From: Tepidicaulis marinus | GTDB taxonomy: Bacteria; Pseudomonadota; Alphaproteobacteria; Parvibaculales; Parvibaculaceae | Direction of reading: 5' to 3' | Assembly (NCBI RefSeq): GCF_000739695.1 | Contig: NZ_BBIO01000001.1 | Location: forward strand, 124,001-188,000 | DNA length: 64,000 bases | Shown: in pieces, positions 1 through 64,000 of the stretch | Layout: each line of letters opens with the position of its first letter | Position numbering within the stretch: position 1 is the first letter of the stretch | The notes under the pieces: generated by a model | The model's database searches: none | Seen by the model: the letters and a program-made list of their open reading frames with translations, nothing else | What the model was told of the DNA's origin: nothing | Position numbers and translations under genes: made by a program

Positions 1-24
1 GCCGTGGCAAGGCGGGCCGGGCGT

Positions 25-261
25 TCAGAAATCGCTCAAGATCCCTTTCTTTTCCCAGTCCCCATAGCGGGTGGGCTCCGGCCCGTCCTGGCCGCCAAGC
101 TCGCGCGGGCGCGCCGCCTCCTGCGCTGCGCGCTCGGCGCGGCGCGCATCGGCCTCGGCCAGCGCCCGCTGGGCCGCAGGCGGCAGGCGCTTGCGTCTTT
201 CTTCTTCCGAAAGCGGGGCCTCTTCAGGGGCGCCCGTCTCTGTCTGGCTTGAATTGCTCAT
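25..261 (-). CDS. DUF1674 (SDHAF4-like) protein
   Basis: A 78-residue protein ending in the DUF1674 signature PTRYGDWEKKGILSDF, the conserved C-terminal block shared with the succinate dehydrogenase assembly factor SDHAF4. The N-terminal two thirds is charged and Ala/Glu/Arg rich, as is normal for this family. By analogy it would bind the flavinylated SdhA subunit; that role is established for the eukaryotic protein and is inferred here. I chose the ATG at 261 because a GGAG lies four bases before it; an upstream ATG at 354 would add 31 unconserved residues that run into the htpX upstream region. It is divergent from htpX. Confidence 0.85.
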   Translation of the reverse strand: MSNSSQTETGAPEEAPLSEEERRKRLPPAAQRALAEADARRAERAAQEAARPRELGGQDGPEPTRYGDWEKKGILSDF

Positions 262-389
262 CACGCTCCAACATATAGAAAGATGCCCGCGCGGCGTCCA
301 GCCTCCGATTGGCCCTTGGCCTGAAGAGGCGAGCGTCGAATAAAAATCGGGCAAAAAGAAGAACGGTTGATCGGATAGAGGTCCGGCAA

Positions 390-1256
390 ATGAATATGGT
401 CAAAACAGGCATGTTGCTTGCCGCCATGACGGCGCTTTTCATGGGGATCGGCTTCATGCTGGGCGGCGAGGCAGGCATGCTTCTGGCGCTGCTCTTTGCC
501 GGCGGCATGAACCTCTTTGCCTATTGGAATTCCGATAAGATGGTGCTGCGCATGTATGGCGCGCGCGAGGTGGACGAGGCCGCCGCGCCCGAATATGTGC
601 GCATCGTGCGCCAGCTGGCCGCGAATGCGAACCTTCCCATGCCGCGCACTTTCATCATCGAAACAGATCAGCCCAACGCTTTTGCCACCGGGCGCAATCC
701 GGAAAACGCTGCCGTGGCCGCCACCACCGGGCTCATCCGCATGCTCAGCCCCGAAGAGCTTGCCGGCGTCATGGCGCATGAACTTGCCCATATCAAAAAC
801 CGCGACACGCTGATCATGACCGTGACGGCAACGATCGCCGGGGCGATTTCGATGCTCGCGAATTTCGCGCTCTTTTTCGGCGGCAACCGCAACAATCCGC
901 TCGGCATTGTCGGCGTCATCTTGATGATGATCCTTGCCCCGCTTGCCGCCGCGCTCGTGCAAATGGCGATCTCGCGCACCCGCGAATATTCCGCCGATGC
1001 AGGCGGCGCGGAAATTTGCGGACGCCCGCAATGGCTCGCCTCGGCCTTGAAAAAGATCGAACAGGGCGCTTCCCGCATCGACAACGAACCGGCGGAGGCC
1101 AACCCCGCCACCGCTCATATGTTCATCATCAACCCGCTCCATGCGCATAAACGCGACAGCCTCTTTTCCACGCACCCGGCAACGGCAAACCGCGTGGCGA
1201 AACTGATGGAAATGGCCGGGCTCGGCCAAAGCGCGCCGGGGCGCCCCTGGGGCTGA
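390..1256 (+). CDS. htpX: Zinc metalloprotease HtpX (M48 family)
   Basis: 288 residues. Membrane-bound zinc protease that degrades misfolded inner-membrane proteins. Two hydrophobic segments lie at about residues 5-45, the zinc motif HELAH is at 130-134, a second hydrophobic pair follows at about 150-195, and the downstream REYSADAGG block supplies the third zinc ligand Glu. It ends in the family-typical [13 protein letters not shown] block. The frame is open further upstream (to 309), but the hydrophobic N-terminus begins MNMVKTGML, so I start at 390; ATG 396 is an alternative. Length matches the family. It is divergent from the DUF1674 gene and stands alone. Confidence 0.95.
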
Positions 1257-1273
1257 ATGAAAGGCGAGGCGTT

Positions 1274-1819
1274 TTAAAGCGCCTGCCAGTCGTTCCGGCT
1301 CATGGCATAGATGAGAAACTCCGTACCGCCCACATCGATGGCGCGCGCCTCATGCTCGCCGAGCTTTTCGGCAACGCGGCGCGAGGCGGTATTTTCCGGA
1401 TGGATGATCGAGCAGATTTCATCAGCGCCAAGGTCCCGGAAGGCCATGTCCCGGCAGGCACGCGCACCTTCGCTTGCATAGCCCTTGCCCCAATGGGCCT
1501 TGTCGATGAACCAGGAAAGCTCGAGCCCCGGCCAGCCATCCGGATACCAAAGCCCGAGCCGGCCGAGAAACGCCCCGCTCGCCTTTTCCTCCACCGCCCA
1601 AAGCCCGTAGCCGCGCAAATGCCAATGGCCGATCATCAGCGCGATGACGGACCAGCTTTCATCCGCGCTCACCGCGCCGCCGATCATATAGCGCATCATG
1701 TCGGGATCGGCGTGAAGGCGGGCAAGCGGCGGGACATCTTCCCCGCGCCAGGCGCGAAAGTGCAGCCGCTCCGTTTCGAAGGAGAGGGGAAGAGAAGCAG
1801 GGAAGGCAGCAAGAGACAT
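1274..1819 (-). CDS. GNAT family N-acetyltransferase (RimJ/RimL type)
   Basis: 181 residues. The N-terminal ETERLHFRAWRGEDVPPLARLH and the acetyl-CoA-binding region IDKAHWGKGYASEGARA, in which GKGYASE is the pyrophosphate loop equivalent of RxxGxA, place it in the RimJ/RimL-like acetyltransferases. HPENTASRRVAEKLG is the usual motif B end. The substrate cannot be told from sequence; members acetylate ribosomal proteins, small molecules or antibiotics. It is convergent with htpX (17 bp gap). Confidence 0.88.
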   Translation of the reverse strand: MSLAAFPASLPLSFETERLHFRAWRGEDVPPLARLHADPDMMRYMIGGAVSADESWSVIALMIGHWHLRGYGLWAVEEKASGAFLGRLGLWYPDGWPGLELSWFIDKAHWGKGYASEGARACRDMAFRDLGADEICSIIHPENTASRRVAEKLGEHEARAIDVGGTEFLIYAMSRNDWQAL

Positions 1820-2026
1820 GGAAGAAGGCTTTCAGAAAAGCGTATCGATTTTCTTATCTCCGCCGATTTTCCCGGTGAGGCGAGGGGCGGCAAGTCACGT
1901 CGCGGTGATCGGGGAGCATTCATCTGCCTACAGATGAATAGAGAAACGGCGGAAAACCCCGCCGATCCTCCTTGGCCTGCGCCCTGCCATGTGCTCTAAC
2001 CGCGCCCAGAAACGAGTGAGAGCGCC

Positions 2027-3394
2027 ATGACGGACAAACCCGGCAAGAAAAAGCAAAAACCCCCGGCCCCGGTCACATCCCGCCAGACAAGCGGGGTGCC
2101 CGCGCGCGTTGCCGCCCATGAGCTGATCGCCCGCGTGCTTTTCGACCAAATTTCGCTGGACGAAGCGCTTCTTGCCTGCGAGCCCATGCTGCGCCCGCTT
2201 GAAACGAGAGACCGCGCTTTTGCCCGCGCCATTGCCGCCACCAGCCTGCGCCGGCTCGGCCAGATCGAGGCGCTGCTGGCGGGGTTCCTCGAAAAGCCGC
2301 TGCCGGAGCGGGCCAAACGCGCCGGGATCATTCTGATCGCCGCCGCCGCCGAACTTCTCTTTCTCGGCGTCAAACCCCATGCGGCGGTGAATGCCGCCGT
2401 CGGCGCCGCCGCGCTCGACCACAAGACGCGCCCGCTCAAAAATCTCGTCAATGCCATTGCCCGGCGCATCGACCGGGAAGGCAAAGAAATTGTGGAGGCG
2501 CAAGACGCGGAAAAGCTGAACACCCCCGCCTGGGCCTGGGAAAGCTGGCAGCGCGCTTACGGGGAAGAAACCGCGCGCGCCATTGCAAGCGCGCATCTGA
2601 AAGAGCCGCCGCTCGATTTTTCGGTAAAGGAAGATGCCAAAGGCTGGGCCGCGCGCCTCGAAGGCACGGTCCTGCCGACGGGCAGCGTACGCCTTGCCAA
2701 AACCGCATCGGTCGAAAAACTGCCCGGCTTTCAGGAAGGCGGCTGGTGGGTGCAGGACGCCGCCGCAGCCCTGCCCGCAAAAATGCTCGGCGATGTGAAA
2801 GGCAAAGACGTACTCGATCTATGCGCCGCGCCCGGCGGCAAGACCGCGCAGCTTGCCGCTGCCGGGGCTCGTGTCACAGCGCTCGATAAATCCTCAAGCC
2901 GCCTTGCCCGCATCCGGGAAAACCTGAAACGCCTTTCCCTTGAGGCCGAGCTTATAAGCGCCGATGCCTTGCGCTGGAAACCGGAGCGCAGCTTCCCGCT
3001 CATTCTGCTCGACGCCCCGTGCTCAGCAACCGGCACCGCAAGGCGCCACCCGGACGTGCTGCATCTGAAAAGCGCCGGGGACATCGCCAAACTTGCCGAT
3101 CTGCAATTCCGCCTTCTCAGCAAAGCGCTCGGTTTTCTGGCCCCCGGCGGCACGCTCATCTATTGCACCTGTTCGCTGGAAGAGGCCGAAGGCCCGGCGC
3201 AGATCGAAAAGCTGCTGCGCAACCGCAAGGACATTGCCCGCCTGCCCCTCACCGCCGCCGAGATTGGCGAGGACGCGGATGCCCTTGCCCCGCTGATCAC
3301 CGCAGAAGGCGATCTGCGGACCCTGCCCGCGCAGTTTGAGAGCCTTGGCGGGCTTGACGGCTTTTACGCCGCGCGCCTCAAGAAACTAGCCTAA
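2027..3394 (+). CDS. rsmB: 16S rRNA (cytosine-5)-methyltransferase RsmB
   Basis: 455 residues. Methylates a cytosine of 16S rRNA with S-adenosylmethionine. The first ~150 residues form a NusB-like RNA-binding domain (VPARVAAHELIARVLFD start); the second half is the Fmu/NOL1 methyltransferase domain with the SAM-binding LDLCAAPGGKTAQL, the motif IV catalytic block DAPCSATG and the motif VI cysteine in YCTCSLEEAEG. Both catalytic cysteines are present. A Lys/Pro-rich N-terminal tail of about 25 residues precedes the RNA-binding fold. The adjacent downstream gene is dps, which has its own promoter. Confidence 0.94.
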   Translation: MTDKPGKKKQKPPAPVTSRQTSGVPARVAAHELIARVLFDQISLDEALLACEPMLRPLETRDRAFARAIAATSLRRLGQIEALLAGFLEKPLPERAKRAGIILIAAAAELLFLGVKPHAAVNAAVGAAALDHKTRPLKNLVNAIARRIDREGKEIVEAQDAEKLNTPAWAWESWQRAYGEETARAIASAHLKEPPLDFSVKEDAKGWAARLEGTVLPTGSVRLAKTASVEKLPGFQEGGWWVQDAAAALPAKMLGDVKGKDVLDLCAAPGGKTAQLAAAGARVTALDKSSSRLARIRENLKRLSLEAELISADALRWKPERSFPLILLDAPCSATGTARRHPDVLHLKSAGDIAKLADLQFRLLSKALGFLAPGGTLIYCTCSLEEAEGPAQIEKLLRNRKDIARLPLTAAEIGEDADALAPLITAEGDLRTLPAQFESLGGLDGFYAARLKKLA

Positions 3395-3411
3395 GATACT
3401 GAGTTTATTGG

Positions 3412-3436
3412 GGAACAACGTTTCTTTAGAAGCGTT
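3412..3436 (+). promoter_or_regulatory. Putative EcfG (general stress response) promoter of dps
   Basis: GGAAC at 3412-3416, then exactly 16 bases, then CGTT at 3433-3436. This is the established consensus for EcfG-type sigma factors in alphaproteobacteria (GGAAC-N16/17-CGTT). It lies 89 bases before the dps start, which leaves an untranslated leader of roughly 80 bases. Confidence 0.7.
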
Positions 3437-3524
3437 CTTGCTTGTGAATGATCCCATCACTTCCGGCCCCGGGGCACTCTCCTCCCGCCCCTGGCAGGCC
3501 GGCAAGACGATAAAGGAGAACGTC

Positions 3525-4034
3525 ATGAGTAAGGTTGCTGCCCTGAAAGGAAACCCCCGCGAATCCCAGATCCATACCGGCATCAAGGATGAAGAACGCA
3601 AAAAGCTCGCCGACGCGCTGGGCGGCGTTCTCGCCGATACCTGGGTGCTGCTCGTTAAAACCCAAGGTTTCCACTGGAACGTGGTCGGCCCGCATTTCTA
3701 CGGCCTGCACAAGCTGACCGAAGAGCATTACGAGGATCTTTTCGCCGCCCTCGACGATCTGGGGGAACGGATTCGCGCGCTCGGCCATTTCGCGCCCCAG
3801 AGCCTCTCGGAGGTCTCCGAGCTTTCCTCCATCAAGGAGCAGGAAAACCCGGCTTCGGCGGATAAAATGATCCATCAGCTCATCGACAATCACGAGAAAA
3901 TCGTGCGCCGGCTGCGCAATGCCGCCGAGCATGCCGACAGTGCCGGGGACAAGGCGACGGACGACCTCCTCACCCAGCGCCTCGAAAAACACGAGGAAGC
4001 GATCTGGATGCTGCGCGCGATCGTCAGTGAATAA
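3525..4034 (+). CDS. dps: Dps family DNA-binding ferritin-like protein
   Basis: 169 residues. Dodecameric iron-oxidising protein that protects DNA from oxidative damage. The ferroxidase region is intact: KTQGFHWNVVGPHFYGLH supplies the inter-subunit histidines and FAALDDLGERIRALG the carboxylates. A short lysine-containing N-terminal tail (MSKVAALKGNP) may contact DNA. The start at 3525 is set by AAAGGAG at 3512-3518; a longer in-frame start at 3408 is ruled out because it would place the EcfG-like promoter inside the gene. Downstream is a clear intrinsic terminator, so this is a single-gene unit. Confidence 0.95.
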   Translation: MSKVAALKGNPRESQIHTGIKDEERKKLADALGGVLADTWVLLVKTQGFHWNVVGPHFYGLHKLTEEHYEDLFAALDDLGERIRALGHFAPQSLSEVSELSSIKEQENPASADKMIHQLIDNHEKIVRRLRNAAEHADSAGDKATDDLLTQRLEKHEEAIWMLRAIVSE

Positions 4035-4062
4035 CCTCACCCTTAAAAGCGCTCAGCGTTTC

Positions 4063-4100
4063 CGGGCGGCGTCTCTCCTTCTCGGCGCCGCCCGTTTTTT
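4063..4100 (+). terminator. Intrinsic terminator after dps
   Basis: Nine-base-pair stem CGGGCGGCG (4063-4071) with CGCCGCCCG (4086-4094), 14-base loop, then six T (4095-4100). Confidence 0.9.
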
Positions 4101-4247
4101 GTCTGAAGGCCCCTTTTTTGTCTAAAGACTGCGGCCGGTGACCGGCGGACACAGGCCCCGGCCCTTGCGCCAAGTTTGCTTGCGCGCCCGGAATCGCGCT
4201 GTTAAGCATGGACCTTAAGAGAAAGACCCCTTAGGCAGCACGAGTAA

Positions 4248-4907
4248 ATGAGCCAGAGCATCAAGATCGCCCCGTCCATCCTGTCCGCCGATTTCGCCCG
4301 CCTGGGCGAGGAAGTGCGGGCCATCGACGAGGCCGGCGCCGATTACATCCATGTCGATGTCATGGACGGGCATTTCGTCCCCAACATCACGATCGGCCCG
4401 AATGTGGTCAAAGCACTCCGGCCGCACTCGAAAAAGACCTTCGATGTGCATCTCATGATTGCCCCGGTCGATCCTTACATCGATGCCTTTGCCGATGCCG
4501 GCGCCGACATCATCACCTTCCACCCGGAAGCCGGCGCTCATATCCACCGCACCATTCAGTCGATCAAGGCGCGGGGCCTGAAAGCGGGCCTCTCGCTCAA
4601 CCCGGCCACGCCGTTGAATGTGATCGACCCGATTTTGGAAGATCTGGACCTCATTCTCGTAATGAGCGTTAATCCGGGCTTCGGCGGGCAATCTTTCATC
4701 GAATCGAGCCTGCCGAAGATCGAGGAACTGCGCCGCCGCATCGACGCCGCCGGAAAGGCGATCGACCTGGAAGTGGACGGCGGCATCAATATGGAAACCG
4801 CGCCGCGCGTCATCGCCGCAGGCGCGGATGTCCTGGTCGCGGGCACCGCCACCTTTAAGGGCGGCCCGTCCGCCTATGCGAGTAATATCAAGGCCCTGCG
4901 CGGCTGA
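4248..4907 (+). CDS. rpe: Ribulose-phosphate 3-epimerase
   Basis: 219 residues, full family length. Interconverts ribulose 5-phosphate and xylulose 5-phosphate in the pentose phosphate pathway. Family blocks in order: [30 protein letters not shown] with metal-binding His/Asp, [26 protein letters not shown], and EVDGGIN with the second catalytic Asp. The gene is followed after 51 bp by the heparinase-family gene on the same strand, an arrangement that suggests cotranscription. Confidence 0.96.
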
Positions 4908-4958
4908 ACCAGCGCCGAAGGCCTTGAGCAAGGGAGCCGCACGAAGCGGGTTTAGGCC

Positions 4959-6842
4959 TTGAGCGAAGAGCTTGCCGCATCACGCGCGCCGACCAAAGGC
5001 GCCCGGTCCGAACATCACATCATGCCCCCGGGCAACCGGACGGCCGACCTTTGTGTCGCTGCGGCCCGGCGCACCCTCGATCATGCGCTCGCTTATATTT
5101 ACGGCACCCGCGTCTATGGGCTGACGCTGCGCGGTCCGATGCCGGACCATATGGTGCATTACCCCAAAGATTTGCGGCCCGGCCGCGCCGATAAAGGCGC
5201 CGCGCTCATGCATGGCCGCTTCGATCTGCCCGGCGGCCAGGTGCGTGTCACCGACACCTCGCCCTTTTTGGCGGCGGCGCCGAGCGAAACCTGGGCCGAA
5301 GAGCTGCACGGCTTTTCCTGGGCCCGGCATCTTTCCGCCCGGGGCGATGCCCATGCGCGCCAATTCGCCCGGCTTCTGATCGAAGACTGGATCGCAACGA
5401 GCGGGCGCTGGCATCCCATTGCCTGGCGTCCCCATGTGATCGGCCGCCGCCTCATCTCCTGGGTCGCCAATGGCCGGCTGATCATGGAAAACAGCGAGCT
5501 CGTTTACCGCTCGACGCTCCTGCGCAATATGGCAAGTCAGGCCCGTCATCTCGCCCGCGTGGCAGGCGGCGCCCCGGCGGGCGAGCCGCGGCTTACGGCG
5601 GCGCTCGGCCTTGCTTTTTCCGGCCTCTGCCTTTCCGACGGACCGAAAAGGCTCGCTAAGGGTCTTGCCCTGGTCTGCCGGGAACTGCGCGAGCAGATCC
5701 TGCCCGATGGCGGCCATATCAGCCGCAGCCCCGCCGCCCAGCTTTCCATCCTGCTCGATCTCGTCTCACTGCGCGAAGCCTTGATCGCCCGGCGTCAGGA
5801 AGTGCCGATGGATGTGCGCAACGCCATCGACCGGATGATGCCGATGCTGCGCTTCTTCCGGCACGGCGACAGCAAGCTGGCGCTTTTCAACGGCTCGAAC
5901 GAAGGCCCGGACGGGGCGATCGATGCGGTGCTCGCCTATGACGACACGAAGGGCAAACCCTTCGGCTTTGCGCCCCATTCGGGCTATCAGCGCCTTTCGG
6001 CGGGCAAATCCACCCTCCTTATCGATACCGGCCCGCCGCCGCCCGGCCGCTATTCCCATGACAGCCACGCCGGCTGCCTTTCCTTTGAAATGAGCGCCGG
6101 GCGCTGCCGCCTGGTGGTCAATTGCGGCGACACACGCCTTTTCGGCCCGGACTGGCGCGCGGCGAGCCGGGCGACCGCCGCTCATTCCACCATGGTGGTC
6201 AACGACACGTCATCCGCCCGCTTCACCCAAGGGGCGATGGCCCATCTCCTGCTCGGGCCCCGGCTCATGGAAGGGCCGAGCCGGGTGGAAAGCCGGCGCA
6301 ACGAAACGGCGGACGGCATCTGGCTCGAAGCCAGCCACAACGGCTATCAGAAGCTTTTCGGCCTGATCCATGGCCGCCGGCTCTTCCTTGCCGCCAATGG
6401 CGAGGATTTGCGCGGGGAAGACCATCTCCTGCGCGTTACCGACGACGACACCCCGCCCTGGCATCCCGATTACTGGAAAAAGAAGACCGAGGGCGAGGCC
6501 TTTGCCCTGCGCTTTCATCTCCACCCGGAAGCGCGCGCTTCGCTGGCCCATGACGGCTCCAATGTGCTCGTCATGCTGCCGAACGGGGATGGCTGGCAGT
6601 TCCGCGCAAGAGTGCTGGGCGGCGGGGAAAGCACGCTTACGCTCGAGGACAGTGTCTATCTGGGCGGCGGCGAGACCACCCGCCGCTCCGAGCAGATCGT
6701 CGTCTCCGGCCATGTCTTCAAGGACGAGGCGAAAGTGCAATGGGCCTGGCGGCGGCTCTCGAATGCCCGCCCCACAAAGGGCGAGGAGGCCGAAGTACCC
6801 GAATTCCCGGAACTGACCCCCGCCTCCCCGGCATCGGACTAA
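4959..6842 (+). CDS. Heparinase II/III family protein
   Basis: About 627 residues if the TTG at 4959 is the start; the first ATG in frame is at 5022 and would remove 21 unconserved residues. An alpha-helical N-terminal half (residues ~30-310, with [12 protein letters not shown] and [14 protein letters not shown]) is followed by a beta-rich heparinase II/III-like C-terminal domain (from about residue 330: [47 protein letters not shown]). Members are polysaccharide lyases or proteins of unknown substrate. No secretion signal is visible, which is usual for the alphaproteobacterial version found beside rsmB, rpe and purH. The substrate is unknown. Confidence 0.85.
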
Positions 6843-6961
6843 GTTTCAGCCTTCACATAAATGGCAGGATTGCCGCAGGCAGGCCCCGCCCGCTTGGCGC
6901 GGAGCGCGCTTTCATGCTATCGCCCTCCTCAATTGTCCTCCCGCCAACAAATGAGCCAATC

Positions 6962-8563
6962 ATGCCGCACGCCAAAGCAGCCGATATTCAGCCCATCCGC
7001 CGGGCGCTGATCTCCGTTTCCGACAAGACGGGGCTGATCGAATTCGCCGCCGCCCTCAATGAGGCGGGCATCGAGCTAGTTTCCACCGGCGGCACCGCCC
7101 GGGCGATCAAGGAAGCGGGCCTGCCGGTCAAGGACGTCTCGGACCTGACGGGCTTTCCGGAAATGATGGACGGACGGGTAAAGACCCTGCACCCCATGGT
7201 GCATGGCGGGCTTCTGGCCGTGCGGGACAATGAAGATCACAAATCCTCCATGGAAGTGCATGGCATTGCCCGCATCGACCTTCTGGCGGTCAACCTCTAC
7301 CCCTTCGAGGAAACCGTGGCGAAGGGCGCCGACTATGAAACCTGTGTCGAAAATATTGACATTGGCGGCCCGGCCATGATCCGCGCCGCGGCCAAGAACC
7401 ACGACTATGTCACCGTGCTGGTGGACGGCGCCGATTATGCGCAGGTGATCGCCGAGATTACGGAAGAAGGCGGCACGACGATGAAGACCCGCCGCGCCCT
7501 TGCCCATAAAGCCTATGCGCGCACGGCTGCTTATGACGCGGCCATCTCCAACTGGTTCGCCGATGAGCTGGCCGTGGAAGCGCCGACCTACCGCGCCATC
7601 GGCGGCACGCTCAAACAATCGCTGCGCTACGGCGAGAACCCGCATCAAAAAGCAAGCTTCTATGTCACCGGTGAAAACCGCCCCGGTGTCGCCACCGCCG
7701 AGCAGGTGCAGGGCAAGGAGCTGTCCTACAACAATATCAACGACACGGACGCCGCCTTTGAATGCGTCGCCGAGTTCAACCCTGAAGAAACGGCAGCCGT
7801 CGCCATCATCAAACACGCCAATCCTTGCGGCGTCGCGATGGATGGCTCGCTTGCAGAGGCTTACCGCAAAGCGCTGAAATGCGATCCGGTCTCCGCCTTT
7901 GGCGGCATCATCGCGCTTAACCGCACGCTGGACGGGGAAACGGCGGAAGAAATCGCCAAGATCTTCACCGAAGTCATCATCGCCCCCGACGCCGATGAAG
8001 AGGCGCGCAAGATCATCGGCGCTAAGAAGAACCTGCGCCTGCTGGTCACGGGCGGCCTGCCCGACCCGCGCGCGCCGGGTCTTTTCGTCAAAACCGTCGC
8101 CGGCGGCTTCCTCGCCCAGACCCGCGACAATGGCGTGATCGACGATCTCGACCTTAAAGTCGTCACCAAGCGCAAGCCGGGCGCGCAGGAACTGGCGGAT
8201 CTGAAATTCGCCTTCCGCATCTGCAAGCATGTGAAATCGAACGCCATCATCTATGCCAAGAACGGCGCCACCGTGGGCATTGGCGCAGGCCAGATGAGCC
8301 GCGTGGATTCAGCGCGCATTGCGGCCCGCAAATCCGAAGATGCCGCCCGCGAGGCAGGCGAAACTGAAGCGCTGACCAAAGGCTCAGTCGTTGCCTCCGA
8401 TGCCTTCTTCCCCTTTGCCGACGGGCTTTTGTCTGCGGCGGAAGCCGGTGCCACCGCCGTCATTCAGCCGGGCGGCTCCATGCGCGATGAAGAAGTCATC
8501 GCGGCGGCGGATGAAAGAGACCTCGCCATGGTCATGACCGGCATGCGCCATTTCCGCCACTAA
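6962..8563 (+). CDS. purH: Bifunctional AICAR transformylase / IMP cyclohydrolase
   Basis: 533 residues, full length. Catalyses the last two steps of IMP synthesis. The N-terminal methylglyoxal-synthase-like cyclohydrolase domain begins [15 protein letters not shown] and contains [15 protein letters not shown] and [13 protein letters not shown]. The transformylase domain carries [18 protein letters not shown] (catalytic Lys-His) and [12 protein letters not shown] start at the ATG at 6962, which gives the family N-terminus; the frame stays open to 6740 but that overlaps the previous gene. The Nudix gene follows by 18 bp. Confidence 0.96.
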
Positions 8564-8581
8564 GAAAAAGCGCGGGCAATC

Positions 8582-8998
8582 ATGGAAGATCGAACCACCC
8601 ATGCCATTGCCGTTAAAGCGCATATCTGGCGCGCGGGGAAACTCTTGATCCTGAAGCGCCAGGAGAGCGACGAAGAATATGGCGGCTACTGGGACATTCC
8701 CGGCGGCCGCCTTTTACCTGGCGAAGACGCGCGGCAAGGCCTTGCGCGCGAAGTACGCGAGGAAACGGGATTGACTCCCTCAAAAATCCGCCCTCTGACG
8801 GTCTGGGATTATGAGGCGGGCGGCACGAAAGTTATCGGTCTTTCCTTCCTTGCCCGCACGGAAGAAGAGAGGGTGCGCCTTTCAGCCGAGCACAGCGCCT
8901 ATGCCTGGATGGCGCCGGAGGAAATTCATGCCTACCGCTTTGCCGCCAATCTGGAAAAAGAAATTTCCTGGATCATCGAAAAAGGCTGGCACCTTTAA
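8582..8998 (+). CDS. Nudix hydrolase
   Basis: 138 residues. A complete Nudix box (G-x5-E-x7-REVREETGL) runs from GGRLLPGED to ETGL at about residues 40-63, so the metal-binding glutamates are present. It hydrolyses a nucleoside diphosphate linked to another group; the substrate cannot be read from sequence. Position right after purH suggests cotranscription with it. Its stop codon overlaps the stop of the convergent MFS gene (8995-8998). Confidence 0.9.
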   Translation: MEDRTTHAIAVKAHIWRAGKLLILKRQESDEEYGGYWDIPGGRLLPGEDARQGLAREVREETGLTPSKIRPLTVWDYEAGGTKVIGLSFLARTEEERVRLSAEHSAYAWMAPEEIHAYRFAANLEKEISWIIEKGWHL

Positions 8999-10488
8999 AT
9001 TTCATCTTCCACAGCTTCCGCCCGCTCCTCACGCACGAACAGCATGAGCGCCATGCCGCCGCCAAGGAGCAACAGCACGGAGGCAAAACCTGCCCGCTGG
9101 CTTTGGAAAGCGGAGGTCGCGACCCCTACCAGGAGCGGGCCGAGAAAGGCCGTTGCCGTACCCGACAGCGCATAGAGCCCGAAAAATTCCGACATCTTGG
9201 AGACGGGCGCGATGCGCGCCAGCATGGTGCGGGAATTGGCATAGGCCGCGGTGATGAAAATCGCGACGAGAATGACGACGCAGACATAAAGAAGTTCCGG
9301 CAGAGTGCGGAAGAAAGGCAGATCCCAAAGCGGCTGAGCACTTGCCGCATCGTAAGGAAAGATGAAAAACATTTCCTGCGGCGTCATGGAAACGGCCAGT
9401 ACCACGCCGAGCGAGGTAAAACCGATCGAAGTGAGGATGGCATTGCGCGAGCCCAGATGATTGTCGAGCCAGCCGCCGACGAAACCGCCCAGCACCGCAA
9501 AGACGGAAAGCACCACACCGTAAATCGTCAGCGCCAGCGGCCCCCAGCCGAAAACGCCCGCCGCATAGACCCCGCCGAAAATCAGCACCGCCGTCTTGCC
9601 ATCATTGTAAAGCATCCGCGCAATGAGATAGAGCGCGATATTGCGGTAGTGACGCAGGCCCTTCACCGTGTGCCAGACCGTCTTCACCCCCTCCCGCACC
9701 GCGCCTTTGGGGGAAAGGCCCGTTGCCTTTGCATCGGGCGTGAAAAGGAAAAGCGGCACGGCGAAAACCAAAAGCCAAAGCGCGGCAATGGGCCCGGCAA
9801 TGCGGCTATTTTCATGGGCGCTGGTGTCGAGCCCAAAAAGCGGCACCTCGGGAATGAAGCTCCACGGCACGGCGCCCGGCAGCATGAAGGCGATCAGCAT
9901 GAAAATCAGAATGATAAGGGAGCTGAGATTGCCGAGCGCGAGGCCGAGACCGGAAAGCCCGGCAAGTTTCTTCTGCGGCGCGATATGCGGCAGCATGGAA
10001 TTGTGAAAGACGGCGGAAAACTCGAACGAGACATTGGCGATGATCACGGCGGCCGCCGCGCCCAAAATACCGATCCCGGCATCCATCGGCAGCGCGAACC
10101 AGAGGCAGAAAGTGGCAAAGCCCATGGAAAGCACGAAAGCGGCAAGCCAGGGTTTGCGCCGCCCGCCTCTATCCGCAATCGCGCCTAAAAGCGGGCCGAA
10201 GATCGCAATGATGAACCCGGCAATGCCGTTGATATGGCCCCAGATCGCCTGGCCGTGCACCGGATCGCCCACCACGGTACTCGAGAAATAAGGCGCGAAA
10301 ATATAGATCGTAATGAGGATCACATAAGGATTGCGCGCCCATTCAAAGCCCGCCCAGGAAAGCTGGCCTTTGCCGTCCGCCGCCTCAAGCCCCGTTGCGG
10401 ATAAAAGCTGCGCGCTTGCCTGACCCGGCACCTGCACGCGCACGGGCTCTGAATTCCGGTCTTCAGCCGCCACATTCCCCTCCCTCAA
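8995..10488 (-). CDS. MFS transporter, UMF1 (Atg22-like) family, copy 1
   Basis: 497 residues with about 12 predicted membrane segments. The first loop after TM2-3 has GAIADRGGRRKPWL, the MFS motif A equivalent of the UMF1 family, and the second half has GGWLDNHLGSRNAIL. The SKMSEFFGLYALSGTATAFLGPL block near the C-terminus is a family hallmark shared with Atg22-type effluxers. The N-terminus has about 45 cytoplasmic residues. It is a paralogue of the next gene upstream (10554-11990), and the two probably form one leftward operon (65 bp gap). Substrate unknown. Confidence 0.85.
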   Translation of the reverse strand: MREGNVAAEDRNSEPVRVQVPGQASAQLLSATGLEAADGKGQLSWAGFEWARNPYVILITIYIFAPYFSSTVVGDPVHGQAIWGHINGIAGFIIAIFGPLLGAIADRGGRRKPWLAAFVLSMGFATFCLWFALPMDAGIGILGAAAAVIIANVSFEFSAVFHNSMLPHIAPQKKLAGLSGLGLALGNLSSLIILIFMLIAFMLPGAVPWSFIPEVPLFGLDTSAHENSRIAGPIAALWLLVFAVPLFLFTPDAKATGLSPKGAVREGVKTVWHTVKGLRHYRNIALYLIARMLYNDGKTAVLIFGGVYAAGVFGWGPLALTIYGVVLSVFAVLGGFVGGWLDNHLGSRNAILTSIGFTSLGVVLAVSMTPQEMFFIFPYDAASAQPLWDLPFFRTLPELLYVCVVILVAIFITAAYANSRTMLARIAPVSKMSEFFGLYALSGTATAFLGPLLVGVATSAFQSQRAGFASVLLLLGGGMALMLFVREERAEAVEDEI

Positions 10489-10553
10489 CAGCGTTTCTGC
10501 CGAACGCTTGACAAGGAGTGGAGCACAGGACGCGCAAAGATGAAAGCCGCCCT

Positions 10554-11990
10554 TTAAAGCGCGGCGCTGCGTTCTTCCCGCACGAAGAGAAGACCGAGAA
10601 GCCCGATAACCAGAAAGCCGATGATCACGGCAAGGCCCGCGCGCTGGCTTTCGTAAATCCCCGTGGCAACGGCAATCGCAAAAGGCGCGATGAAACTCGT
10701 TGCCTTGCCCGAAAGCGAATAAAGGCCGAAGAACTCCGTCATCATCGAGGCGGGCGCAAGGCGCGCAAGCAATGTGCGCGAGGCGGCCTGCGCGGGCCCG
10801 CCGAACACCCCGATCAAAATACCGGAGAGAAGATAGACTTGCTCGGCAAGGGACGAGAAAGGCGCGCCGCCCGGCTCCACCGGCGGTACGGCGATAATGA
10901 AGAAAATTTCATCGCGGGTAATCGACACCGCAAGCAGCACGGAGAGCACGAGGCCCGTCACGGAAAGGACGATGGTGCGCTTGGAGCCGATGGCATCGTC
11001 AAGCCGCCCGCCGGCAAACGCGCCGATGGCCGCAAAGATAGAAAGCACGATGCCGAAAATCGCCAGCGTCTCGATCTTCCAGCCGAACGTGCCCGCCGCA
11101 TAAATCCCGCCGAACGCGAAGATCGCCGCCAACCCGTCATAATAGACCATGCGGGAAATGAGAAAGAGCGCGATATTGCGGAATCGCCCGAGGCTTGAAA
11201 GCGTGTGGCCGAGCTGAGCCAGGCCTTTGCGCGCGGCCTCGGACAGCTTCATGCGCGTGCGCGGCACATCGGGCGTGAAAAGCAAAAGCGGTAGAATGAA
11301 GAGAAGGAACCAGAGCCCCGTCATCGGCCCGGTGAAACGGTCCGCCTCATGCAGCGCCGGATCGAGCCCGAGAATGGGCGCAAGGCCCGCCAGCGTCTTG
11401 CCCGTTTCTTCATTCGCCACCATCAAAAGCAGCACGATAAAAAGCGCGATGAGCCCGCCCACATAGCCGATACCCCAGCCGAAACCGGACAGCCGCCCCA
11501 TCTTCTTTTCCGGCACGATGGCGGGCAGCATGGCGTTGTTAAAGACGATGGCAAATTCCATGGAAAACGCGGCAACCACCACCGCGCCCATGATGAAGAA
11601 CGCGCCCTCAGGCGCGCCGGGCATGGCGAACCAGAGGCAGGAGATGGCAGCGGCAAAGACAAGCGAGAAAAACGCAAGCCAGGGTTTGCGCGCGCCGGTC
11701 TGGTCCGCGATCGCCCCGAGAATGGGCGAGCCCAGCGCGATGACGAGCCCGGCCATGGACTGCGTATAACCCCAAAGCTCCTGCCCGCGCACCGCATCGC
11801 CGATGAAGCCGGAGGCGAAATAAGGCGCGAAGATAAATGTCGTGATCAGCGTGTAATAAGGCTGATTGGCGAAATCGAACATCGCCCAGGAAAAGCGCCC
11901 GAGCGAGGAGGCCGGTGTGCCGCCGCTCACCGTCAAGTGATCGCCGTCTTGCGTAATGGCTTGCGTGACCGTTTCTTCTTGCGCGCTCAT
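10554..11990 (-). CDS. MFS transporter, UMF1 (Atg22-like) family, copy 2
   Basis: 478 residues, about 12 membrane segments. It shares motif order with copy 1: FANQPYYTLITTFIFAPYFAS, GAIADQTGARKPWLAF, GGRLDDAIGSKRTIV and MMTEFFGLYSLSGKATSF. The two are diverged (similar at landmark motifs but not near-identical), so the duplication is old. The N-terminus at 11990 begins MSAQEETVTQAI, a hydrophilic tail. It is the promoter-proximal gene of the leftward pair. Substrate unknown. Confidence 0.85.
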   Translation of the reverse strand: MSAQEETVTQAITQDGDHLTVSGGTPASSLGRFSWAMFDFANQPYYTLITTFIFAPYFASGFIGDAVRGQELWGYTQSMAGLVIALGSPILGAIADQTGARKPWLAFFSLVFAAAISCLWFAMPGAPEGAFFIMGAVVVAAFSMEFAIVFNNAMLPAIVPEKKMGRLSGFGWGIGYVGGLIALFIVLLLMVANEETGKTLAGLAPILGLDPALHEADRFTGPMTGLWFLLFILPLLLFTPDVPRTRMKLSEAARKGLAQLGHTLSSLGRFRNIALFLISRMVYYDGLAAIFAFGGIYAAGTFGWKIETLAIFGIVLSIFAAIGAFAGGRLDDAIGSKRTIVLSVTGLVLSVLLAVSITRDEIFFIIAVPPVEPGGAPFSSLAEQVYLLSGILIGVFGGPAQAASRTLLARLAPASMMTEFFGLYSLSGKATSFIAPFAIAVATGIYESQRAGLAVIIGFLVIGLLGLLFVREERSAAL

Positions 11991-12152
11991 GGCTCCCCCT
12001 TGATCCCCTGCCTAGCCTGACGATCTTGCGCGCCGGCGCAACTTAAAAAGCAGACGCGGCGTAGCGCGCCTCCATGACAGGTTCAAGACAGAGCCGGCTT
12101 CGCACGGTATAACTCGGCCAACGAATGAATGAACGAGACGGGAGGATGGGTC

Positions 12153-13142
12153 ATGCGCGTGCTGATGGGCAAAACCGCTTTTGAACGGGTGGGCGAACGG
12201 GCCAAGAAAATCACTTCAGGTTTCACCCCGCTGATCGTCACACCGGAAGGCGAAATTCAGGAAGAGGGCAAGGCGCTCGCCAAGGGCGACGCAAAGCCCG
12301 ATGCCGCCTGGCTGAGCACCGACATCCTGATGACGAAAAGCATTTTTCCGTTCGTCGAAACGCTGCTGGCGGGCGGCACTCTCAAATGGGTGCAGTCGGG
12401 CGCCGCCGGTTTCGATCATCCGATTTTCAAGGACATCGCCAAGAAGACGGAGGCCTTCTGCAATTCGAACGCCCATTCCATTCCCATCGCCGAATATGTG
12501 ATAGCAAGCGTCATGGCCGAATTGCAGCCCATTGCCGAGCGCCGCGCCGCTCAGGCGGAAAAGAAATGGCAGCGCCTTGGCTTCCGCACGGTCTGGGGCA
12601 CGAACTGGCTCGTCATCGGCCTCGGCAATATCGGCTCTACCATCGGCGCGCGGGCACAAGGCTTCGGCGCCCATGTCACCGGCGTGCGCCGTTCGGCAAA
12701 GCCGTCCCCCGGCGCGGATGAAGTCATCACACCGGCAGAGGTGAATGAGGCGCTCGGCAAGATGGATGTAATCGTGCTCGCCTGCCCGCTCGATGAGACG
12801 ACGCGCCACCTCGTGAATGCGGATTTTCTCTCCCGCCTCAAAGAAGACGCGATCCTTGTCAATATCGGCCGGGGCGGGCTTGTCGATGAAGCCGCCCTTT
12901 TGAAAGGGTTGGATGAGGCGCGCCCCGCCGCCGCGCTGCTTGATGTTTTCGAGACCGAGCCGCTGCCCACCGAAAGCGCCTTCTGGGCGCATCCGCGTGT
13001 GCGCCTCACGGCCCATTGCGCCGCCTGGAGCCCCGTCTCGGAAATTCAGAACGACACGCTCTTTCTCGATAACCTTGCCCGCTTTTCCAAAGGTGAAGCG
13101 CTCTTGCAGGAAGTGCCCCTCGCTCAAATCCTGGAAGGATAA
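12153..13142 (+). CDS. D-isomer-specific 2-hydroxyacid dehydrogenase (NAD-binding)
   Basis: 329 residues from the ATG at 12153, chosen because GGAGG lies at 12141-12145 with seven bases of spacing; an ATG at 12129 would put that site inside the gene. The NAD-binding fold is seen as WLVIGLGNIGSTIGARAQGFGAHVTGVRR around residue 155. The catalytic Arg region is LVNIGRGGLVDEAAL, the Glu lies in FETEPLP, and the acid-base His is in TAHCAAWSP. Members reduce hydroxypyruvate or glyoxylate or oxidise 3-phosphoglycerate; which substrate is used is not determinable. It is convergent with tRNA-Gly. Confidence 0.88.
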   Translation: MRVLMGKTAFERVGERAKKITSGFTPLIVTPEGEIQEEGKALAKGDAKPDAAWLSTDILMTKSIFPFVETLLAGGTLKWVQSGAAGFDHPIFKDIAKKTEAFCNSNAHSIPIAEYVIASVMAELQPIAERRAAQAEKKWQRLGFRTVWGTNWLVIGLGNIGSTIGARAQGFGAHVTGVRRSAKPSPGADEVITPAEVNEALGKMDVIVLACPLDETTRHLVNADFLSRLKEDAILVNIGRGGLVDEAALLKGLDEARPAAALLDVFETEPLPTESAFWAHPRVRLTAHCAAWSPVSEIQNDTLFLDNLARFSKGEALLQEVPLAQILEG

Positions 13143-13208
13143 GCGCAAGCGGCGCCATGCGCGCCGCGGCGCTGGCGTTCAAAAAGCTGAATATACCGAG
13201 AAGGAAAA

Positions 13209-13283
13209 TGGAGCGGGCGATGAGATTCGAACTCACGACCCCAACCTTGGCAAGGTTGTGCTCTACCCCTGAGCTACGCCCGC
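13209..13283 (-). tRNA. tRNA-Gly (GCC)
   Basis: 75 bases including an encoded CCA. Read on the minus strand: acceptor GCGGGCG/CGCCCGC (7 bp), D stem GCTC/GAGC, anticodon stem CAACC/GGTTG with loop TTGCCAA (anticodon GCC), T stem GTGAG/CTCAT with one G-U pair and the TTCGAAT loop, discriminator T. All stems close. Confidence 0.97.
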
Positions 13284-13326
13284 CCACCGGGAGAAGCGCC
13301 CCAAACGAGGCGCTGTCGAGGGCCGT

Positions 13327-13355
13327 TATATGCCTGAGACGGCGCGCGATTGCAA
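13327..13355 (-). promoter_or_regulatory. Likely promoter of tRNA-Gly
   Basis: Read leftward: TTGCAA (-35, 13350-13355), 17 bases, CATATA (-10, 13327-13332). The mature tRNA begins 44 bases further on. The rest of the 13284-13555 gap is non-coding. Confidence 0.5.
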
Positions 13356-13555
13356 GCCCGATTTAGGCACTATTTTCGGGCTATTTAGGGGGTTTTGCCG
13401 CTCCCGGCTTGTCCCGCGCCCCGGCCCGGAACAAGAGACGCCGGGTTTCGGCGCCCGGTTTTGACAAAGAATAGGGCCGGAACGTAAATCTTCTCCCACG
13501 CAAACGGCCCGCGCCTTTTCGAACCGCCCGAGCCTTTTCAAACCGGAAGAGACCC

Positions 13556-14086
13556 ATGCTGACCTGCAAGGAAGATCTGCTCGCCCATCTTGCTTCCCTC
13601 GGCCTTGAAACCGAGACGGTGGAACATCCCCCGCTCCACACCGTGGAGGAAAGCCAGGCCTGGCGGCGGGACATGGCGCCGGGCGGGCATTTCAAGAACC
13701 TCTTTCTGAAGGACCGGGAGGGCCAGCTCTGGCTCATCGTGGCGCTGGAGGAAACGAAGATCCGCCTCAACAGGCTTTATAAGCGCATGGAGGGCGCCGC
13801 CCGGCTTTCCTTTGCCAGTGCCGAACTGATGGAAGAGGTGCTCGGCGTCAAACCGGGCTCCGTCACACCCTTCGCGCTTGCCAACGATAAAGCACACCGC
13901 GTGCGCCCCGTCTTCGATAAAGGCCTTGAGGCCCATGAGCGGCTTTATTTTCACCCCCTCGACAACCGCGCCACCACCGCCATTTCGAGGGCCGGCTTCA
14001 TGGCCTTCCTTGCCGCATGCGGTCATGAGGTGACCTTCATGACGCTCGACGAAGAAGCAGAGCAGGAGGCCGGACAAGAGGCCTGA
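13556..14086 (+). CDS. Prolyl-tRNA editing protein (YbaK/ProXp-ala type)
   Basis: 176 residues. Belongs to the free-standing YbaK/INS-like editing domains that hydrolyse Ala-tRNA(Pro) formed by prolyl-tRNA synthetases lacking an editing domain, which is common in alphaproteobacteria. Diagnostic parts are VEHPPLHTVEES near the N-terminus, GGHFKNLFLKD with the conserved lysine, and YFHPLDNRATTAIS near the C-terminus. Length fits ProXp-ala. The Ala versus Cys specificity is inferred from family resemblance. A hairpin shared with the convergent chemoreceptor gene follows. Confidence 0.88.
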   Translation: MLTCKEDLLAHLASLGLETETVEHPPLHTVEESQAWRRDMAPGGHFKNLFLKDREGQLWLIVALEETKIRLNRLYKRMEGAARLSFASAELMEEVLGVKPGSVTPFALANDKAHRVRPVFDKGLEAHERLYFHPLDNRATTAISRAGFMAFLAACGHEVTFMTLDEEAEQEAGQEA

Positions 14087-14087
14087 T

Positions 14088-14118
14088 AAAGAAAGGGCGC
14101 CTGAACAGCCAAGCGCCC
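14088..14118 (-). terminator. Intrinsic terminator for the chemoreceptor gene
   Basis: Read leftward, stem GGGCGC / GCGCCC (14113-14118 with 14095-14100), 12-base loop, then TTTCTTT (14088-14094). Confidence 0.65.
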
Positions 14119-14140
14119 CTTCCCGTCCCCAATGCCCCTT

Positions 14141-14184
14141 GGAGCTTTATGCGCTGCCGCGCGATTGGGAGCTTTATGCGCTGC
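14141..14184. repeat. 27-bp approximate tandem duplication at the 3' end of the chemoreceptor gene
   Basis: The 17-base unit GGAGCTTTATGCGCTGC occurs at 14141-14157 and 14168-14184, period 27. The second copy contains the stop codon and last codons of the chemoreceptor gene; the first is just beyond the stop. Confidence 0.85.
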
Positions 14185-15910
14185 GGCGCAACTGTTCGAG
14201 AAGGCCTCCCATCGCCTGTTCCAGCGTCTCGGTCTGGCCGGAGACGAGATCGACGGCGGACATCAGCTTGCCGGCGGATTCTTTCGTTTCCTCCGCATTC
14301 CGGCGCACCGTCTGAATGGCGCTCGAGACGGCCTGCGAGCCGGCGGAGGTGCGCTGGATATTATTGGAGATTTCCTGCGTCACCGCGTCCTGCTGCTCGA
14401 CGGAGGAGGCAATGCCCGTCGTGTTCTCGCCAAGCTCGGTGATCGAGCGTCGGATGCTTTCCATCGCCCCGCTCACCTCGCGGCTGGCGGCGGCAAGCTC
14501 GGCAATCTTGGCTTCGATCTCTTCCGTCGCCTTCGTCGTTTGCCCTGCAAGGGCTTTGACTTCCGAGGCAACCACCGCAAAGCCCTTGCCCGCTTCCCCG
14601 GCCCGCGCCGCCTCGATCGTGGCATTGAGGGCAAGCAGGTTCGTCTGTTCGGCAATATCGTTGATAAGGCCGATGATCTCCGAGATGCTGTCGGCGGAAG
14701 CCATGAGATGGGCCACCTTGCCGGACGTGTCACCGCTTTCACCGGCCACGCGGTCCGCCAGATTTGCTGCCGCGCGCACATTGCCGGAAATCTCGCCGAT
14801 CGAAGTCGAGAGCTCTTCGGCCGCGCCCGCCATGGTCGAAACATCCTGGGAGGAAGCATCGGCCTGGGCCGTCACTTCCTGCGCCGTGGCACCCGTCTCT
14901 TCGGACTGGCGGCTCATCGCATGGGCTTCCTCGCGCATCTGGCGCACCGCATCGGCGATCTGGCGGATGACGCCGCCCACCTGGCTTTCCATGTCGCCGG
15001 CAAGACCCGCCAGAAGCTGCTGGCGTTCCTCGGCGGCTTTGCGCTCCAGTTCCTGCTGTTCGGTCTGCAGGCGCTGGCGCTCGGCCACGCTTTCGCGCAG
15101 CACATCGACGGCCTGCGCCACCTGGCCGATCTCATCGGCCTGGCCGCGATAAGGCACATCGATATCCGAGCGGCCCTTGGCCACTTCGCTGATCGTTTCG
15201 GTGATGCGCACGAGCGGGCGCAGCATCATCCGGAACGAGACGACGGCGATACCGATGGTCAGAAGCAGCGCGATCCCGGCCACGATGAAAATGCCCTCGC
15301 GCACATTGGAGCGCATGACGGCGACTTCCGCCTTTTCGACCCCGGCATAGAGAATGCCGATAATGTCGCCCGCCGGATTGTAGATCGGCTCGTAGATCGT
15401 GTAATAGGCCTTGCCGAGAATGTTCGCTTCGCCCCGGAACGTCTCCCCCTTCATGATCACAGGATAGACCGCGCCGTCCTTGCCGAGCGGCGTGCCCACC
15501 GCACGCTTGCCCGCTGACGCGCCGATATTCGTCGTCTTGCGCCAGAAATCCTGCGAGGCTTTATCGAAGGCGAAAACCGTCACCGTCTCGCCCGTCATAT
15601 AGCCGATCCGGTCGATCAGCTTATGGTCGCTGAACTCGGGAATGGCCGGCATGGTGAGTTTTTCGATCACGCCATTGTGATCAGATGAAACGTTAAGCTC
15701 GGGCACCGCCTCGCGCAGCTCATTCGCCGCCACGCGCAGATTGTCCTGCTGCTTTGCGTTCACCTGCCGCTCGATTTCACCGGCCATTTGCCACTCGGTG
15801 GAAACCGCCATGGCCGCCACCAGAACGGTCATTAACATACTGACCAATAAGGCGCTTTTCGTCGTCATCCGGATGTCGGAAAAGCGGATACGGGAGAATA
15901 TTTCTGTCAT
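14174..15910 (-). CDS. Methyl-accepting chemotaxis protein with periplasmic Cache domain
   Basis: 578 residues. TM1 at about residues 19-38, a periplasmic domain to about 205 (contains [14 protein letters not shown] and [24 protein letters not shown], typical of single Cache/sensor domains), TM2 at about 207-228, HAMP domain ([24 protein letters not shown]), and a cytoplasmic signalling domain whose hairpin tip is [21 protein letters not shown] followed by [13 protein letters not shown]. No CheR-binding pentapeptide is seen at the C-terminus. Ligand unknown. No che gene lies in the window, so it is an orphan receptor gene. Confidence 0.94.
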
Positions 15911-16266
15911 GCCTGCCTCATGCCTCGGCTCGGCGGATGACCGCCGGGTTCGTCTTAAGCCTAAGGCCGGGCGCTTTGAAAAACGGTGAATATCAAGGTA
16001 AAAGCAAAATTTCGAAATGAGCGTTCGGGGCAGGTTTCCCCTCCCTCCGTCTCTTTCGTCGCAAGCTGCAAAAACCGGACGGGAAGAACCGGCCCCGGCC
16101 CGCCCGCGCGCCCGGCGCCGGCGCCGGGAAAAGCCCCGACTTGCAGGACGCGCTTTCCCGCTTTACATCCTAGGGCACACCCGGCCAGGCGCCGCCTGCA
16201 AGCGGCGCTCTCAACAAACGATTGCAAAAACGACTGCCGCGGCCGGGGGCCAGAAAGGACAGTTTC
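15911..16266. other. Divergent intergenic region with an 18-bp palindrome
   Basis: 356 bases between the divergent chemoreceptor and thioredoxin-domain genes. The only striking element is a perfect palindrome CCCGGCGCCGGCGCCGGG at 16111-16128 in a very GC-rich stretch. No convincing gene or RNA was seen. Confidence 0.6.
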
Positions 16267-17190
16267 ATGGAACCGGTCATGCCAAACCAGACAGACGGGG
16301 CGGGCGGCCCTCAAGGCGCCCTGATCAAGGACACCACGACCGAGACTTTCGCCGCGGATGTGCTCGATGCCTCCATGGAAGTGCCGGTCATTCTGGATCT
16401 CTGGGCGCCCTGGTGCGGCCCCTGCAAGCAGCTCGGCCCCGTGCTGGAAAAGCTGGTGACGAATGCCGGCGGCGCGGTGCGGCTCGTCAAAATGGATATC
16501 GACCAGCACCCGGAAGTTGCCCAGCAGCTGCGGGTGCAGTCCATTCCTGCCGTCTTTGCCTTTAAAAACGGCCAACCCGTGGACGGTTTTACGGGCGTTC
16601 TGCCGGAAAGCCAGCTCAAACAGTTCATCGAGCGCCTGGCAGGCCCCGTCGGCCCGAGTCCGGCCGAGCAGATGCTGGAAGCAGGCCATCAAGCGCTGGA
16701 AGCGGGCGATCTGAACCGCGCCGGCCAGCTTTTCGCCGGCTGCCTGCAGGCAGAGCCCGGCAATCCGGAAGCCATTGCCGGGCTTGCCCAGTGCTATTTG
16801 AAAAGCGGCGATGTGGAGCGCGCCAAGCAGACGCTGGAGCTCGCCCCGCCCGAACAGCGCCAGCACGCCGCCATTTCCTCGGCCCAGGCCGCCATCGCGC
16901 TCGCCGATAAGGCAGCGGAAGCCGCCTCCGTCGACACCTCCGCGCTCGAGGCGCGCCTTGCCGAAAACCCGAAGGATCACGAGGCCCGTTTCGAGCTTGC
17001 CATGGTCAAGAATGCCCGCGGCGACCGGGAAGGGGCGGTGGACGAGCTGCTTACCCTGCTTACATATGACCGTAAGTGGAACGATGAGGCCGCCCGCACC
17101 CAGCTTCTGGAGCTTTTCGAGGCTTATGGCCCGATGGACGAAGTGACGAAAACCGGCCGGCGGCGGCTTTCCTCGATCCTCTTCAGCTAA
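16267..17190 (+). CDS. Thioredoxin-TPR protein, YbbN/CnoX family
   Basis: 307 residues from the ATG at 16267 (AAAGGA at 16254-16259). The thioredoxin domain has WAPWCGPCKQLGPVLEKL with an intact CGPC active site and the cis-Pro in SIPAVFAF. After about residue 130 come TPR-like helices (AEQMLEAGHQALEAGDLNRAGQLF, NPEAIAGLAQCYLKSGDVERA, DHEARFELAMVKNARGDREGA) and the family end MDEVTKTGRRRLSSILF. Members act as co-chaperones that hold oxidised clients and pass them to GroEL. It begins a run of four codirectional genes. Confidence 0.92.
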   Translation: MEPVMPNQTDGAGGPQGALIKDTTTETFAADVLDASMEVPVILDLWAPWCGPCKQLGPVLEKLVTNAGGAVRLVKMDIDQHPEVAQQLRVQSIPAVFAFKNGQPVDGFTGVLPESQLKQFIERLAGPVGPSPAEQMLEAGHQALEAGDLNRAGQLFAGCLQAEPGNPEAIAGLAQCYLKSGDVERAKQTLELAPPEQRQHAAISSAQAAIALADKAAEAASVDTSALEARLAENPKDHEARFELAMVKNARGDREGAVDELLTLLTYDRKWNDEAARTQLLELFEAYGPMDEVTKTGRRRLSSILFS

Positions 17191-17242
17191 GCGCTATGTG
17201 AGAAGCTGAGGCCATTGAAACGATCATGAAAGCAGCCCGCCG

Positions 17243-17926
17243 ATGAGCTTTATCGACCGATACCGGAGCCCGGCCGATTTGCCGGAGCGCCTCCCGGTTT
17301 TTCCGCTCGCCGGGGTGCTGCTTCTGCCGCGCACGCAGATCCCGCTGAATATTTTCGAGCCGCGCTATCTGGCCATGGTGGATGCCGCGCTCGCGGGCGA
17401 CCGGCTGATCGGCATGATCCAGCCCGACGGGCTGGAGGCCATGGCGGCCCAGGGCGATCCGGCGGCAAAACCGGCGATCCATAAGGTCGGCTGCGCCGGG
17501 CGCATCACCTCCTTTTCGGAAACCGAAGACGGGCGCCTCCTCATCACGCTGACCGGCATTTGCCGCTTCAAGGTGAAAGAGGAGCTCGACACGATTACCC
17601 CGTTCCGCCAGGTGCATGCCGATTTCAGCCCTTATGCGGACGATCTCAGCGCCGATACCGGCGCGGACAAGGTGGACCGCGAGCGGCTTCTGGATGTCCT
17701 CAAACGCTATCTGACGCGCTATGATCTGCGCGCCGACTGGCAAGCGATTAAAAATTCGGGCAGCGAAACACTGGTCAATTCGCTTTCCGTCATCAGCCCT
17801 TACGGCCCGGCGGAAAAGCAGGCGCTGCTCGAAGCCAAGACTCTGGAAGACCGCAACCAGATGCTGATCGCGCTCACCGAAATGGCGCTCGCGGGCGACA
17901 GCGAAGACGGCACCAACCTTCAATAG
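17243..17926 (+). CDS. LON substrate-binding (N-terminal) domain protein
   Basis: 227 residues. Stand-alone LON N-terminal domain without ATPase or protease parts: [34 protein letters not shown] at the N-terminus, GCAGRITSF and [11 protein letters not shown] in the beta barrel, and a helical C-terminal half. Function unproven; such proteins are thought to bind unfolded peptides. Consistent placement next to a CnoX-type chaperone supports a proteostasis role (inference). It follows the thioredoxin gene by 52 bp and precedes the UPF0434 gene by 16 bp. Confidence 0.92.
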
Positions 17927-17942
17927 TCCTTGGGAGGGACAG

Positions 17943-18158
17943 ATGGCAAACGCGACAGGCGATTCACAACCGGGCATCGACCGCAAGCTTCTGGAAATTC
18001 TGGTCTGCCCCGTCACCAAGGGCACGCTTGTCTATGACAAGGAACGCGGCGAGCTGATTTCGGAAAAGGCGCGCCTTGCCTATCCGATCCGCGACGGCAT
18101 TCCGATCATGCTGCCCGAGGAAGCGCGCAACCTGGATGAAGAGAGCAGCCCGGCATGA
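17943..18158 (+). CDS. UPF0434/Trm112 family protein
   Basis: 71 residues. [21 protein letters not shown] and the C-terminal [17 protein letters not shown] are the UPF0434 pattern, a small Trm112-like fold. Only one of the zinc-ligand cysteines of Trm112 (LVCP) is present, as is common in proteobacteria. An SD-like GGGAGG lies upstream (17933-17938). Its last four bases overlap the start of the DUF971 gene (ATGA), showing translational coupling. Function unknown. Confidence 0.93.
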
Positions 18159-18514
18159 GTGAGGGACGCCCCTGGCCGACCGATGTCAATTTGAACAAGG
18201 GCGAGCAGGTTCTCGAAATCGCCTTTGACGACGGCGCGCAGTTTCATCTGCCTGCGGAATATCTGCGTGTCGAATCCCCCAGCGCCGAAGTGCAGGGCCA
18301 TGGGGGCGATGAAAAGAAGATCGTGCCCGGCAAGGAGCATGTGCGCATCGAGGCACTGGAATCGGTGGGCAATTATGCCCTGCGCCTGATTTTCGACGAT
18401 GGCCACGATAGCGGCCTTTATACCTGGGATTATCTTTACGAGCTCGGCGCCAACCAGAACGAGAAATGGCAGACCTATCTTGCCGAACTCGCCAAGCGCG
18501 GCCTGAACCGCTAG
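18155..18514 (+). CDS. DUF971 (gamma-butyrobetaine hydroxylase-like N-terminal domain) protein
   Basis: 119 residues. [40 protein letters not shown] and the end [13 protein letters not shown] define DUF971. The family is related to the N-terminal domain of gamma-butyrobetaine hydroxylase but lacks the oxygenase part, and has been linked to Fe-S assembly proteins in other bacteria. Coupled by a 4-bp ATGA overlap to the UPF0434 gene. No CxxC is visible, so metal binding cannot be claimed here. Confidence 0.92.
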
Positions 18515-18524
18515 CGCGAAAACC

Positions 18525-19778
18525 TTAAACCGGCTCGCCTTTAAGCAACTTCGGCACATCACCGCTGCCGCCCGCCGCCTCGCGCATCAAAAAGCGCCGG
18601 GCCGGGCCGAGCTTGCCGACAAGCCCGAGGCCGACATCGCGCAACAGCCGGAGCGGGCCCACATCGTTGGAGAAGAGCCGGTTAAGCCCGTCCGTAACGA
18701 GCGCGAGCGAAACCGCATCGAAGCGGCGCCAGCGCTGATAGCGCTCGAGCGCGGCAAGCGAGCCGATATCGAGCCCGACCCGCGCCGTCTCCGCCGTGAC
18801 CTCGACAAGCGCGGCGGCATCTTTCAGCCCCCAATTGAGCCCTTGGCCTGCGAGCGGGTGCAGCACATGGGCGGCATCGCCGACAAGGGCAATGCGCTCG
18901 CTCACATAGTCATGGGCAAGCTGCAGCCCGAGCGGATAAGACCAGCGCGGCCCGACCGGGCGGTGCGCGCCCAGATAATCGCCGAAGCGTTTCGCGCATT
19001 CACGCGCAAAACCTTCTTCGTCCATGGCCATGATGGTTTTGGCGAGCGCCGTCTTCTCGCTCCAGACAAGCGAGGAGCGGTTGCCTTGCATCGGCAAAAT
19101 GGCAAAGGGGCCGGAGGGAAGGAAATATTCCTGCGCCGTGCCGTCATGGGGCAGTTCATGTTCGACCGTCGTCACGATGCCCATTTGATCGTAGGACCAG
19201 CCGACGGTTTTCAGCCCCGCAAAGGCGCGCAGCCGCGAGGCGCGCCCATCGGCAGCAACGGCAAGACGCGCGCGGATCACCCGGCCGCTGGCAAGGCGCA
19301 CCTCGACGCCGCCTGCATCGCGCGCGAAACTTTCCGCCCCATCGGGCGCGATCTGATGAAGCGTGTCCGGCGCGCGCTCCGCCGCCTTTTGCGCAGCGAT
19401 GCGGATATGCCTGTTCTCAGCCATATGCATAAGGGGCCCGGCTTCATTGTCAGCCGCATCGAAATGCAAAAAGAAAGGCGCGGCGCGCCCGCCCACTTTA
19501 CCGTCCGTCACCATGATGTCGGTGACAGGCTGAAGCCGGTTTTCAAGATGAGGCAGCACGCCGAGCTGGCCGAACATGGCAAGGCTGGCAGGAGAGAGCG
19601 CGGAGACGCGCCCGTCAAATTCCGCCCGCGCCACCTCTTCGGGCGCCTGCGCATCAATCACCGCCACCTTAAACCCGGCTTGCGCGAAGCCGAGCGCAAG
19701 CGGCAGGCCGACAAGGCCGCCGCCCACAACGGCAATATCGAACATCTCGGGATCTTGTTTGCTCTGCGCTGTGCTCAT
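18525..19778 (-). CDS. FAD-dependent UbiH/UbiF/COQ6-type hydroxylase
   Basis: 417 residues from ATG 19778; an ATG at 19808 would add ten residues. Flavin monooxygenase of ubiquinone synthesis. FAD-binding FDIAVVGGGLVGLPLALGFAQAG at the N-terminus, the middle VAADGRASRLR (DG motif), and the C-terminal GDAAHVLHPLAGQGLNWGLKDAAAL, which is the diagnostic UbiH/COQ6 sequence. Which ring position it hydroxylates is not clear; alphaproteobacteria often use one or two such enzymes for several steps. Convergent with the DUF971 gene. Confidence 0.9.
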   Translation of the reverse strand: MSTAQSKQDPEMFDIAVVGGGLVGLPLALGFAQAGFKVAVIDAQAPEEVARAEFDGRVSALSPASLAMFGQLGVLPHLENRLQPVTDIMVTDGKVGGRAAPFFLHFDAADNEAGPLMHMAENRHIRIAAQKAAERAPDTLHQIAPDGAESFARDAGGVEVRLASGRVIRARLAVAADGRASRLRAFAGLKTVGWSYDQMGIVTTVEHELPHDGTAQEYFLPSGPFAILPMQGNRSSLVWSEKTALAKTIMAMDEEGFARECAKRFGDYLGAHRPVGPRWSYPLGLQLAHDYVSERIALVGDAAHVLHPLAGQGLNWGLKDAAALVEVTAETARVGLDIGSLAALERYQRWRRFDAVSLALVTDGLNRLFSNDVGPLRLLRDVGLGLVGKLGPARRFLMREAAGGSGDVPKLLKGEPV

Positions 19779-19910
19779 GGCCCCAAAATCACGCGATCGG
19801 GCGTCCATGTCCAGTAAAAGCAGGGCGGGCTTTCACCGCTGCAGCCATTTGCCGCTCTCATGCTTGCCATAGGCCGCCGATTGTAGGAGCGTTCGGAAAA
19901 AGAGGACCAT

Positions 19911-21272
19911 ATGAGCGGCACTTATCACGACATGCCGGCGCGGGCGCTCGGCGCGGAAATCGAAAAAGGCGCGCTCGATCCGCGCGAGCTGACCGAGTAT
20001 TTTCTGGCGCGGATTAAGGCCGACCCGTTTTCGGACCGCATTTTCACACACGTCCTGGCCACCCGCGCGCGGGCCGAAGCGGCGGCTGCCGCCGAGCGCG
20101 CAAAAAGAGGCCTGCGCCGCTCGCCGCTCGACGGGGTGCCCATCACCTATAAGGACCTTTTCGACACGAAAGGCTGCGAGACCACCGCCGGCTCGAAGCT
20201 CCTCAGCGGGAACATGCCGGCGCGCGATGCAGCCCTTGTCGAAAATCTCGCCCGCGCCGGGCTCGTCACGCTGGCCAAGACCACTATGACAGAGCTTGCC
20301 TTTTCCGGCCTCGGCCTCAACCCCTATTTCGGCACGCCGCCCAATCCTTTCGATGCAACCTGCGAGCGCGCGCCGGGGGGCTCTTCCTCCGGGGCAGGCG
20401 TCGCGCTTGCCCGCGGGCTCTGCGCCGCTTCCATCGGCACGGATACGGGCGGCTCGGTGCGCATCCCGGCAAGCTGGAACGGGCTGACGGGCCTTAAGAC
20501 CACGGCGGGGCGCATCTCATTGCACGGCACGGTGCCGCTCTCCCCGAGCCTCGATACGGCAGGCCCGCTCACCAAGGATGTGGAAGACGCCGCGCTCTTC
20601 TTTGCGCTTATGGCGGGCGTCAAAGCCCCCGATCTTTCCCATCCAAGGAAACGCGATACCCATGTGCTCATCGCCCGCGGCATCGGCTTTGAGGATCTGA
20701 GCCCCGGCATCGGCGAGGCGGTGGACCACGCGCTGCGCCTCTTTGCCAAACGCGGCATCCATATCAAGGAAACCAAGCTGCCGGTGCTGGATGAGATGAA
20801 CGCCCTGACCTGGCAGGCACCGAACCTCCTTGCCGCCGAAGCCTATGCGCTTTGGGGAGAGGCGATCGAGAAAGCCCCGGAGAAAATGTTCGCCCCCGTG
20901 CTGAAACGCTTCCGCATGGGCCAGAACCCGGACAGCGCCGCGCTCGGGGCCAAATGGAAAAGACGCGAGGAACTGCGCCGTCTCTACCTGGAAGAAACGG
21001 CAGGCTATGACGCGGTACTCCTGCCCACCGTCTCGCTCAGCCCGCCGCCCATTGAGGGGCTGATGGAAGACGATGCCGCCTATGGCAAAGCGAATGTAAG
21101 CGCGCTGCGCAACACGACGCTCGGCAATCAGCTCGGCCTTTCCGCGATCACGCTGCCCGTGGGCAAAGACACGCTCGGCCTTCCCGTGGGCCTCATGGCG
21201 ATGGGCGCCCCGCATGGCGAGGAGCGCCTCCTTCGCCTTGGCCGCTGCCTTGAAAGCGTGCTGCATCCTTGA
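19911..21272 (+). CDS. Amidase-signature family amidase
   Basis: 453 residues. The amidase signature is complete: catalytic Lys in GVPITYKDLFDTKG, cis-Ser in APGGSSSGAGVALARG and the nucleophile Ser in GTDTGGSVRIPASWNGLTGLK. Length and end (TLPVGKDTLGLPVGLMAMGAP) fit secondary amidases rather than GatA of a tRNA amidotransferase, since no gatB/gatC is nearby. The substrate is unknown. Followed by a bidirectional terminator. Confidence 0.9.
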   Translation: MSGTYHDMPARALGAEIEKGALDPRELTEYFLARIKADPFSDRIFTHVLATRARAEAAAAAERAKRGLRRSPLDGVPITYKDLFDTKGCETTAGSKLLSGNMPARDAALVENLARAGLVTLAKTTMTELAFSGLGLNPYFGTPPNPFDATCERAPGGSSSGAGVALARGLCAASIGTDTGGSVRIPASWNGLTGLKTTAGRISLHGTVPLSPSLDTAGPLTKDVEDAALFFALMAGVKAPDLSHPRKRDTHVLIARGIGFEDLSPGIGEAVDHALRLFAKRGIHIKETKLPVLDEMNALTWQAPNLLAAEAYALWGEAIEKAPEKMFAPVLKRFRMGQNPDSAALGAKWKRREELRRLYLEETAGYDAVLLPTVSLSPPPIEGLMEDDAAYGKANVSALRNTTLGNQLGLSAITLPVGKDTLGLPVGLMAMGAPHGEERLLRLGRCLESVLHP

Positions 21273-21284
21273 AGCACCTAAAAG

Positions 21285-21314
21285 AAAACGCCGCCGGAAA
21301 ACCGGCGGCGTTTT
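21285..21314. terminator. Bidirectional intrinsic terminator (amidase / PQQ dehydrogenase)
   Basis: Perfect 13-bp stem AAAACGCCGCCGG (21285-21297) with CCGGCGGCGTTTT (21302-21314), loop AAAA. It gives a U-tail in both directions. Confidence 0.9.
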
Positions 21315-21341
21315 GCTTCATCTTTATAAGGAGGATTGAAA

Positions 21342-23585
21342 TCAGTTGGCAGGTGCCAGCCGCTCTCTATCCTCACGCGCGCGCTTGATGATATAGCCAT
21401 AAATGTCTTTGACATCGCGCTCGCTCAAAAGATCGCCGAAGCTCGCCATGCCGCGGTCCTTCAGCATGCCGCCGCGCACGATCTCCATGAAGTTTTCCTT
21501 CACCGCCGGCGACATGCGCCGCAGGTCGGGCACGACGCCGGAGGAGATGGCCAGCGCGCCGTGGCAAAGCCCGCAATGAGCCATGAACTGCACTTCGCCG
21601 TTGCGCAGCTGTTCTTCCGTCAGCTCCACCGGCTCATGCGCCGGGATCGACTGATCCTTGATCGCAACTTCCGGCAGGTCGGCCTTGCCGCCGACTTTGA
21701 AGACGAGAAGACGGCCTTCGTTCTGATATTTGGCCGCCGCCGTCTGGCGCGCATCACCCGAGGCAATACCGACGCCGCCATAGCCCGCCATAACGGCGAT
21801 ATATTGCTCGCCGTCCACCGCATAGGAAATCGGCGGGGCAATGATGCCGGTCTGAATATCGGCTTCCCAGACCTTCTCGCCCCGGTCCGCCGTATAGGCG
21901 ACGAAGCGCCCGTCGGCGGTGCCCTGGAAGACGAGATTACCGGCAGTGGTCAAAACGCCGCCATTGAGCGGAGCAGGCAGATCGACCACCCAGCGCGCTT
22001 CCTGCTTCACCGGGTCCCAGGCTTTCAGATAACCGGCGGCAAGCGGAATTTCGCCCATGGCATTAATCGCATCGACATAGTCGCCCCAGTCTAGGCCCGG
22101 GTTCCACCAGTTCTCTTTCACGTCATATTCGCGCTCTTCGCGCCATTGCCGCTCCAGCGAATAGATGCCGGCGATCTCCTGCGTCGGGATATAGACGAGG
22201 CCGGTATTCGGGTTATAGGCCATGGGGTGCCAGTTATGCCCGCCATTGGCGGACGGCAGCACCACTTGCGTCGTCTTGTCGTAAGCCAGCGCCGGGTTTT
22301 CCACCGGACGGCCCGTTTCAAGATCCACATGGCTTGCCCAGGTGACGGTGATGTAATTATCCGCCGAGATCAGCTTGCCCGTTTCCCGGTCGATCACATA
22401 GAAGAAGCCGTTCTTCGGCGCCTGCATCAGCACTTTGCGCGTCTCGCCGCCAATTTCCATGTCGGCCAGAATGATGTGCTGCGTGGCGGTGTAATCCCAA
22501 TTATCGCCCGGCGTCGTCTGGTAATGCCATTTCAAGTCGCCCGTATCGGGATCGATGGCGAGGATCGAGGAAAGATAGAGATTGTCCCCGCCGCCCGGCG
22601 AACGGATTTCGCGGGTCCAGGGCGAGCCGTTGCCGACGCCGACATAAAGCGTGTCGAGCTCGGGGTCATAGGCCATGGAATCCCAGACCGTGCCGCCGCC
22701 GCCGACTTCCCACCAGCGCCCGCCTTTCCAGGTATCGACCGCTTTTTCAAGGGCGGGCGATTCCAGCGGCTTGGACGGATCTCCCGGCACCGTATAAAAG
22801 CGCCAAAGCTGCTCGCCCGTATTGGCGTCATAGGCGCTGAAATATCCGCGTACGCCATATTCAGCACCGCCATTGCCGATAATGACTTTGCCCTTCACCA
22901 CGCGCGGCGCGCCGGTGATCGTGTAAGGCGCACCCGGAATGGTGTTCTTTTCCCAAATGACGGAACCGTCCTTGGCATCGAGCGCGATGAGACGCCCGTC
23001 GAAGCTCGCCGCGAAGATCTTGCCCTCCCAGGCGGCGACGCCCCGGTTGACGATATCGCAGCAGCCATAGCGCGCCCACTCACCCGGCACTTCCGGATCA
23101 TAGGACCAAAGCTCTTCACCGGTCTTGGCATCGAGCGCATGGACGACGCCCCAATTGCCGGTCGTATAAATCACCCCGTCGATAACGAGCGGCGAGGCTT
23201 CAAGGCCGCGCGTCGTGCCGGTATCGAAAACCCAGGCGGGGGCCAGCTTATCGACATTTTTATCCGTGATCTGATCAAGCGGCGAGAAACGCTGTTCGCT
23301 ATAGGTGCGCCCATGGGCAAGCCAGGAACCAGGCTCGCTATCGGCATTTGCGATGCGCGCGCCGGTAACGGCGGCCGGGCCGCTTTCTTCTTGGGCTGCC
23401 TGTTGCCGGGCCGCTTCTTCCGGCGCACTCATTTCTTCTTCCGGCGCTGCCGTCATTTGCGGCATCGGCGCCTCGCCCTCGCCGCCGCCCGGCGCCCCGG
23501 CAAATTGCCAGACGATCACGCCTGCCAGAAACAGGCCCGCCGCCGCATTGACCGCGACAGGCCACATGGATTTTGTTTCGGACAT
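21342..23585 (-). CDS. PQQ-dependent quinohemoprotein alcohol dehydrogenase
   Basis: 747 residues. Oxidises alcohols in the periplasm with PQQ and an attached haem c. A hydrophobic N-terminal segment (residues ~7-26) resembles a membrane anchor, followed by an Ala/Glu-rich linker to ~80. The eight-bladed propeller includes the vicinal Cys pair in YGCCDIVN, Ca-binding Asn in GVGNGSPW, the catalytic Asp in PGDNWDYTATQ, and tryptophan-docking repeats. The cytochrome domain has CGLCH at about 671-675 and a candidate Met ligand after it. Thr at two positions after the catalytic Asp suggests the calcium rather than the lanthanide type (inference). The start at 23585 is set by GGAGG six bases before it. 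No pqq genes nearby. Confidence 0.93.
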   Translation of the reverse strand: MSETKSMWPVAVNAAAGLFLAGVIVWQFAGAPGGGEGEAPMPQMTAAPEEEMSAPEEAARQQAAQEESGPAAVTGARIANADSEPGSWLAHGRTYSEQRFSPLDQITDKNVDKLAPAWVFDTGTTRGLEASPLVIDGVIYTTGNWGVVHALDAKTGEELWSYDPEVPGEWARYGCCDIVNRGVAAWEGKIFAASFDGRLIALDAKDGSVIWEKNTIPGAPYTITGAPRVVKGKVIIGNGGAEYGVRGYFSAYDANTGEQLWRFYTVPGDPSKPLESPALEKAVDTWKGGRWWEVGGGGTVWDSMAYDPELDTLYVGVGNGSPWTREIRSPGGGDNLYLSSILAIDPDTGDLKWHYQTTPGDNWDYTATQHIILADMEIGGETRKVLMQAPKNGFFYVIDRETGKLISADNYITVTWASHVDLETGRPVENPALAYDKTTQVVLPSANGGHNWHPMAYNPNTGLVYIPTQEIAGIYSLERQWREEREYDVKENWWNPGLDWGDYVDAINAMGEIPLAAGYLKAWDPVKQEARWVVDLPAPLNGGVLTTAGNLVFQGTADGRFVAYTADRGEKVWEADIQTGIIAPPISYAVDGEQYIAVMAGYGGVGIASGDARQTAAAKYQNEGRLLVFKVGGKADLPEVAIKDQSIPAHEPVELTEEQLRNGEVQFMAHCGLCHGALAISSGVVPDLRRMSPAVKENFMEIVRGGMLKDRGMASFGDLLSERDVKDIYGYIIKRAREDRERLAPAN

Positions 23586-23764
23586 TCCGCACCTCCCCAG
23601 GTGTTGGTTGTTCTTGTTCATTGGCTTGCAGGCAGGCGCGCCGCCCCCTGAAAGGCCCCGCCTGCTTTTTGCCTAAGCTTACCCGATCGGTTTCAAAGGA
23701 AAAGTACGGACTCCGACTCCGCTTTACCGATTTTCTGCATATTTTTTGATCATCAATAAGTTTG

Positions 23765-23781
23765 TGCATAAAAATTGTGCA
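23765..23781 (+). promoter_or_regulatory. Putative NtrC binding site upstream of glnK
   Basis: TGCA-N9-TGCA, 17 bases (TGCATAAAAATTGTGCA), with the length and symmetry of the NtrC consensus TGCACCA-N3-TGGTGCA. It is part of a direct repeat TTGTGCATA at 23762-23770 and 23775-23783. Its centre is about 110 bases before the -12 element. Confidence 0.55.
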
Positions 23782-23835
23782 TATTTGCGCTCTGCACAGC
23801 GCTCCTTTTGCGGGCAGTTCTTCAGATTCGTTTAA

Positions 23836-24327
<492 letters not shown>

Positions 24328-24337
24328 GAGAATGGAA

Positions 24338-25693
24338 ATGACACGAGTTAAGCAGACACTCACACTACTTGCCGGCGCGGGGCTTGCGTCCATGGCCCTT
24401 ACCGGCGCGGCTTTTGCGCAGGAAGAGCCCTTCACGCAAACGCCCGAAGAAACCGCCTTTATCTTCAACACGCTCCTGTTCCTTTTGGGCGGCATCCTCG
24501 TCATGTGGATGGCGGCCGGCTTTGCGATGCTGGAAGCAGGCATGGTGCGCACGAAAAACGTCGCCATGCAGTGCACGAAGAACATCTCGCTCTTCGCCAT
24601 TGCCGGCATCATGTATTACCTCGTCGGCTATAACCTGATGTATGCAGGGGTCGATGGCGGCTGGATCGGCTCGCTGAGCCTGTGGAGCCCGGACGACAGC
24701 GCCGCGCTCGCAGAAGCAGGCGCCACTTTCGGCAATGGCGGCGGCTACGCGGCCTCTTCCGACTGGTTCTTCCAGATGGTGTTCGTTGCCACCGCGGCCT
24801 CGATCGTCTCCGGCACGCTGGCCGAGCGCATCAAGCTGTGGCCATTCCTGATCTTCACGGTCGTTCTGACGGGTTTCATCTACCCGATCCAGGGCGCCTG
24901 GCAGTGGGGCGGCGGCTGGCTCTCTGAAATGGGCTTCTCCGACTTTGCCGGTTCCACGATCGTGCACTCGGTCGGCGGCTGGGCCGCGCTTGTCGGCGCC
25001 ATCATCCTCGGCGCGCGTCACGGCAAATACGGCGCCAACGGCGAGATCAACCCGATGCCGGGTTCCTCCATGCCGCTGGCAACGCTGGGCACGTTCATCC
25101 TGTGGCTCGGCTGGTTCGGCTTCAACGGCGCTTCCCAGCTTGCGCTGGGCACGGGTGCGGACGCGGTTGCCGTCTCCAACATCTTCGCCAACACGACCAT
25201 GGCAGCCGCCGGCGGCGTGGTTGCGGCGATGGTGCTCACCCAGCTCCTCTACACGAAGGTCGATCTGACCATGGCGCTGAACGGCGCGCTGGCCGGCCTC
25301 GTGTCGATCACGGCTGAACCTCTGACGCCGGGCATCGGCTGGTCGCTGATCATCGGCGGTCTGGGCGGCGCGCTGGTCGTGGTTGCGGTTCCGCTGCTCG
25401 ACAAGCTGAAGATCGACGACGTCGTGGGCGCCATCCCGGTCCACCTTCTGGCCGGTATCTGGGGCACCATGGCTGTGCCGATCACCAATAGCGGCACGAG
25501 CTTCGCCGTCCAGGCGATCGGTGTGGCCTCGATCGGTGCCTTCGTCATCGTCGCCTCGCTCGCCTTCTGGCTGGCCCTGCGCTTCACGATCGGCCTGCGC
25601 TGCTCGGAAGAAGACGAGGTGCTCGGGCTCGACAAAGCTGAAATCGGGCTGGAAGCCTATCCCGAATTCGGAACCGGCTCCAAGGCCTACTAA
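24338..25693 (+). CDS. amtB: Ammonium transporter AmtB (with signal peptide)
   Basis: 451 residues. Trimeric ammonium channel. A cleavable signal peptide (MTRVKQTL, hydrophobic core, AFA/QEE site at about 26-27) precedes eleven membrane segments, the usual plan for proteobacterial AmtB. The twin pore histidines are H210 (TIVHSVGGW) and H369 (IPVHLLAGIWG). Two ATGs exist; TAGGAG at 24325-24330 is seven bases before the second (24338) and only one base before the first (24332), so 24338 is chosen. Directly follows glnK, so PII gating of this channel is expected from family knowledge. Confidence 0.95.
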   Translation: MTRVKQTLTLLAGAGLASMALTGAAFAQEEPFTQTPEETAFIFNTLLFLLGGILVMWMAAGFAMLEAGMVRTKNVAMQCTKNISLFAIAGIMYYLVGYNLMYAGVDGGWIGSLSLWSPDDSAALAEAGATFGNGGGYAASSDWFFQMVFVATAASIVSGTLAERIKLWPFLIFTVVLTGFIYPIQGAWQWGGGWLSEMGFSDFAGSTIVHSVGGWAALVGAIILGARHGKYGANGEINPMPGSSMPLATLGTFILWLGWFGFNGASQLALGTGADAVAVSNIFANTTMAAAGGVVAAMVLTQLLYTKVDLTMALNGALAGLVSITAEPLTPGIGWSLIIGGLGGALVVVAVPLLDKLKIDDVVGAIPVHLLAGIWGTMAVPITNSGTSFAVQAIGVASIGAFVIVASLAFWLALRFTIGLRCSEEDEVLGLDKAEIGLEAYPEFGTGSKAY

Positions 25694-25715
25694 ACCTCTC
25701 CTCCCAGCCCCTCCC

Positions 25716-25785
25716 GAAGGTCCCTCCGGGGACCTTCCTCGGGGTCGGACGGGGCCTTGTGCCACCACCATTGAAGGCCCCGTCC
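25716..25785 (+). repeat. Two consecutive perfect stem-loops after amtB1
   Basis: Stem 1: GAAGGTCCC (25716-25724) with GGGACCTTC (25729-25737), four-base loop. Stem 2: GGACGGGGCCTT (25747-25758) with AAGGCCCCGTCC (25774-25785), 15-base loop. Neither is followed by a T-run; they precede the terminator at 25792. Confidence 0.8.
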
Positions 25786-25791
25786 TCACTG

Positions 25792-25824
25792 GAGCCCGGA
25801 CCCCAAAAGGTCCGGGCTCTTTTT
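25792..25824 (+). terminator. Intrinsic terminator of glnK-amtB1
   Basis: Eleven-base-pair stem GAGCCCGGACC (25792-25802) with GGTCCGGGCTC (25809-25819), loop CCAAAA, then TTTTT. Confidence 0.93.
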
Positions 25825-25936
25825 GTTTGGACGAAGACGCATCGAGCCGCCGCGAAATCAGGCAGCCCAGTCGCTCTGCCTTCGATTTAGGCAGCACTCT
25901 TTGGGCAAATGACCGGCATTTAGGCAAGTCCGGCAT

Positions 25937-25953
25937 TGCCCAAAACCCGTGCA
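25937..25953 (+). promoter_or_regulatory. Weak NtrC-like site upstream of amtB2
   Basis: TGCCCAAAACCCGTGCA, 17 bases. It matches 10 of the 14 defined positions of the NtrC consensus and has a perfect right half (GTGCA). It lies about 93 bases before the -12 element of the next entry. Confidence 0.3.
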
Positions 25954-26023
25954 GATGCCGCGCAGGCAGGCTAACATCTTCAAATCATTAACGATTAGCG
26001 GATTGCACAGGCCTGAGGGCCGG

Positions 26024-26040
26024 TTGGCACGGCCCTTGAT
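26024..26040 (+). promoter_or_regulatory. Putative sigma54 promoter of amtB2
   Basis: TTGGCACGGCCCTTGAT: the -24 element TTGGCACG is perfect, the GG and the -12 pair (26038-26039) are ten bases apart, and the only deviation is GA for GC at -12. It gives a leader of about 115 bases to the amtB2 start. The remainder of the 25825-26164 gap holds nothing else I can name. Confidence 0.55.
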
Positions 26041-26164
26041 TAAAAGAATGCTTAAGCCGGGCAGCGGGGGGACCTTCCATTGCCCGAAATTGGGGCTCGG
26101 AGAAAGCCTCCCATAAGGCAAGAAAGACCCGAGCTCTCCGTCAGGTGGCACACGGAGGCACATC

Positions 26165-27394
26165 ATGGAAGCAACCCAGCAGGGTGCGGACGTTTTTTTC
26201 GTGCTCATGGGCGCGATCCTCGTTTTTGCGATGCATGCGGGGTTCGCGTTTTTGGAAGTCGGCACGGTCCGTCATAAGAACCAGGTCAACGCCCTGGTCA
26301 AAATCATCGTCGATTTCGCGATTTCGACGCTCGCCTATTTCTTCGTCGGCTATTCGGTCGCCTACGGGGTGGATTTCCTCGTTTCCGCCGCCGTGCTCGA
26401 CGGCTCGGCGGAGGGCAGCCCCTTCGCCAAGCAGGGCTTCGATCTCGTCAAATTCTTCTTCCTGCTCACTTTCGCCGCGGCCATCCCGGCCATCATTTCC
26501 GGCGGCATTGCCGAGCGGGCGAAGTTCTGGTCGCAGGCCATGGCAACCGCCGTTATCGTCGGCCTCATCTATCCCTTCTATGAAGGCATCGTCTGGGGCG
26601 GCAATTTCGGCCTGCAGGACTGGCTGAGCGAAAGCTACGGCGCCGCCTTCAACGATTTCGCCGGTTCTATCGTCGTCCATGCCGTGGGCGGCTGGATCGC
26701 GCTCGGCGCCGTCGTCCTGCTCGGCCAGCGCAAGGGCCGCTATACCTCGGACGGGCGCGTCGTCGGCGTGCCGCCCTCCTCGATCCCGTGGCTGGCGCTC
26801 GGCTCCTGGCTGCTCTGTGTGGGCTGGTTCGGCTTCAACGTCATGTCCGCTCAGTCCGTGGAAGGGGTCTCGGGCCTCGTCGCCATGAACTCGCTTCTAG
26901 CCATGGTGGGCGGCATTCTCGTCGCGCTCATCGTCGGCAAGAACGACCCGGGCTTCATCCATAACGGCGCGCTGGCCGGTCTCGTCGCCGTCTGCGCCGG
27001 CTCCAACGTCATGCATCCCATCGGCTCGCTGCTGGTCGGCGGCGCGGCCGGGGCGATCTTCGTCATCTTCTTCAACCTCTGCCAGAACCGCTGGCGCATC
27101 GACGATGTGCTGGGCGTCTGGCCGCTGCACGGGCTTTGCGGGCTCTGGGGCGGCATTGCCTGCGGCATCTTCGGCCAGGAAGCGCTTGGCGGGCTGGGGG
27201 GCGTCGCCTTCATGAGCCAGCTCATCGGCTCGCTGGCGGGCGCAGCCTACGCGCTGGCAGGCGGCTTTGCGGTCTACGGGGCGCTGAAACTGCTGGTGGG
27301 CATCCGCCTTACACCGGAAGAAGAAGCGCAAGGCGCCGACCTCTCGATCCACAAGATCGGCGCCAACCCGGAATCGGAAATGGCCCCGCGCTAA
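26165..27394 (+). CDS. amtB: Ammonium transporter AmtB, second copy
   Basis: 409 residues. Same family as the neighbouring gene but without a cleavable signal peptide: the first hydrophobic segment starts at about residue 8. The pore histidines H172 (IVVHAVGGW) and H322 (WPLHGLCGLWGG) are 150 residues apart, as in E. coli AmtB. GWFGFNVMSAQS replaces the GWFGFNGASQLA of copy 1. Clearly diverged from copy 1, so not a recent duplication. It has its own promoter region and terminator and no PII gene of its own. Confidence 0.93.
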   Translation: MEATQQGADVFFVLMGAILVFAMHAGFAFLEVGTVRHKNQVNALVKIIVDFAISTLAYFFVGYSVAYGVDFLVSAAVLDGSAEGSPFAKQGFDLVKFFFLLTFAAAIPAIISGGIAERAKFWSQAMATAVIVGLIYPFYEGIVWGGNFGLQDWLSESYGAAFNDFAGSIVVHAVGGWIALGAVVLLGQRKGRYTSDGRVVGVPPSSIPWLALGSWLLCVGWFGFNVMSAQSVEGVSGLVAMNSLLAMVGGILVALIVGKNDPGFIHNGALAGLVAVCAGSNVMHPIGSLLVGGAAGAIFVIFFNLCQNRWRIDDVLGVWPLHGLCGLWGGIACGIFGQEALGGLGGVAFMSQLIGSLAGAAYALAGGFAVYGALKLLVGIRLTPEEEAQGADLSIHKIGANPESEMAPR

Positions 27395-27420
27395 GCGGCC
27401 TATCCGGCCCAAGGAGACAG

Positions 27421-27460
27421 AACGCCCGGCCACCGGTTTCAAAACCGGGGCCGGGCGTTT
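27421..27460 (+). terminator. Intrinsic terminator after amtB2
   Basis: Stem AACGCCCGGCC (27421-27431) with GGCCGGGCGTT (27449-27459), an inner ACCGGTTT/AAACCGG pairing, and a TTT tail. Confidence 0.85.
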
Positions 27461-27715
27461 GCGTTCCGCCTGCCCGAAGGAAAGGCCGCTCATCTAAAAA
27501 GTTAACAGATTGTTAACAAAAAACTTCACATTGTCTGGATAAAGTGCTGATTACGCATAGGTTTTTCCCCCGATCCACTCTTTAAACTAGCTGGACGGAT
27601 TCGCTGGCATTGGTTTAAGGTCATGCCATAAGTCATTGATGTTAACCTTGTGCCGTCAAAATGACGGCGCATGAGGCGTGTCCGGCAGCGTGCCGGATAG
27701 GAAAGTGGGGGAAAG
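27461..27715. other. Intergenic region before the aminotransferase
   Basis: A/T-rich spacer. Contains two GTTAAC palindromes close together near 27500-27517, and a small perfect hairpin GCCGTCA-AAA-TGACGGC at about 27652-27668, 48 bases before the next gene. No coding potential seen. Confidence 0.5.
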
Positions 27716-28921
27716 ATGGCTGACGCGCAGGACCGTTTTGCCGCATTGCCGGAAAGCCCGTTTCCGCGGCTGAACGATCTTTTGGCCGGCATCAAGCCCG
27801 GCGCCGAGCCTTTGATGATGTCGCTTGGCGAGCCGCAGCATCCTTTTCCCGATTTCGTGCGCGAGGAACTGCGCGCCCATGAGGCCGATTACGGGCGCTA
27901 TCCGCCGATCATCGGCACGGCTGGCTTCCGCGATGCGGTGGCGGGCTGGCTCGGGCGGCGCTTCAATCTGCCGGTCGGCGCGGTCGATCCCGACACCCAG
28001 ATCCTGCCCGTGAACGGCACCCGCGAGGCGCTGTTCAATATCGCGCTGCTCGCAAGCCCGCCGGAAAAGGCCGGCAAGCAGCCCGCGATCCTGATCCCCA
28101 ATCCTTTTTACCAGTGCTACGCCGCCGCCGCCCTTGCCGCAGGCGCCGAGCCCCGCTACATCGCTGCGCGCCCCGAAAACGGCTTCCTGCCCGATTTCGA
28201 AGGCCTGCCGGACGATCTTCTGGCGCGCACCTCCATCGTCTATTTCTGCTCGCCCGCGAACCCGCAAGGGGCGGTGGCGGACAAAGACTATCTCAAACGC
28301 CTGATCACGCTCGCGCGCTATCACGGGTTTCTGCTGGCGATGGATGAATGTTATTCCGACATCTACGACAAGGTACCGCCTGCGGGCGCGCTCTCTGCCT
28401 GTCTCGAGCTGCCGGTCCCTCCAAGCGGGGATGCTTTTGAAAACGTCATCGTCTTTCACTCGCTTTCCAAACGCTCCAGCCTGCCGGGCCTGCGCTCCGG
28501 CTTTTGCGCGGGCGATAAAAGACTGATGATGCGCTTCCGCTCCTTCCGCAATATCGCCGCGCCGCAAAGCCCGCTGCCGGTTTTGGCGGCGGCGGCGGCG
28601 GCCTGGAACGACGATGCCCATGCCGCCGAGAACCGCGCGCTTTATCAAAAGAAGATCGATGCCGCCGAGCGCATTCTCGGCAACCGTTTCGGCTTTTACC
28701 GGCCGGCCGGCGGCTTCTTCCTCTGGCTCGATGTCGGCGACGGGGAAGCAGCCGCACGGCAGATCTGGGAGAAGGGCGGCGTCAAAGTGCTGCCCGGCAA
28801 ATATCTTTCCCGCGACGATGAAGCGGGCAATCCGGGCGAGGCCTATATCCGCGTGGCGCTCGTCCATCCGCAAGACACGACCGAAGACGGGCTGAAACGG
28901 CTCGCAAACGCGCTCGGCTAA
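27716..28921 (+). CDS. PLP-dependent class I/II aminotransferase, likely DapC
   Basis: 401 residues, fold type I. The PLP lysine is in [20 protein letters not shown] ring contacts in [18 protein letters not shown] and [12 protein letters not shown], and the phosphate/carboxylate Arg in AYIRVALV near the end. [14 protein letters not shown] at the N-terminus matches succinyl-diaminopimelate aminotransferases, which work in lysine and peptidoglycan precursor synthesis. Position before ftsK is a common alphaproteobacterial arrangement. The substrate assignment rests on resemblance only. Confidence 0.82.
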
Positions 28922-28964
28922 GACGCCGATCCGCACGCACGACAAAGGACAAGGACACAAGGAC

Positions 28965-31550
28965 ATGGCGGTTCTCAAATCCCTGCGCAGCCCGCTCGCC
29001 CTGCTTCCCATGGGCGCGCGCCTTTTCCTGCGTGACCGCATGCAGGAGCTATTCGGTCTTGCCCTTGCAGGCTCCAGTCTCTTTGCGCTTGCCGCCCTTG
29101 CAAGCTGGAACGGGGGCGATCCGAGCCTCAACCGGGCAACGGGCGCTGAGCCTGCCAATTGGATGGGAATGGAAGGCGCGGTCCTCTCCGACATTCTTTA
29201 TCAGTCGCTCGGCCTTGCCGCCTTGCTCTTTGCCGTGCCGCCCATGCTCTGGGGCATCCGCCTTCTGCGCCATGACCCTGCCGCCATGCCTTGGGCCCGC
29301 ACGGGTGCCTGGCTTATTGCGGCGATCTTTGCCGCGCTTGCCTTCAGCTTTTTGCCGAGCCCCGATATCTGGCCGCTGCCCTCCGGCCTTGGCGGCTTTA
29401 TCGGCTCCAGCCTTGCCGCGCTCGGCATCGACTCGCTGAGCTGGGCGATCGGCGAGGAAATCGCCTCAGGCCTTGCAGGGCTTCTCGCCGGTCTTCTGGC
29501 GCTTGCGCTTTTCGCCTTTGCCGCCGACATAAGAGGCGAGCATATCGAAGCGCTGCAGGAGCGCTGGCTCGATTGGCGTGAGGCGCGCGCCGAGCGCAAA
29601 GCCGAGGTGCAAATGAACCGCCCGGCCAAACGCGCAAAACCCGCGCGCGAAACAGGGGCCCGCAAAACGGGCCGCGCGCAAAGCCGTCCGGATGTCGAAC
29701 CCTCGCGCCTGCGCATCCTCTTCTATCAGATCTCCGACCTTGCCTCCGGCACGGCGGACCGCCTGCTGCGCCGGGGCGATTATGCGCCGCTCAGCGAAGA
29801 GGAAAAAGACCGCGCCCGCGCCGGCCTCTTCGGCAAACGCGGCGCGGCGGAAGAGATTTACGAGGAAGACGATGACGCGGGCGATTATGAGGACGGTTAC
29901 GAAGACGATGAGGCGTTTTACGATGAAGCGCCCGCCGCGCGCCGCCGCGTAAAAGTCTCCCGGCCGCAAAACAAGGTCAAAACCTCCAAGCGCGCGGCCC
30001 GCGAAGCCCAGCCGAAACTGAAATTCGTCGCCGAGGATTTCAACCTGCCCGCCCTCTCGCTGCTCACCGCAGCCAAACGCCCCGCCGCCGACGAAGTGAT
30101 GAGCGATGAGGCGCTGGAACAGAACGCGCGCATGCTTGAAGGCGTGCTCGACGATTTCGGCATTCGCGGCGAAATCATCAATGTGCGCCCGGGTCCTGTC
30201 GTCACGCTTTATGAACTGCGCCCGGCGCCCGGCATCAAGTCCTCGCGCATCATCGCCCTTGCCGACGACATCGCCCGTTCGATGAGCGCCGTTTCCGCCC
30301 GCGTCGCCGTGGTGCCGGGGCGCAACGTCATCGGCATCGAACTGCCCAACACGAAACGCGAGACCGTTTTCCTGCGCGAGCTGCTCGCCACCGCCGATTA
30401 TGAAAACAGCCGCGCCAAGCTGCCTTTGACGCTGGGCAAGAATATCGGCGGCGAACCCATCATCGCTGATCTCTCGCGCATGCCGCATCTTCTCATTGCG
30501 GGCACCACGGGCTCGGGTAAATCGGTCGGCATCAACGCCATGATCCTCTCGATCCTCTACCGCTTCTCGCCGGAGGATTGCAAACTCATCATGATCGACC
30601 CCAAGATGCTCGAGCTTTCCGTCTATGACGGTATTCCGCATCTTCTGGCCCCCGTCGTCACCGAGCCGAAAAAAGCCGTCGTCGCCCTGAAATGGGTGGT
30701 GAAGGAAATGGAAGACCGCTACCGGAAAATGTCGAAGCTCGGTGTACGGAACATCGAAGGCTACAATACCCGCGCCGCCGAAGCGCTGGAAAACGACGAG
30801 ACGATCACCCGCACCGTGCAGACCGGTTTCGACCGGGAAACGGGCGAGGCAATTTACGAAGAAGAGGAGATGACCCTCGAGCCGATGCCTTTCATCGTCG
30901 TCATCATCGACGAGATGGCGGACCTGATGATGGTCGCGGGCAAGGAAATCGAAGGGGCGGTGCAGCGGCTTGCGCAAATGGCGCGCGCGGCGGGCATTCA
31001 CATGATCACCGCGACGCAGCGCCCCTCCGTCGATGTCATTACCGGCACGATCAAAGCGAATTTCCCGACCCGTATTTCCTTCCAGGTCACCTCGAAGATC
31101 GACAGCCGCACGATCCTAGGCGAGCAGGGGGCCGAACAATTGCTCGGCCAGGGCGACATGCTCTATATGGCCGGCGGCGGGCGCGTTTCGCGCGTGCACG
31201 GGCCTTTCGTTTCCGACGAGGAAGTGGAAAAGGTCGTCAAGTTCCTCAAGAAACAGGGCGTGCCGGAATATCTCGACGCCATTACCGCCGAGGATGAAAG
31301 CGGGGAGGGCGATCCCTTCTCCCTCGATGGCGGCGGCTCGGGCGATGATCTTTACGATCAGGCCGTGGCGATCGTCGGCCGCGACAAGCGCGCTTCCACC
31401 TCCTACATCCAGCGGCGTTTGCAAATCGGGTATAACCGCGCCGCCCGGCTGATCGAAAAAATGGAAGATGAAGGTGTCGTTTCCCCCGCCAATCACGCCG
31501 GCAAACGCGAAGTGCTGATCGGTGAGCCGGGGGACGGTGTGCGCTACTGA
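28965..31550 (+). CDS. ftsK: DNA translocase FtsK
   Basis: 861 residues. Pumps chromosome ends through the division septum and activates XerCD at dif. Four membrane segments in residues 25-190, a charged linker (Lys/Arg-rich 210-235, then a strongly acidic stretch [17 protein letters not shown] at about 303-320), and the motor: FtsK alpha domain from ~355, Walker A GTTGSGKS at 513-520, Walker [13 protein letters not shown], and a C-terminal winged-helix gamma domain ([37 protein letters not shown]). All motifs intact. Starts 43 bp after the aminotransferase. Confidence 0.97.
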
Positions 31551-31644
31551 CCCGGCACGGCTAGGGGAAAAAGTTAAGCGCGGTTAACCAAATGCCGCGC
31601 GCCCGCCCGCCTACCTCCTTCTTTCCGCCACATTGGAACGCTAT

Positions 31645-32373
31645 ATGAGCGCCATGGACAAATACCACCACGACAGCTATCCCGGTGACGAGCAGGCGGC
31701 AAACCGCCGCCAGATCAAGCTCGTGCTTGCCGCGCTTGCAGGCCTTGCGCTTTTGCTATTGGTCCTTGTCGGCGCCCCTTATGCGCAGGCAGAGGCAAGC
31801 GAAGCCGAAGCCGGCCTGAGCGCCAAGGAAGCTGCCGATGTGGACCGCGCTTCGGGCTATCTGAATTCCGTCGGCCATATGCAAGGCGCCTTCCTGCAGG
31901 TCAACCCGGATGGCACGCTCTCGGAAGGCAATTTCTATCTGCGCCGGCCGGGCCGGATGCGGTTTGAATATGCCGCCCCGCAGGAACTCCTGGTCGTTGC
32001 CGACGGCACCTGGGTGATCGTCAAGGAAGACGAAAAAGCCCCCGCCGAACGCTATCCCTTGAACGCCACCCCGCTCAACATTCTGCTCTCCGATCCGGTG
32101 AACCTGCGCGAGCGGGCGGATGTGCGCCGCGTGGAAGAAGAAGCGGGCATCCTGCGCGTCACGCTTGCCGATGCAACAGGCGAAGCGCCGGGTGAAATCA
32201 CCCTCGTCTTCGACGAACCCGAGCTGCATCTGCGCCAATGGATCGTGACGGATGCCCAGGGCCTTCAGACCACCGTTGCCTTGCGCAATATCGAGTATGG
32301 GCAGAAAGCCGATAACGATCTTTTCGTCGTTAGAGGCGAAAGCCGCCCGGCGGTTTCCGGCGGCGGACGCTAA
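31645..32373 (+). CDS. lolA: Outer-membrane lipoprotein carrier protein LolA
   Basis: 242 residues. Periplasmic chaperone that carries lipoproteins from LolCDE to the outer membrane. A long polar N-terminus (about 27 residues) precedes the hydrophobic signal segment LVLAALAGLALLLLVLVGAPYAQA with a cleavage site after AQA. The mature part has the LolA pattern: MQGAFLQVNPDGTLSEGNFYLRRPGRMRFEYAAP and the later VTLADATGEAPGEITLVFDE. A TTG at 31633 is also possible. ftsK-lolA adjacency is conserved in alphaproteobacteria; here the usual next neighbour, xthA, is displaced to 37.5 kb. Confidence 0.9.
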   Translation: MSAMDKYHHDSYPGDEQAANRRQIKLVLAALAGLALLLLVLVGAPYAQAEASEAEAGLSAKEAADVDRASGYLNSVGHMQGAFLQVNPDGTLSEGNFYLRRPGRMRFEYAAPQELLVVADGTWVIVKEDEKAPAERYPLNATPLNILLSDPVNLRERADVRRVEEEAGILRVTLADATGEAPGEITLVFDEPELHLRQWIVTDAQGLQTTVALRNIEYGQKADNDLFVVRGESRPAVSGGGR

Positions 32374-32492
32374 GCCGTCTCCTGCGGGCAGTTCTCCGCT
32401 CATTTTCTTAAACAAATGGCCGGAAAAGCACACCCTTGATCGCCGCCCCCTCTTGACCGTGGAGGGGGAGCGGGGGTTAGCTTAATGCCACC

Positions 32493-33335
32493 ATGATCCA
32501 AAAAACTAAACACGCCGCCGCCCGAACGGGCCTGACACGGCCCATCGTCGCCATTCCCTGCGACATCAAGATGATGGGCGTTCATCCCTTCCATGCCGTG
32601 GGCGAGAAATACATCAAGGCCGTGAACGAGGGGGCAGGCTGCCTGCCCATCCTCATTCCCGTCATGCCCGACCCGCTGGCGCTGGAAGAAATTTTCGCCG
32701 TGGCCGACGGTGTCTTTCTGACCGGCTCCTGGTCGAACGTTCACCCGCGCCATTATGACGGGCCCGCCTCGCGCGAGGGCACGCTCCATGACGAGCAGCG
32801 CGACGCGCTGACCCTGCCGCTGATCAAGGCCTGTATCGAGCGCGGCATGCCGCTTTTCGCCGTCTGCCGGGGGTTTCAGGAACTCAATGTGGCTTTCGGC
32901 GGCACGCTGCATCAACACATTCATGAAGAGCCCAGCGAAGAAGGCTATGCCCCGCGCTTCGATCACCGGGACAAGAAAGACGATCCGGTGGAAGTGCAAT
33001 ACGGGCCCGCCCATAAGGTGAGCACGGTACCCGGCGGCTTTCTGGCCGGGCTGACGGGCGAGCGGGAGATCACCGTGAATTCGCTTCACGGGCAGGGCAT
33101 CGACCGGCTGGGCGAGGGGCTGGAAATCGATGCGCGCGCGCCCGACGGGACCATCGAAGCGGTGCGCGTCAAGGAGGCATCCGCCTTTGCCTATGCCGTG
33201 CAATGGCATCCGGAATGGATGTTCTGGGACAATCCCGTTTCGCTTAAACTCTTTCATGCCTTTGGCGAGGCCGTGCGCGGCCATGCAGGGGCAGCAGATG
33301 ATGAAGAAACAAAAAACCAGGTGACACATGCCTGA
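32493..33335 (+). CDS. Gamma-glutamyl-GABA hydrolase-like peptidase C26 (PuuD-like)
   Basis: 280 residues. Class I glutamine-amidotransferase-like fold of the C26 family. Nucleophile Cys in PLFAVCRGFQELNVAFGG, catalytic His-Glu in YAVQWHPEWMF, and the family N-terminus RPIVAIPCDIKMMGVHPFHAVGEKYIKAV. In the gamma-glutamylated putrescine pathway it releases GABA from gamma-glutamyl-GABA. Its last eight bases overlap the start of the PuuA-like gene, which supports a shared pathway. Confidence 0.88.
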   Translation: MIQKTKHAAARTGLTRPIVAIPCDIKMMGVHPFHAVGEKYIKAVNEGAGCLPILIPVMPDPLALEEIFAVADGVFLTGSWSNVHPRHYDGPASREGTLHDEQRDALTLPLIKACIERGMPLFAVCRGFQELNVAFGGTLHQHIHEEPSEEGYAPRFDHRDKKDDPVEVQYGPAHKVSTVPGGFLAGLTGEREITVNSLHGQGIDRLGEGLEIDARAPDGTIEAVRVKEASAFAYAVQWHPEWMFWDNPVSLKLFHAFGEAVRGHAGAADDEETKNQVTHA

Positions 33336-34686
33336 GGGCGAGCGAACGAATATCGAAAAATGGTTGAAGGACCGCAGGGTCACGGAAATCGAATGCATGG
33401 TGCCGGATATGTCCGGCATTGCCCGCGGCAAGATCCTGCCGACCACGAAATTTCTCGAAAGCTACAAGAACGAAACGCTGCGCCTGCCGGAATCGATTTT
33501 CGGGCAGACGGTGACGGGCGATTATATCGATGAAAGCGCGATCTTGAGCGAGATCGAGCCCGACATCATTCTCGTGCCCGACATAGCGACCGTGCGCATG
33601 GTGCCCTGGTATGACGAGCCGACCGCGCAAGTGATCTGCGATGCGGTGAACCGGGACGGCACGAATGTCTCCATCGCCCCGCGTTCCGTGCTCAAGCGCA
33701 TTCTCAAGCTCTATGAAGATCAAGGCTGGTACCCGGTCGTCGCCCCGGAACTCGAATTCTACCTTGCCGCCAAGAACATCGACGCGGACTATCCGCTCGA
33801 GCCGCCGATCGGCGCAAGCGGGCGCCCGGAAAAGGGCCGCCAGTCCTACGGCATCGATGCGGTCAACGAGTTCGATAACATCTTCGAGGACATGTACGAT
33901 TTCTGCGAGGCGCAGGAAATCGACATCGACACGCTGATCCATGAGGCGGGCGCCGCCCAGGTGGAAATCAATTTCAACCATGGCGATCCGCTGGAACTAG
34001 CGGACCAGGCTTTCCTTTTCAAACGCACCGTGCGCCAATGCGCGCTGCGCCACGGCGTCTATGCCACCTTCATGGCGAAGCCTTATGAGCACGAGCCGGG
34101 TTCGGCCATGCATATCCACCAGTCGGTGGTGGACAAGAACGGCAAGAACCTTTTCGCCTCGCGCAACGGGCGCGACACGAAACTCTTCCTGCACCACATT
34201 GGCGGCTTGCAGAAACACCTGCCCACCGCCATGGCCATGATCGCGCCGAACGTCAACTCCTACCGGCGGATCGTGAAATGGAACGCCGCGCCCATCAACA
34301 CGCACTGGGCGCAGGAGAACCGGACCGTGGGCCTGCGCGTGCCCGAATCCGACGCCAAAGGCCGGCGCATCGAAAACCGCGTGCCCGGCGCCGACGCCAA
34401 CCCTTACCTTGCCATCGCCGCCTCGCTTGCCTGCGGCTATCTGGGCATGATGAACGAGATCAAACCCTCAAAACCGAAAGAAGGGGTGGCCTACGAATCC
34501 CGCGGCTTCGCGCTGCCCAAGCATCTTCTGGATGCGCTGGGCAAATTGCACACGAACCGCGAACTGAAAGAAGTGATGGGCGAGGAATTCGTCACCGTCT
34601 TCATGGAAGTCAAAGACGTGGAATACAACGCCTATCAGCAGGTCATTTCCGCCTGGGAACGCGAGCATCTTCTGCTCAATGTCTGA
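33328..34686 (+). CDS. Glutamine synthetase family, gamma-glutamylputrescine synthetase-like (PuuA)
   Basis: 452 residues, shorter than GlnA-I. Joins glutamate to an amine with ATP. Metal/ATP motifs are present: VAPELEFYL, QVEINFNHGDPL, GSAMHIHQSV, VKWNAAPINTHWAQENRTVGLRVP, and RIENRVPGADANPYLAIAASLACGYLG. There is no adenylylation-site loop as in GlnA. Overlap with the PuuD-like gene and the next aminotransferase argue for polyamine use rather than glutamine synthesis (inference from context and resemblance). Confidence 0.88.
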   Translation: MPEGERTNIEKWLKDRRVTEIECMVPDMSGIARGKILPTTKFLESYKNETLRLPESIFGQTVTGDYIDESAILSEIEPDIILVPDIATVRMVPWYDEPTAQVICDAVNRDGTNVSIAPRSVLKRILKLYEDQGWYPVVAPELEFYLAAKNIDADYPLEPPIGASGRPEKGRQSYGIDAVNEFDNIFEDMYDFCEAQEIDIDTLIHEAGAAQVEINFNHGDPLELADQAFLFKRTVRQCALRHGVYATFMAKPYEHEPGSAMHIHQSVVDKNGKNLFASRNGRDTKLFLHHIGGLQKHLPTAMAMIAPNVNSYRRIVKWNAAPINTHWAQENRTVGLRVPESDAKGRRIENRVPGADANPYLAIAASLACGYLGMMNEIKPSKPKEGVAYESRGFALPKHLLDALGKLHTNRELKEVMGEEFVTVFMEVKDVEYNAYQQVISAWEREHLLLNV

Positions 34687-34732
34687 GAGGAACGGCTGGC
34701 CCTTTCGTGCCGGGCTTGCTAGTCTTGAGCTT

Positions 34733-34816
34733 ATGAAACTGCGATACGAAGATATCCGCCTTACCGCCAAACAGGAGCTTTTGATCCTGTGCGCGCGTAT
34801 TGGCTACAACCCATAG
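34733..34816 (+). CDS. Possible 27-residue peptide in the puuA-spuC gap
   Basis: ATG at 34733 to TAG at 34816, beginning MKLRYEDIRLTAKQ and ending ARIGYNP. It reads as one amphipathic helix. No strong SD is visible (GAG only), and no family is recognised. It may be a remnant of a larger gene or chance. Confidence 0.2.
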   Translation: MKLRYEDIRLTAKQELLILCARIGYNP

Positions 34817-34927
34817 AACTCCAGGGGCAAGGCTACCCCGCGCCGTCCGCAATTCTTTCCGGCACCGTTTTTCGCATTGGGCCGGACTTTTTTTCCGACC
34901 GACGTTCCGTAATGGATGGAGTTTTCA

Positions 34928-36304
34928 ATGTCGCAAACCGCACAGATTTCCAATCAGACCCGCCGCTGGCAGGAAATGGATGCCCGCCACCATGTGCATC
35001 CCTTTTCCGATCAGGCAGCCCTTGCCAAGAAGGGCGCCCGGGTCATCACCCATGCCGAAGGCGTTTATCTTTACGATTCCGAAGGCCACAAAATCATCGA
35101 CGGCATGGCCGGTCTTTGGTGTGTGAATGTGGGTTATGGGCGCTCGGAGCTTGCCGAGGCCGGCTACAAGGCGCTGAAAGAGCTGCCCTATTACAATACG
35201 TTTTTCCAGACGACGAACCCTTATACCGCCGAGCTCGGCGAGCGGCTGGCGGAAGTGACCCCGGACGGGCTCGACCGGTTCTTCTTCGCCAATTCCGGCT
35301 CCGAAGCCAATGACAGCATGGTGAAGATCATCCGCTATTATTGGAGCCTTCAGGGCAAGCCGGAAAAGAAAGTCTTCATCTCCCGCAAGCAGGCCTATCA
35401 CGGTGTCACCATGACGGCGGCCTCGCTTTCGGGCATCTCGGCCATGCATCCGCAAGCCGGTCTGCCGCTGCCGAACCACGCCCATATCGATTTTCCCTAC
35501 TGGTACGGGATGGGCGGGGACATGGACCCGAACGAATTCGGCGTGCATATCGCCATGAAGCTGGAAGAAAAGATCCTGGAAATCGGCGCGGAAAACGTCG
35601 CCGCTTTCGTCGCCGAGCCCGTGCAAGGGGCGGGCGGGCTTATCATTCCGCCGGACAGCTACTGGCCGGTCATTCAGGAGATTTGCCACAAATACGACAT
35701 TCTTCTGCATGCGGATGAAGTGATCTGCGGCTTCGGGCGCACCGGCAATTGGTTCGGCAGCCACACTTACGGCATCGTGCCGGACACGATGGCCATGGCC
35801 AAGGGCATGACCTCCGGCTACCAGCCGCTTTCCGCGGTCGCCCTTGGGCCGCGTGTCGGCGATGCCTTGCACAATTCCGGCGAGGAATGGTCGCACGGCT
35901 TCACCTATTCCGGCCACCCCGTGGCCAGCGCCGTGGCGCTCGCCAATCTCGACGTGCTGCAAAAAGACAAGCTCGTCGAAAAAGCGGGCGGGGAAACCGG
36001 GGAGCATTTCCTGAAGCATCTTCACGCCCTCGCCGATCATCCGATCGTCGGGGAAACGCGCGGCGTCGGTCTTCTAGGCGCGATCGAGCTGGTCAAAGAC
36101 AAGAAGACCCGCGAGCGCTTTGAAGGCGATACCGGCGGGCTTTGCCGCGATCATTGCTTCGAGAACGATCTCATCATGCGCGCCATCGGCAACACCATGG
36201 TGCTGAGCCCGCCGCTTTCCATCACCAAGGCCGAGCTCGATGAGCTTTTCACGCTCGCCCGCAAGGCGCTCGATGCCACCGCCAAAGATCTCGGCGCGAT
36301 GTAA
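34928..36304 (+). CDS. Class III aminotransferase, putrescine/polyamine-pyruvate type (SpuC-like)
   Basis: 458 residues. Omega-amino acid/polyamine transaminase. PLP motifs: FFANSGSEANDSMVKIIRYY, QAYHGVTMTAASLSG, LLHADEVICGFGRTG and the Schiff-base Lys in MAMAKGMTSGYQPLSAV. The N-terminus (HHVHPFSDQAALAKKGARVITHAEGVYL) matches SpuC and related putrescine-pyruvate transaminases. The start at 34928 is set by GGAG (34918-34921) with six bases of spacing; the earlier ATG at 34916 overlaps the SD. A strong terminator follows. Confidence 0.9.
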   Translation: MSQTAQISNQTRRWQEMDARHHVHPFSDQAALAKKGARVITHAEGVYLYDSEGHKIIDGMAGLWCVNVGYGRSELAEAGYKALKELPYYNTFFQTTNPYTAELGERLAEVTPDGLDRFFFANSGSEANDSMVKIIRYYWSLQGKPEKKVFISRKQAYHGVTMTAASLSGISAMHPQAGLPLPNHAHIDFPYWYGMGGDMDPNEFGVHIAMKLEEKILEIGAENVAAFVAEPVQGAGGLIIPPDSYWPVIQEICHKYDILLHADEVICGFGRTGNWFGSHTYGIVPDTMAMAKGMTSGYQPLSAVALGPRVGDALHNSGEEWSHGFTYSGHPVASAVALANLDVLQKDKLVEKAGGETGEHFLKHLHALADHPIVGETRGVGLLGAIELVKDKKTRERFEGDTGGLCRDHCFENDLIMRAIGNTMVLSPPLSITKAELDELFTLARKALDATAKDLGAM

Positions 36305-36330
36305 AGAGGCAGAACCGGACGGAACTTCGG

Positions 36331-36365
36331 GCGGCGCTTCCAGGATATCGGAAGCGCCGCTTTTT
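36331..36365 (+). terminator. Intrinsic terminator after the SpuC-like gene
   Basis: Eleven-base-pair stem GCGGCGCTTCC (36331-36341) with GGAAGCGCCGC (36350-36360), eight-base loop, then TTTTT. Confidence 0.93.
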
Positions 36366-36548
36366 CTTGCCCAAACGCGATAGCCGGCCTCGAAACACCC
36401 GGGTACAAGAAAAAGTGAGCCCCTCAAAAGGACAGCAAGGCTGCATTATCACGGGTCCCATATGAGGACCATTTTCCGCGCCCTTGCACAGGTCCGTCGC
36501 AAAACGAAAAGCTAATAGTTAATCGTTTTTAACACCAAGTTAGCTATC

Positions 36549-36591
36549 TGGAACGGTTCCAGTTGAACTGGGGCCGGGACACACCTATCTC
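36549..36591 (+). promoter_or_regulatory. Candidate promoter with overlapping palindromes for the small RNA
   Basis: TTGAAC (36563-36568), 17 bases, TATCTC (36586-36591). The -35 lies inside the palindrome CCAGTTGAACTGG (36559-36571), which overlaps a second palindrome TGGAACGGTTCCA (36549-36561). The layout suggests an operator covering the -35. Confidence 0.35.
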
Positions 36592-36597
36592 TAGTCT

Positions 36598-36760
36598 CAG
36601 CAGGGTTGGAAAAGAACCGGCCCGGGATAAGCCCCCCTCTCCCGGCCATCGTTCCTCCTCCCTGAAGAAGTGCCGGTCTTCCCCTCCTGGCACTTCGCGC
36701 ACTGACAGTAAGTAGCGCATCGTGCCCCGCCTCCCCCCAAGGCGGGGCACGACTCTTTTC
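36598..36760 (+). ncRNA. Candidate trans-acting small RNA with CCTCCTCCC motif
   Basis: About 160 bases with no coding potential between two genes, ending in a strong intrinsic terminator. Three stem-loops have C-rich loops: GGCCCGGGA/TCCCGGCC (36619-36647, loop with CCCCCC, one bulge), GAAGTGCC/GGCACTTC (36667-36696, loop with CCCCTCC), and the terminator TCGTGCCCCGCC/GGCGGGGCACGA (36720-36752, loop with CCCCCC, tail CTCTTTT). Between stems 1 and 2 is CCTCCTCCC at 36654-36662, the anti-Shine-Dalgarno motif known from alphaproteobacterial sRNAs (for example CcsR RNAs of Rhodobacter and NfeR1/alpha-r14 of Sinorhizobium). The 5' end is inferred from the promoter. Confidence 0.6.
36720..36760 (+). 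terminator. Intrinsic terminator of the candidate small RNA
   Basis: Twelve-base-pair stem (36720-36731 with 36741-36752), loop TCCCCCCAA, then CTCTTTT. It cannot serve the SpuC-like gene, which already ends at its own terminator at 36331-36365. Confidence 0.85.
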
Positions 36761-36896
36761 CGGCCCGTTTATTTGACGTCCCTTCCCGAATGAGGGAACG
36801 CGCGGGCGGAAAGCCGGGCTGCATCGCGCCCCGATTCGCGCTATAAGATGGCCCGCCCCGCAAGGGACACCGCACCCCAACATCAAAGCCTTCAAG

Positions 36897-37505
36897 ATGA
36901 ATCAAGACCCCCAACGCGCGCCCACCGATCAGGAACTGGAACTGCTCTCCCAGGAGATGCCCGCTCTCGCCCGGCTGCGGGATTTCGCGCGGCTGGCGGA
37001 ATCCGTTCAATGGTTTTCGGATCTCGGCACACCCTTGCGCAAATCCGTGCGCGAGATCGCCCGCGCCTATCTCGACGGCCTCGGCTTTCCGGATGTGCAT
37101 ATGGCCCGCCTTCACTCCTGGGAAGAAGCGGCGGCGGCCGGTGAAAGCCTCGACTGGGATACCGAAGGATGGGAGGCCGAAGAAGGCCTGCGCGCCGCGC
37201 TCACCACCGATGCGCTCGAGCAGCTCAGCCAGGAAGCGCTGGAGGTCGGCCTTGCTTATCTTTTTTCCGCCATCGAAGACCCGATCCGCCAAGCCGTGCT
37301 GACCGCCGCCGCCATCTGGGGCGAAGACGATGAAGAGCTGCTCGCCGCCGCCATGGGCTCGGCGCTGCAAGCGGCCCATTGCGCCGCGCTCGCCGTCGTT
37401 GCCGGAGAGGACGATGAAACCCATCCCTTCATCCACCGCTTCCGCCTGTTCGAGCGCGGCCGCTGGCCCGTCAGCCTTGCCGGGCGCACCTATAATATTT
37501 TCTGA
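36897..37505 (+). CDS. Hypothetical protein
   Basis: 202 residues, no family recognised. Mostly helical, acidic (many Glu/Asp and Ala), with no signal peptide or membrane segment. Blocks that look structured: LARLRDFARLAESVQWFSDLG, YLDGLGFPDVHMARLHSWEEA, and AAHCAALAVVAGEDDETHPF. Codon use and composition match the neighbours, so it is a real gene. It ends 44 bp before xthA and may be cotranscribed with it. Confidence 0.75.
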   Translation: MNQDPQRAPTDQELELLSQEMPALARLRDFARLAESVQWFSDLGTPLRKSVREIARAYLDGLGFPDVHMARLHSWEEAAAAGESLDWDTEGWEAEEGLRAALTTDALEQLSQEALEVGLAYLFSAIEDPIRQAVLTAAAIWGEDDEELLAAAMGSALQAAHCAALAVVAGEDDETHPFIHRFRLFERGRWPVSLAGRTYNIF

Positions 37506-37549
37506 CGAAGAATTCCCGCCCTGCCCATAGCAACCAAGGAAGACGTACC

Positions 37550-38362
37550 GTGCCGCTCAAGCTTGCCACCTGGAACATCAATTCCGTCCGCCTGCGGATC
37601 AATCTCGTCGAACGTTTTCTGGAAGAATATCAGCCGGACGTTCTGTGCCTGCAGGAAACGAAATGTCCGAACGATGCTTTCCCCTCCAAGGCCTTCCGCA
37701 AGGCAGGCTATGAGCATATCGCCTTTCATGGGCAAAAGGGCTATCACGGCGTCGCCACGGTGAGCCGCATTCCTTTTAGCGATGAAGAGCGGCGCGACTT
37801 CTGCGAGAAAGGCGACACGCGCCACCTTGCCGTCACACTCGACATCGATGGGGCAGAAGGCGTGCGTGTGCATAATTTTTATGTACCCGCCGGCGGCGAC
37901 GAGCCCGACCGCGAGGTGAACGAGAAATTCGCGCACAAGCTCGATTTCCTGACCGAGATGGAAAGCTGGTACAAATCCCACAAGGCCAAGAAGAACGCCC
38001 GCATGATCCTGGTCGGCGATCTCAATGTCGCCCCGCTCGAACACGACGTCTGGTCGCACAAGCAATTACTGAAAGTCGTCAGCCATACGCCGATCGAGGT
38101 CGAACATCTTGCCCGCGTCATGAAGGCTCATGACTGGGTGGACGTGATGCGCCGCTTCGTGCCGGATGAAGAAAAGCTCTATACTTGGTGGAGCTACCGC
38201 GCAAAGGACTGGGCGAAAGCGGACAAGGGCCGCCGCCTCGATCATATCTGGGTCACGCCGGCGCTGGCCGACACACCCACCGCCATGGAAGTCATAAGAG
38301 ACGCGCGCGGCTGGGAGCGCAGCTCCGATCATGCGCCGGTGCTTGCCACCTTCGATATCTGA
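37550..38362 (+). CDS. xthA: Exodeoxyribonuclease III
   Basis: 270 residues, GTG start with AAGGA at 37536-37540. AP endonuclease and 3'-5' exonuclease of base excision repair. Motifs in order: ATWNINSVRLR (metal Asn), CLQETKCPN (metal Glu), YHGVATVSR, GDLNVAPLEHDV (catalytic Asp-Asn), and RLDHIWVT with SDHAPVLATF (catalytic Asp-His). Complete. In relatives this gene commonly follows ftsK-lolA; here 5 kb of other genes separate them. Confidence 0.95.
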   Translation: MPLKLATWNINSVRLRINLVERFLEEYQPDVLCLQETKCPNDAFPSKAFRKAGYEHIAFHGQKGYHGVATVSRIPFSDEERRDFCEKGDTRHLAVTLDIDGAEGVRVHNFYVPAGGDEPDREVNEKFAHKLDFLTEMESWYKSHKAKKNARMILVGDLNVAPLEHDVWSHKQLLKVVSHTPIEVEHLARVMKAHDWVDVMRRFVPDEEKLYTWWSYRAKDWAKADKGRRLDHIWVTPALADTPTAMEVIRDARGWERSSDHAPVLATFDI

Positions 38363-38678
38363 TCTTCCGGCCTAAGGGGGGGGTGGAAGCAGGCGCCTGG
38401 CCAAAATACGCCGGCCGGGGGCAGCTCAACTGGGGGGTATGAGGCTAGCCTCGACGCCCGCTCCCTGGGGTTCCTCACATCTCCATGGCCGGTGATTTTC
38501 CCGGCGGGCAGGTTTTCCTGCTCTTCGAAAATGATCCGATGGCGCTAATTTAGGGCATTGACCCTACTCCCGCAAGCCCTCACCATTCCCCCCGGAGGGC
38601 CGGACCGGAAGCCGGGCGCGCAAGCGCCTGCCGCACCGGGCCCGGCTGGGAGGACAAGAACAAGACCCAAGAGGAAAA
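38363..38678. other. Intergenic region between xthA and the TetR gene
   Basis: 316 bases, GC-rich. A small hairpin GCAGG-TTTT-CCTGC lies at about 38508-38521. No terminator with a T-run and no convincing promoter were found. Confidence 0.5.
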
Positions 38679-39305
38679 ATGGCGCCCACCACGCGTGAAC
38701 GCATACTCGCGGCCAGTCTGACGCTTTTCAACGAGCACGGCTTTGACGGGGTAACGACGGCCCGCATTGCCGAAAATGTCGGCATTTCGGAAGGCAATCT
38801 TTGGTACCACTTCCGCACCAAAAAAGACCTGGTGCGCGCCCATCAGCAATTGCTGACCCAGAAGATCGCCCGGCGCCTGGGGCTGAGCTGGACCCCCGAC
38901 ACGGTGCTCACCTCCTATATCGCCTTCAACCGGCTGATGTTCGAGGAGATGTGGGAGTTCCAATATCTCTACCGGGATTCGGCCGAATATGGCCGCACCT
39001 CTCCTGAAATGGAAGAACGGGTGCGCGGCATCTACAAGGAAACGACGGACCGGCTCAAACGCTTTTTCGACCAAATGTGCGACGGCGGCCATCTGACCAT
39101 GCCGCGCAGCGAGCTGCCCGCCCTTGCCGACAATGTCTGGATGGTGGTGCGCTATTGGCCGAGCTTCCTGCGCGAGACGCAGGAAGTCGTGCGCATGGAC
39201 AAAGAGGCGCTCCTTGCGGGCATCCGCCATCACCTCGCTCTCTTCGAAACGCATTTGAGCGATGAGGCCCGCGCCTATATCGAAAAAAACGCCTTTACCG
39301 ACTAA
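38679..39305 (+). CDS. TetR family transcriptional regulator
   Basis: 208 residues. The N-terminal helix-turn-helix runs from TTRERILAASLTLFNEHGFDGVTTARIAENVGISEGNLWYHFRTKKDL, a textbook TetR DNA-binding domain (residues ~4-50). The C-terminal ligand domain is helical and Trp/Tyr-rich and is not assigned to a ligand. AGAGGA precedes the start. Neighbours are two thioesterase genes and a cNMP-binding gene, so fatty acyl metabolism is a possible target (inference). Confidence 0.92.
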   Translation: MAPTTRERILAASLTLFNEHGFDGVTTARIAENVGISEGNLWYHFRTKKDLVRAHQQLLTQKIARRLGLSWTPDTVLTSYIAFNRLMFEEMWEFQYLYRDSAEYGRTSPEMEERVRGIYKETTDRLKRFFDQMCDGGHLTMPRSELPALADNVWMVVRYWPSFLRETQEVVRMDKEALLAGIRHHLALFETHLSDEARAYIEKNAFTD

Positions 39306-39308
39306 GGC

Positions 39309-39826
39309 CTATTTCTTATCGGTCTTTTTGTCTTCCGCGCGTTTCAGCCGCACGAAGGTGGCGGTGGAACTGCCGGTCGCGAGCACTTTGCCGCTTTCAT
39401 CGCGCAGCTCCCCTTCGATGAAGCCGACCGACTTGCCGCGCTTGATCACCCGCCCCTCGCCATAGATCCGGCCAGGCCGGGCGGCATTCAGCATCGAGAC
39501 TTTGATTTCGAGCGTCGGGCTGATTTCCCCCCAATCGAGATCGAGCCCCACCGCAAAGGCCATGACATCGTCAAGCATGGCCGCAACCATGCCCCCCTGA
39601 ATGCCGCCCCACAGATTGCAGAGCTGCTCGCCCGCATTGAAGGCGACCTTGACCCAGCGCTCGTCTTGGTCGGCATCGAGAATTTCAAGACCGAGATAGG
39701 CGCTCGCCGGCGCCTGACGCTTCAGCGCGGCTTGAATATTGGGCGGCCAGGGCTTGCCTTTACTTGTCGTACCAGGACTTGCCGTATCAGGTTTTTTTTC
39801 GTTTCTTCCGCCGCCCGCTCGCTCAT
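39309..39826 (-). CDS. PaaI-family (hotdog) thioesterase with apparent frameshift at an A8 run
   Basis: The conserved frame (39309 up to ~39790, read leftward) encodes a complete hotdog-fold domain: PASAYLGLEILD, NAGEQLCNLWGGIQGGMVAAMLDDVMAFAV, LEIKVSMLNAARPG and GRVIKRGKSVGFIEGEL. No ATG, GTG or TTG occurs in that frame before an in-frame stop except at the internal Met at 39590, which would remove the catalytic helix start. In another frame an ATG at 39826 overlaps the stop of the cNMP gene (ATGA) and has AGGGA five bases before it. The two frames meet at an A8 run (39792-39799); one extra A, or a -1 slip, gives a sensible 172-residue protein. Frameshift, sequencing error or programmed slippage cannot be separated here. 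Confidence 0.75.
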
Positions 39827-40296
39827 ACCCGTCCCTGTTCTTTTTCTTTGTTCTCTTTCAAAAGCCCGCGCAGCGCACCGGAGAGCCCTTCGAGCCTGTC
39901 CGCCGCGGCAGCCGCCACGCCCAGCGCGAGTTCCGGAAATTCTTCCGCAAGGCGGGCGAAAAGCGCGCGGCTGATTTCCATCAGCTCCAGCGCTTCGCCT
40001 GCCCGCACATTGGCTTTGGCGGGCACGGGCTTCAACAAGGCGGTTTCGCCGATGATGTCCCCCCTGTCAAGGCGCGACGCCATGGGCCGGCCCTCCCCAT
40101 CCTCGCCCAGCATGACGGCGGAACCTTCCAGCACCACAAAGGCGCCTTCCAGGAGCTGCCCGCGCTCGATCACCAGCGCACCGGTCTCAAAACGCCGGTG
40201 GGCAGCGGTAAAAGCCAGAACCTCGAGGCGCACGGGATCGACACGGGCGAAAAGCGCCGTGCGCCGCAAAACCTCGATATCCCGTTCCACCGTCAT
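39823..40296 (-). CDS. Cyclic nucleotide-binding domain protein
   Basis: 157 residues, one cNMP-binding beta-roll: LFARVDPVRLEVLAFTAAHRRFETGALVIERGQLLEGAFVVLEGSAVML, then GDIIGETALLKPVPAKANVRAGEALELMEISR, the phosphate-binding cassette region. It lacks a DNA-binding domain, so it is not a CRP/FNR regulator. The cassette is GETALL rather than a full GE(L/I)ALL-Rx-A, so nucleotide binding is plausible but not certain. It is coupled to the thioesterase gene by an ATGA overlap. Confidence 0.85.
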   Translation of the reverse strand: MTVERDIEVLRRTALFARVDPVRLEVLAFTAAHRRFETGALVIERGQLLEGAFVVLEGSAVMLGEDGEGRPMASRLDRGDIIGETALLKPVPAKANVRAGEALELMEISRALFARLAEEFPELALGVAAAAADRLEGLSGALRGLLKENKEKEQGRV

Positions 40297-40396
40297 GACA
40301 GCCCGCTTCCTCCAAACTTATTAAAAGGGCGGCTCTCTCGCCCCTTCCCGTCAAATCTGCTAGGTAGAGCCGGGCATGTAAAGAACGGAAAAGAAG

Positions 40397-40873
40397 ATGA
40401 CGGGCATGAACGAACCGGCTGAAGGATGGGACTACCCCAGCCCTTTCATCGTGAACCTGACGGTGAAGCCCGAGCATATCGATGATTTTCAGCACACGAA
40501 CAATGTCGTCTATCTGAGCTTCATGGCGAAAACCGCCTGGGACCATTCCAAGGCCCTCGGCCTCGACTTCGATGCCTACCGCAAACTCGGTAAAGGCATG
40601 GTTGTGCGCCGCCATGAGATGGATTATTTCGCTCCCTCCTTCGAGGGCGAGGCTTTGCGCATGGGCACCTGGATCACCGGCAATGACGGACGCCTGCGCC
40701 TGCGCCGCCGCTTCCAGCTCATCAACGAAAAAGGCGCGACCTTGCTGCGCGGCCTTTCCGATTTCGTCTGCATCAATATCGAAAGCGGGCGGGCGGTGCG
40801 CATGCCGCCGGAATTCGTCAGCACTTATGCGCTGACCGCGGACGAGCCCGCCGATAGACCCGCGCCTAAGTAG
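40397..40873 (+). CDS. Hotdog-fold acyl-CoA thioesterase (YbgC-like)
   Basis: 158 residues. 4HBT domain with the active-site region PEHIDDFQHTNNVVYLSFMAKTAWDHSKALG, in which Asp and the H-x-N-N stretch replace the DxxGHVNN of YbgC, then VVRRHEMDYFAPSFEGEALRMGTWI, as usual for acyl-CoA thioesterases. Substrate chain length is unknown. Monocistronic between divergent and codirectional neighbours. A purine-rich stretch (ACGGAAAAGAAG) precedes the start. Confidence 0.87.
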   Translation: MTGMNEPAEGWDYPSPFIVNLTVKPEHIDDFQHTNNVVYLSFMAKTAWDHSKALGLDFDAYRKLGKGMVVRRHEMDYFAPSFEGEALRMGTWITGNDGRLRLRRRFQLINEKGATLLRGLSDFVCINIESGRAVRMPPEFVSTYALTADEPADRPAPK

Positions 40874-40990
40874 GGATAATAACAGGGAAAATTGCGGCAA
40901 ACCGCCGCGCGGCGGCGCGCCGCCTACCCGCGCGCACCCTTAAGAGGCATATGAGGGGAACCGTTAACGCTTCTTCGAGGAGAGCCCCCC

Positions 40991-41170
40991 ATGTATGGCC
41001 GCATCAACGGTTCGTTCCAGCCCGTGCTTGTTTGTCTGAATATCGTCATGGCGCTGGCACTGGCGGTAATCTTCTTCGGCGCGACCGCGCTCGTCATTGC
41101 AGCGCTCGCCGCCGTGCCTGTCGTCTTCGGCGTGCTGATCCACCTGACCGCGCCCTTCTCGCGCACATAG
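40991..41170 (+). CDS. Small two-helix membrane protein
   Basis: 59 residues. ATG 40991 is preceded by GAGGAG (40976-40981) with nine bases of spacing. The peptide is hydrophobic, with two membrane segments (about residues 12-30 and 33-52) around FFGATALV, and a short hydrophilic N-terminus MYGRINGSFQP. The end FSRT is polar. No homologue is recognised by eye. The ORF is complete and uses normal codons. Function unknown. Confidence 0.6.
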   Translation: MYGRINGSFQPVLVCLNIVMALALAVIFFGATALVIAALAAVPVVFGVLIHLTAPFSRT

Positions 41171-41223
41171 GCGCAAGCGGGAAGAAGGAATTCAAACCGG
41201 GGAGAGAAATGTCCCCGGTTTTC

Positions 41224-41910
41224 TTATGGCATGAGCTTGTAGCCGCCCGTCTCCGTCACCAGCAATTCGGCATTGGAAGGATCGCGCTCGATCTTCTGGC
41301 GCAGGCGGTAGATATGCGTTTCCAGCGTATGCGTGGTCACGCCCGCATTGTATCCCCACACTTCATGCAAGAGCACGTCGCGGCCCACCACTTTCTGACC
41401 CGCCCGGTAGAGATATTTCAGGATCGCCGTTTCCTTTTCCGTCAGGCGCACTTTCTTTTCCGAGGGATCGACCAGCACTTTGGCCGACGGCTTGAACGTG
41501 TAAGGGCCGATGGCGAAGACCGCATCCTCGCTCTGCTCGTGCTGGCGCAAATGGGCGCGCACCCGCGCCAGAAGCACGCCGAAGCGGAAGGGCTTGGTGA
41601 CATAGTCATTGGCGCCCGCTTCCAGCCCCAGGATCGTGTCGGAATCGCTGTCGGCGGCAGTGAGCATGATGATCGGCGCTTTCAGCCCGGCTTTGCGCAT
41701 CAGCCGGCAGGCTTCCCGCCCATCCATATCCGGCAGGCCCACATCGAGCAGCACGAGATCGGCATGGTCCGAGCGCACCTGCTCCAGACCTTCGGCGGCG
41801 GTGGAGCCGGTAATGCAGGTAAACTCTTCATGCAGGTCGAGTTGCTCGACGAGCGATTCGCGCAAGGCGTCATCATCATCGACAATCAGGATCTTTTTGA
41901 CGGTGCTCAT
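41224..41910 (-). CDS. OmpR/PhoB-family response regulator
   Basis: 228 residues from the ATG at 41910. Receiver domain with acidic cluster DDDD at 11-14, phospho-acceptor Asp 56 (LVLLDVGLPDMDG), and KPF lysine (DYVTKPFR); winged-helix DNA-binding domain with LTEKETAILKYLYRAGQKVVGRDVLLHEVWGYNAGVTTHTLETHIYRLRQKIE. No histidine kinase is adjacent, so it is an orphan regulator. The ATG at 41973 would add 21 residues without a clear SD. Confidence 0.93.
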   Translation of the reverse strand: MSTVKKILIVDDDDALRESLVEQLDLHEEFTCITGSTAAEGLEQVRSDHADLVLLDVGLPDMDGREACRLMRKAGLKAPIIMLTAADSDSDTILGLEAGANDYVTKPFRFGVLLARVRAHLRQHEQSEDAVFAIGPYTFKPSAKVLVDPSEKKVRLTEKETAILKYLYRAGQKVVGRDVLLHEVWGYNAGVTTHTLETHIYRLRQKIERDPSNAELLVTETGGYKLMP

Positions 41911-42077
41911 CTGCCCCTCATCTCTGGCGTGCAGCAATAAACTGCGCTCAACATCCCGGTGATGTAAAGGCAAGCCCTGCCGGTCACAAGAGCGAGAGCG
42001 GGGGTATCACATTCATGTGAGACTGTTTGATCTCATTAGAGTAAATATCCCCCTCCACTCCCCCTGCCGGGCCGGGC

Positions 42078-43844
42078 TCAGGAATAGCCGAAAGCCGCAA
42101 CAAAAGGCGCAAGGCGGCGCTCCGCCGATTCCAGATAGGCACTGTAGCGCTCATAGCGGGCGGCGGCGCGCTGGTAAATCGGCTCCGTCACCTGCGCATA
42201 AGACGGCGTGCGGATCGTGCCGCGGGCCTTGGCATGGGCCACATGCTCAAGCTGCGCCGGGTTCCAGGCAAGGCCGAGATGCGCCAGCACCGGGCGCACC
42301 GCGCCCTCCACATCGCCGATCAGCTCTTCATATTTGACGGCGACCTTATCGAGGGCAAAGCGGCCCTCATAAAGCTGCCAGAGCCCCATCACCGCCTCAT
42401 AGAGCTTGGCGGCATCCCCGATATCCAGGAAATGCGCCATGGAAGCATTCACCTCGAAATCCTGCATGAAGCAGGACAGCACGGCGTCGAGGGGATGGCG
42501 GAGCGCCAGAATAAATTTCGCTTCCGGAAAGACCCGGTGAATAAGCCCCGCGTGAATAATATTGAGGGGCAATTTGTTGATGACGGTCTTGGTTTCAAGC
42601 TCGGCGCCTTCTTGCCTCAGCGCCGCCCAATAGCGCGCACGCAGGTCCTCAAGGCTCGCCTCATCGAGCTTTTCAAGGGCGCCGGGATAGCCGCCCGGCA
42701 GCGCGGCCACCGCATCGCGCACCGCCAGCAGCACCGGGCGCTCCTCGATCACCTGCACATCCGGATGCGCATCGAGGATCTGGTCGAGCAGCGTCGTGCC
42801 CGAGCGGGGAAAGCCGACCAGGAAAACCGGCGCATTGGCGTGACCTTCAGTCACCCTTCCGGTCTCCGGCCAGCTCTTCCCGAGCCCCGTTTGAAACGCT
42901 TCGGTGAGGCCCGTCACCTGCGCCATATAGCTTGCTTTGTCGATGCCTTGGGCGGCGGCCTGTTTCTTCGCCATCTCGTTCTGGCGGGCGAAATGAGAAT
43001 AAGCGTTCTGAGTGTCGCCCAGCCGGTCATAGACCTGGGCGAGCTCGGCATGAATGAGCCGGGCAGCATGGGGCGGAAACTGGCCGATCGCGACTTTTTC
43101 CAGCCGGTCTTTGACTTCCTCGAAGCGGCCGAGACGGCGGGTCACGCTTGCCCAGACTTTGAGCGCCATGGGCGTATGCGGCAGCGCGGCAAGCGCCTGA
43201 TCCGCCAGCGGCTTGGCGGCTTCAAGATCGGAAAGGCGCTCATAGGCCGTGGCGAGCCCGGCCAGGAAATGAGCATGGGCGGGCAGCGCCTCGAGCCCGC
43301 GCTTATAGGCCTCCGCCATGGCGTGAAAATCGCCTGCGCGCAAATGATGCTGGGCAAGCTGGGCATAGCCGCCCGGCTCAGCCGGCGCGCGTTTGATCGC
43401 TTCCTCGAAATCCGCCCGGGCCTCATCCTTCCGGCCAAGTTCGGACAAAAGGATGCCGCGGTTGAGATAAGTCCCGGCAAATGCCGGATCGAGCGAGACG
43501 GCTTTCGCGAAGGTCGCCAGCGCTTCCTCGATCTTGCCTTGCCGCCGCAAGGCATTGGCCAAATTCACCTGCATGAAGGCATGGGAGGGGGCCTGAGCCA
43601 CCGCCAGGCGAATGAACTTTTCCGCCAGCGCCGGGTTCTGCGCCCTCAGTGCCACAAGCCCGCTCAAATGCAGGACGTCCGGGTGATTGGGCGCCGTGCG
43701 GCGAATGTCATTGAGAAGCTTGCCCGCGCCTTTCAGATCCCCCGCATCGAGCTGAGCGGCGGCCTCGCGCAGCGCGGCCTTGATCTGATCGGGGCTGAGC
43801 GGCGCGCTTTTCGGCGCAGATTTGGGCGGGGAAGAAGAAACCAT
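42078..43844 (-). CDS. TPR-repeat sulfotransferase-like protein
   Basis: About 588 residues. The first ~300 residues are TPR repeats (pairs such as AGKLLNDIRRTAPNHPDVLHLSGLVALRAQNPALAEKFIRLAVAQ, AFAGTYLNRGILLSELGRKDEARADFEEAIKRAP). The C-terminal part is a PAPS sulfotransferase fold with the 5'-phosphate loop FLVGFPRSGTTLLDQIL and 3'-phosphate site VFPEAKFILALRHPLDAVLSCF. The acceptor is unknown. The start is uncertain (an ATG at 43922 is also open). It ends 41910-facing, with 167 bp to the response regulator. Confidence 0.87.
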   Translation of the reverse strand: MVSSSPPKSAPKSAPLSPDQIKAALREAAAQLDAGDLKGAGKLLNDIRRTAPNHPDVLHLSGLVALRAQNPALAEKFIRLAVAQAPSHAFMQVNLANALRRQGKIEEALATFAKAVSLDPAFAGTYLNRGILLSELGRKDEARADFEEAIKRAPAEPGGYAQLAQHHLRAGDFHAMAEAYKRGLEALPAHAHFLAGLATAYERLSDLEAAKPLADQALAALPHTPMALKVWASVTRRLGRFEEVKDRLEKVAIGQFPPHAARLIHAELAQVYDRLGDTQNAYSHFARQNEMAKKQAAAQGIDKASYMAQVTGLTEAFQTGLGKSWPETGRVTEGHANAPVFLVGFPRSGTTLLDQILDAHPDVQVIEERPVLLAVRDAVAALPGGYPGALEKLDEASLEDLRARYWAALRQEGAELETKTVINKLPLNIIHAGLIHRVFPEAKFILALRHPLDAVLSCFMQDFEVNASMAHFLDIGDAAKLYEAVMGLWQLYEGRFALDKVAVKYEELIGDVEGAVRPVLAHLGLAWNPAQLEHVAHAKARGTIRTPSYAQVTEPIYQRAAARYERYSAYLESAERRLAPFVAAFGYS

Positions 43845-44115
43845 GAAATGACTGAACCAGACTGCCGGACCTATGAGGGAGCGCCGAAGAGCGCCCTTTT
43901 TACCTGTCGCGGAGTTTCGCATGGAAGCCCCGTCCGGCTCCAGAAAAACCCTTTAAAGCCCAGCCCGCTCAGCAGAAAAAGCCCGGCAAATTTTGCCGCC
44001 TGGCAGCAGTGCCGGGCGCCCTTCCCGCATAAGTCGTTGAAATAGCTGGCAGCCCGTCTGGTCCGCTTTTTGCGGCTGTTCCAGCAATCATCACGCCTGA
44101 GCATTGCGACCGACC

Positions 44116-45093
44116 ATGAGCCTTGAAACCGCCGCCGACCTGCCCCTTTACCTTCGCCTTGGCAACAAGCGCGGCACGAACGCGCTGGCCGAGCTTCGGG
44201 CCGCCAATCTGCGCAAGGCGCAGGAAAGCGCGGCGGTGCAGCCTGAGACCGGCGCCAAAGCCCAGAACTCCCTGACCCGCAGCGCCGAGACCCGCCAAAG
44301 CCTGGCAACACCCCCCGCCGTCGACGGTCAGGAAAAGGCGGAGGAAAACGGCCTTTCTTTCAGTGACCTGATCGATGTCATCAATCCGCTTCAGCACCTG
44401 CCCGTCGTCTCCACCCTTTACCGGGAATGGACGGGCGATGAGATTGCCCCTGCTGCAAAGGTGGTGGGCGGCGCGATTTACGGCGGCCCCATCGGCGCCG
44501 CCGCCTCCCTCGTCAATGCCGTGATCGAGGAATCGACCGGCAAGGATATTGGCGGCCATGCGCTGGCCCTTCTGGGCAGCGAGGAAGAAGCCGGACCGCA
44601 GCTTGCCGCCAATGAGCCGCGCGCCGCTGAAACGGCCGCCGCCCCTTCCCTTGCGGCGCAAACGGCACTTGCCGCACCGGCTGAGGAAGCCGCGCCGCAG
44701 CAGACCGCCCAGCTTGCGCACGCACCGATTCCCACTCAAGGCAGCGCTGAAACCAAAGCCGCCGCCTCAGGCCTGCCGAGCCTAAGTGAAGAGGGTTGGG
44801 ACGCGCTGCTGCGCTCCGTAAAGGATCCTGGCACCCTGAAACGCCCTGAAACGGCGGAAGCTGCCAGTAAAACCGCTCCCGAAAAGAAGGCGGGAAAGCC
44901 TGAGCAGCTGGCCTCTGCCGCACCCGCCGCCTCTGCCAGCAGTGAGGCAGCGGCCTGGCCGCCCCAGCCCGGCGCCATCGACCCATTGACACTCATAGCC
45001 CGTTCCCTGGACAAATATGAAGCGGGTAAAGCGGCCGGCTTCGGCGCCGCCTTCAGCGGAGAGACGGGCACCCGCACCGACGAGCGGTTCTAA
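44116..45093 (+). CDS. Conserved alphaproteobacterial hypothetical protein (INPLQHLPVVS motif)
   Basis: 325 residues. One region, about residues 85-155 (SDLIDVINPLQHLPVVSTLYREWTGDEIAPAAKVVGGAIYGGPIGAAASLVNAVIEESTGKDIGGHALALLG), is tightly conserved-looking and resembles a stretch I recognise from other alphaproteobacterial unknowns; the rest is low-complexity Ala/Glu/Pro. There is no signal peptide. The glycine-rich core suggests a membrane-interacting or hinge segment. Function unknown. The start is the ATG at 44116 (a TTG at 44104 is open). Confidence 0.75.
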   Translation: MSLETAADLPLYLRLGNKRGTNALAELRAANLRKAQESAAVQPETGAKAQNSLTRSAETRQSLATPPAVDGQEKAEENGLSFSDLIDVINPLQHLPVVSTLYREWTGDEIAPAAKVVGGAIYGGPIGAAASLVNAVIEESTGKDIGGHALALLGSEEEAGPQLAANEPRAAETAAAPSLAAQTALAAPAEEAAPQQTAQLAHAPIPTQGSAETKAAASGLPSLSEEGWDALLRSVKDPGTLKRPETAEAASKTAPEKKAGKPEQLASAAPAASASSEAAAWPPQPGAIDPLTLIARSLDKYEAGKAAGFGAAFSGETGTRTDERF

Positions 45094-45140
45094 GGCGCAA
45101 ATTGGGATAAGGCTCAGGTAAAAGCCGGGCCGGACAGAAC

Positions 45141-45665
45141 ATGGATATTACCGTTTCCGCCAAACCGGGCACGCATCGCGGCAAGCTGGAAATCGGTGCG
45201 CTGCGCTTTGCCTGCGCCCTTGGCCGCAGCGGCCTGACGGACGAGAAACAGGAAGGCGACGGGGCAACCCCCATCGGCATCTGGCCTTTGCGCGAGGTTT
45301 TTTACCGGGCCGACCGGCTGGACGCGCCGAAAACCGATCTGCCCATCACCCCCATCCACCCGGAAAACGGCTGGTGCGATGCGCCGGACGACCCGGCCTA
45401 TAATAAGCCCGTCAAACTGCCTTATCCGGCCAGCGCCGAAAAGCTATGGCGCGAGGATGGGCTTTACGACGTCGTGGTGGTGCTGGGGTATAATGACGAT
45501 CCGCCCGTGCCCGGCAAAGGCAGCGCGATCTTTTTCCATCTCGCCAGCGAAGAAGAAGATGGCGGCTACGGGCCGACGGAAGGCTGCGTCGCGGTATCGC
45601 GCGCCGACATGCTGAAACTGCTGCAGCTTTGCGGACCGGATAGCCAGATGCGGATCGGCATCTGA
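45141..45665 (+). CDS. L,D-transpeptidase (YkuD)-like protein
   Basis: 174 residues. The catalytic motif is present: FFHLASEEEDGGYGPTEGCVAVSR, matching the YkuD pattern H-x(n)-G-C-V. The N-terminal GDGATPIGIWPLREVFYR is the usual substrate-loop stretch. No signal peptide is seen, so unlike typical L,D-transpeptidases it may act in the cytoplasm or be exported by another route. Precise activity unknown. It precedes a convergent YggS gene. Confidence 0.88.
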   Translation: MDITVSAKPGTHRGKLEIGALRFACALGRSGLTDEKQEGDGATPIGIWPLREVFYRADRLDAPKTDLPITPIHPENGWCDAPDDPAYNKPVKLPYPASAEKLWREDGLYDVVVVLGYNDDPPVPGKGSAIFFHLASEEEDGGYGPTEGCVAVSRADMLKLLQLCGPDSQMRIGI

Positions 45666-45676
45666 TTTCTTTTACC

Positions 45677-46345
45677 TTACGTGCGCGCGCCGAAAATTGC
45701 GCTGCCCACCCGCACATGGGTGGCGCCAAGCTCGATCCCCGTTTCGTAATCCGCGCTCATGCCCATGGAAAGCGCGCTAAGCCCGTTACGTTCGGCGATC
45801 TTGCGCAGAAGCGCGAAATGCAAGGCGGGCTCTTCATCGACGGGGGGAATGCACATCAGCCCTTCGACCGGAAGGCGAAGCTCATCCCGGCACAGTTTGA
45901 TAAAACCGTCCGCCTCCTCCGGCAGAATACCCGCCTTCTGTTCTTCCTCGCCCGTATTGACCTGAATGAAAAGCCGGGGCAGGTCCGCCCCCTTCTCCCG
46001 CTCCTTGGCAAAGGCGCGGGCGAGCTTTTCCCGGTCGAGCGTTTCAATGACATCGAAAAGCGCCAGCGCCTCACTCACTTTGTTGGTTTGCAGCGGGCCG
46101 ATGAGATGCAGCTCGATGCCGCTATAATCTTCGCGCAGCTTCGGCCATTTCTTATGGGCTTCCTGCACGCGGTTTTCACCAAAGACGCGCTGACCGGCTT
46201 CAAGCGCCGGGCGGATATCTTCGGCACCGAAGGTTTTGGAAACGGCAACAAGCGTCACCGTACCTTCCGCGCGGCCCGCTTTGCGGCAGGCCTTTGCAAT
46301 ATCGCTCTGCACGGCTTTCAGATTATCGCTCACATTGCCGGCCAT
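45677..46345 (-). CDS. yggS: YggS-family PLP homeostasis protein
   Basis: 222 residues, full length. Binds PLP as a single alanine-racemase-like barrel and keeps free PLP in check. PLP Lys 37 is in TLVAVSKTFG; HLIGPLQTNKV, FIQVNTGEEEQKAGI, GLMCIPP and LSMGMSADYETGIELGATHVRVGSAIFG are the signature blocks. Complete. Monocistronic on the minus strand. Confidence 0.95.
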   Translation of the reverse strand: MAGNVSDNLKAVQSDIAKACRKAGRAEGTVTLVAVSKTFGAEDIRPALEAGQRVFGENRVQEAHKKWPKLREDYSGIELHLIGPLQTNKVSEALALFDVIETLDREKLARAFAKEREKGADLPRLFIQVNTGEEEQKAGILPEEADGFIKLCRDELRLPVEGLMCIPPVDEEPALHFALLRKIAERNGLSALSMGMSADYETGIELGATHVRVGSAIFGART

Positions 46346-46447
46346 CTGCCGCTCCTTCTAAAAGGCGTCACGGGAACGGGCCAAAGGAACGGCATTCTGC
46401 TAATCTTGTCCAGACCGATCTCGGCCTTTCTTTAAAGGAGACATGCC

Positions 46448-47059
46448 ATGGCGCGGCCCTCCGCAAGCCTGATGCGCAGCGTGCGTGAGATGGGGGCAAA
46501 GGCTCCGCACCTGCCCGATCTGCTGGCGCTGTCGGATGAAGCGCGCGCGCCGGGTCCCCTTGCGACGCTGGAAAGCCTGCCTGCGGGAAGCGGCTATATC
46601 TTCCGCCATTATGCGCTGGCGAGGGAAGAACGCATAAAGCTGGCAAAAGAAGCCGGGCGCGCCGCACGCCGGCGCGGCATCTTCTTTCTTGTGGCAGGCG
46701 ATCTCGGCCTTGCCACGCATCTGCGCGCCGACGGCATGCATCTGCCTGAATGGCAGGTAAAAAGGGGCTATGCGGCAAAAGCGCTGGAGCGTTTCGCGCT
46801 TGTCACCGGCGCCGCTCATTCCGCCGAAGCGCTTGTCCGCGCGGCCCGCGCGGGGCTCGATGCGGCACTCCTCTCCCCAGTCTTTCCGACGCAAAGCCAT
46901 CCCGGCGCCAAAACGCTCGGGCTTTTGCGCTTTGCAGCCCTTGCTGAGGAAGCCGCCCTGCCCGTCTATGCCATGGGCGGCATGAATGACAAAACGGTCC
47001 GCCGTCTCTGCCAGACAAAAGCAGCGGGCATTGGGGGGATCGGTTTTACGGCAAGCTGA
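46448..47059 (+). CDS. Thiamine-phosphate synthase/TenI-like protein
   Basis: 203 residues. TMP/TenI barrel: AGDLGLATHLRADGMHLPEW, FALVTGAAHSAEALVRAARAGLDAALLSPVFPT, and the phosphate-loop GGIGFTAS at the end. It is shorter than canonical ThiE, and an expected N-terminal HMP-PP binding part (usually LYLITD) is replaced by SGYIFRHY, so it may act as TenI-like regulator or an alternative enzyme. AAGGAG precedes the start. No other thi gene nearby. Confidence 0.75.
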   Translation: MARPSASLMRSVREMGAKAPHLPDLLALSDEARAPGPLATLESLPAGSGYIFRHYALAREERIKLAKEAGRAARRRGIFFLVAGDLGLATHLRADGMHLPEWQVKRGYAAKALERFALVTGAAHSAEALVRAARAGLDAALLSPVFPTQSHPGAKTLGLLRFAALAEEAALPVYAMGGMNDKTVRRLCQTKAAGIGGIGFTAS

Positions 47060-47066
47060 GCGCTGC

Positions 47067-47909
47067 CTAGTCTTTATAATCGGCGGGAATGTAACCGAAG
47101 CGTTCCATTTGCTCTTTGTGCTGATCGATGATCGCCCGCACCTGATCGGGCGTCAACTCCTCGCGCCATTGCTCCGCCTTGCCGGAACGAAAGAACGCCT
47201 TGGCATGTTCCGAGCGTTCCTTGAAGCCAGTTTTTTCTTCCTGCTCCTTCAAAGCTTTGAAGGAAGAATGCCGGATCGCCCGTTCCAGCCTTTCGGTGGA
47301 AGGTTTTAGCCCCAAAAACTTCGTCACGCTTTTGAACGCGCGCCGGGGTTTGGCAAGCATATCCTCATAGCGCAAAACCAGAAGCTGCGGGTTGGGATGC
47401 TGCGTCCAGCTTTTCACATGCGCCGACCAGGAGGAATGAAACTCGGGCACATGCCCCTCGCCTGTGGTCGTAATGGCACCTTCATTCGCCATGCGCTCGA
47501 TCGCTTCCTCCAGCGTCAGCCCGAAATGGTGGGTCATGGACAGCACGACATCGAGTGGGTTGCGCACAACATAGATCCCGCCTGCCGTGACACTCATATT
47601 ATGGAGCGGCACGCCGTGCCATTCGCCCAGAAAGTTGTGAGTCTTGACGAAGACGGAGTCAGGGAATGCCTGAGTCATATCCGCATGGGCGAAGGGACGG
47701 ACCTTCATGACGATTTCCGGCGTCAGTTCCTCAAACGGCGTTTTGAGATGGCGCATATACCACTGGGCAGATGACTCGCCGAGACAGAATTGATCGAGCT
47801 CGTTGATGTCGGCCGGCTTCGGCGTGTTGCGCAGAAGATTGTAGAGAAAGGAGCGCAGCCAGGTATTGCCGGACTTCGGATAGGATGCGAGCCAGATAAT
47901 GCCGCCCAT
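47067..47909 (-). CDS. Sulfotransferase domain protein
   Basis: 280 residues. PAPS-dependent sulfotransferase fold: 5'-phosphosulfate loop ASYPKSGNTWLRSFLYNL at the N-terminus, and the 3'-phosphate block GIYVVRNPLDVVLSMTHHFG. The C-terminal region KAFFRSGKAEQWREELTPDQVRAI matches the plant-type cytosolic sulfotransferase end. The acceptor is unknown. Convergent with the ThiE-like gene. It is unrelated in length to the TPR-sulfotransferase at 42 kb, apart from the shared fold. Confidence 0.9.
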   Translation of the reverse strand: MGGIIWLASYPKSGNTWLRSFLYNLLRNTPKPADINELDQFCLGESSAQWYMRHLKTPFEELTPEIVMKVRPFAHADMTQAFPDSVFVKTHNFLGEWHGVPLHNMSVTAGGIYVVRNPLDVVLSMTHHFGLTLEEAIERMANEGAITTTGEGHVPEFHSSWSAHVKSWTQHPNPQLLVLRYEDMLAKPRRAFKSVTKFLGLKPSTERLERAIRHSSFKALKEQEEKTGFKERSEHAKAFFRSGKAEQWREELTPDQVRAIIDQHKEQMERFGYIPADYKD

Positions 47910-48028
47910 GTCAGATGCCTTTCAATTGCGTGCTTGCTGCTTTTAGCAACAATGGCGCGCGCGGAAAAGCCATGTGCCCGCATCGCCAGAGCACGCACGA
48001 CCAGAGCACGTACGAAAGGGGTCCGCAC

Positions 48029-48058
48029 AAAAAAAGAGAGCGGGCAAAGCCCGCTCTC
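48029..48058 (-). terminator. Intrinsic terminator of the porin gene
   Basis: Ten-base-pair stem GAGAGCGGGC (48049-48058 complement) with GCCCGCTCTC (48036-48045 complement), loop TTT, then seven T, read leftward. Confidence 0.93.
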
Positions 48059-48082
48059 TTCCGTCCCAAGACTTCAGAAGTC

Positions 48083-49204
48083 TTAGAAAGAAATCGCCAG
48101 AACGATACCAGCGGATTCGGAGTCGGTCGTGACACCAGCGCCGTTGTCGTCTTCGATCAGCTGGATGTCGAGGCCGAGGTCAACACCGGCGCCGAGCGAA
48201 TAGCCGCCACCGATCTGCCAGAACTCAACCGACGTATCAGCAACGCCCGTGCGCTCACCCGTGGATTCGAGGTACGCGGTACCAACGGTCCAGGGGCCCG
48301 AGCCGTAAGCCAGACCGGCGGTCCAGACTTCGGTTTCATCACCAGACAGAGCCGTGGACTGCGTGCCGCGGGCAATGTCTTCGTTCTGGTACCAGGCGCC
48401 GCCCAGCGTGAAGCCGGCGAAACCGAGATTGGCACCAACGCCCCATTCTTCCGGGTCGCCGCCGCCAGCAGCCGGGGCATCGCCCGTGCCGTAGAAGCCG
48501 TCAATGCCGACGGACACTGCGCCGAATTCACCGGCGTAGTTGGCGGCGATTTCGAACACTTCTTCGACACCGCTGTTCTGAGCGCTAACGCCGAAGCCGT
48601 TCGCAACCGGGTTGTTGCCGTTCACGTCCGGCGTGTAGGACACACCGAGCTGGAAGCCGGCAAGGCGCGGCGTGAAGTACGAAATCTTGTTATCGTCTTC
48701 CGTCAGCAGCGCGTAGGTAGAGGTACGCGAAGACGGCGTGGCAGCAAGACCGCCAGCAGTCTGCGGACCGCCATTGAAGATGTTCGGGCTGTCGACGCCG
48801 TTACCCGGCACGAACCAGGGCGACGAATAGTGCATTTTGAAGGAAGCGGAGTCGGTGGCACCGATTTCCGTACGGCCGAAGCCGCCTTCAAGGTAAGCGA
48901 ACACTTCCTGGAAGGTCGCGTCGTCGTTAGCCGGAGCGGCCGCGCCTTCGTCATCGCCGAGCTCGAGCATCAGCGTGGCACCGGCAACCAGACCGTTATC
49001 CAGCGTGCCTTCAGCATTGACGGTCAGGTCACGGGCAACCACCGGCACTTTCGTGTCGTCATTGTTGCCATCGGAATCTACAAAGTAGAAGCCGGTGATC
49101 AAGGAGCCGCTCACGGTGACGTTGAGCGGGTCGCTAGCAAGGGCCGGACCGGCAACGAGGCCGGCGGTGACCAGAGCGGTCGTCCCAAGGAGAGTCTTTT
49201 TCAT
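48083..49204 (-). CDS. Outer-membrane porin
   Basis: 373 residues. Signal peptide MKKTLLGTTALVTAGLVAGPALA, then a beta-rich mature protein with alternating aromatic strands (for example TGFYFVDSDGNND, FEIAANYAGEFGAVSVGIDGFYG) and the C-terminal Phe (VLAISF) needed for BAM-mediated insertion. The charge is acidic, and long Gly/Asp/Asn loops are typical of alphaproteobacterial Gram-negative porins. GAGGAA precedes the start. Channel specificity unknown. Codon use is more biased than the neighbours, as expected of a highly expressed gene. Confidence 0.92.
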   Translation of the reverse strand: MKKTLLGTTALVTAGLVAGPALASDPLNVTVSGSLITGFYFVDSDGNNDDTKVPVVARDLTVNAEGTLDNGLVAGATLMLELGDDEGAAAPANDDATFQEVFAYLEGGFGRTEIGATDSASFKMHYSSPWFVPGNGVDSPNIFNGGPQTAGGLAATPSSRTSTYALLTEDDNKISYFTPRLAGFQLGVSYTPDVNGNNPVANGFGVSAQNSGVEEVFEIAANYAGEFGAVSVGIDGFYGTGDAPAAGGGDPEEWGVGANLGFAGFTLGGAWYQNEDIARGTQSTALSGDETEVWTAGLAYGSGPWTVGTAYLESTGERTGVADTSVEFWQIGGGYSLGAGVDLGLDIQLIEDDNGAGVTTDSESAGIVLAISF

Positions 49205-49870
49205 CTGTTCCTCGCAGTTCAGCAGTTAGCTGTATAACTTGAGATCTTCGGAGCTTCAGGTTTTTGCGGACCGGATTTTCTTACCAGACTTGCTGTCGCC
49301 GGGATGTGTTCCCGTTCCCTCAATCCAGTCGTCCAACCGGTCCTTCCGCAAACGTTTCAGCTCTTGGATCCTCTCGTCGCCGGGCGACAAATTCGAATGC
49401 CCCCCCAAGCGCGTACCCCGATTAATCAAGATGACCCGGCCACACGTCAAGCAAACCCGACCGGTATTGAGGGAAATTTGAGGTTATGTTGCGTAAAGAT
49501 CACAACACCTTAGCGAGAAATTGAAAAGCGAAAGCTGAACCGCAGGACCGGGATTCCGGCGGGCGGGCCGCCCGCCACAGGCACATCTGTGGTGTTTTTA
49601 TCACACACCCGTCAGCGCCATTTCCTCATCTGCCCTCCCTCAGACATGTCCGCCCGGGGCGAACCCGGCGTCAAAACCTGCCGGAAGACGCGTGTGAGCC
49701 CCGCTTATGTTGGACGGGAGAAGGCAAACAGGCTATAAGAACTGCCAAATCTGGGGCTTTGGTCCATGGGCAAGCTGGCATTGGGTGCCGATCGCCCAGA
49801 TCGACGGGTTAGACCACTGGTTAGACCACAGGCCAGACCACAAGAACGCAAGTCAGAAGAGAAAATTCCC
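49205..49870. other. Divergent intergenic region between porin and the DUF3576 gene
   Basis: 666 bases. Near the right end, TTGGAC (49710-49715), 18 bases, TATAAG (49734-49739) forms a good promoter for the DUF3576 gene. On the left, a TTATAC about 25 bases before the porin start may be its -10 box. In between, TGTGGTGTTTTTATCACACA at about 49578-49597 is an imperfect palindrome of unknown meaning. No gene is supported. Confidence 0.6.
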
Positions 49871-50446
49871 ATGCCTAAATTGGCGTTTCGTGCCTCCTCG
49901 TTCGTTTCCATCGCCGGGGCCATTTTCCTGAGCCTGTTCATCGCCGCCTGTGCCGGCGCGGACAAGGATGAAAGCTACCCCACTTCATCGAGCGACAAGG
50001 GCTACGGGCCCAACAATCCCCGTCCTTCCGGGGAACGGGAGAGCATTTTCGGTGAAGACGGCCTGTCGCTCTTCGGCGGCGGGGGCGGCGCAGCCTCCGG
50101 CGGCGGCGCGGGCATCGGGGTCAATTCCTTCCTCTGGCGCGCCTCGCTCGACACGCTGGCCTTCGTGCCGCTCGCCTCGGCCGATCCGTTCGGCGGCGTC
50201 ATCATCACGGACTGGTATTCCGATCCCAAGGCCCCCGATGAGCGCTTCAAAATGACAGTCTATATTCTCGACCGCCGCCTGCGCGCCGACGGGCTGAAAG
50301 TCTCCGTCTTCAAACAGGCCCGCGACAGTGAGCGCGGCTGGGTGGATGCTTCCGTCGATCCCAATACCCATATCCAGCTTGAAAACGCGATCCTGATCCG
50401 CGCCCGCCAATTACGGATCAGCACGCTGGAAGCCGACGAAGGCTAA
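49871..50446 (+). CDS. DUF3576 lipoprotein
   Basis: 191 residues from the ATG at 49871. A lipoprotein signal: hydrophobic SFVSIAGAIFLSLFIAAC with lipobox IAAC and the acceptor Cys at about residue 27. A Gly/Ser-rich linker then leads to the DUF3576 domain, which begins GIGVNSFLWRASLDTLAFVPLASADPFGGVIITDWYSDP. Family function unknown; it regularly stands before leuS and lptE in alphaproteobacteria, which hints at an outer-membrane role. Terminator follows. Confidence 0.88.
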   Translation: MPKLAFRASSFVSIAGAIFLSLFIAACAGADKDESYPTSSSDKGYGPNNPRPSGERESIFGEDGLSLFGGGGGAASGGGAGIGVNSFLWRASLDTLAFVPLASADPFGGVIITDWYSDPKAPDERFKMTVYILDRRLRADGLKVSVFKQARDSERGWVDASVDPNTHIQLENAILIRARQLRISTLEADEG

Positions 50447-50496
50447 GCGGCACGTGTGACGGCCCTCTTGCCGTGTAGCCAAATACGGGGCAAAAC

Positions 50497-50528
50497 GAAG
50501 CGCGGCGCAAAAGCCGCGCTTCTTGTTT
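50497..50528 (+). terminator. Intrinsic terminator after the DUF3576 gene
   Basis: Ten-base-pair stem GAAGCGCGGC (50497-50506) with GCCGCGCTTC (50513-50522), loop GCAAAA, tail TTGTTT. Confidence 0.85.
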
Positions 50529-50595
50529 GAGGACCCGCCCCCGCACGGCACGTTCATAGCCCCGTCCGCCCAAGTTTCGAGAGCACGACCCGACC

Positions 50596-53220
50596 ATGGC
50601 CAGTCCCGATACGACCGACACCGCCCGCTATAACGCCAAGACCGCCGAGCCCAAATGGCAAGAGACCTGGGACCGGCAAGGCTGTTTCCGCACGCGCGAG
50701 GAAAGCGAGGCGCCGGGCAAGGACAAATATTATGTCCTGGAGATGTTCCCTTATCCTTCCGGCCGCATCCATATGGGCCATGTGCGCAATTATACGATGG
50801 GCGATGTCATTGCCCGCTTCAAACGCGCCCGCGGCTTCAACGTGCTCCATCCGATGGGCTGGGACGCGTTCGGCATGCCGGCGGAAAACGCGGCGATGGA
50901 AAACAAGGTCCATCCCGCCGACTGGACCTATAAGAACATCGCCGCCATGCGCGGCCAGCTCCAGGCCATGGGCCTTGCCATCGACTGGGAGCGGGAATTT
51001 GCAACCTGCGATCCTTCTTACTACCGCCACGAGCAGGCGATGTTTCTCGACATGGTCGAGGCCGGTCTCATCACCCGCAAGAAAAGTTATGTGAACTGGG
51101 ACCCGGTGGACATGACCGTGCTTGCCAATGAGCAAGTGATCGACGGCAAGGGCTGGCGCTCGGGCGCGCCCGTCGAACGGCGCGAGCTTACCCAATGGTT
51201 TTTCAAGATCACTGACAAGGCCGACGATCTTTTGAAAGGGCTCGAGGGGCTGGAGCGCTGGCCCGACAAAGTCCGCATCATGCAGACCAACTGGATCGGC
51301 CGCTCCGAAGGCGCGCGCGTTTTCTTCCCCGTGGAAGGTCTGTCTAAGGACTATTCCCTTGAAGTCTTCACCACCCGGCCCGATACGCTGTTCGGCGCCT
51401 CCTTCTGCGCGCTCTCGCCCGGCCATCCGCTGACCCGCGAACTTGCGGAAAAAGATGCCAAGCTTGCCGCCTTCGTGCGCGAATGCGAACAGCTCGGCAC
51501 CAGCGAGGAAGCGATCGAAACCGCCGAGAAGAAAGGCTATGACACGGGCCTGCGCGCCCGCCATCCTTTCATCGAAGGTCATTCCGTTCCCGTCTTCATC
51601 GCAAATTTCGTGCTGATGGATTACGGCACGGGCGCGATTTTCGGCTGCCCCGCCCATGATCAGCGTGACATGGATTTCGCCCGCAAATATGCCCTGCCCG
51701 TTTTGCCCGTCGTGGCGCCGAAAAAACTGCAAGGCGCGGAGCTTGAAACATTCCTGAGCGAACTTGGCGAGGCAAACGAAGCCTTCGACGGAGACGGCGT
51801 TGCCGTCAATTCCGATTTCCTCAATGGGCTGGAAGTGACCGAGGCCAAACGGGCCGCCATCGAAAAGCTCGAAGCGCTGAAACTCGGCGAGGGCACGGTC
51901 AATTACCGCCTGCGCGACTGGGGCATCTCGCGCCAGCGCTATTGGGGCTGCCCGATCCCGATCATCCATTGTCCCTCTTGCGGCAGCGTGCCGGTGCCCC
52001 GCGCCGACTTGCCGGTGGAACTGCCCAGGGACGTGAGCTTTGAAAAGCCGGGCAATCCGCTCGACCATCATGCCACCTGGAAACATGTCGCCTGCCCGAA
52101 ATGCGGCGGCAAGGCCGAGCGCGAAACCGACACGTTCGACACGTTCGTCGATTCTTCCTGGTATTTCGCCCGCTTCTGTTCGCCGAAAGCCGAAACGCCG
52201 ACCGATATCGCCGCCGCCAATTACTGGCTGCCGGTCGATCAATATATCGGCGGGGTCGAGCACGCGGTGCTGCACCTTCTTTATGCGCGCTTTTTCACCC
52301 GCGCCATGAAAGAGACGGGTCATGTGGGGCTCGATGAGCCCTTCACCGGCCTTTTCACGCAAGGCATGGTGACGCACGAAACCTATAAAGGCCCGGACGG
52401 GCGCTGGGTGGCGCCGGACGAGCTTTTCTGGAAAGACGGCAAACCCTTCCTTGATGAAGCAGCTCGGACACCGGTAAAAGTCGGCGCCATCGAAAAGATG
52501 TCGAAATCGAAGCGCAACACGATTGATCCTACCGCCATTATCGATCAATACGGTGCCGACACCGCCCGCTGGTTCATGCTCTCCGACAGCCCGCCCGAGC
52601 GCGATGTGCAATGGACGGAAGAAGGGGTGGAAGGCGCCTGGCGCTTCACTCAGCGCTTCTGGCGCATCGTCACCGGCGATCCGGCAAGCCTGGCTGAGCC
52701 CGGCGCCCCCATGCCGGCCCTCGATGAAGTGGCGGAAGCGCTCCACCGCACCGCGCATCAGATCCTCGCCGCCCTCACCGCCCATATCGAAGCGCTGCAG
52801 TTCAACAAGGCCGTTGCCAGGATTTACGAGCTGGCCAATGCCATTTCCGCCTTCAAGCCGCAGGATGAAGCGGCCGGCAAATGGGTCAAACGCGAGGCCG
52901 TGGACATGCTGGTGCAGATGGCCGCGCCCATGATGCCGCATCTGGCCGAAGAAAGCTGGCAGGCGCTCGGCCATGAAACGATCCTTGCCGAAACGCCCTG
53001 GCCCATTGCGGACGAGAGCCTTTTGGTGGAAGACTCCGTTACCCTGCCCGTGCAGGTGAACGGGAAACGGCGCGATGAAGTGACCGTGCCCCGCGATGCC
53101 GATAAAGCCGCCGTGGAGCAAGCCGCTCTCGGCCTGGAAAAGGTGCGCAATGCCCTGGACGGCAAAACGCCGAAAAAGGTCATTGTCGTGCCGGGACGGA
53201 TTGTGAATGTCGTGGTTTAA
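50596..53220 (+). CDS. leuS: Leucyl-tRNA synthetase
   Basis: 874 residues, full length. Class I synthetase with HMGH at 59-62 (the HIGH motif) and KMSKS at 634-638. The editing (CP1) domain is present in the middle ([32 protein letters not shown]), and the zinc-like insertion CPSCGSVP ... CPKCGGKAE follows. The C-terminal anticodon-binding and beta-barrel parts end [10 protein letters not shown]. Its last 14 bases overlap lptE, indicating an operon with lptE and holA. Confidence 0.97.
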
Positions 53221-53728
53221 AGAGCGCCGGGCCGTTCTGGTCCTTCTTGTGGCCGCAGGTTTTGCCCTTGGCGGCTGCGGCTTCCATCCGCTTTATACGG
53301 ACCGCACCGGCGGCGCGCCCGTCAAAGCCAAGCTGCAAAACGTTTCCGTCAGTGCGCCCGGCACGTCTTATGGCCGCAATCTGAAATTCACGCTCGAAGA
53401 CCTGATGGGTGCGGCAGGCAATCAGGGCACCCGCTATCAGCTCTCGCTGACCCCGACCATTTACGAAACCGACATCGCCGTGCAGCAGGACACCGAAGTG
53501 ACCCGCAGCAATATCCGCATGACAACACCCTTCTCGCTTTACGATCAGGAATTGGGCGAGGTTGTCTTCAAAGGCACGGCGCTCAGCGTCGCCTCTTATA
53601 ACCGCGTCGATTCCGAATTCGCCAATGTCATCGCCACACGCGATGCCGAAGAGCGCGTCTCGAACGACACCGCCCGCGACATCTACACCAGGCTGAGCAT
53701 CTTCTTCGAGCGTCAGGGCCGGAGCTGA
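53207..53728 (+). CDS. lptE: LPS-assembly lipoprotein LptE
   Basis: 173 residues. Outer-membrane lipoprotein plug of the LptD barrel that delivers LPS. Signal with lipobox LGGC (Cys about residue 24) followed by GFHPLYTDR, the diagnostic start of alphaproteobacterial LptE; then alternating strands ([29 protein letters not shown]). Overlaps the end of leuS by 14 bp and is 30 bp before holA: the leuS-lptE-holA operon is standard in alphaproteobacteria. Confidence 0.92.
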
Positions 53729-53758
53729 CGCGGAAAGCTGCAGAAGGACCCGCGCCCC

Positions 53759-54793
53759 GTGAAGCTGAAGCCGAGGGAAATCGACGCCTTTATCCGCAAA
53801 CCGGATCCCGCGGTGCAGGCGATTCTCGTTTTCGGGCCCGACCAGGGACTGGTGCAGGAACGCTGCCGCCAGCTTGCTAAGACCGTGCTCGAAGATCTCA
53901 CCGATCCCTTCCGCCTGACCGATATGAGCGATGCGGATTTGCGCCAGGACCCGGCGCGCCTTGCCGATGAAGCCGCCGCCATTTCCATGATGGGCGGGCG
54001 GCGCGTCGTGCGTGTGCGCGGCGCGGCGGACGGGCTTTCGAAAACCTTCAAAAGCTTTCTGGAAAATCCGGCAGGCGATGCGCTGATCATCGTCTCGGCG
54101 GGCGAGCTCACGCCCCGCTCCTCTTTGCGCAAAACCTTCGAGGACGCAAAAAACGGCGCCGCCATCGCCTGTTATGCCGATGACGCACAGGCGCTGGAAA
54201 GGGTTATCCGCACACGGCTGAAAGAAGCAGGGCTTAGCATCGATGCCGCCGCCACCAACTATCTTCAGGCCCATCTCGGCGGCGATCGGGGCGTCACGTT
54301 GCAGGAACTCGACAAGCTCATTCTCTACATGGGCTCCGCCGAGCAGCCCGAGGTGACGCTGGAAGACGTGCAGGCCTGCGTGGGGGATACGGCGGCGATG
54401 AGCGTCGATGAAGTGGTAGACGCCTCTCTCGGCGGCGATCTTTCCTCGCTCGACCGGGCGCTCATCAAAGCGCGCGAGGCCGACACAAGCCCCGTCATGC
54501 TGCTCAATGCCGTCACCCGCCATGCCGAACAGCTCCATCTTTTGACGGGACAGGCAGAAGCGGGTGCCCCGCGCGACGGGCTGTTGCGCACCATCCGCCC
54601 GCCCCTTCACTTCCGAAGGGAAGCAGCCGTCAAACGCCAGCTTTCCTTATGGACGCGGGCGCGGCTCGACCGGGCGCTGATGCTGCTCGAAGAAGCCGAC
54701 CGGCAATGCAAGACAACGGGCATGCCCGATTGGGCGGTCTGCGCTCAGGTGCTCTTCCGCATCGGCCAAGGCGCGCGCGCCGGCAGACGCTAG
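53759..54793 (+). CDS. holA: DNA polymerase III subunit delta
   Basis: 344 residues, GTG start. Clamp-loader subunit that opens the beta clamp. N-terminal LVFGPDQGLVQERCRQLAKTVL (degenerate P-loop region), DPFRLTDMSDADL, and AAAISMMGGRRVVRV (family motif) are as in HolA; the remaining residues form the helical C-terminal collar. Length is typical. A bidirectional terminator lies 30 bp downstream. Confidence 0.93.
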   Translation: MKLKPREIDAFIRKPDPAVQAILVFGPDQGLVQERCRQLAKTVLEDLTDPFRLTDMSDADLRQDPARLADEAAAISMMGGRRVVRVRGAADGLSKTFKSFLENPAGDALIIVSAGELTPRSSLRKTFEDAKNGAAIACYADDAQALERVIRTRLKEAGLSIDAAATNYLQAHLGGDRGVTLQELDKLILYMGSAEQPEVTLEDVQACVGDTAAMSVDEVVDASLGGDLSSLDRALIKAREADTSPVMLLNAVTRHAEQLHLLTGQAEAGAPRDGLLRTIRPPLHFRREAAVKRQLSLWTRARLDRALMLLEEADRQCKTTGMPDWAVCAQVLFRIGQGARAGRR

Positions 54794-54823
54794 GGTAAGT
54801 CCAGGCAAGCATTCAAAAAAGAG

Positions 54824-54852
54824 AAAAGGCCGGGCGCAGTGCCCGGCCTTTT
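54824..54852. terminator. Bidirectional intrinsic terminator (holA / leuA)
   Basis: Twelve-base-pair stem AAAAGGCCGGGC (54824-54835) with GCCCGGCCTTTT (54841-54852), loop GCAGT, U-tail in both directions. Confidence 0.92.
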
Positions 54853-54877
54853 GGTTCTTCCGAAAGCGGAAGGATCG

Positions 54878-56629
<1,752 letters not shown>

Positions 56630-56834
56630 TTATACCGGCGCTCCTAGGGAAGGAGCAATGACGGACCGAACCGAGCCGCCGGCTGTCCACTTGATCCGGC
56701 GGCCCGAGATAAGTCGCGAAAGGCCGCGTAGAAGAAAAGACAAGACGCCATGCCGCATATCCGCGCGCGCGGAAGGGCGAAAACGAACCGAATGAATGTG
56801 AGAAGACATTAACAGCCTCAAGCAATGAAACGAC

Positions 56835-56880
56835 AAAACGACCCTGGGCCCGGCACGCCTTATGCGGCCGGGTTGATAAG
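56835..56880 (-). promoter_or_regulatory. Putative leuA attenuator terminator
   Basis: Inner stem CCCGGC (56867-56872 complement) with GCCGGG, outer pairing CGAC ... GTCG, then TTTT (read leftward). It overlaps the end of the leader peptide. The alternative antiterminator partner is not resolved by eye. Confidence 0.45.
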
Positions 56881-56916
56881 TCGTAGCGCTAGGTTCATTG
56901 CGATCACTGTCATCAT
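56860..56916 (-). CDS. Leucine leader peptide of leuA
   Basis: 18 residues: MMTVIAMNLALRLINPAA. Three leucine codons (CTA, CTA, CTT) plus two Ile codons and one Val codon occur within 14 codons; CTA is otherwise uncommon in this GC-rich genome. The stop lies inside a GC-rich hairpin (CCCGGC/GCCGGG, 56849-56872 on the plus strand), with an outer CGAC/GTCG pairing and TTTT at 56835-56838. This is the arrangement of a transcription attenuator for a leucine gene. No good SD precedes the double ATG; see the finding on leaderless translation. Confidence 0.6.
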   Translation of the reverse strand: MMTVIAMNLALRLINPAA

Positions 56917-56982
56917 GTCCAAAACTTAAGGGCTCGGGGCCTGCCGCGCAAGTCCCCAGCCCGCGCGCGGGCCCTCGAAAAC

Positions 56983-57915
56983 TCAGCGCACGAGCCCGCC
57001 GCCCGAACCGCCTCCATGGGCGAGACGGCGGCAAATCTCATCGAGTTGCTCGAGCGTCTTGTAATGCACTTTTACCTCGCCGCCGCTTTCCCCTTTATGA
57101 ACGACATCGACATTGAGGCCGAGCGCATCGGAAATATTCTTTTCGAGCGCCCGTGTATCGGCATCTTTTTCCTTGGGAGCGCTGCCGGACGCCGTGCCGC
57201 GCCCGCCGCCGGACTTCGCTGCGCCGTCTTTGCGGGTCAGCGCTTCGGCTTCGCGCACGGACAGGCCCTTTTCGACGATTTGCTTGGCCAGCGCCTCGGC
57301 ATCCGGCCGGCCGACCAGCGCGCGGGCATGGCCGCCCGTCAACTCGCCGCTCGAAATATAGGCGCGCACTTTTTCCGGCAGCGAGAGAAGACGCAAAAGG
57401 TTTGCAACATGCGACCGGCTCTTGCCGATCATTTTGGAAAGCTGATCCTGGGTATAATGGAACTGGTCGATCAGGCGCTGATAGCCCGCCGCTTCTTCCA
57501 CAGCATTGAGATCGGCGCGCTGCACGTTTTCGATAATGGCGATTTCGAGCGATTCATGATCGGTCAGCTCGCGGACGATCACCGGCACCTGATGAAGCTG
57601 GGCGGCCTGCGAGGCGCGCCAGCGCCGTTCCCCGGCCACGATCTCGAAGGCGTTTTCCTCATCCGCCAGCGGGCGCACCACGATGGGCTGCAAAATCCCC
57701 TTTTCGCGGATCGAATTCGTCAGATCGGCCAGATCTTCTTCGCGGAACGTGTGGCGCGGCTGAAAGGGATTGGGCCGCAAATATTCGATCGGCACCTGGC
57801 GGATACCGCGCGCTTCGGCTGCCTCCGTATCCCCCAGATCGATTGCCGTATCTTCCCCGATCAGGGCCGCCAGGCCCCGTCCCAACCGGCTTTTGCTCTG
57901 CGCTTCCTCGGCCAC
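56983..57915 (-). CDS. parB: Chromosome-partitioning protein ParB
   Basis: 310 residues. CTP-dependent DNA clamp that loads at parS. N-terminal RLGRGLAALIGED binds ParA; the CTP-binding motif FEIVAGERRWRASQAA and box GILQPIVVRPL are present; the helix-turn-helix is YTQDQLSKMIGKSRSHVANLLRLLSLP; the C-terminal dimer domain follows a Gly/Ser-rich linker. Lies 259 bp downstream of parA, not overlapping it. Three parS-like sites are in the window. Confidence 0.95.
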   Translation of the reverse strand: MAEEAQSKSRLGRGLAALIGEDTAIDLGDTEAAEARGIRQVPIEYLRPNPFQPRHTFREEDLADLTNSIREKGILQPIVVRPLADEENAFEIVAGERRWRASQAAQLHQVPVIVRELTDHESLEIAIIENVQRADLNAVEEAAGYQRLIDQFHYTQDQLSKMIGKSRSHVANLLRLLSLPEKVRAYISSGELTGGHARALVGRPDAEALAKQIVEKGLSVREAEALTRKDGAAKSGGGRGTASGSAPKEKDADTRALEKNISDALGLNVDVVHKGESGGEVKVHYKTLEQLDEICRRLAHGGGSGGGLVR

Positions 57916-58174
57916 CGCCTACCTCCACCTTCTGCCCGCATCCCCTGACGCGGGCCGGGCCGTCGAGCCCAAATCTAATTTGCCGGGCGCTAAGCACTAC
58001 TTTTGGTAGTACCTATCAACCCCCTTAAGCGCCTCGGCTTTTTATCTAAATGCCGCGCCCGCGCTACCAAGTAGGACAAAGCCGAATCTTTTCAGTGGCT
58101 TGTCCCGGCTTCTTAAGAGTCTTAAGAGACTCGTTTAAGTTGCATCACCCCGCCTGCCCCGGTCCATTGCCCGC
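57916..58174. other. parB-parA intergenic region with inverted repeats
   Basis: Contains CTAC-TTTTG-GTAG (57997-58009) and CTAC-CAA-GTAG (58064-58074), and the tandem 9-mer TCTTAAGAG (58111-58119 and 58120-58128) overlapping the hairpin GAGTC-TTAAGA-GACTC (58117-58132). The latter lies directly after the parA stop and may end its transcript. Confidence 0.5.
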
Positions 58175-59080
58175 TCAGGCCGCCGGGCGGTTGCGCAATT
58201 TCTGCTCGCGCTGAATGATCTCGGAGGCCAGACGCATATAGGCCTGGCTGCCGGAACAGCGGAAATCATAAACCAGCGCCGGCTTGCCATAAGAAGGCGC
58301 CTCGGAAATCCGTACATTGCGCGGAATGACCGTCTTATAAACCTTGTCACCGAGATAGGCGCGCACGTCTTCGGCCACCTGACCGGAGAGATTGTTGCGC
58401 TTGTCGAACATGGTCAGCACGATGCCCTGAATTTCCAGCTTCGGATTGAGGCTGGAGCGCACCCGCTCCACCGTGCGCAAAAGCTGGCTGAGGCCTTCCA
58501 GCGCAAAGAACTCGCATTGCAAGGGCACGAGAATGGCATCCGCCGCCGTCATCGCATTGATCGTCAGAAGATTGAGCGAAGGCGGGCAATCGATCAGGAC
58601 ATAAGAATAAGGCTGTGATTGAATGGGGCTTGCATCCCGCTCCGGCGCGCGGCCCGCAGGCGGCATCCGGTTCAGTGCATCGCGCAGCCGGTGCGAACGG
58701 CGCGCCACGGAGGCAAGCTCAAGCTCGGCGCCAAGCAGGTCCATTGTAGAGGGCGCCACATCGAGCCCCGGCACCTGGGTCGAGACGATCGCATCCTCGA
58801 TCACCGCCGAGCCGATCAGCACATCATATGTAGAGATCTTACGCGCCTGGCGGTCGATGCCGAGTCCGGTGCTTGCATTGCCTTGCGGATCGAGATCGAC
58901 GATCAACACCCGCTCGCCCACCGCCGCCAGCGCCGTGCCCAGATTGATGGCGGTCGTGGTTTTGCCGACCCCGCCTTTCTGATTGGCGAGAACCAGCACA
59001 CGGGGCTTTTTCACGCCCTGATCCGGCATTTGTTTACCGGTGCTGGCAGGCGCTTCCGTGTTCTGATCAAGTGTTTCCAC
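58175..59080 (-). CDS. parA: Chromosome-partitioning ATPase ParA
   Basis: 301 residues, longer than the usual ~265. Deviant Walker A KGGVGKTT begins at Lys 35 after a 26-residue polar extension, followed by LIVDLDPQGNASTGLG, YSYVLIDCPPSLNLLTINAM (Walker B) and MFDKRNNLSGQVAEDVR. Between a helix and Walker B there is an insertion of about 15-18 residues (GRAPERDASPIQSQ) that most ParA proteins lack. It overlaps rsmG by 14 bp. Confidence 0.94.
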   Translation of the reverse strand: METLDQNTEAPASTGKQMPDQGVKKPRVLVLANQKGGVGKTTTAINLGTALAAVGERVLIVDLDPQGNASTGLGIDRQARKISTYDVLIGSAVIEDAIVSTQVPGLDVAPSTMDLLGAELELASVARRSHRLRDALNRMPPAGRAPERDASPIQSQPYSYVLIDCPPSLNLLTINAMTAADAILVPLQCEFFALEGLSQLLRTVERVRSSLNPKLEIQGIVLTMFDKRNNLSGQVAEDVRAYLGDKVYKTVIPRNVRISEAPSYGKPALVYDFRCSGSQAYMRLASEIIQREQKLRNRPAA

Positions 59081-59729
59081 GCGCGAGCCCCTGAAGCTTG
59101 ACGATCGTACCGGCCGGATCGGATCGGCTAGGTATTTCCTGTGCCTTAAATGTCCAACATTTATGGGCTGCCGTCAATTCATCCCCTACCCCTTGACCCT
59201 TCAAAAAGAGCCCGATCGTTTGCGGAGTGAAAAAAGCTGCGGCCCAGTCCAGCAATTGTGTCATTGGGGCGCAGGCCCGTGCCGTCACCACATCGACCGG
59301 GCCAAGCGCCCCAGCATCCAAATCCTCTATCCGGCAGGTATGGACCTGCGCCCGGGCGCCGCTCTGGCGCAGCGCCTCCCGCAGAAACGCCGCTTTGCGC
59401 CGGTCGCTATCGATCAAATGAATCTCGACATCCCGGTCCGCCAGAAGAATGGCCAGCACCACACCGGGGAAGCCACCCCCGCTTCCCAGATCGACGAGCC
59501 GCGTCAGGTTTTCGGGCAGATGAGGCAAAAGCTGAGCGGAGTCGAAAAAATGCCGGCCCCAAAGGGCGTCCAACGTGCTTGCGGAGACAAGATTGATGGA
59601 GCGCTGCCACTTTCTCAGACAGGACTCGTAAGCGGCGAGACGGTCCAATGTTTCACGTGAAACAGGCAGAACCGCCGAAAAGGATTCCCTATCAACGACT
59701 TGCTGGACATTCTTAGTATGGCTGCTCAT
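59067..59729 (-). CDS. rsmG: 16S rRNA (guanine-N7)-methyltransferase RsmG
   Basis: 220 residues. Methylates G527 of 16S rRNA. SAM-binding block [18 protein letters not shown], the N-terminal [24 protein letters not shown] and [20 protein letters not shown] are characteristic of GidB/RsmG. It overlaps mnmG by 4 bp upstream and parA by 14 bp downstream, the standard gidA-gidB-parA-parB operon. The early part of its gene contains a perfect parS. Confidence 0.95.
59649..59664. other. parS site (perfect), inside rsmG
   Basis: TGTTTCACGTGAAACA, the 16-bp palindromic ParB-binding consensus, near the 5' end of rsmG. Confidence 0.95.
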
Positions 59730-61606
59730 TCGCCCGCAACCCGGCGCTTTTCAGGACGTTTCACGTGAATCAAAAGCGCCGTCAAGGCAGCCGGTGTCAT
59801 GCCCTCGATGCGCCCTGCCTGACCCAAAGTAACTGGCCGGGCATCCATAAGTTTCTGGCGGATTTCTGCCGAAATTCCATGCACTTGCGTATAGTCCAGA
59901 TCTACGGGAATCCGGAGCTCCTCATCCCGGCGGAAGGCTTTAATATCCGCCGCCTGCCGGTCCAGATAGCCGGCATATTGCGCATCGATCCCCACCTGCT
60001 CCAGGATCGCCGGATCGAGCTGCGACAGTTCCGGCCATACTTTTACGACACCGGTCAGCCCGACATCCGGATAGGCCGCCAGATCGAAGGCAGTCCGCCG
60101 CACCCCGTCCTGATTGATTTTCAGGCCGCGTTTGGCGAGCTCATTGGGCGTCAGGGCGAGCGAGGTCAGCAACACCCTTGCATCCGTCAGTGCCTGCCGC
60201 TTTTCTTCGAAGGCCGACGCCCGCGGCGCCCCCACACAGCCTAGTTCCAGTCCCAAAGGCGTCAGCCGCTGGTCCGCATTATCCGCCCGGAGCGTCAGCC
60301 GGTATTCGGCGCGGGAGGTAAACATCCGGTAGGGCTCACTCACCCCCTTGGTGACAAGATCATCGATCATGACGCCGATATAGGCATCCGCCCGGTCGAG
60401 AATGAAAGCGTCGCCCCCGCCCGCTGCCCGCGCTGCATTGAGTCCGGCCATCAGGCCCTGTGCTGCCGCCTCTTCATAGCCGGTGGTGCCGTTGATCTGC
60501 CCGGCGAGATAAAGCCCCGGCAGCTTCTTTGTTTCAAGCGTTGGCAGCAATTCGCGCGGATCGATGTAATCATACTCGATGGCGTAGCCTGGACGCCGGA
60601 TCACGGCCTTTTCCAGCCCGGGAATGGTCTTCAGAAATTCTTTCTGAACTTCTTCCGGCAACGCCGTCGAAATACCGTTCGGATAGACCGTGTCGTCATC
60701 CAGCCCTTCCGGCTCCAGGAAAATCTGATGAGATTCCCGTTCGGCGAAGCGCACGACTTTATCTTCGATTGAGGGGCAATAGCGCGGCCCCCGCCCTTCG
60801 ATCCGGCCGCCATAGACCGGCGACTCCTCCAGATTGGCGGCGATAATATCGTGGGTCGCTTTGGTCGTCCGGGTAATACCGCATTCGATCTGCGGCACCG
60901 TGATGCTCTTGGTCAGGAAGGAAAACGGCGTCGGCGGGCTATCCGCCGGCTGGGTTTCAAGGGAGGCCCAATCGATGGTCTTTCCGTCAAGCCTCGCCGG
61001 CGTTCCCGTCTTCAGGCGGCCGAGCTGAAAGCCAAGCCCATACAGCCTTTCCGATAGGCCGAGCGCCGGCGCTTCCCCGACCCGGCCGGCAGGAATCCGT
61101 TCCCGGCCGATGTGAATCATGCCCCGCAAAAATGTGCCTGTGGTCAGCACTACTTTCGGCGCCCCGTAGCGGCGCCCTTCTTCCGTGATGACGCCTTTGA
61201 GCTGGCCGTTCTCCACCACCAGATCGTTCACTGCACCGGCAATCACCTTAAGGCCCGGCTGTGTGGCCATTTCCCTTTGCATGGCTTCGCGGTAGAGCTT
61301 GCGGTCGCTCTGGGTGCGGGGACCGCGCACCGCCGGTCCCTTGCGCCGGTTGAGCAGACGGAACTGAATGCCGGACGCATCGGCCACCCGGCCCATCACG
61401 CCATCCAGCGCGTCAATCTCCCGAACCAGATGCCCCTTGCCCAAGCCGCCAATGGCCGGGTTGCAGGACATCTCACCGATCGTCTCGATCTTATGGGTGA
61501 GCAGAAGCGTGCGGGCGCCAAGGCGTGCGGCAGCGGATGCGGCCTCGCATCCGGCATGGCCGCCGCCAATGACAATCACATCATAAGAATCTGTTATGTC
61601 GCTCAT
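59726..61606 (-). CDS. mnmG: tRNA uridine 5-carboxymethylaminomethyl modification enzyme MnmG
   Basis: 626 residues, full length. Works with MnmE to modify wobble U34. FAD-binding [52 protein letters not shown], the active-site Cys in YCPSIEDKV, and the C-terminal helices ending [18 protein letters not shown] are intact. Starts the leftward operon mnmG-rsmG-parA(-parB). A near-parS lies in its 3' end. Confidence 0.96.
59757..59772. other. Near-consensus parS, inside mnmG
   Basis: CGTTTCACGTGAATCA, two mismatches to TGTTTCACGTGAAACA. Confidence 0.6.
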
Positions 61607-61737
61607 CTCTTCGCCTGCCGCCGCGCTCCCGCCTGGGAGTTCGGCCCTGTTCTGACTCCCTTTGGCGAGGGCGTCAATGCGGTTGAATGGCCGCGCCGCC
61701 CCGCCCCGTCAGTTTTCCACAAAACCCGGACTCCTTT

Positions 61738-61753
61738 TGTTTCACGTGAAACA
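61738..61753. other. parS site (perfect), intergenic
   Basis: TGTTTCACGTGAAACA between mnmG and mnmE. A single DnaA-box-like TTTTCCACA is 17 bp away, at 61713-61721. Confidence 0.95.
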
Positions 61754-61778
61754 TCAAAGCCACGGCACCTGGCTTCTA

Positions 61779-63134
61779 CTACTTCCCGATACAGAAATCC
61801 CGGAACACCACATCCAATAATTCTTCGACATCCACCCGGCCCGTGAGCCGCCCGAGTGCCCTCAGTGCTTGACGCAATTCCTCACCACCAAGCACCACAT
61901 CATCTTCCGCCAGCCAGCGCTCCGCACCCGCCAGCCCTGCCACACACTCCTGCAAAGCAATCCGGTGCCGTTCCCGGCTGATCACCGGATTGTCCATTGA
62001 GGGGGCAAGACAGCGCACTTTTTGCTCGATCAGCGCAGCCAATTCTTCCAGCCCCTGCCCCTTCTTTACAGATATGGGGAGAAACTCCCGGCCACAAAGC
62101 CCGGCAACCGGGACCTGTTCCGGAGCCGAATCCAGATAGTCGGATTTATTGAGCACACACACATCATCCGGCGTGGCTTCCTCGAAAGACCCCAATATCT
62201 CGTGTCCTTCCGGGTTGACCGCTGCCATCACGATCCGGAAATCCGCCGTCTCTGCCCGGGCCAAGGCCCGCCGCACACCTTCCGCTTCCACGGCATTTTC
62301 CGCCTCACGCAGCCCCGCCGTATCGGCCATCGTCACCGGCAGGCCGGCAAGCTCCATCCGCGCCTCGATCACATCGCGCGTCGTCCCCGCTTCTTCCGAG
62401 ACAATGGCCGCTTCCCGCCCGCAAAGCCAATTGAGGAGGGAGGATTTGCCGGCATTGGGCGGGCCGACAATCGCGATCTCCAGCCCCCGGCGCACCAGCT
62501 CGCCCCGGTAGCCATCGGCCAGCACCGCCTCGATCTCCGATTTGAGCGCGCCCAGACCCGGCAGAATGGAGGCGCCAAGCCCTGCGCCCACATCGCCCTC
62601 TTCTTCCCCGAAATCGATATCAGCTTCCACATAGGCGCTCATAGCGATAAGCCGCGCGCGCCAATCTTCCGCCTTCTCCTTCAGCGCTCCGGTCATCTGG
62701 CGCAGCGCCTGTTCGCGCTGGCCTGCCGTTTCCGCGTCGATGAGATCGGCAAGGCCCTCGACTTCCGTCAGATCGAGGCGCCCGTTCTCGAAAGCCCGCC
62801 GCGTGAAGGCGCCCCGCTCGGCCGGCGCCAGGCCCGGAAGCCTTGTCAGCGCGCCGAGCACCGCCTCCACCACCGCGCGCCCGCCATGGACATGCAGCTC
62901 GGCGACATCTTCGCCGGTAAAACTCGCCGGACTTTTGAAAAAGAGCACCAGCGCCTCATCAAGCCAGGCCCCGGTTGCCGGATCGCGCAGCCGCCGCAGC
63001 ACCGCCTGGCGCGGCGCGCCCGGCTCCCTGCCGCTCAGCTTTTCTATAGCCGCGCCTGCGCCCGGCCCCGAAATCCGGATTACCGCCACCCCGCCTTTAC
63101 CTGGCGGTGTAGAGAGCGCAAAGATCGTTTCCAT
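61779..63134 (-). CDS. mnmE: tRNA uridine-5-carboxymethylaminomethyl(34) synthesis GTPase MnmE
   Basis: 451 residues from ATG 63134. N-terminal formyl-THF-binding domain begins [23 protein letters not shown]; a central helical domain; G domain with [14 protein letters not shown] (P-loop), [17 protein letters not shown] and NKSD; and the C-terminal FCIGK end (Cys of the CxGK box). The longer open start at 63200 adds an unconserved tail. Works with MnmG, whose gene is next but separated by a parS-containing gap. Confidence 0.95.
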
Positions 63135-63338
63135 TCCGAATCGAGCCCTTCCCGTCCGGCTGTCCCCAAGGCCCAACAGCCACAGGATTTTCGCAATCAC
63201 TTCATGGACATAGAGCTTGCCGCCCTGATACCGTCCGCTACATATCGGAGGGGCGGTTTCCTGCCCCCGGCGCGCCCTCTCCAGGCGGCCCGGCCCCCGC
63301 GCCTCTCACGTCCCCGCGCCTCTTACGTCAAGGACCCC

Positions 63339-64000
63339 ATGACCCAGACCCGCGCTCAGAACCAGCTTGCCAGCCAAACCAGTCCCTACCTTCTCCAGCA
63401 CAAGGACAACCCCGTGCATTGGCGGCCCTGGGGCCCCGAGGCGCTGGCGGAGGCGAAAGCTTCGGGCAAGCCCATCCTGCTTTCGGTCGGCTATGCCGCC
63501 TGCCACTGGTGCCATGTCATGGCGCATGAGAGTTTCGAGAACCCCGAAATCGCCGCACTCATGAACGATCGTTTCATCAATATCAAGGTCGATCGCGAGG
63601 AACGGCCCGATATCGATGCCATCTATATGTCCGCCCTGCACATGCTCGGCGAACAGGGCGGCTGGCCGCTGACCATGTTCCTGACGCCGGACGGCGAGCC
63701 TTTTTGGGGCGGCACCTATTTTCCGCCCGAGCCGCGTTACGGCCGCCCCGGCTTCCCGCAAATCCTGCAGGAAATTTCGCGCATCTTCCGCGAAGAGCCG
63801 CAAAAAGTCGACGCCAATCGCACCGCGCTGACGAAAGCCTTGCAGGCCCGCTCGTTGAAAGACGCGCGCGGCACCCCGCCGCCCGATCTTGCGGCCCGCG
63901 TCGCAGGCAAGCTTCTGCAGGTGATGGACGCGCAAAATGGCGGCATCCAGGGCGCGCCCAAATTTCCGCAAACCGGCATTCTGACGCTGCTTTGGCGCAA
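63339..64000 (+). CDS. DUF255 thioredoxin-like protein (YyaL/SSP411 type), truncated by the window
   Basis: Begins at ATG 63339 and runs off the right edge, about 220 residues visible. The N-terminal thioredoxin-like domain has [20 protein letters not shown], the CxxC motif in [15 protein letters not shown] and [35 protein letters not shown], and continues to [11 protein letters not shown], which opens the six-hairpin glycosidase-like part. Function of the family is unclear. The first residues are preceded by 200 bp that lack a clear SD. Confidence 0.88.

Follow-up and report, generated by a model that had tools for sequence, protein, structure and literature searches.

This work describes a small RNA (sRNA) gene of Tepidicaulis marinus, located within a 64,000-nucleotide stretch of genomic DNA (the window), and compares it with related loci across the Alphaproteobacteria. 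The gene has its own promoter and terminator and a predicted transcript of ∼160 nt. With good confidence, we consider the product to be a trans-acting sRNA, most likely an orthologue of RusT, that would repress outer-membrane transporters by pairing through the loop of its second stem-loop. This assignment connects an RNA so far unannotated in Parvibaculum and its relatives with one that has been studied experimentally, and thereby suggests a testable function for it, namely, control of outer-membrane nutrient uptake; a literature search retrieved no paper combining Parvibaculum and sRNA. If the assignment is true, RusT would become a class-wide model for the evolution of an sRNA together with its locus and target sites, and Rfam would be supplied with a family that is now absent from it.

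RusT (CCNA_R0199) of Caulobacter crescentus is described in passages of PMC11005374, a paper also cited in PMC12559287, as an Hfq-bound RNA of 118 nt with four stem-loops, encoded between lolA and xth. The same passages name iron starvation and high zinc as inducing conditions, place it under the control of NtrYX, and list TonB-dependent receptors and ompW among the targets that it represses (PMC11005374). Its seed region spans nt 45-57 and includes C53, in the loop of stem-loop 2; the substitution C53G weakened repression of two reporters, and of three targets tested with compensatory changes, two regained regulation (PMC11005374). Homologues are described there in closely related Caulobacteraceae (PMC11005374).

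In the window, the sRNA gene occupies approximately positions 36598-36759 of the plus strand, on which all window features given here lie. A preliminary description, made from the letters of the DNA alone, had proposed an sRNA at this place, and its outline was borne out: the upstream SpuC-like aminotransferase gene is closed off by a terminator-like site (36329-36362), a further, strong terminator is found at 36720-36752, and the stretch up to it forms a compact promoter-to-terminator gene. Over the 1.3 kb scanned, 6 terminator-like sites were found versus 1.8 expected. The proposed promoter, TTGAAC-N17-TATCTC (36563-36591), comprises a -35 box at 36563-36568 and a -10 box at 36586-36591, the latter conserved among homologue upstream regions in the form CTATCT, from 36585. 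The 17-nt spacer recurs in all 11 of the first homologues (window included), which were chosen by a pattern that required both boxes and allowed a spacer of 10-22 nt; beyond these 11, the comparison drew on the upstream regions of 49 homologues. A simple sigma-70 scan picked up no promoter at the sRNA. Transcription would start near 36598, a 5′ end placed from the promoter position to within 2-3 nt. The sequence 36598-36765 folds much better than its shuffled versions (z score, -6.56).

The statement that no reading frame precedes the terminator did not hold, as frames do cross the region, for example, one from 36563 to 36715 with a TTG start. A coding region was nevertheless rejected: the lengths of indels among the homologues are not all multiples of three, and compensatory changes preserve the stems, both of which argue against coding. 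As a separate observation, several genomes of genus g5 (Parvibaculum), e.g., at loci L079, L083, L085, and L090, carry a near-palindrome like GTTTAC-N3-TGTAAAC just 5′ of the -35 box, possibly a regulator site; no such element lies upstream of the window sRNA.

The predicted transcript (36599-36759) folds into four stem-loops, the last of which is the rho-independent terminator. Stem-loop 1 (36601-36664), supported by the fold and by covariation of helices 1-4, is closed by a basal stem (36601-36605/36660-36664) and carries an apical loop with GCCCCCC (36628-36639). Stem-loop 2 (36667-36696), the proposed seed hairpin, has a covarying stem (helix 5) and displays the loop UCUUCCCCUC at 36677-36686. 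Stem-loop 3 (36697-36718) is a small GCGC hairpin predicted by the fold, whose pairs (helix 6) are mostly invariant and hence provide little covariation evidence. Stem-loop 4 (36720-36759; fold and helix 7) consists of the terminator at 36720-36752, with its CCCCCC loop, followed by a U-rich tail. The three hairpins with C-rich loops that had been reported earlier are real and conserved, but the hairpin at 36697-36718 had been overlooked.

The earlier reading had also placed the motif CCTCCTCCC in a single-stranded linker. The motif is present at 36654-36662, but it falls on the 3′ side of stem-loop 1 and is mostly paired in the predicted transcript, with a mean probability of being unpaired of 0.23 versus 0.97 for the core of loop 2. 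The minimum free energy structure of 36598-36765 does show the motif as unpaired, but in that structure the 5′ end is paired to sequence 3′ of the terminator. In relatives, the corresponding nucleotides form the 3′ strand of the stem at the base of hairpin 1, and the motif itself is not conserved, occurring in 1 of 49 homologues, that of the window.

Homologues were gathered by a DNA search, which gave a match at an E value of ≤0.01 in 12 of 61 genomes. The terminator is palindromic, and DNA matches also arise on the wrong strand; reading both strands left 11 homologues, including that of the window. A covariance model built from these first 11, R1, found one copy each in 37 of the 40 genomes of the order and had no match in G004 (99% complete) or in G008 and G061 (70-71% complete). 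In G011, for example, the sRNA maps to 1427088-1427243 on the minus strand. Conservation of the stems in related genomes, which had been put forward as a check, was confirmed: across the 37 model-fitted rows, 96% of cells are paired and 30 of the 46 pairs have changed on both sides, with none of 500 shuffles scoring as high. Since an alignment fitted to a structure leans towards that structure, the 35 full-length rows were realigned without it. From this structure-free alignment, RNAalifold still predicts 24 pairs, 15 of them with double changes. The pairs lie in the terminator, in stem 2, and in the apical part of stem 1, whereas stem 3 and the basal part of stem 1 do not reappear.

The sequence UCCCCUC in loop 2 is invariant in the 35 full-length members of the order and is present in 45 of 49 homologues in alignment A5, the four rows without it all coming from outside the order (A5 and A7 omit the incomplete rows L077 and L094). 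Conservation, covariation, promoter, terminator, and synteny thus strongly support an alphaproteobacterial sRNA of the trans-acting type, as far as sequence comparison can indicate. That part of the original proposal stands, but the CCTCCTCCC signature on which it had been based does not: the conserved pairing element would be loop 2 (UCCCCUC), and the closest relative would be RusT rather than NfeR1.

In a scan with Rfam at gathering scores, no family exceeded its cutoff at the window sRNA or in 29 distinct loci (sets of 20 and 13 with 4 shared, a few of the 20 not being confirmed homologues), and no Rfam 15 model recognises the family. The covariance search against alphaproteobacterial sRNA models that had been suggested as a check turned out negative, the cutoffs of ar14 and 6C both being missed. 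The ar14/NfeR1 family (RF02344) underlies the possibility that the window encodes a generic anti-Shine-Dalgarno sRNA acting via CCUCCUCCC. NfeR1/ar14 RNAs are likewise alphaproteobacterial, with several hairpins bearing C-rich motifs complementary to ribosome-binding sites, and passages of PMC10746234 and PMC3927594 describe CCUCCUCCC in three hairpins; ar14 is also among the sub-threshold Rfam matches of the window. Its score there is 21.2 bits, however, far under the cutoff of 58.8, and among 20 homologous loci no ar14 match occurs at an E value of ≤1. Rather than standing unpaired in three hairpins, CCUCCUCCC is found in one copy, in a stem arm, and no loop of the window sRNA carries it; the poor conservation and pairing of CCTCCTCCC, which lies in no loop either, count against the reading as well. 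We judge this explanation very unlikely and already largely refuted.

Three other T. marinus stretches match ar14 below the cutoff (27-31 bits): L014 (G000:C46:255280-255374, minus strand), L015 (G000:C41:64164-64270, plus strand), and L016 (G000:C28:19716-19810, minus strand). On its minus strand, L016 has CCTCCTCCC and a C-rich terminator loop, and it is a better ar14-type candidate than the window sRNA. At an E value of ≤0.01, such sub-threshold ar14 matches appear in 28 of the 40 genomes from the order, none of them over the cutoff.

Other known RNAs were considered in the same way. The 6C RNA (RF01066) shares with the window sRNA a small GCGC hairpin and, 3′ of it, a hairpin with a C6 loop, but it was rejected, with a window score of 35.9 bits (E value, 0.0048) below the cutoff of 47 and a match at an E value of ≤1 in 1 of 20 homologous loci (34.6 bits; E value, 0.85); the likeness probably reflects convergence of the terminator part. 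PmaR of Agrobacterium also has a C-rich single-stranded loop, through which it regulates mRNAs, but it forms one spoon-like hairpin and acts mostly as a positive regulator, according to passages of PMC6234868, where it is described as restricted to Agrobacterium and one Rhizobium strain. The remaining weak Rfam matches over the sRNA, Atu_C7 (window), ar7 (L037), and anti-hemB and sau-6072 (L045), are each single and below the cutoff.

Neighbouring genes, which are independent of the covariance model, provide a further line of comparison. Upstream of the window sRNA lies a class III aminotransferase gene (34916-36304; PRK07480 subfamily model over cutoff), found at this place in 34 of 37 family loci, the 3 misses being at contig ends. 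Downstream lie p202 (36897-37505), coding for a conserved 202-residue protein with no Pfam or NCBIfam match at an E value of ≤0.001, and then, on the same strand, xth (37550-38362), coding for exodeoxyribonuclease III (TIGR00195 over cutoff). Each of these two is downstream in 35 of 37 family loci, with both misses again at contig ends.

Such a constant position upstream of p202-xth would also suit a cis-acting leader or attenuator of these genes instead of a trans-acting sRNA. We hold this to be highly improbable, as a strong terminator ends the sRNA well ahead of p202, what is conserved is an exposed loop, and the genes downstream differ among loci (p202-xth in some, xth alone in others, and neither detected in the rest); in addition, RusT, encoded at the corresponding locus, acts in trans, as reported in passages of PMC11005374.

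Outside the family, loci were fetched from 38 genomes (f28 and f63 excluded). Downstream p202 and/or xth were found in 21 of these, at a distance of 1.2 kb and beyond another gene in the case of G037. Of the remaining genomes, 4 show just the aminotransferase and 7 just lolA, in each case upstream, and 6 have none of these genes. The arrangement aminotransferase-sRNA-p202-xth is kept outside the family in G164 (L122). The order lolA-sRNA-p202-xth occurs in 13 genomes from five families (f4, f39, f91, f116, and f121), and lolA-sRNA-p202 occurs in a further two (f123), whose stretch either stops short of where xth would be or contains none; lolA-sRNA-xth is found in G638, G506, and G499. Distances between the lolA match and the sRNA are 94-890 nt, which leaves room for intervening small genes. 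The 13 genomes with lolA-sRNA-p202-xth bridge the two locus arrangements. In several families of the class, p202 sits between the sRNA and xth.

For comparison with the RNAs at lolA-xth loci, a second covariance model, R2, was built from the 49 homologues, with no sequence of genus g300, which we take to be Caulobacter. R2 matched 40 of the 41 g300 genomes at an E value of ≤1. Among 30 loci fetched from this genus (L138 and L158-L186), 25 lie between lolA and xth and 5 lie elsewhere; 19 further, lower-ranked places, mostly in genomes not yet covered, divide into 12 and 7, respectively. In all, R2 matches the lolA-xth interval in 37 of 41 genomes (the exceptions are G713, G716, G726, and G737), with weak scores of 24.8-36.4 bits (E values, 4.9e-5 to 0.023). 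The matches at L162, L166, L181, L182, and L183, outside this interval, are possibly other C-rich sRNAs.

The g300 lolA-xth RNAs have CCGUGCCGG and UAUCCCCUCCCGG in common at all 25 loci. In the 17 loci measured, out of 18 chosen, the RNA runs for 115-124 nt from CGCATGG up to the U tract. When the 5′ end is set at CGCATGG, a choice of ours on which the exact numbering depends, nt 53 is a C of the stem-loop 2 loop in 17 of 17 loci; numbering instead from a 5′ end placed 118 nt before the U tract gives C at nt 53 in 5 loci and U in the other 12, still inside or beside the loop.

Set beside this group, the window sRNA has several features of RusT. Its gene lies upstream of xth and on the same strand (as in 35 of 37 family loci, with p202 between), and fold and covariation indicate four stem-loops with a terminal rho-independent terminator. 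In both RNAs, the loop of stem-loop 2 holds a conserved C-rich seed, which reads UAUCCCCUCC among the g300 RNAs and UCUUCCCCUCC in the window sRNA, with the same core at the corresponding place. Differences lie in length, the window sRNA having ∼160 nt and a longer stem-loop 1 compared with the 118 nt of RusT, and in the locus, where an aminotransferase gene replaces lolA upstream and p202 separates the sRNA from xth; lolA as the other neighbour was not treated as defining.

The comparison of descent was made with the g300 lolA-xth RNAs (37 of 41 genomes) rather than with the C. crescentus RusT sequence itself, and R2 scores in that genus are weak; the 5′ hairpin, moreover, differs much between the groups. 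These points leave some room for a class-wide alphaproteobacterial sRNA unrelated to RusT that came to the same neighbourhood by chance or through an insertion hotspot. This seems unlikely given that the RNAs lie on the same side and strand relative to xth, have the same order of stem-loops, share the core UCCCCUCC in the loop of stem-loop 2, and are connected by the bridging loci of 13 genomes in 5 families. The sequence comparisons point instead to the window sRNA as, most likely, the RusT orthologue of its order.

Across the class sample of 385 genomes, R1 gave matches in 22 and R2 gave matches in 78, counts that include family members. Among 299 genomes sampled over the phylum, R2 had matches in 21, five of them outside the class at the weak end of the list (E values, 0.0026-0.0098). 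Weak matches with none of the sought neighbours (L111, L112, L133, L141, L142, and L143) were not counted as homologues, nor was L140. Alignment A5 does include L109 among its 49 rows; there, lolA lies 849 nt upstream, and p202 and xth are both absent. In G066 (family f28), two model matches, L139 and L152, each lie near an xth-like gene, a pattern suggestive of a joint duplication of sRNA and xth.

The RNA family reaches well beyond the order within the Alphaproteobacteria, which suggests a regulator older and more widespread in the class than reported. With some reserve, we favour the view that RusT is an ancient sRNA of the Alphaproteobacteria rather than an invention of Caulobacter. It would have stood upstream of xth since before several orders split, its UCCCCUC loop core would have changed little, and complementarity to this core would have been retained, at least in some lineages, by ribosome-binding sites of TonB-dependent receptors, with GAGGGGA in place of GGAGG.

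In the proposed mechanism, the exposed loop of stem-loop 2 would pair with G-rich ribosome-binding sites (GAGGGGA) on mRNAs for outer-membrane transporters, TonB-dependent receptors first among them. Pairing would block translation, so that fewer such transporters are made under some stress. By analogy with Caulobacter, where the signal is iron shortage, the window sRNA may respond to a similar cue, and Hfq may assist its pairing. TonB-dependent receptors are tested targets of RusT and predicted ones of the window sRNA. Given the published RusT targets and the conserved seed, TonB-receptor start sites would be expected to carry the complement GAGGGGA.

The T. marinus genome has six TonB receptors, and GAGGGGA stands 2-12 nt before an ATG in 4 of the 6 genes, compared with 2 of 369 other open reading frames drawn from the window plus 400 kb of T. 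marinus sequence (Fisher P value of 2.8e-7, uncorrected, with 11 motifs counted and GAGGGGA noticed during a duplex-energy comparison before being counted). Other motifs at the receptors gave 0 of 6 for GAGGTGA, 0 of 6 for GAGGCGA, and 1 of 6 for GAGGAGA (P = 0.12). Local alignments show the six receptors to be 24-36% identical, and recent duplication is therefore not the explanation for their shared GAGGGGA. Duplex energies of loop 2 do not separate the receptors (-18.7 to -11.9 kcal/mol) from 48 control genes (median, -12.5; best, -20.9). In sequence from two relatives, G011 (800 kb) and G003 (740 kb), exact GAGGGGA occurs at 0 of 3 TonB receptors and AGGGGA occurs at 1 of 3, which does not reproduce the enrichment seen in T. 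marinus. Over the whole T. marinus genome, the pattern GGAGGGGA-N2-12-ATG has 29 entries, which represent 28 sites because one appears twice, versus a single entry for the reversed pattern, an excess that partly represents ordinary ribosome-binding sites. Genes with this pattern include those for a FadL-type outer-membrane protein, an AcrB-type transporter, and NrdR.
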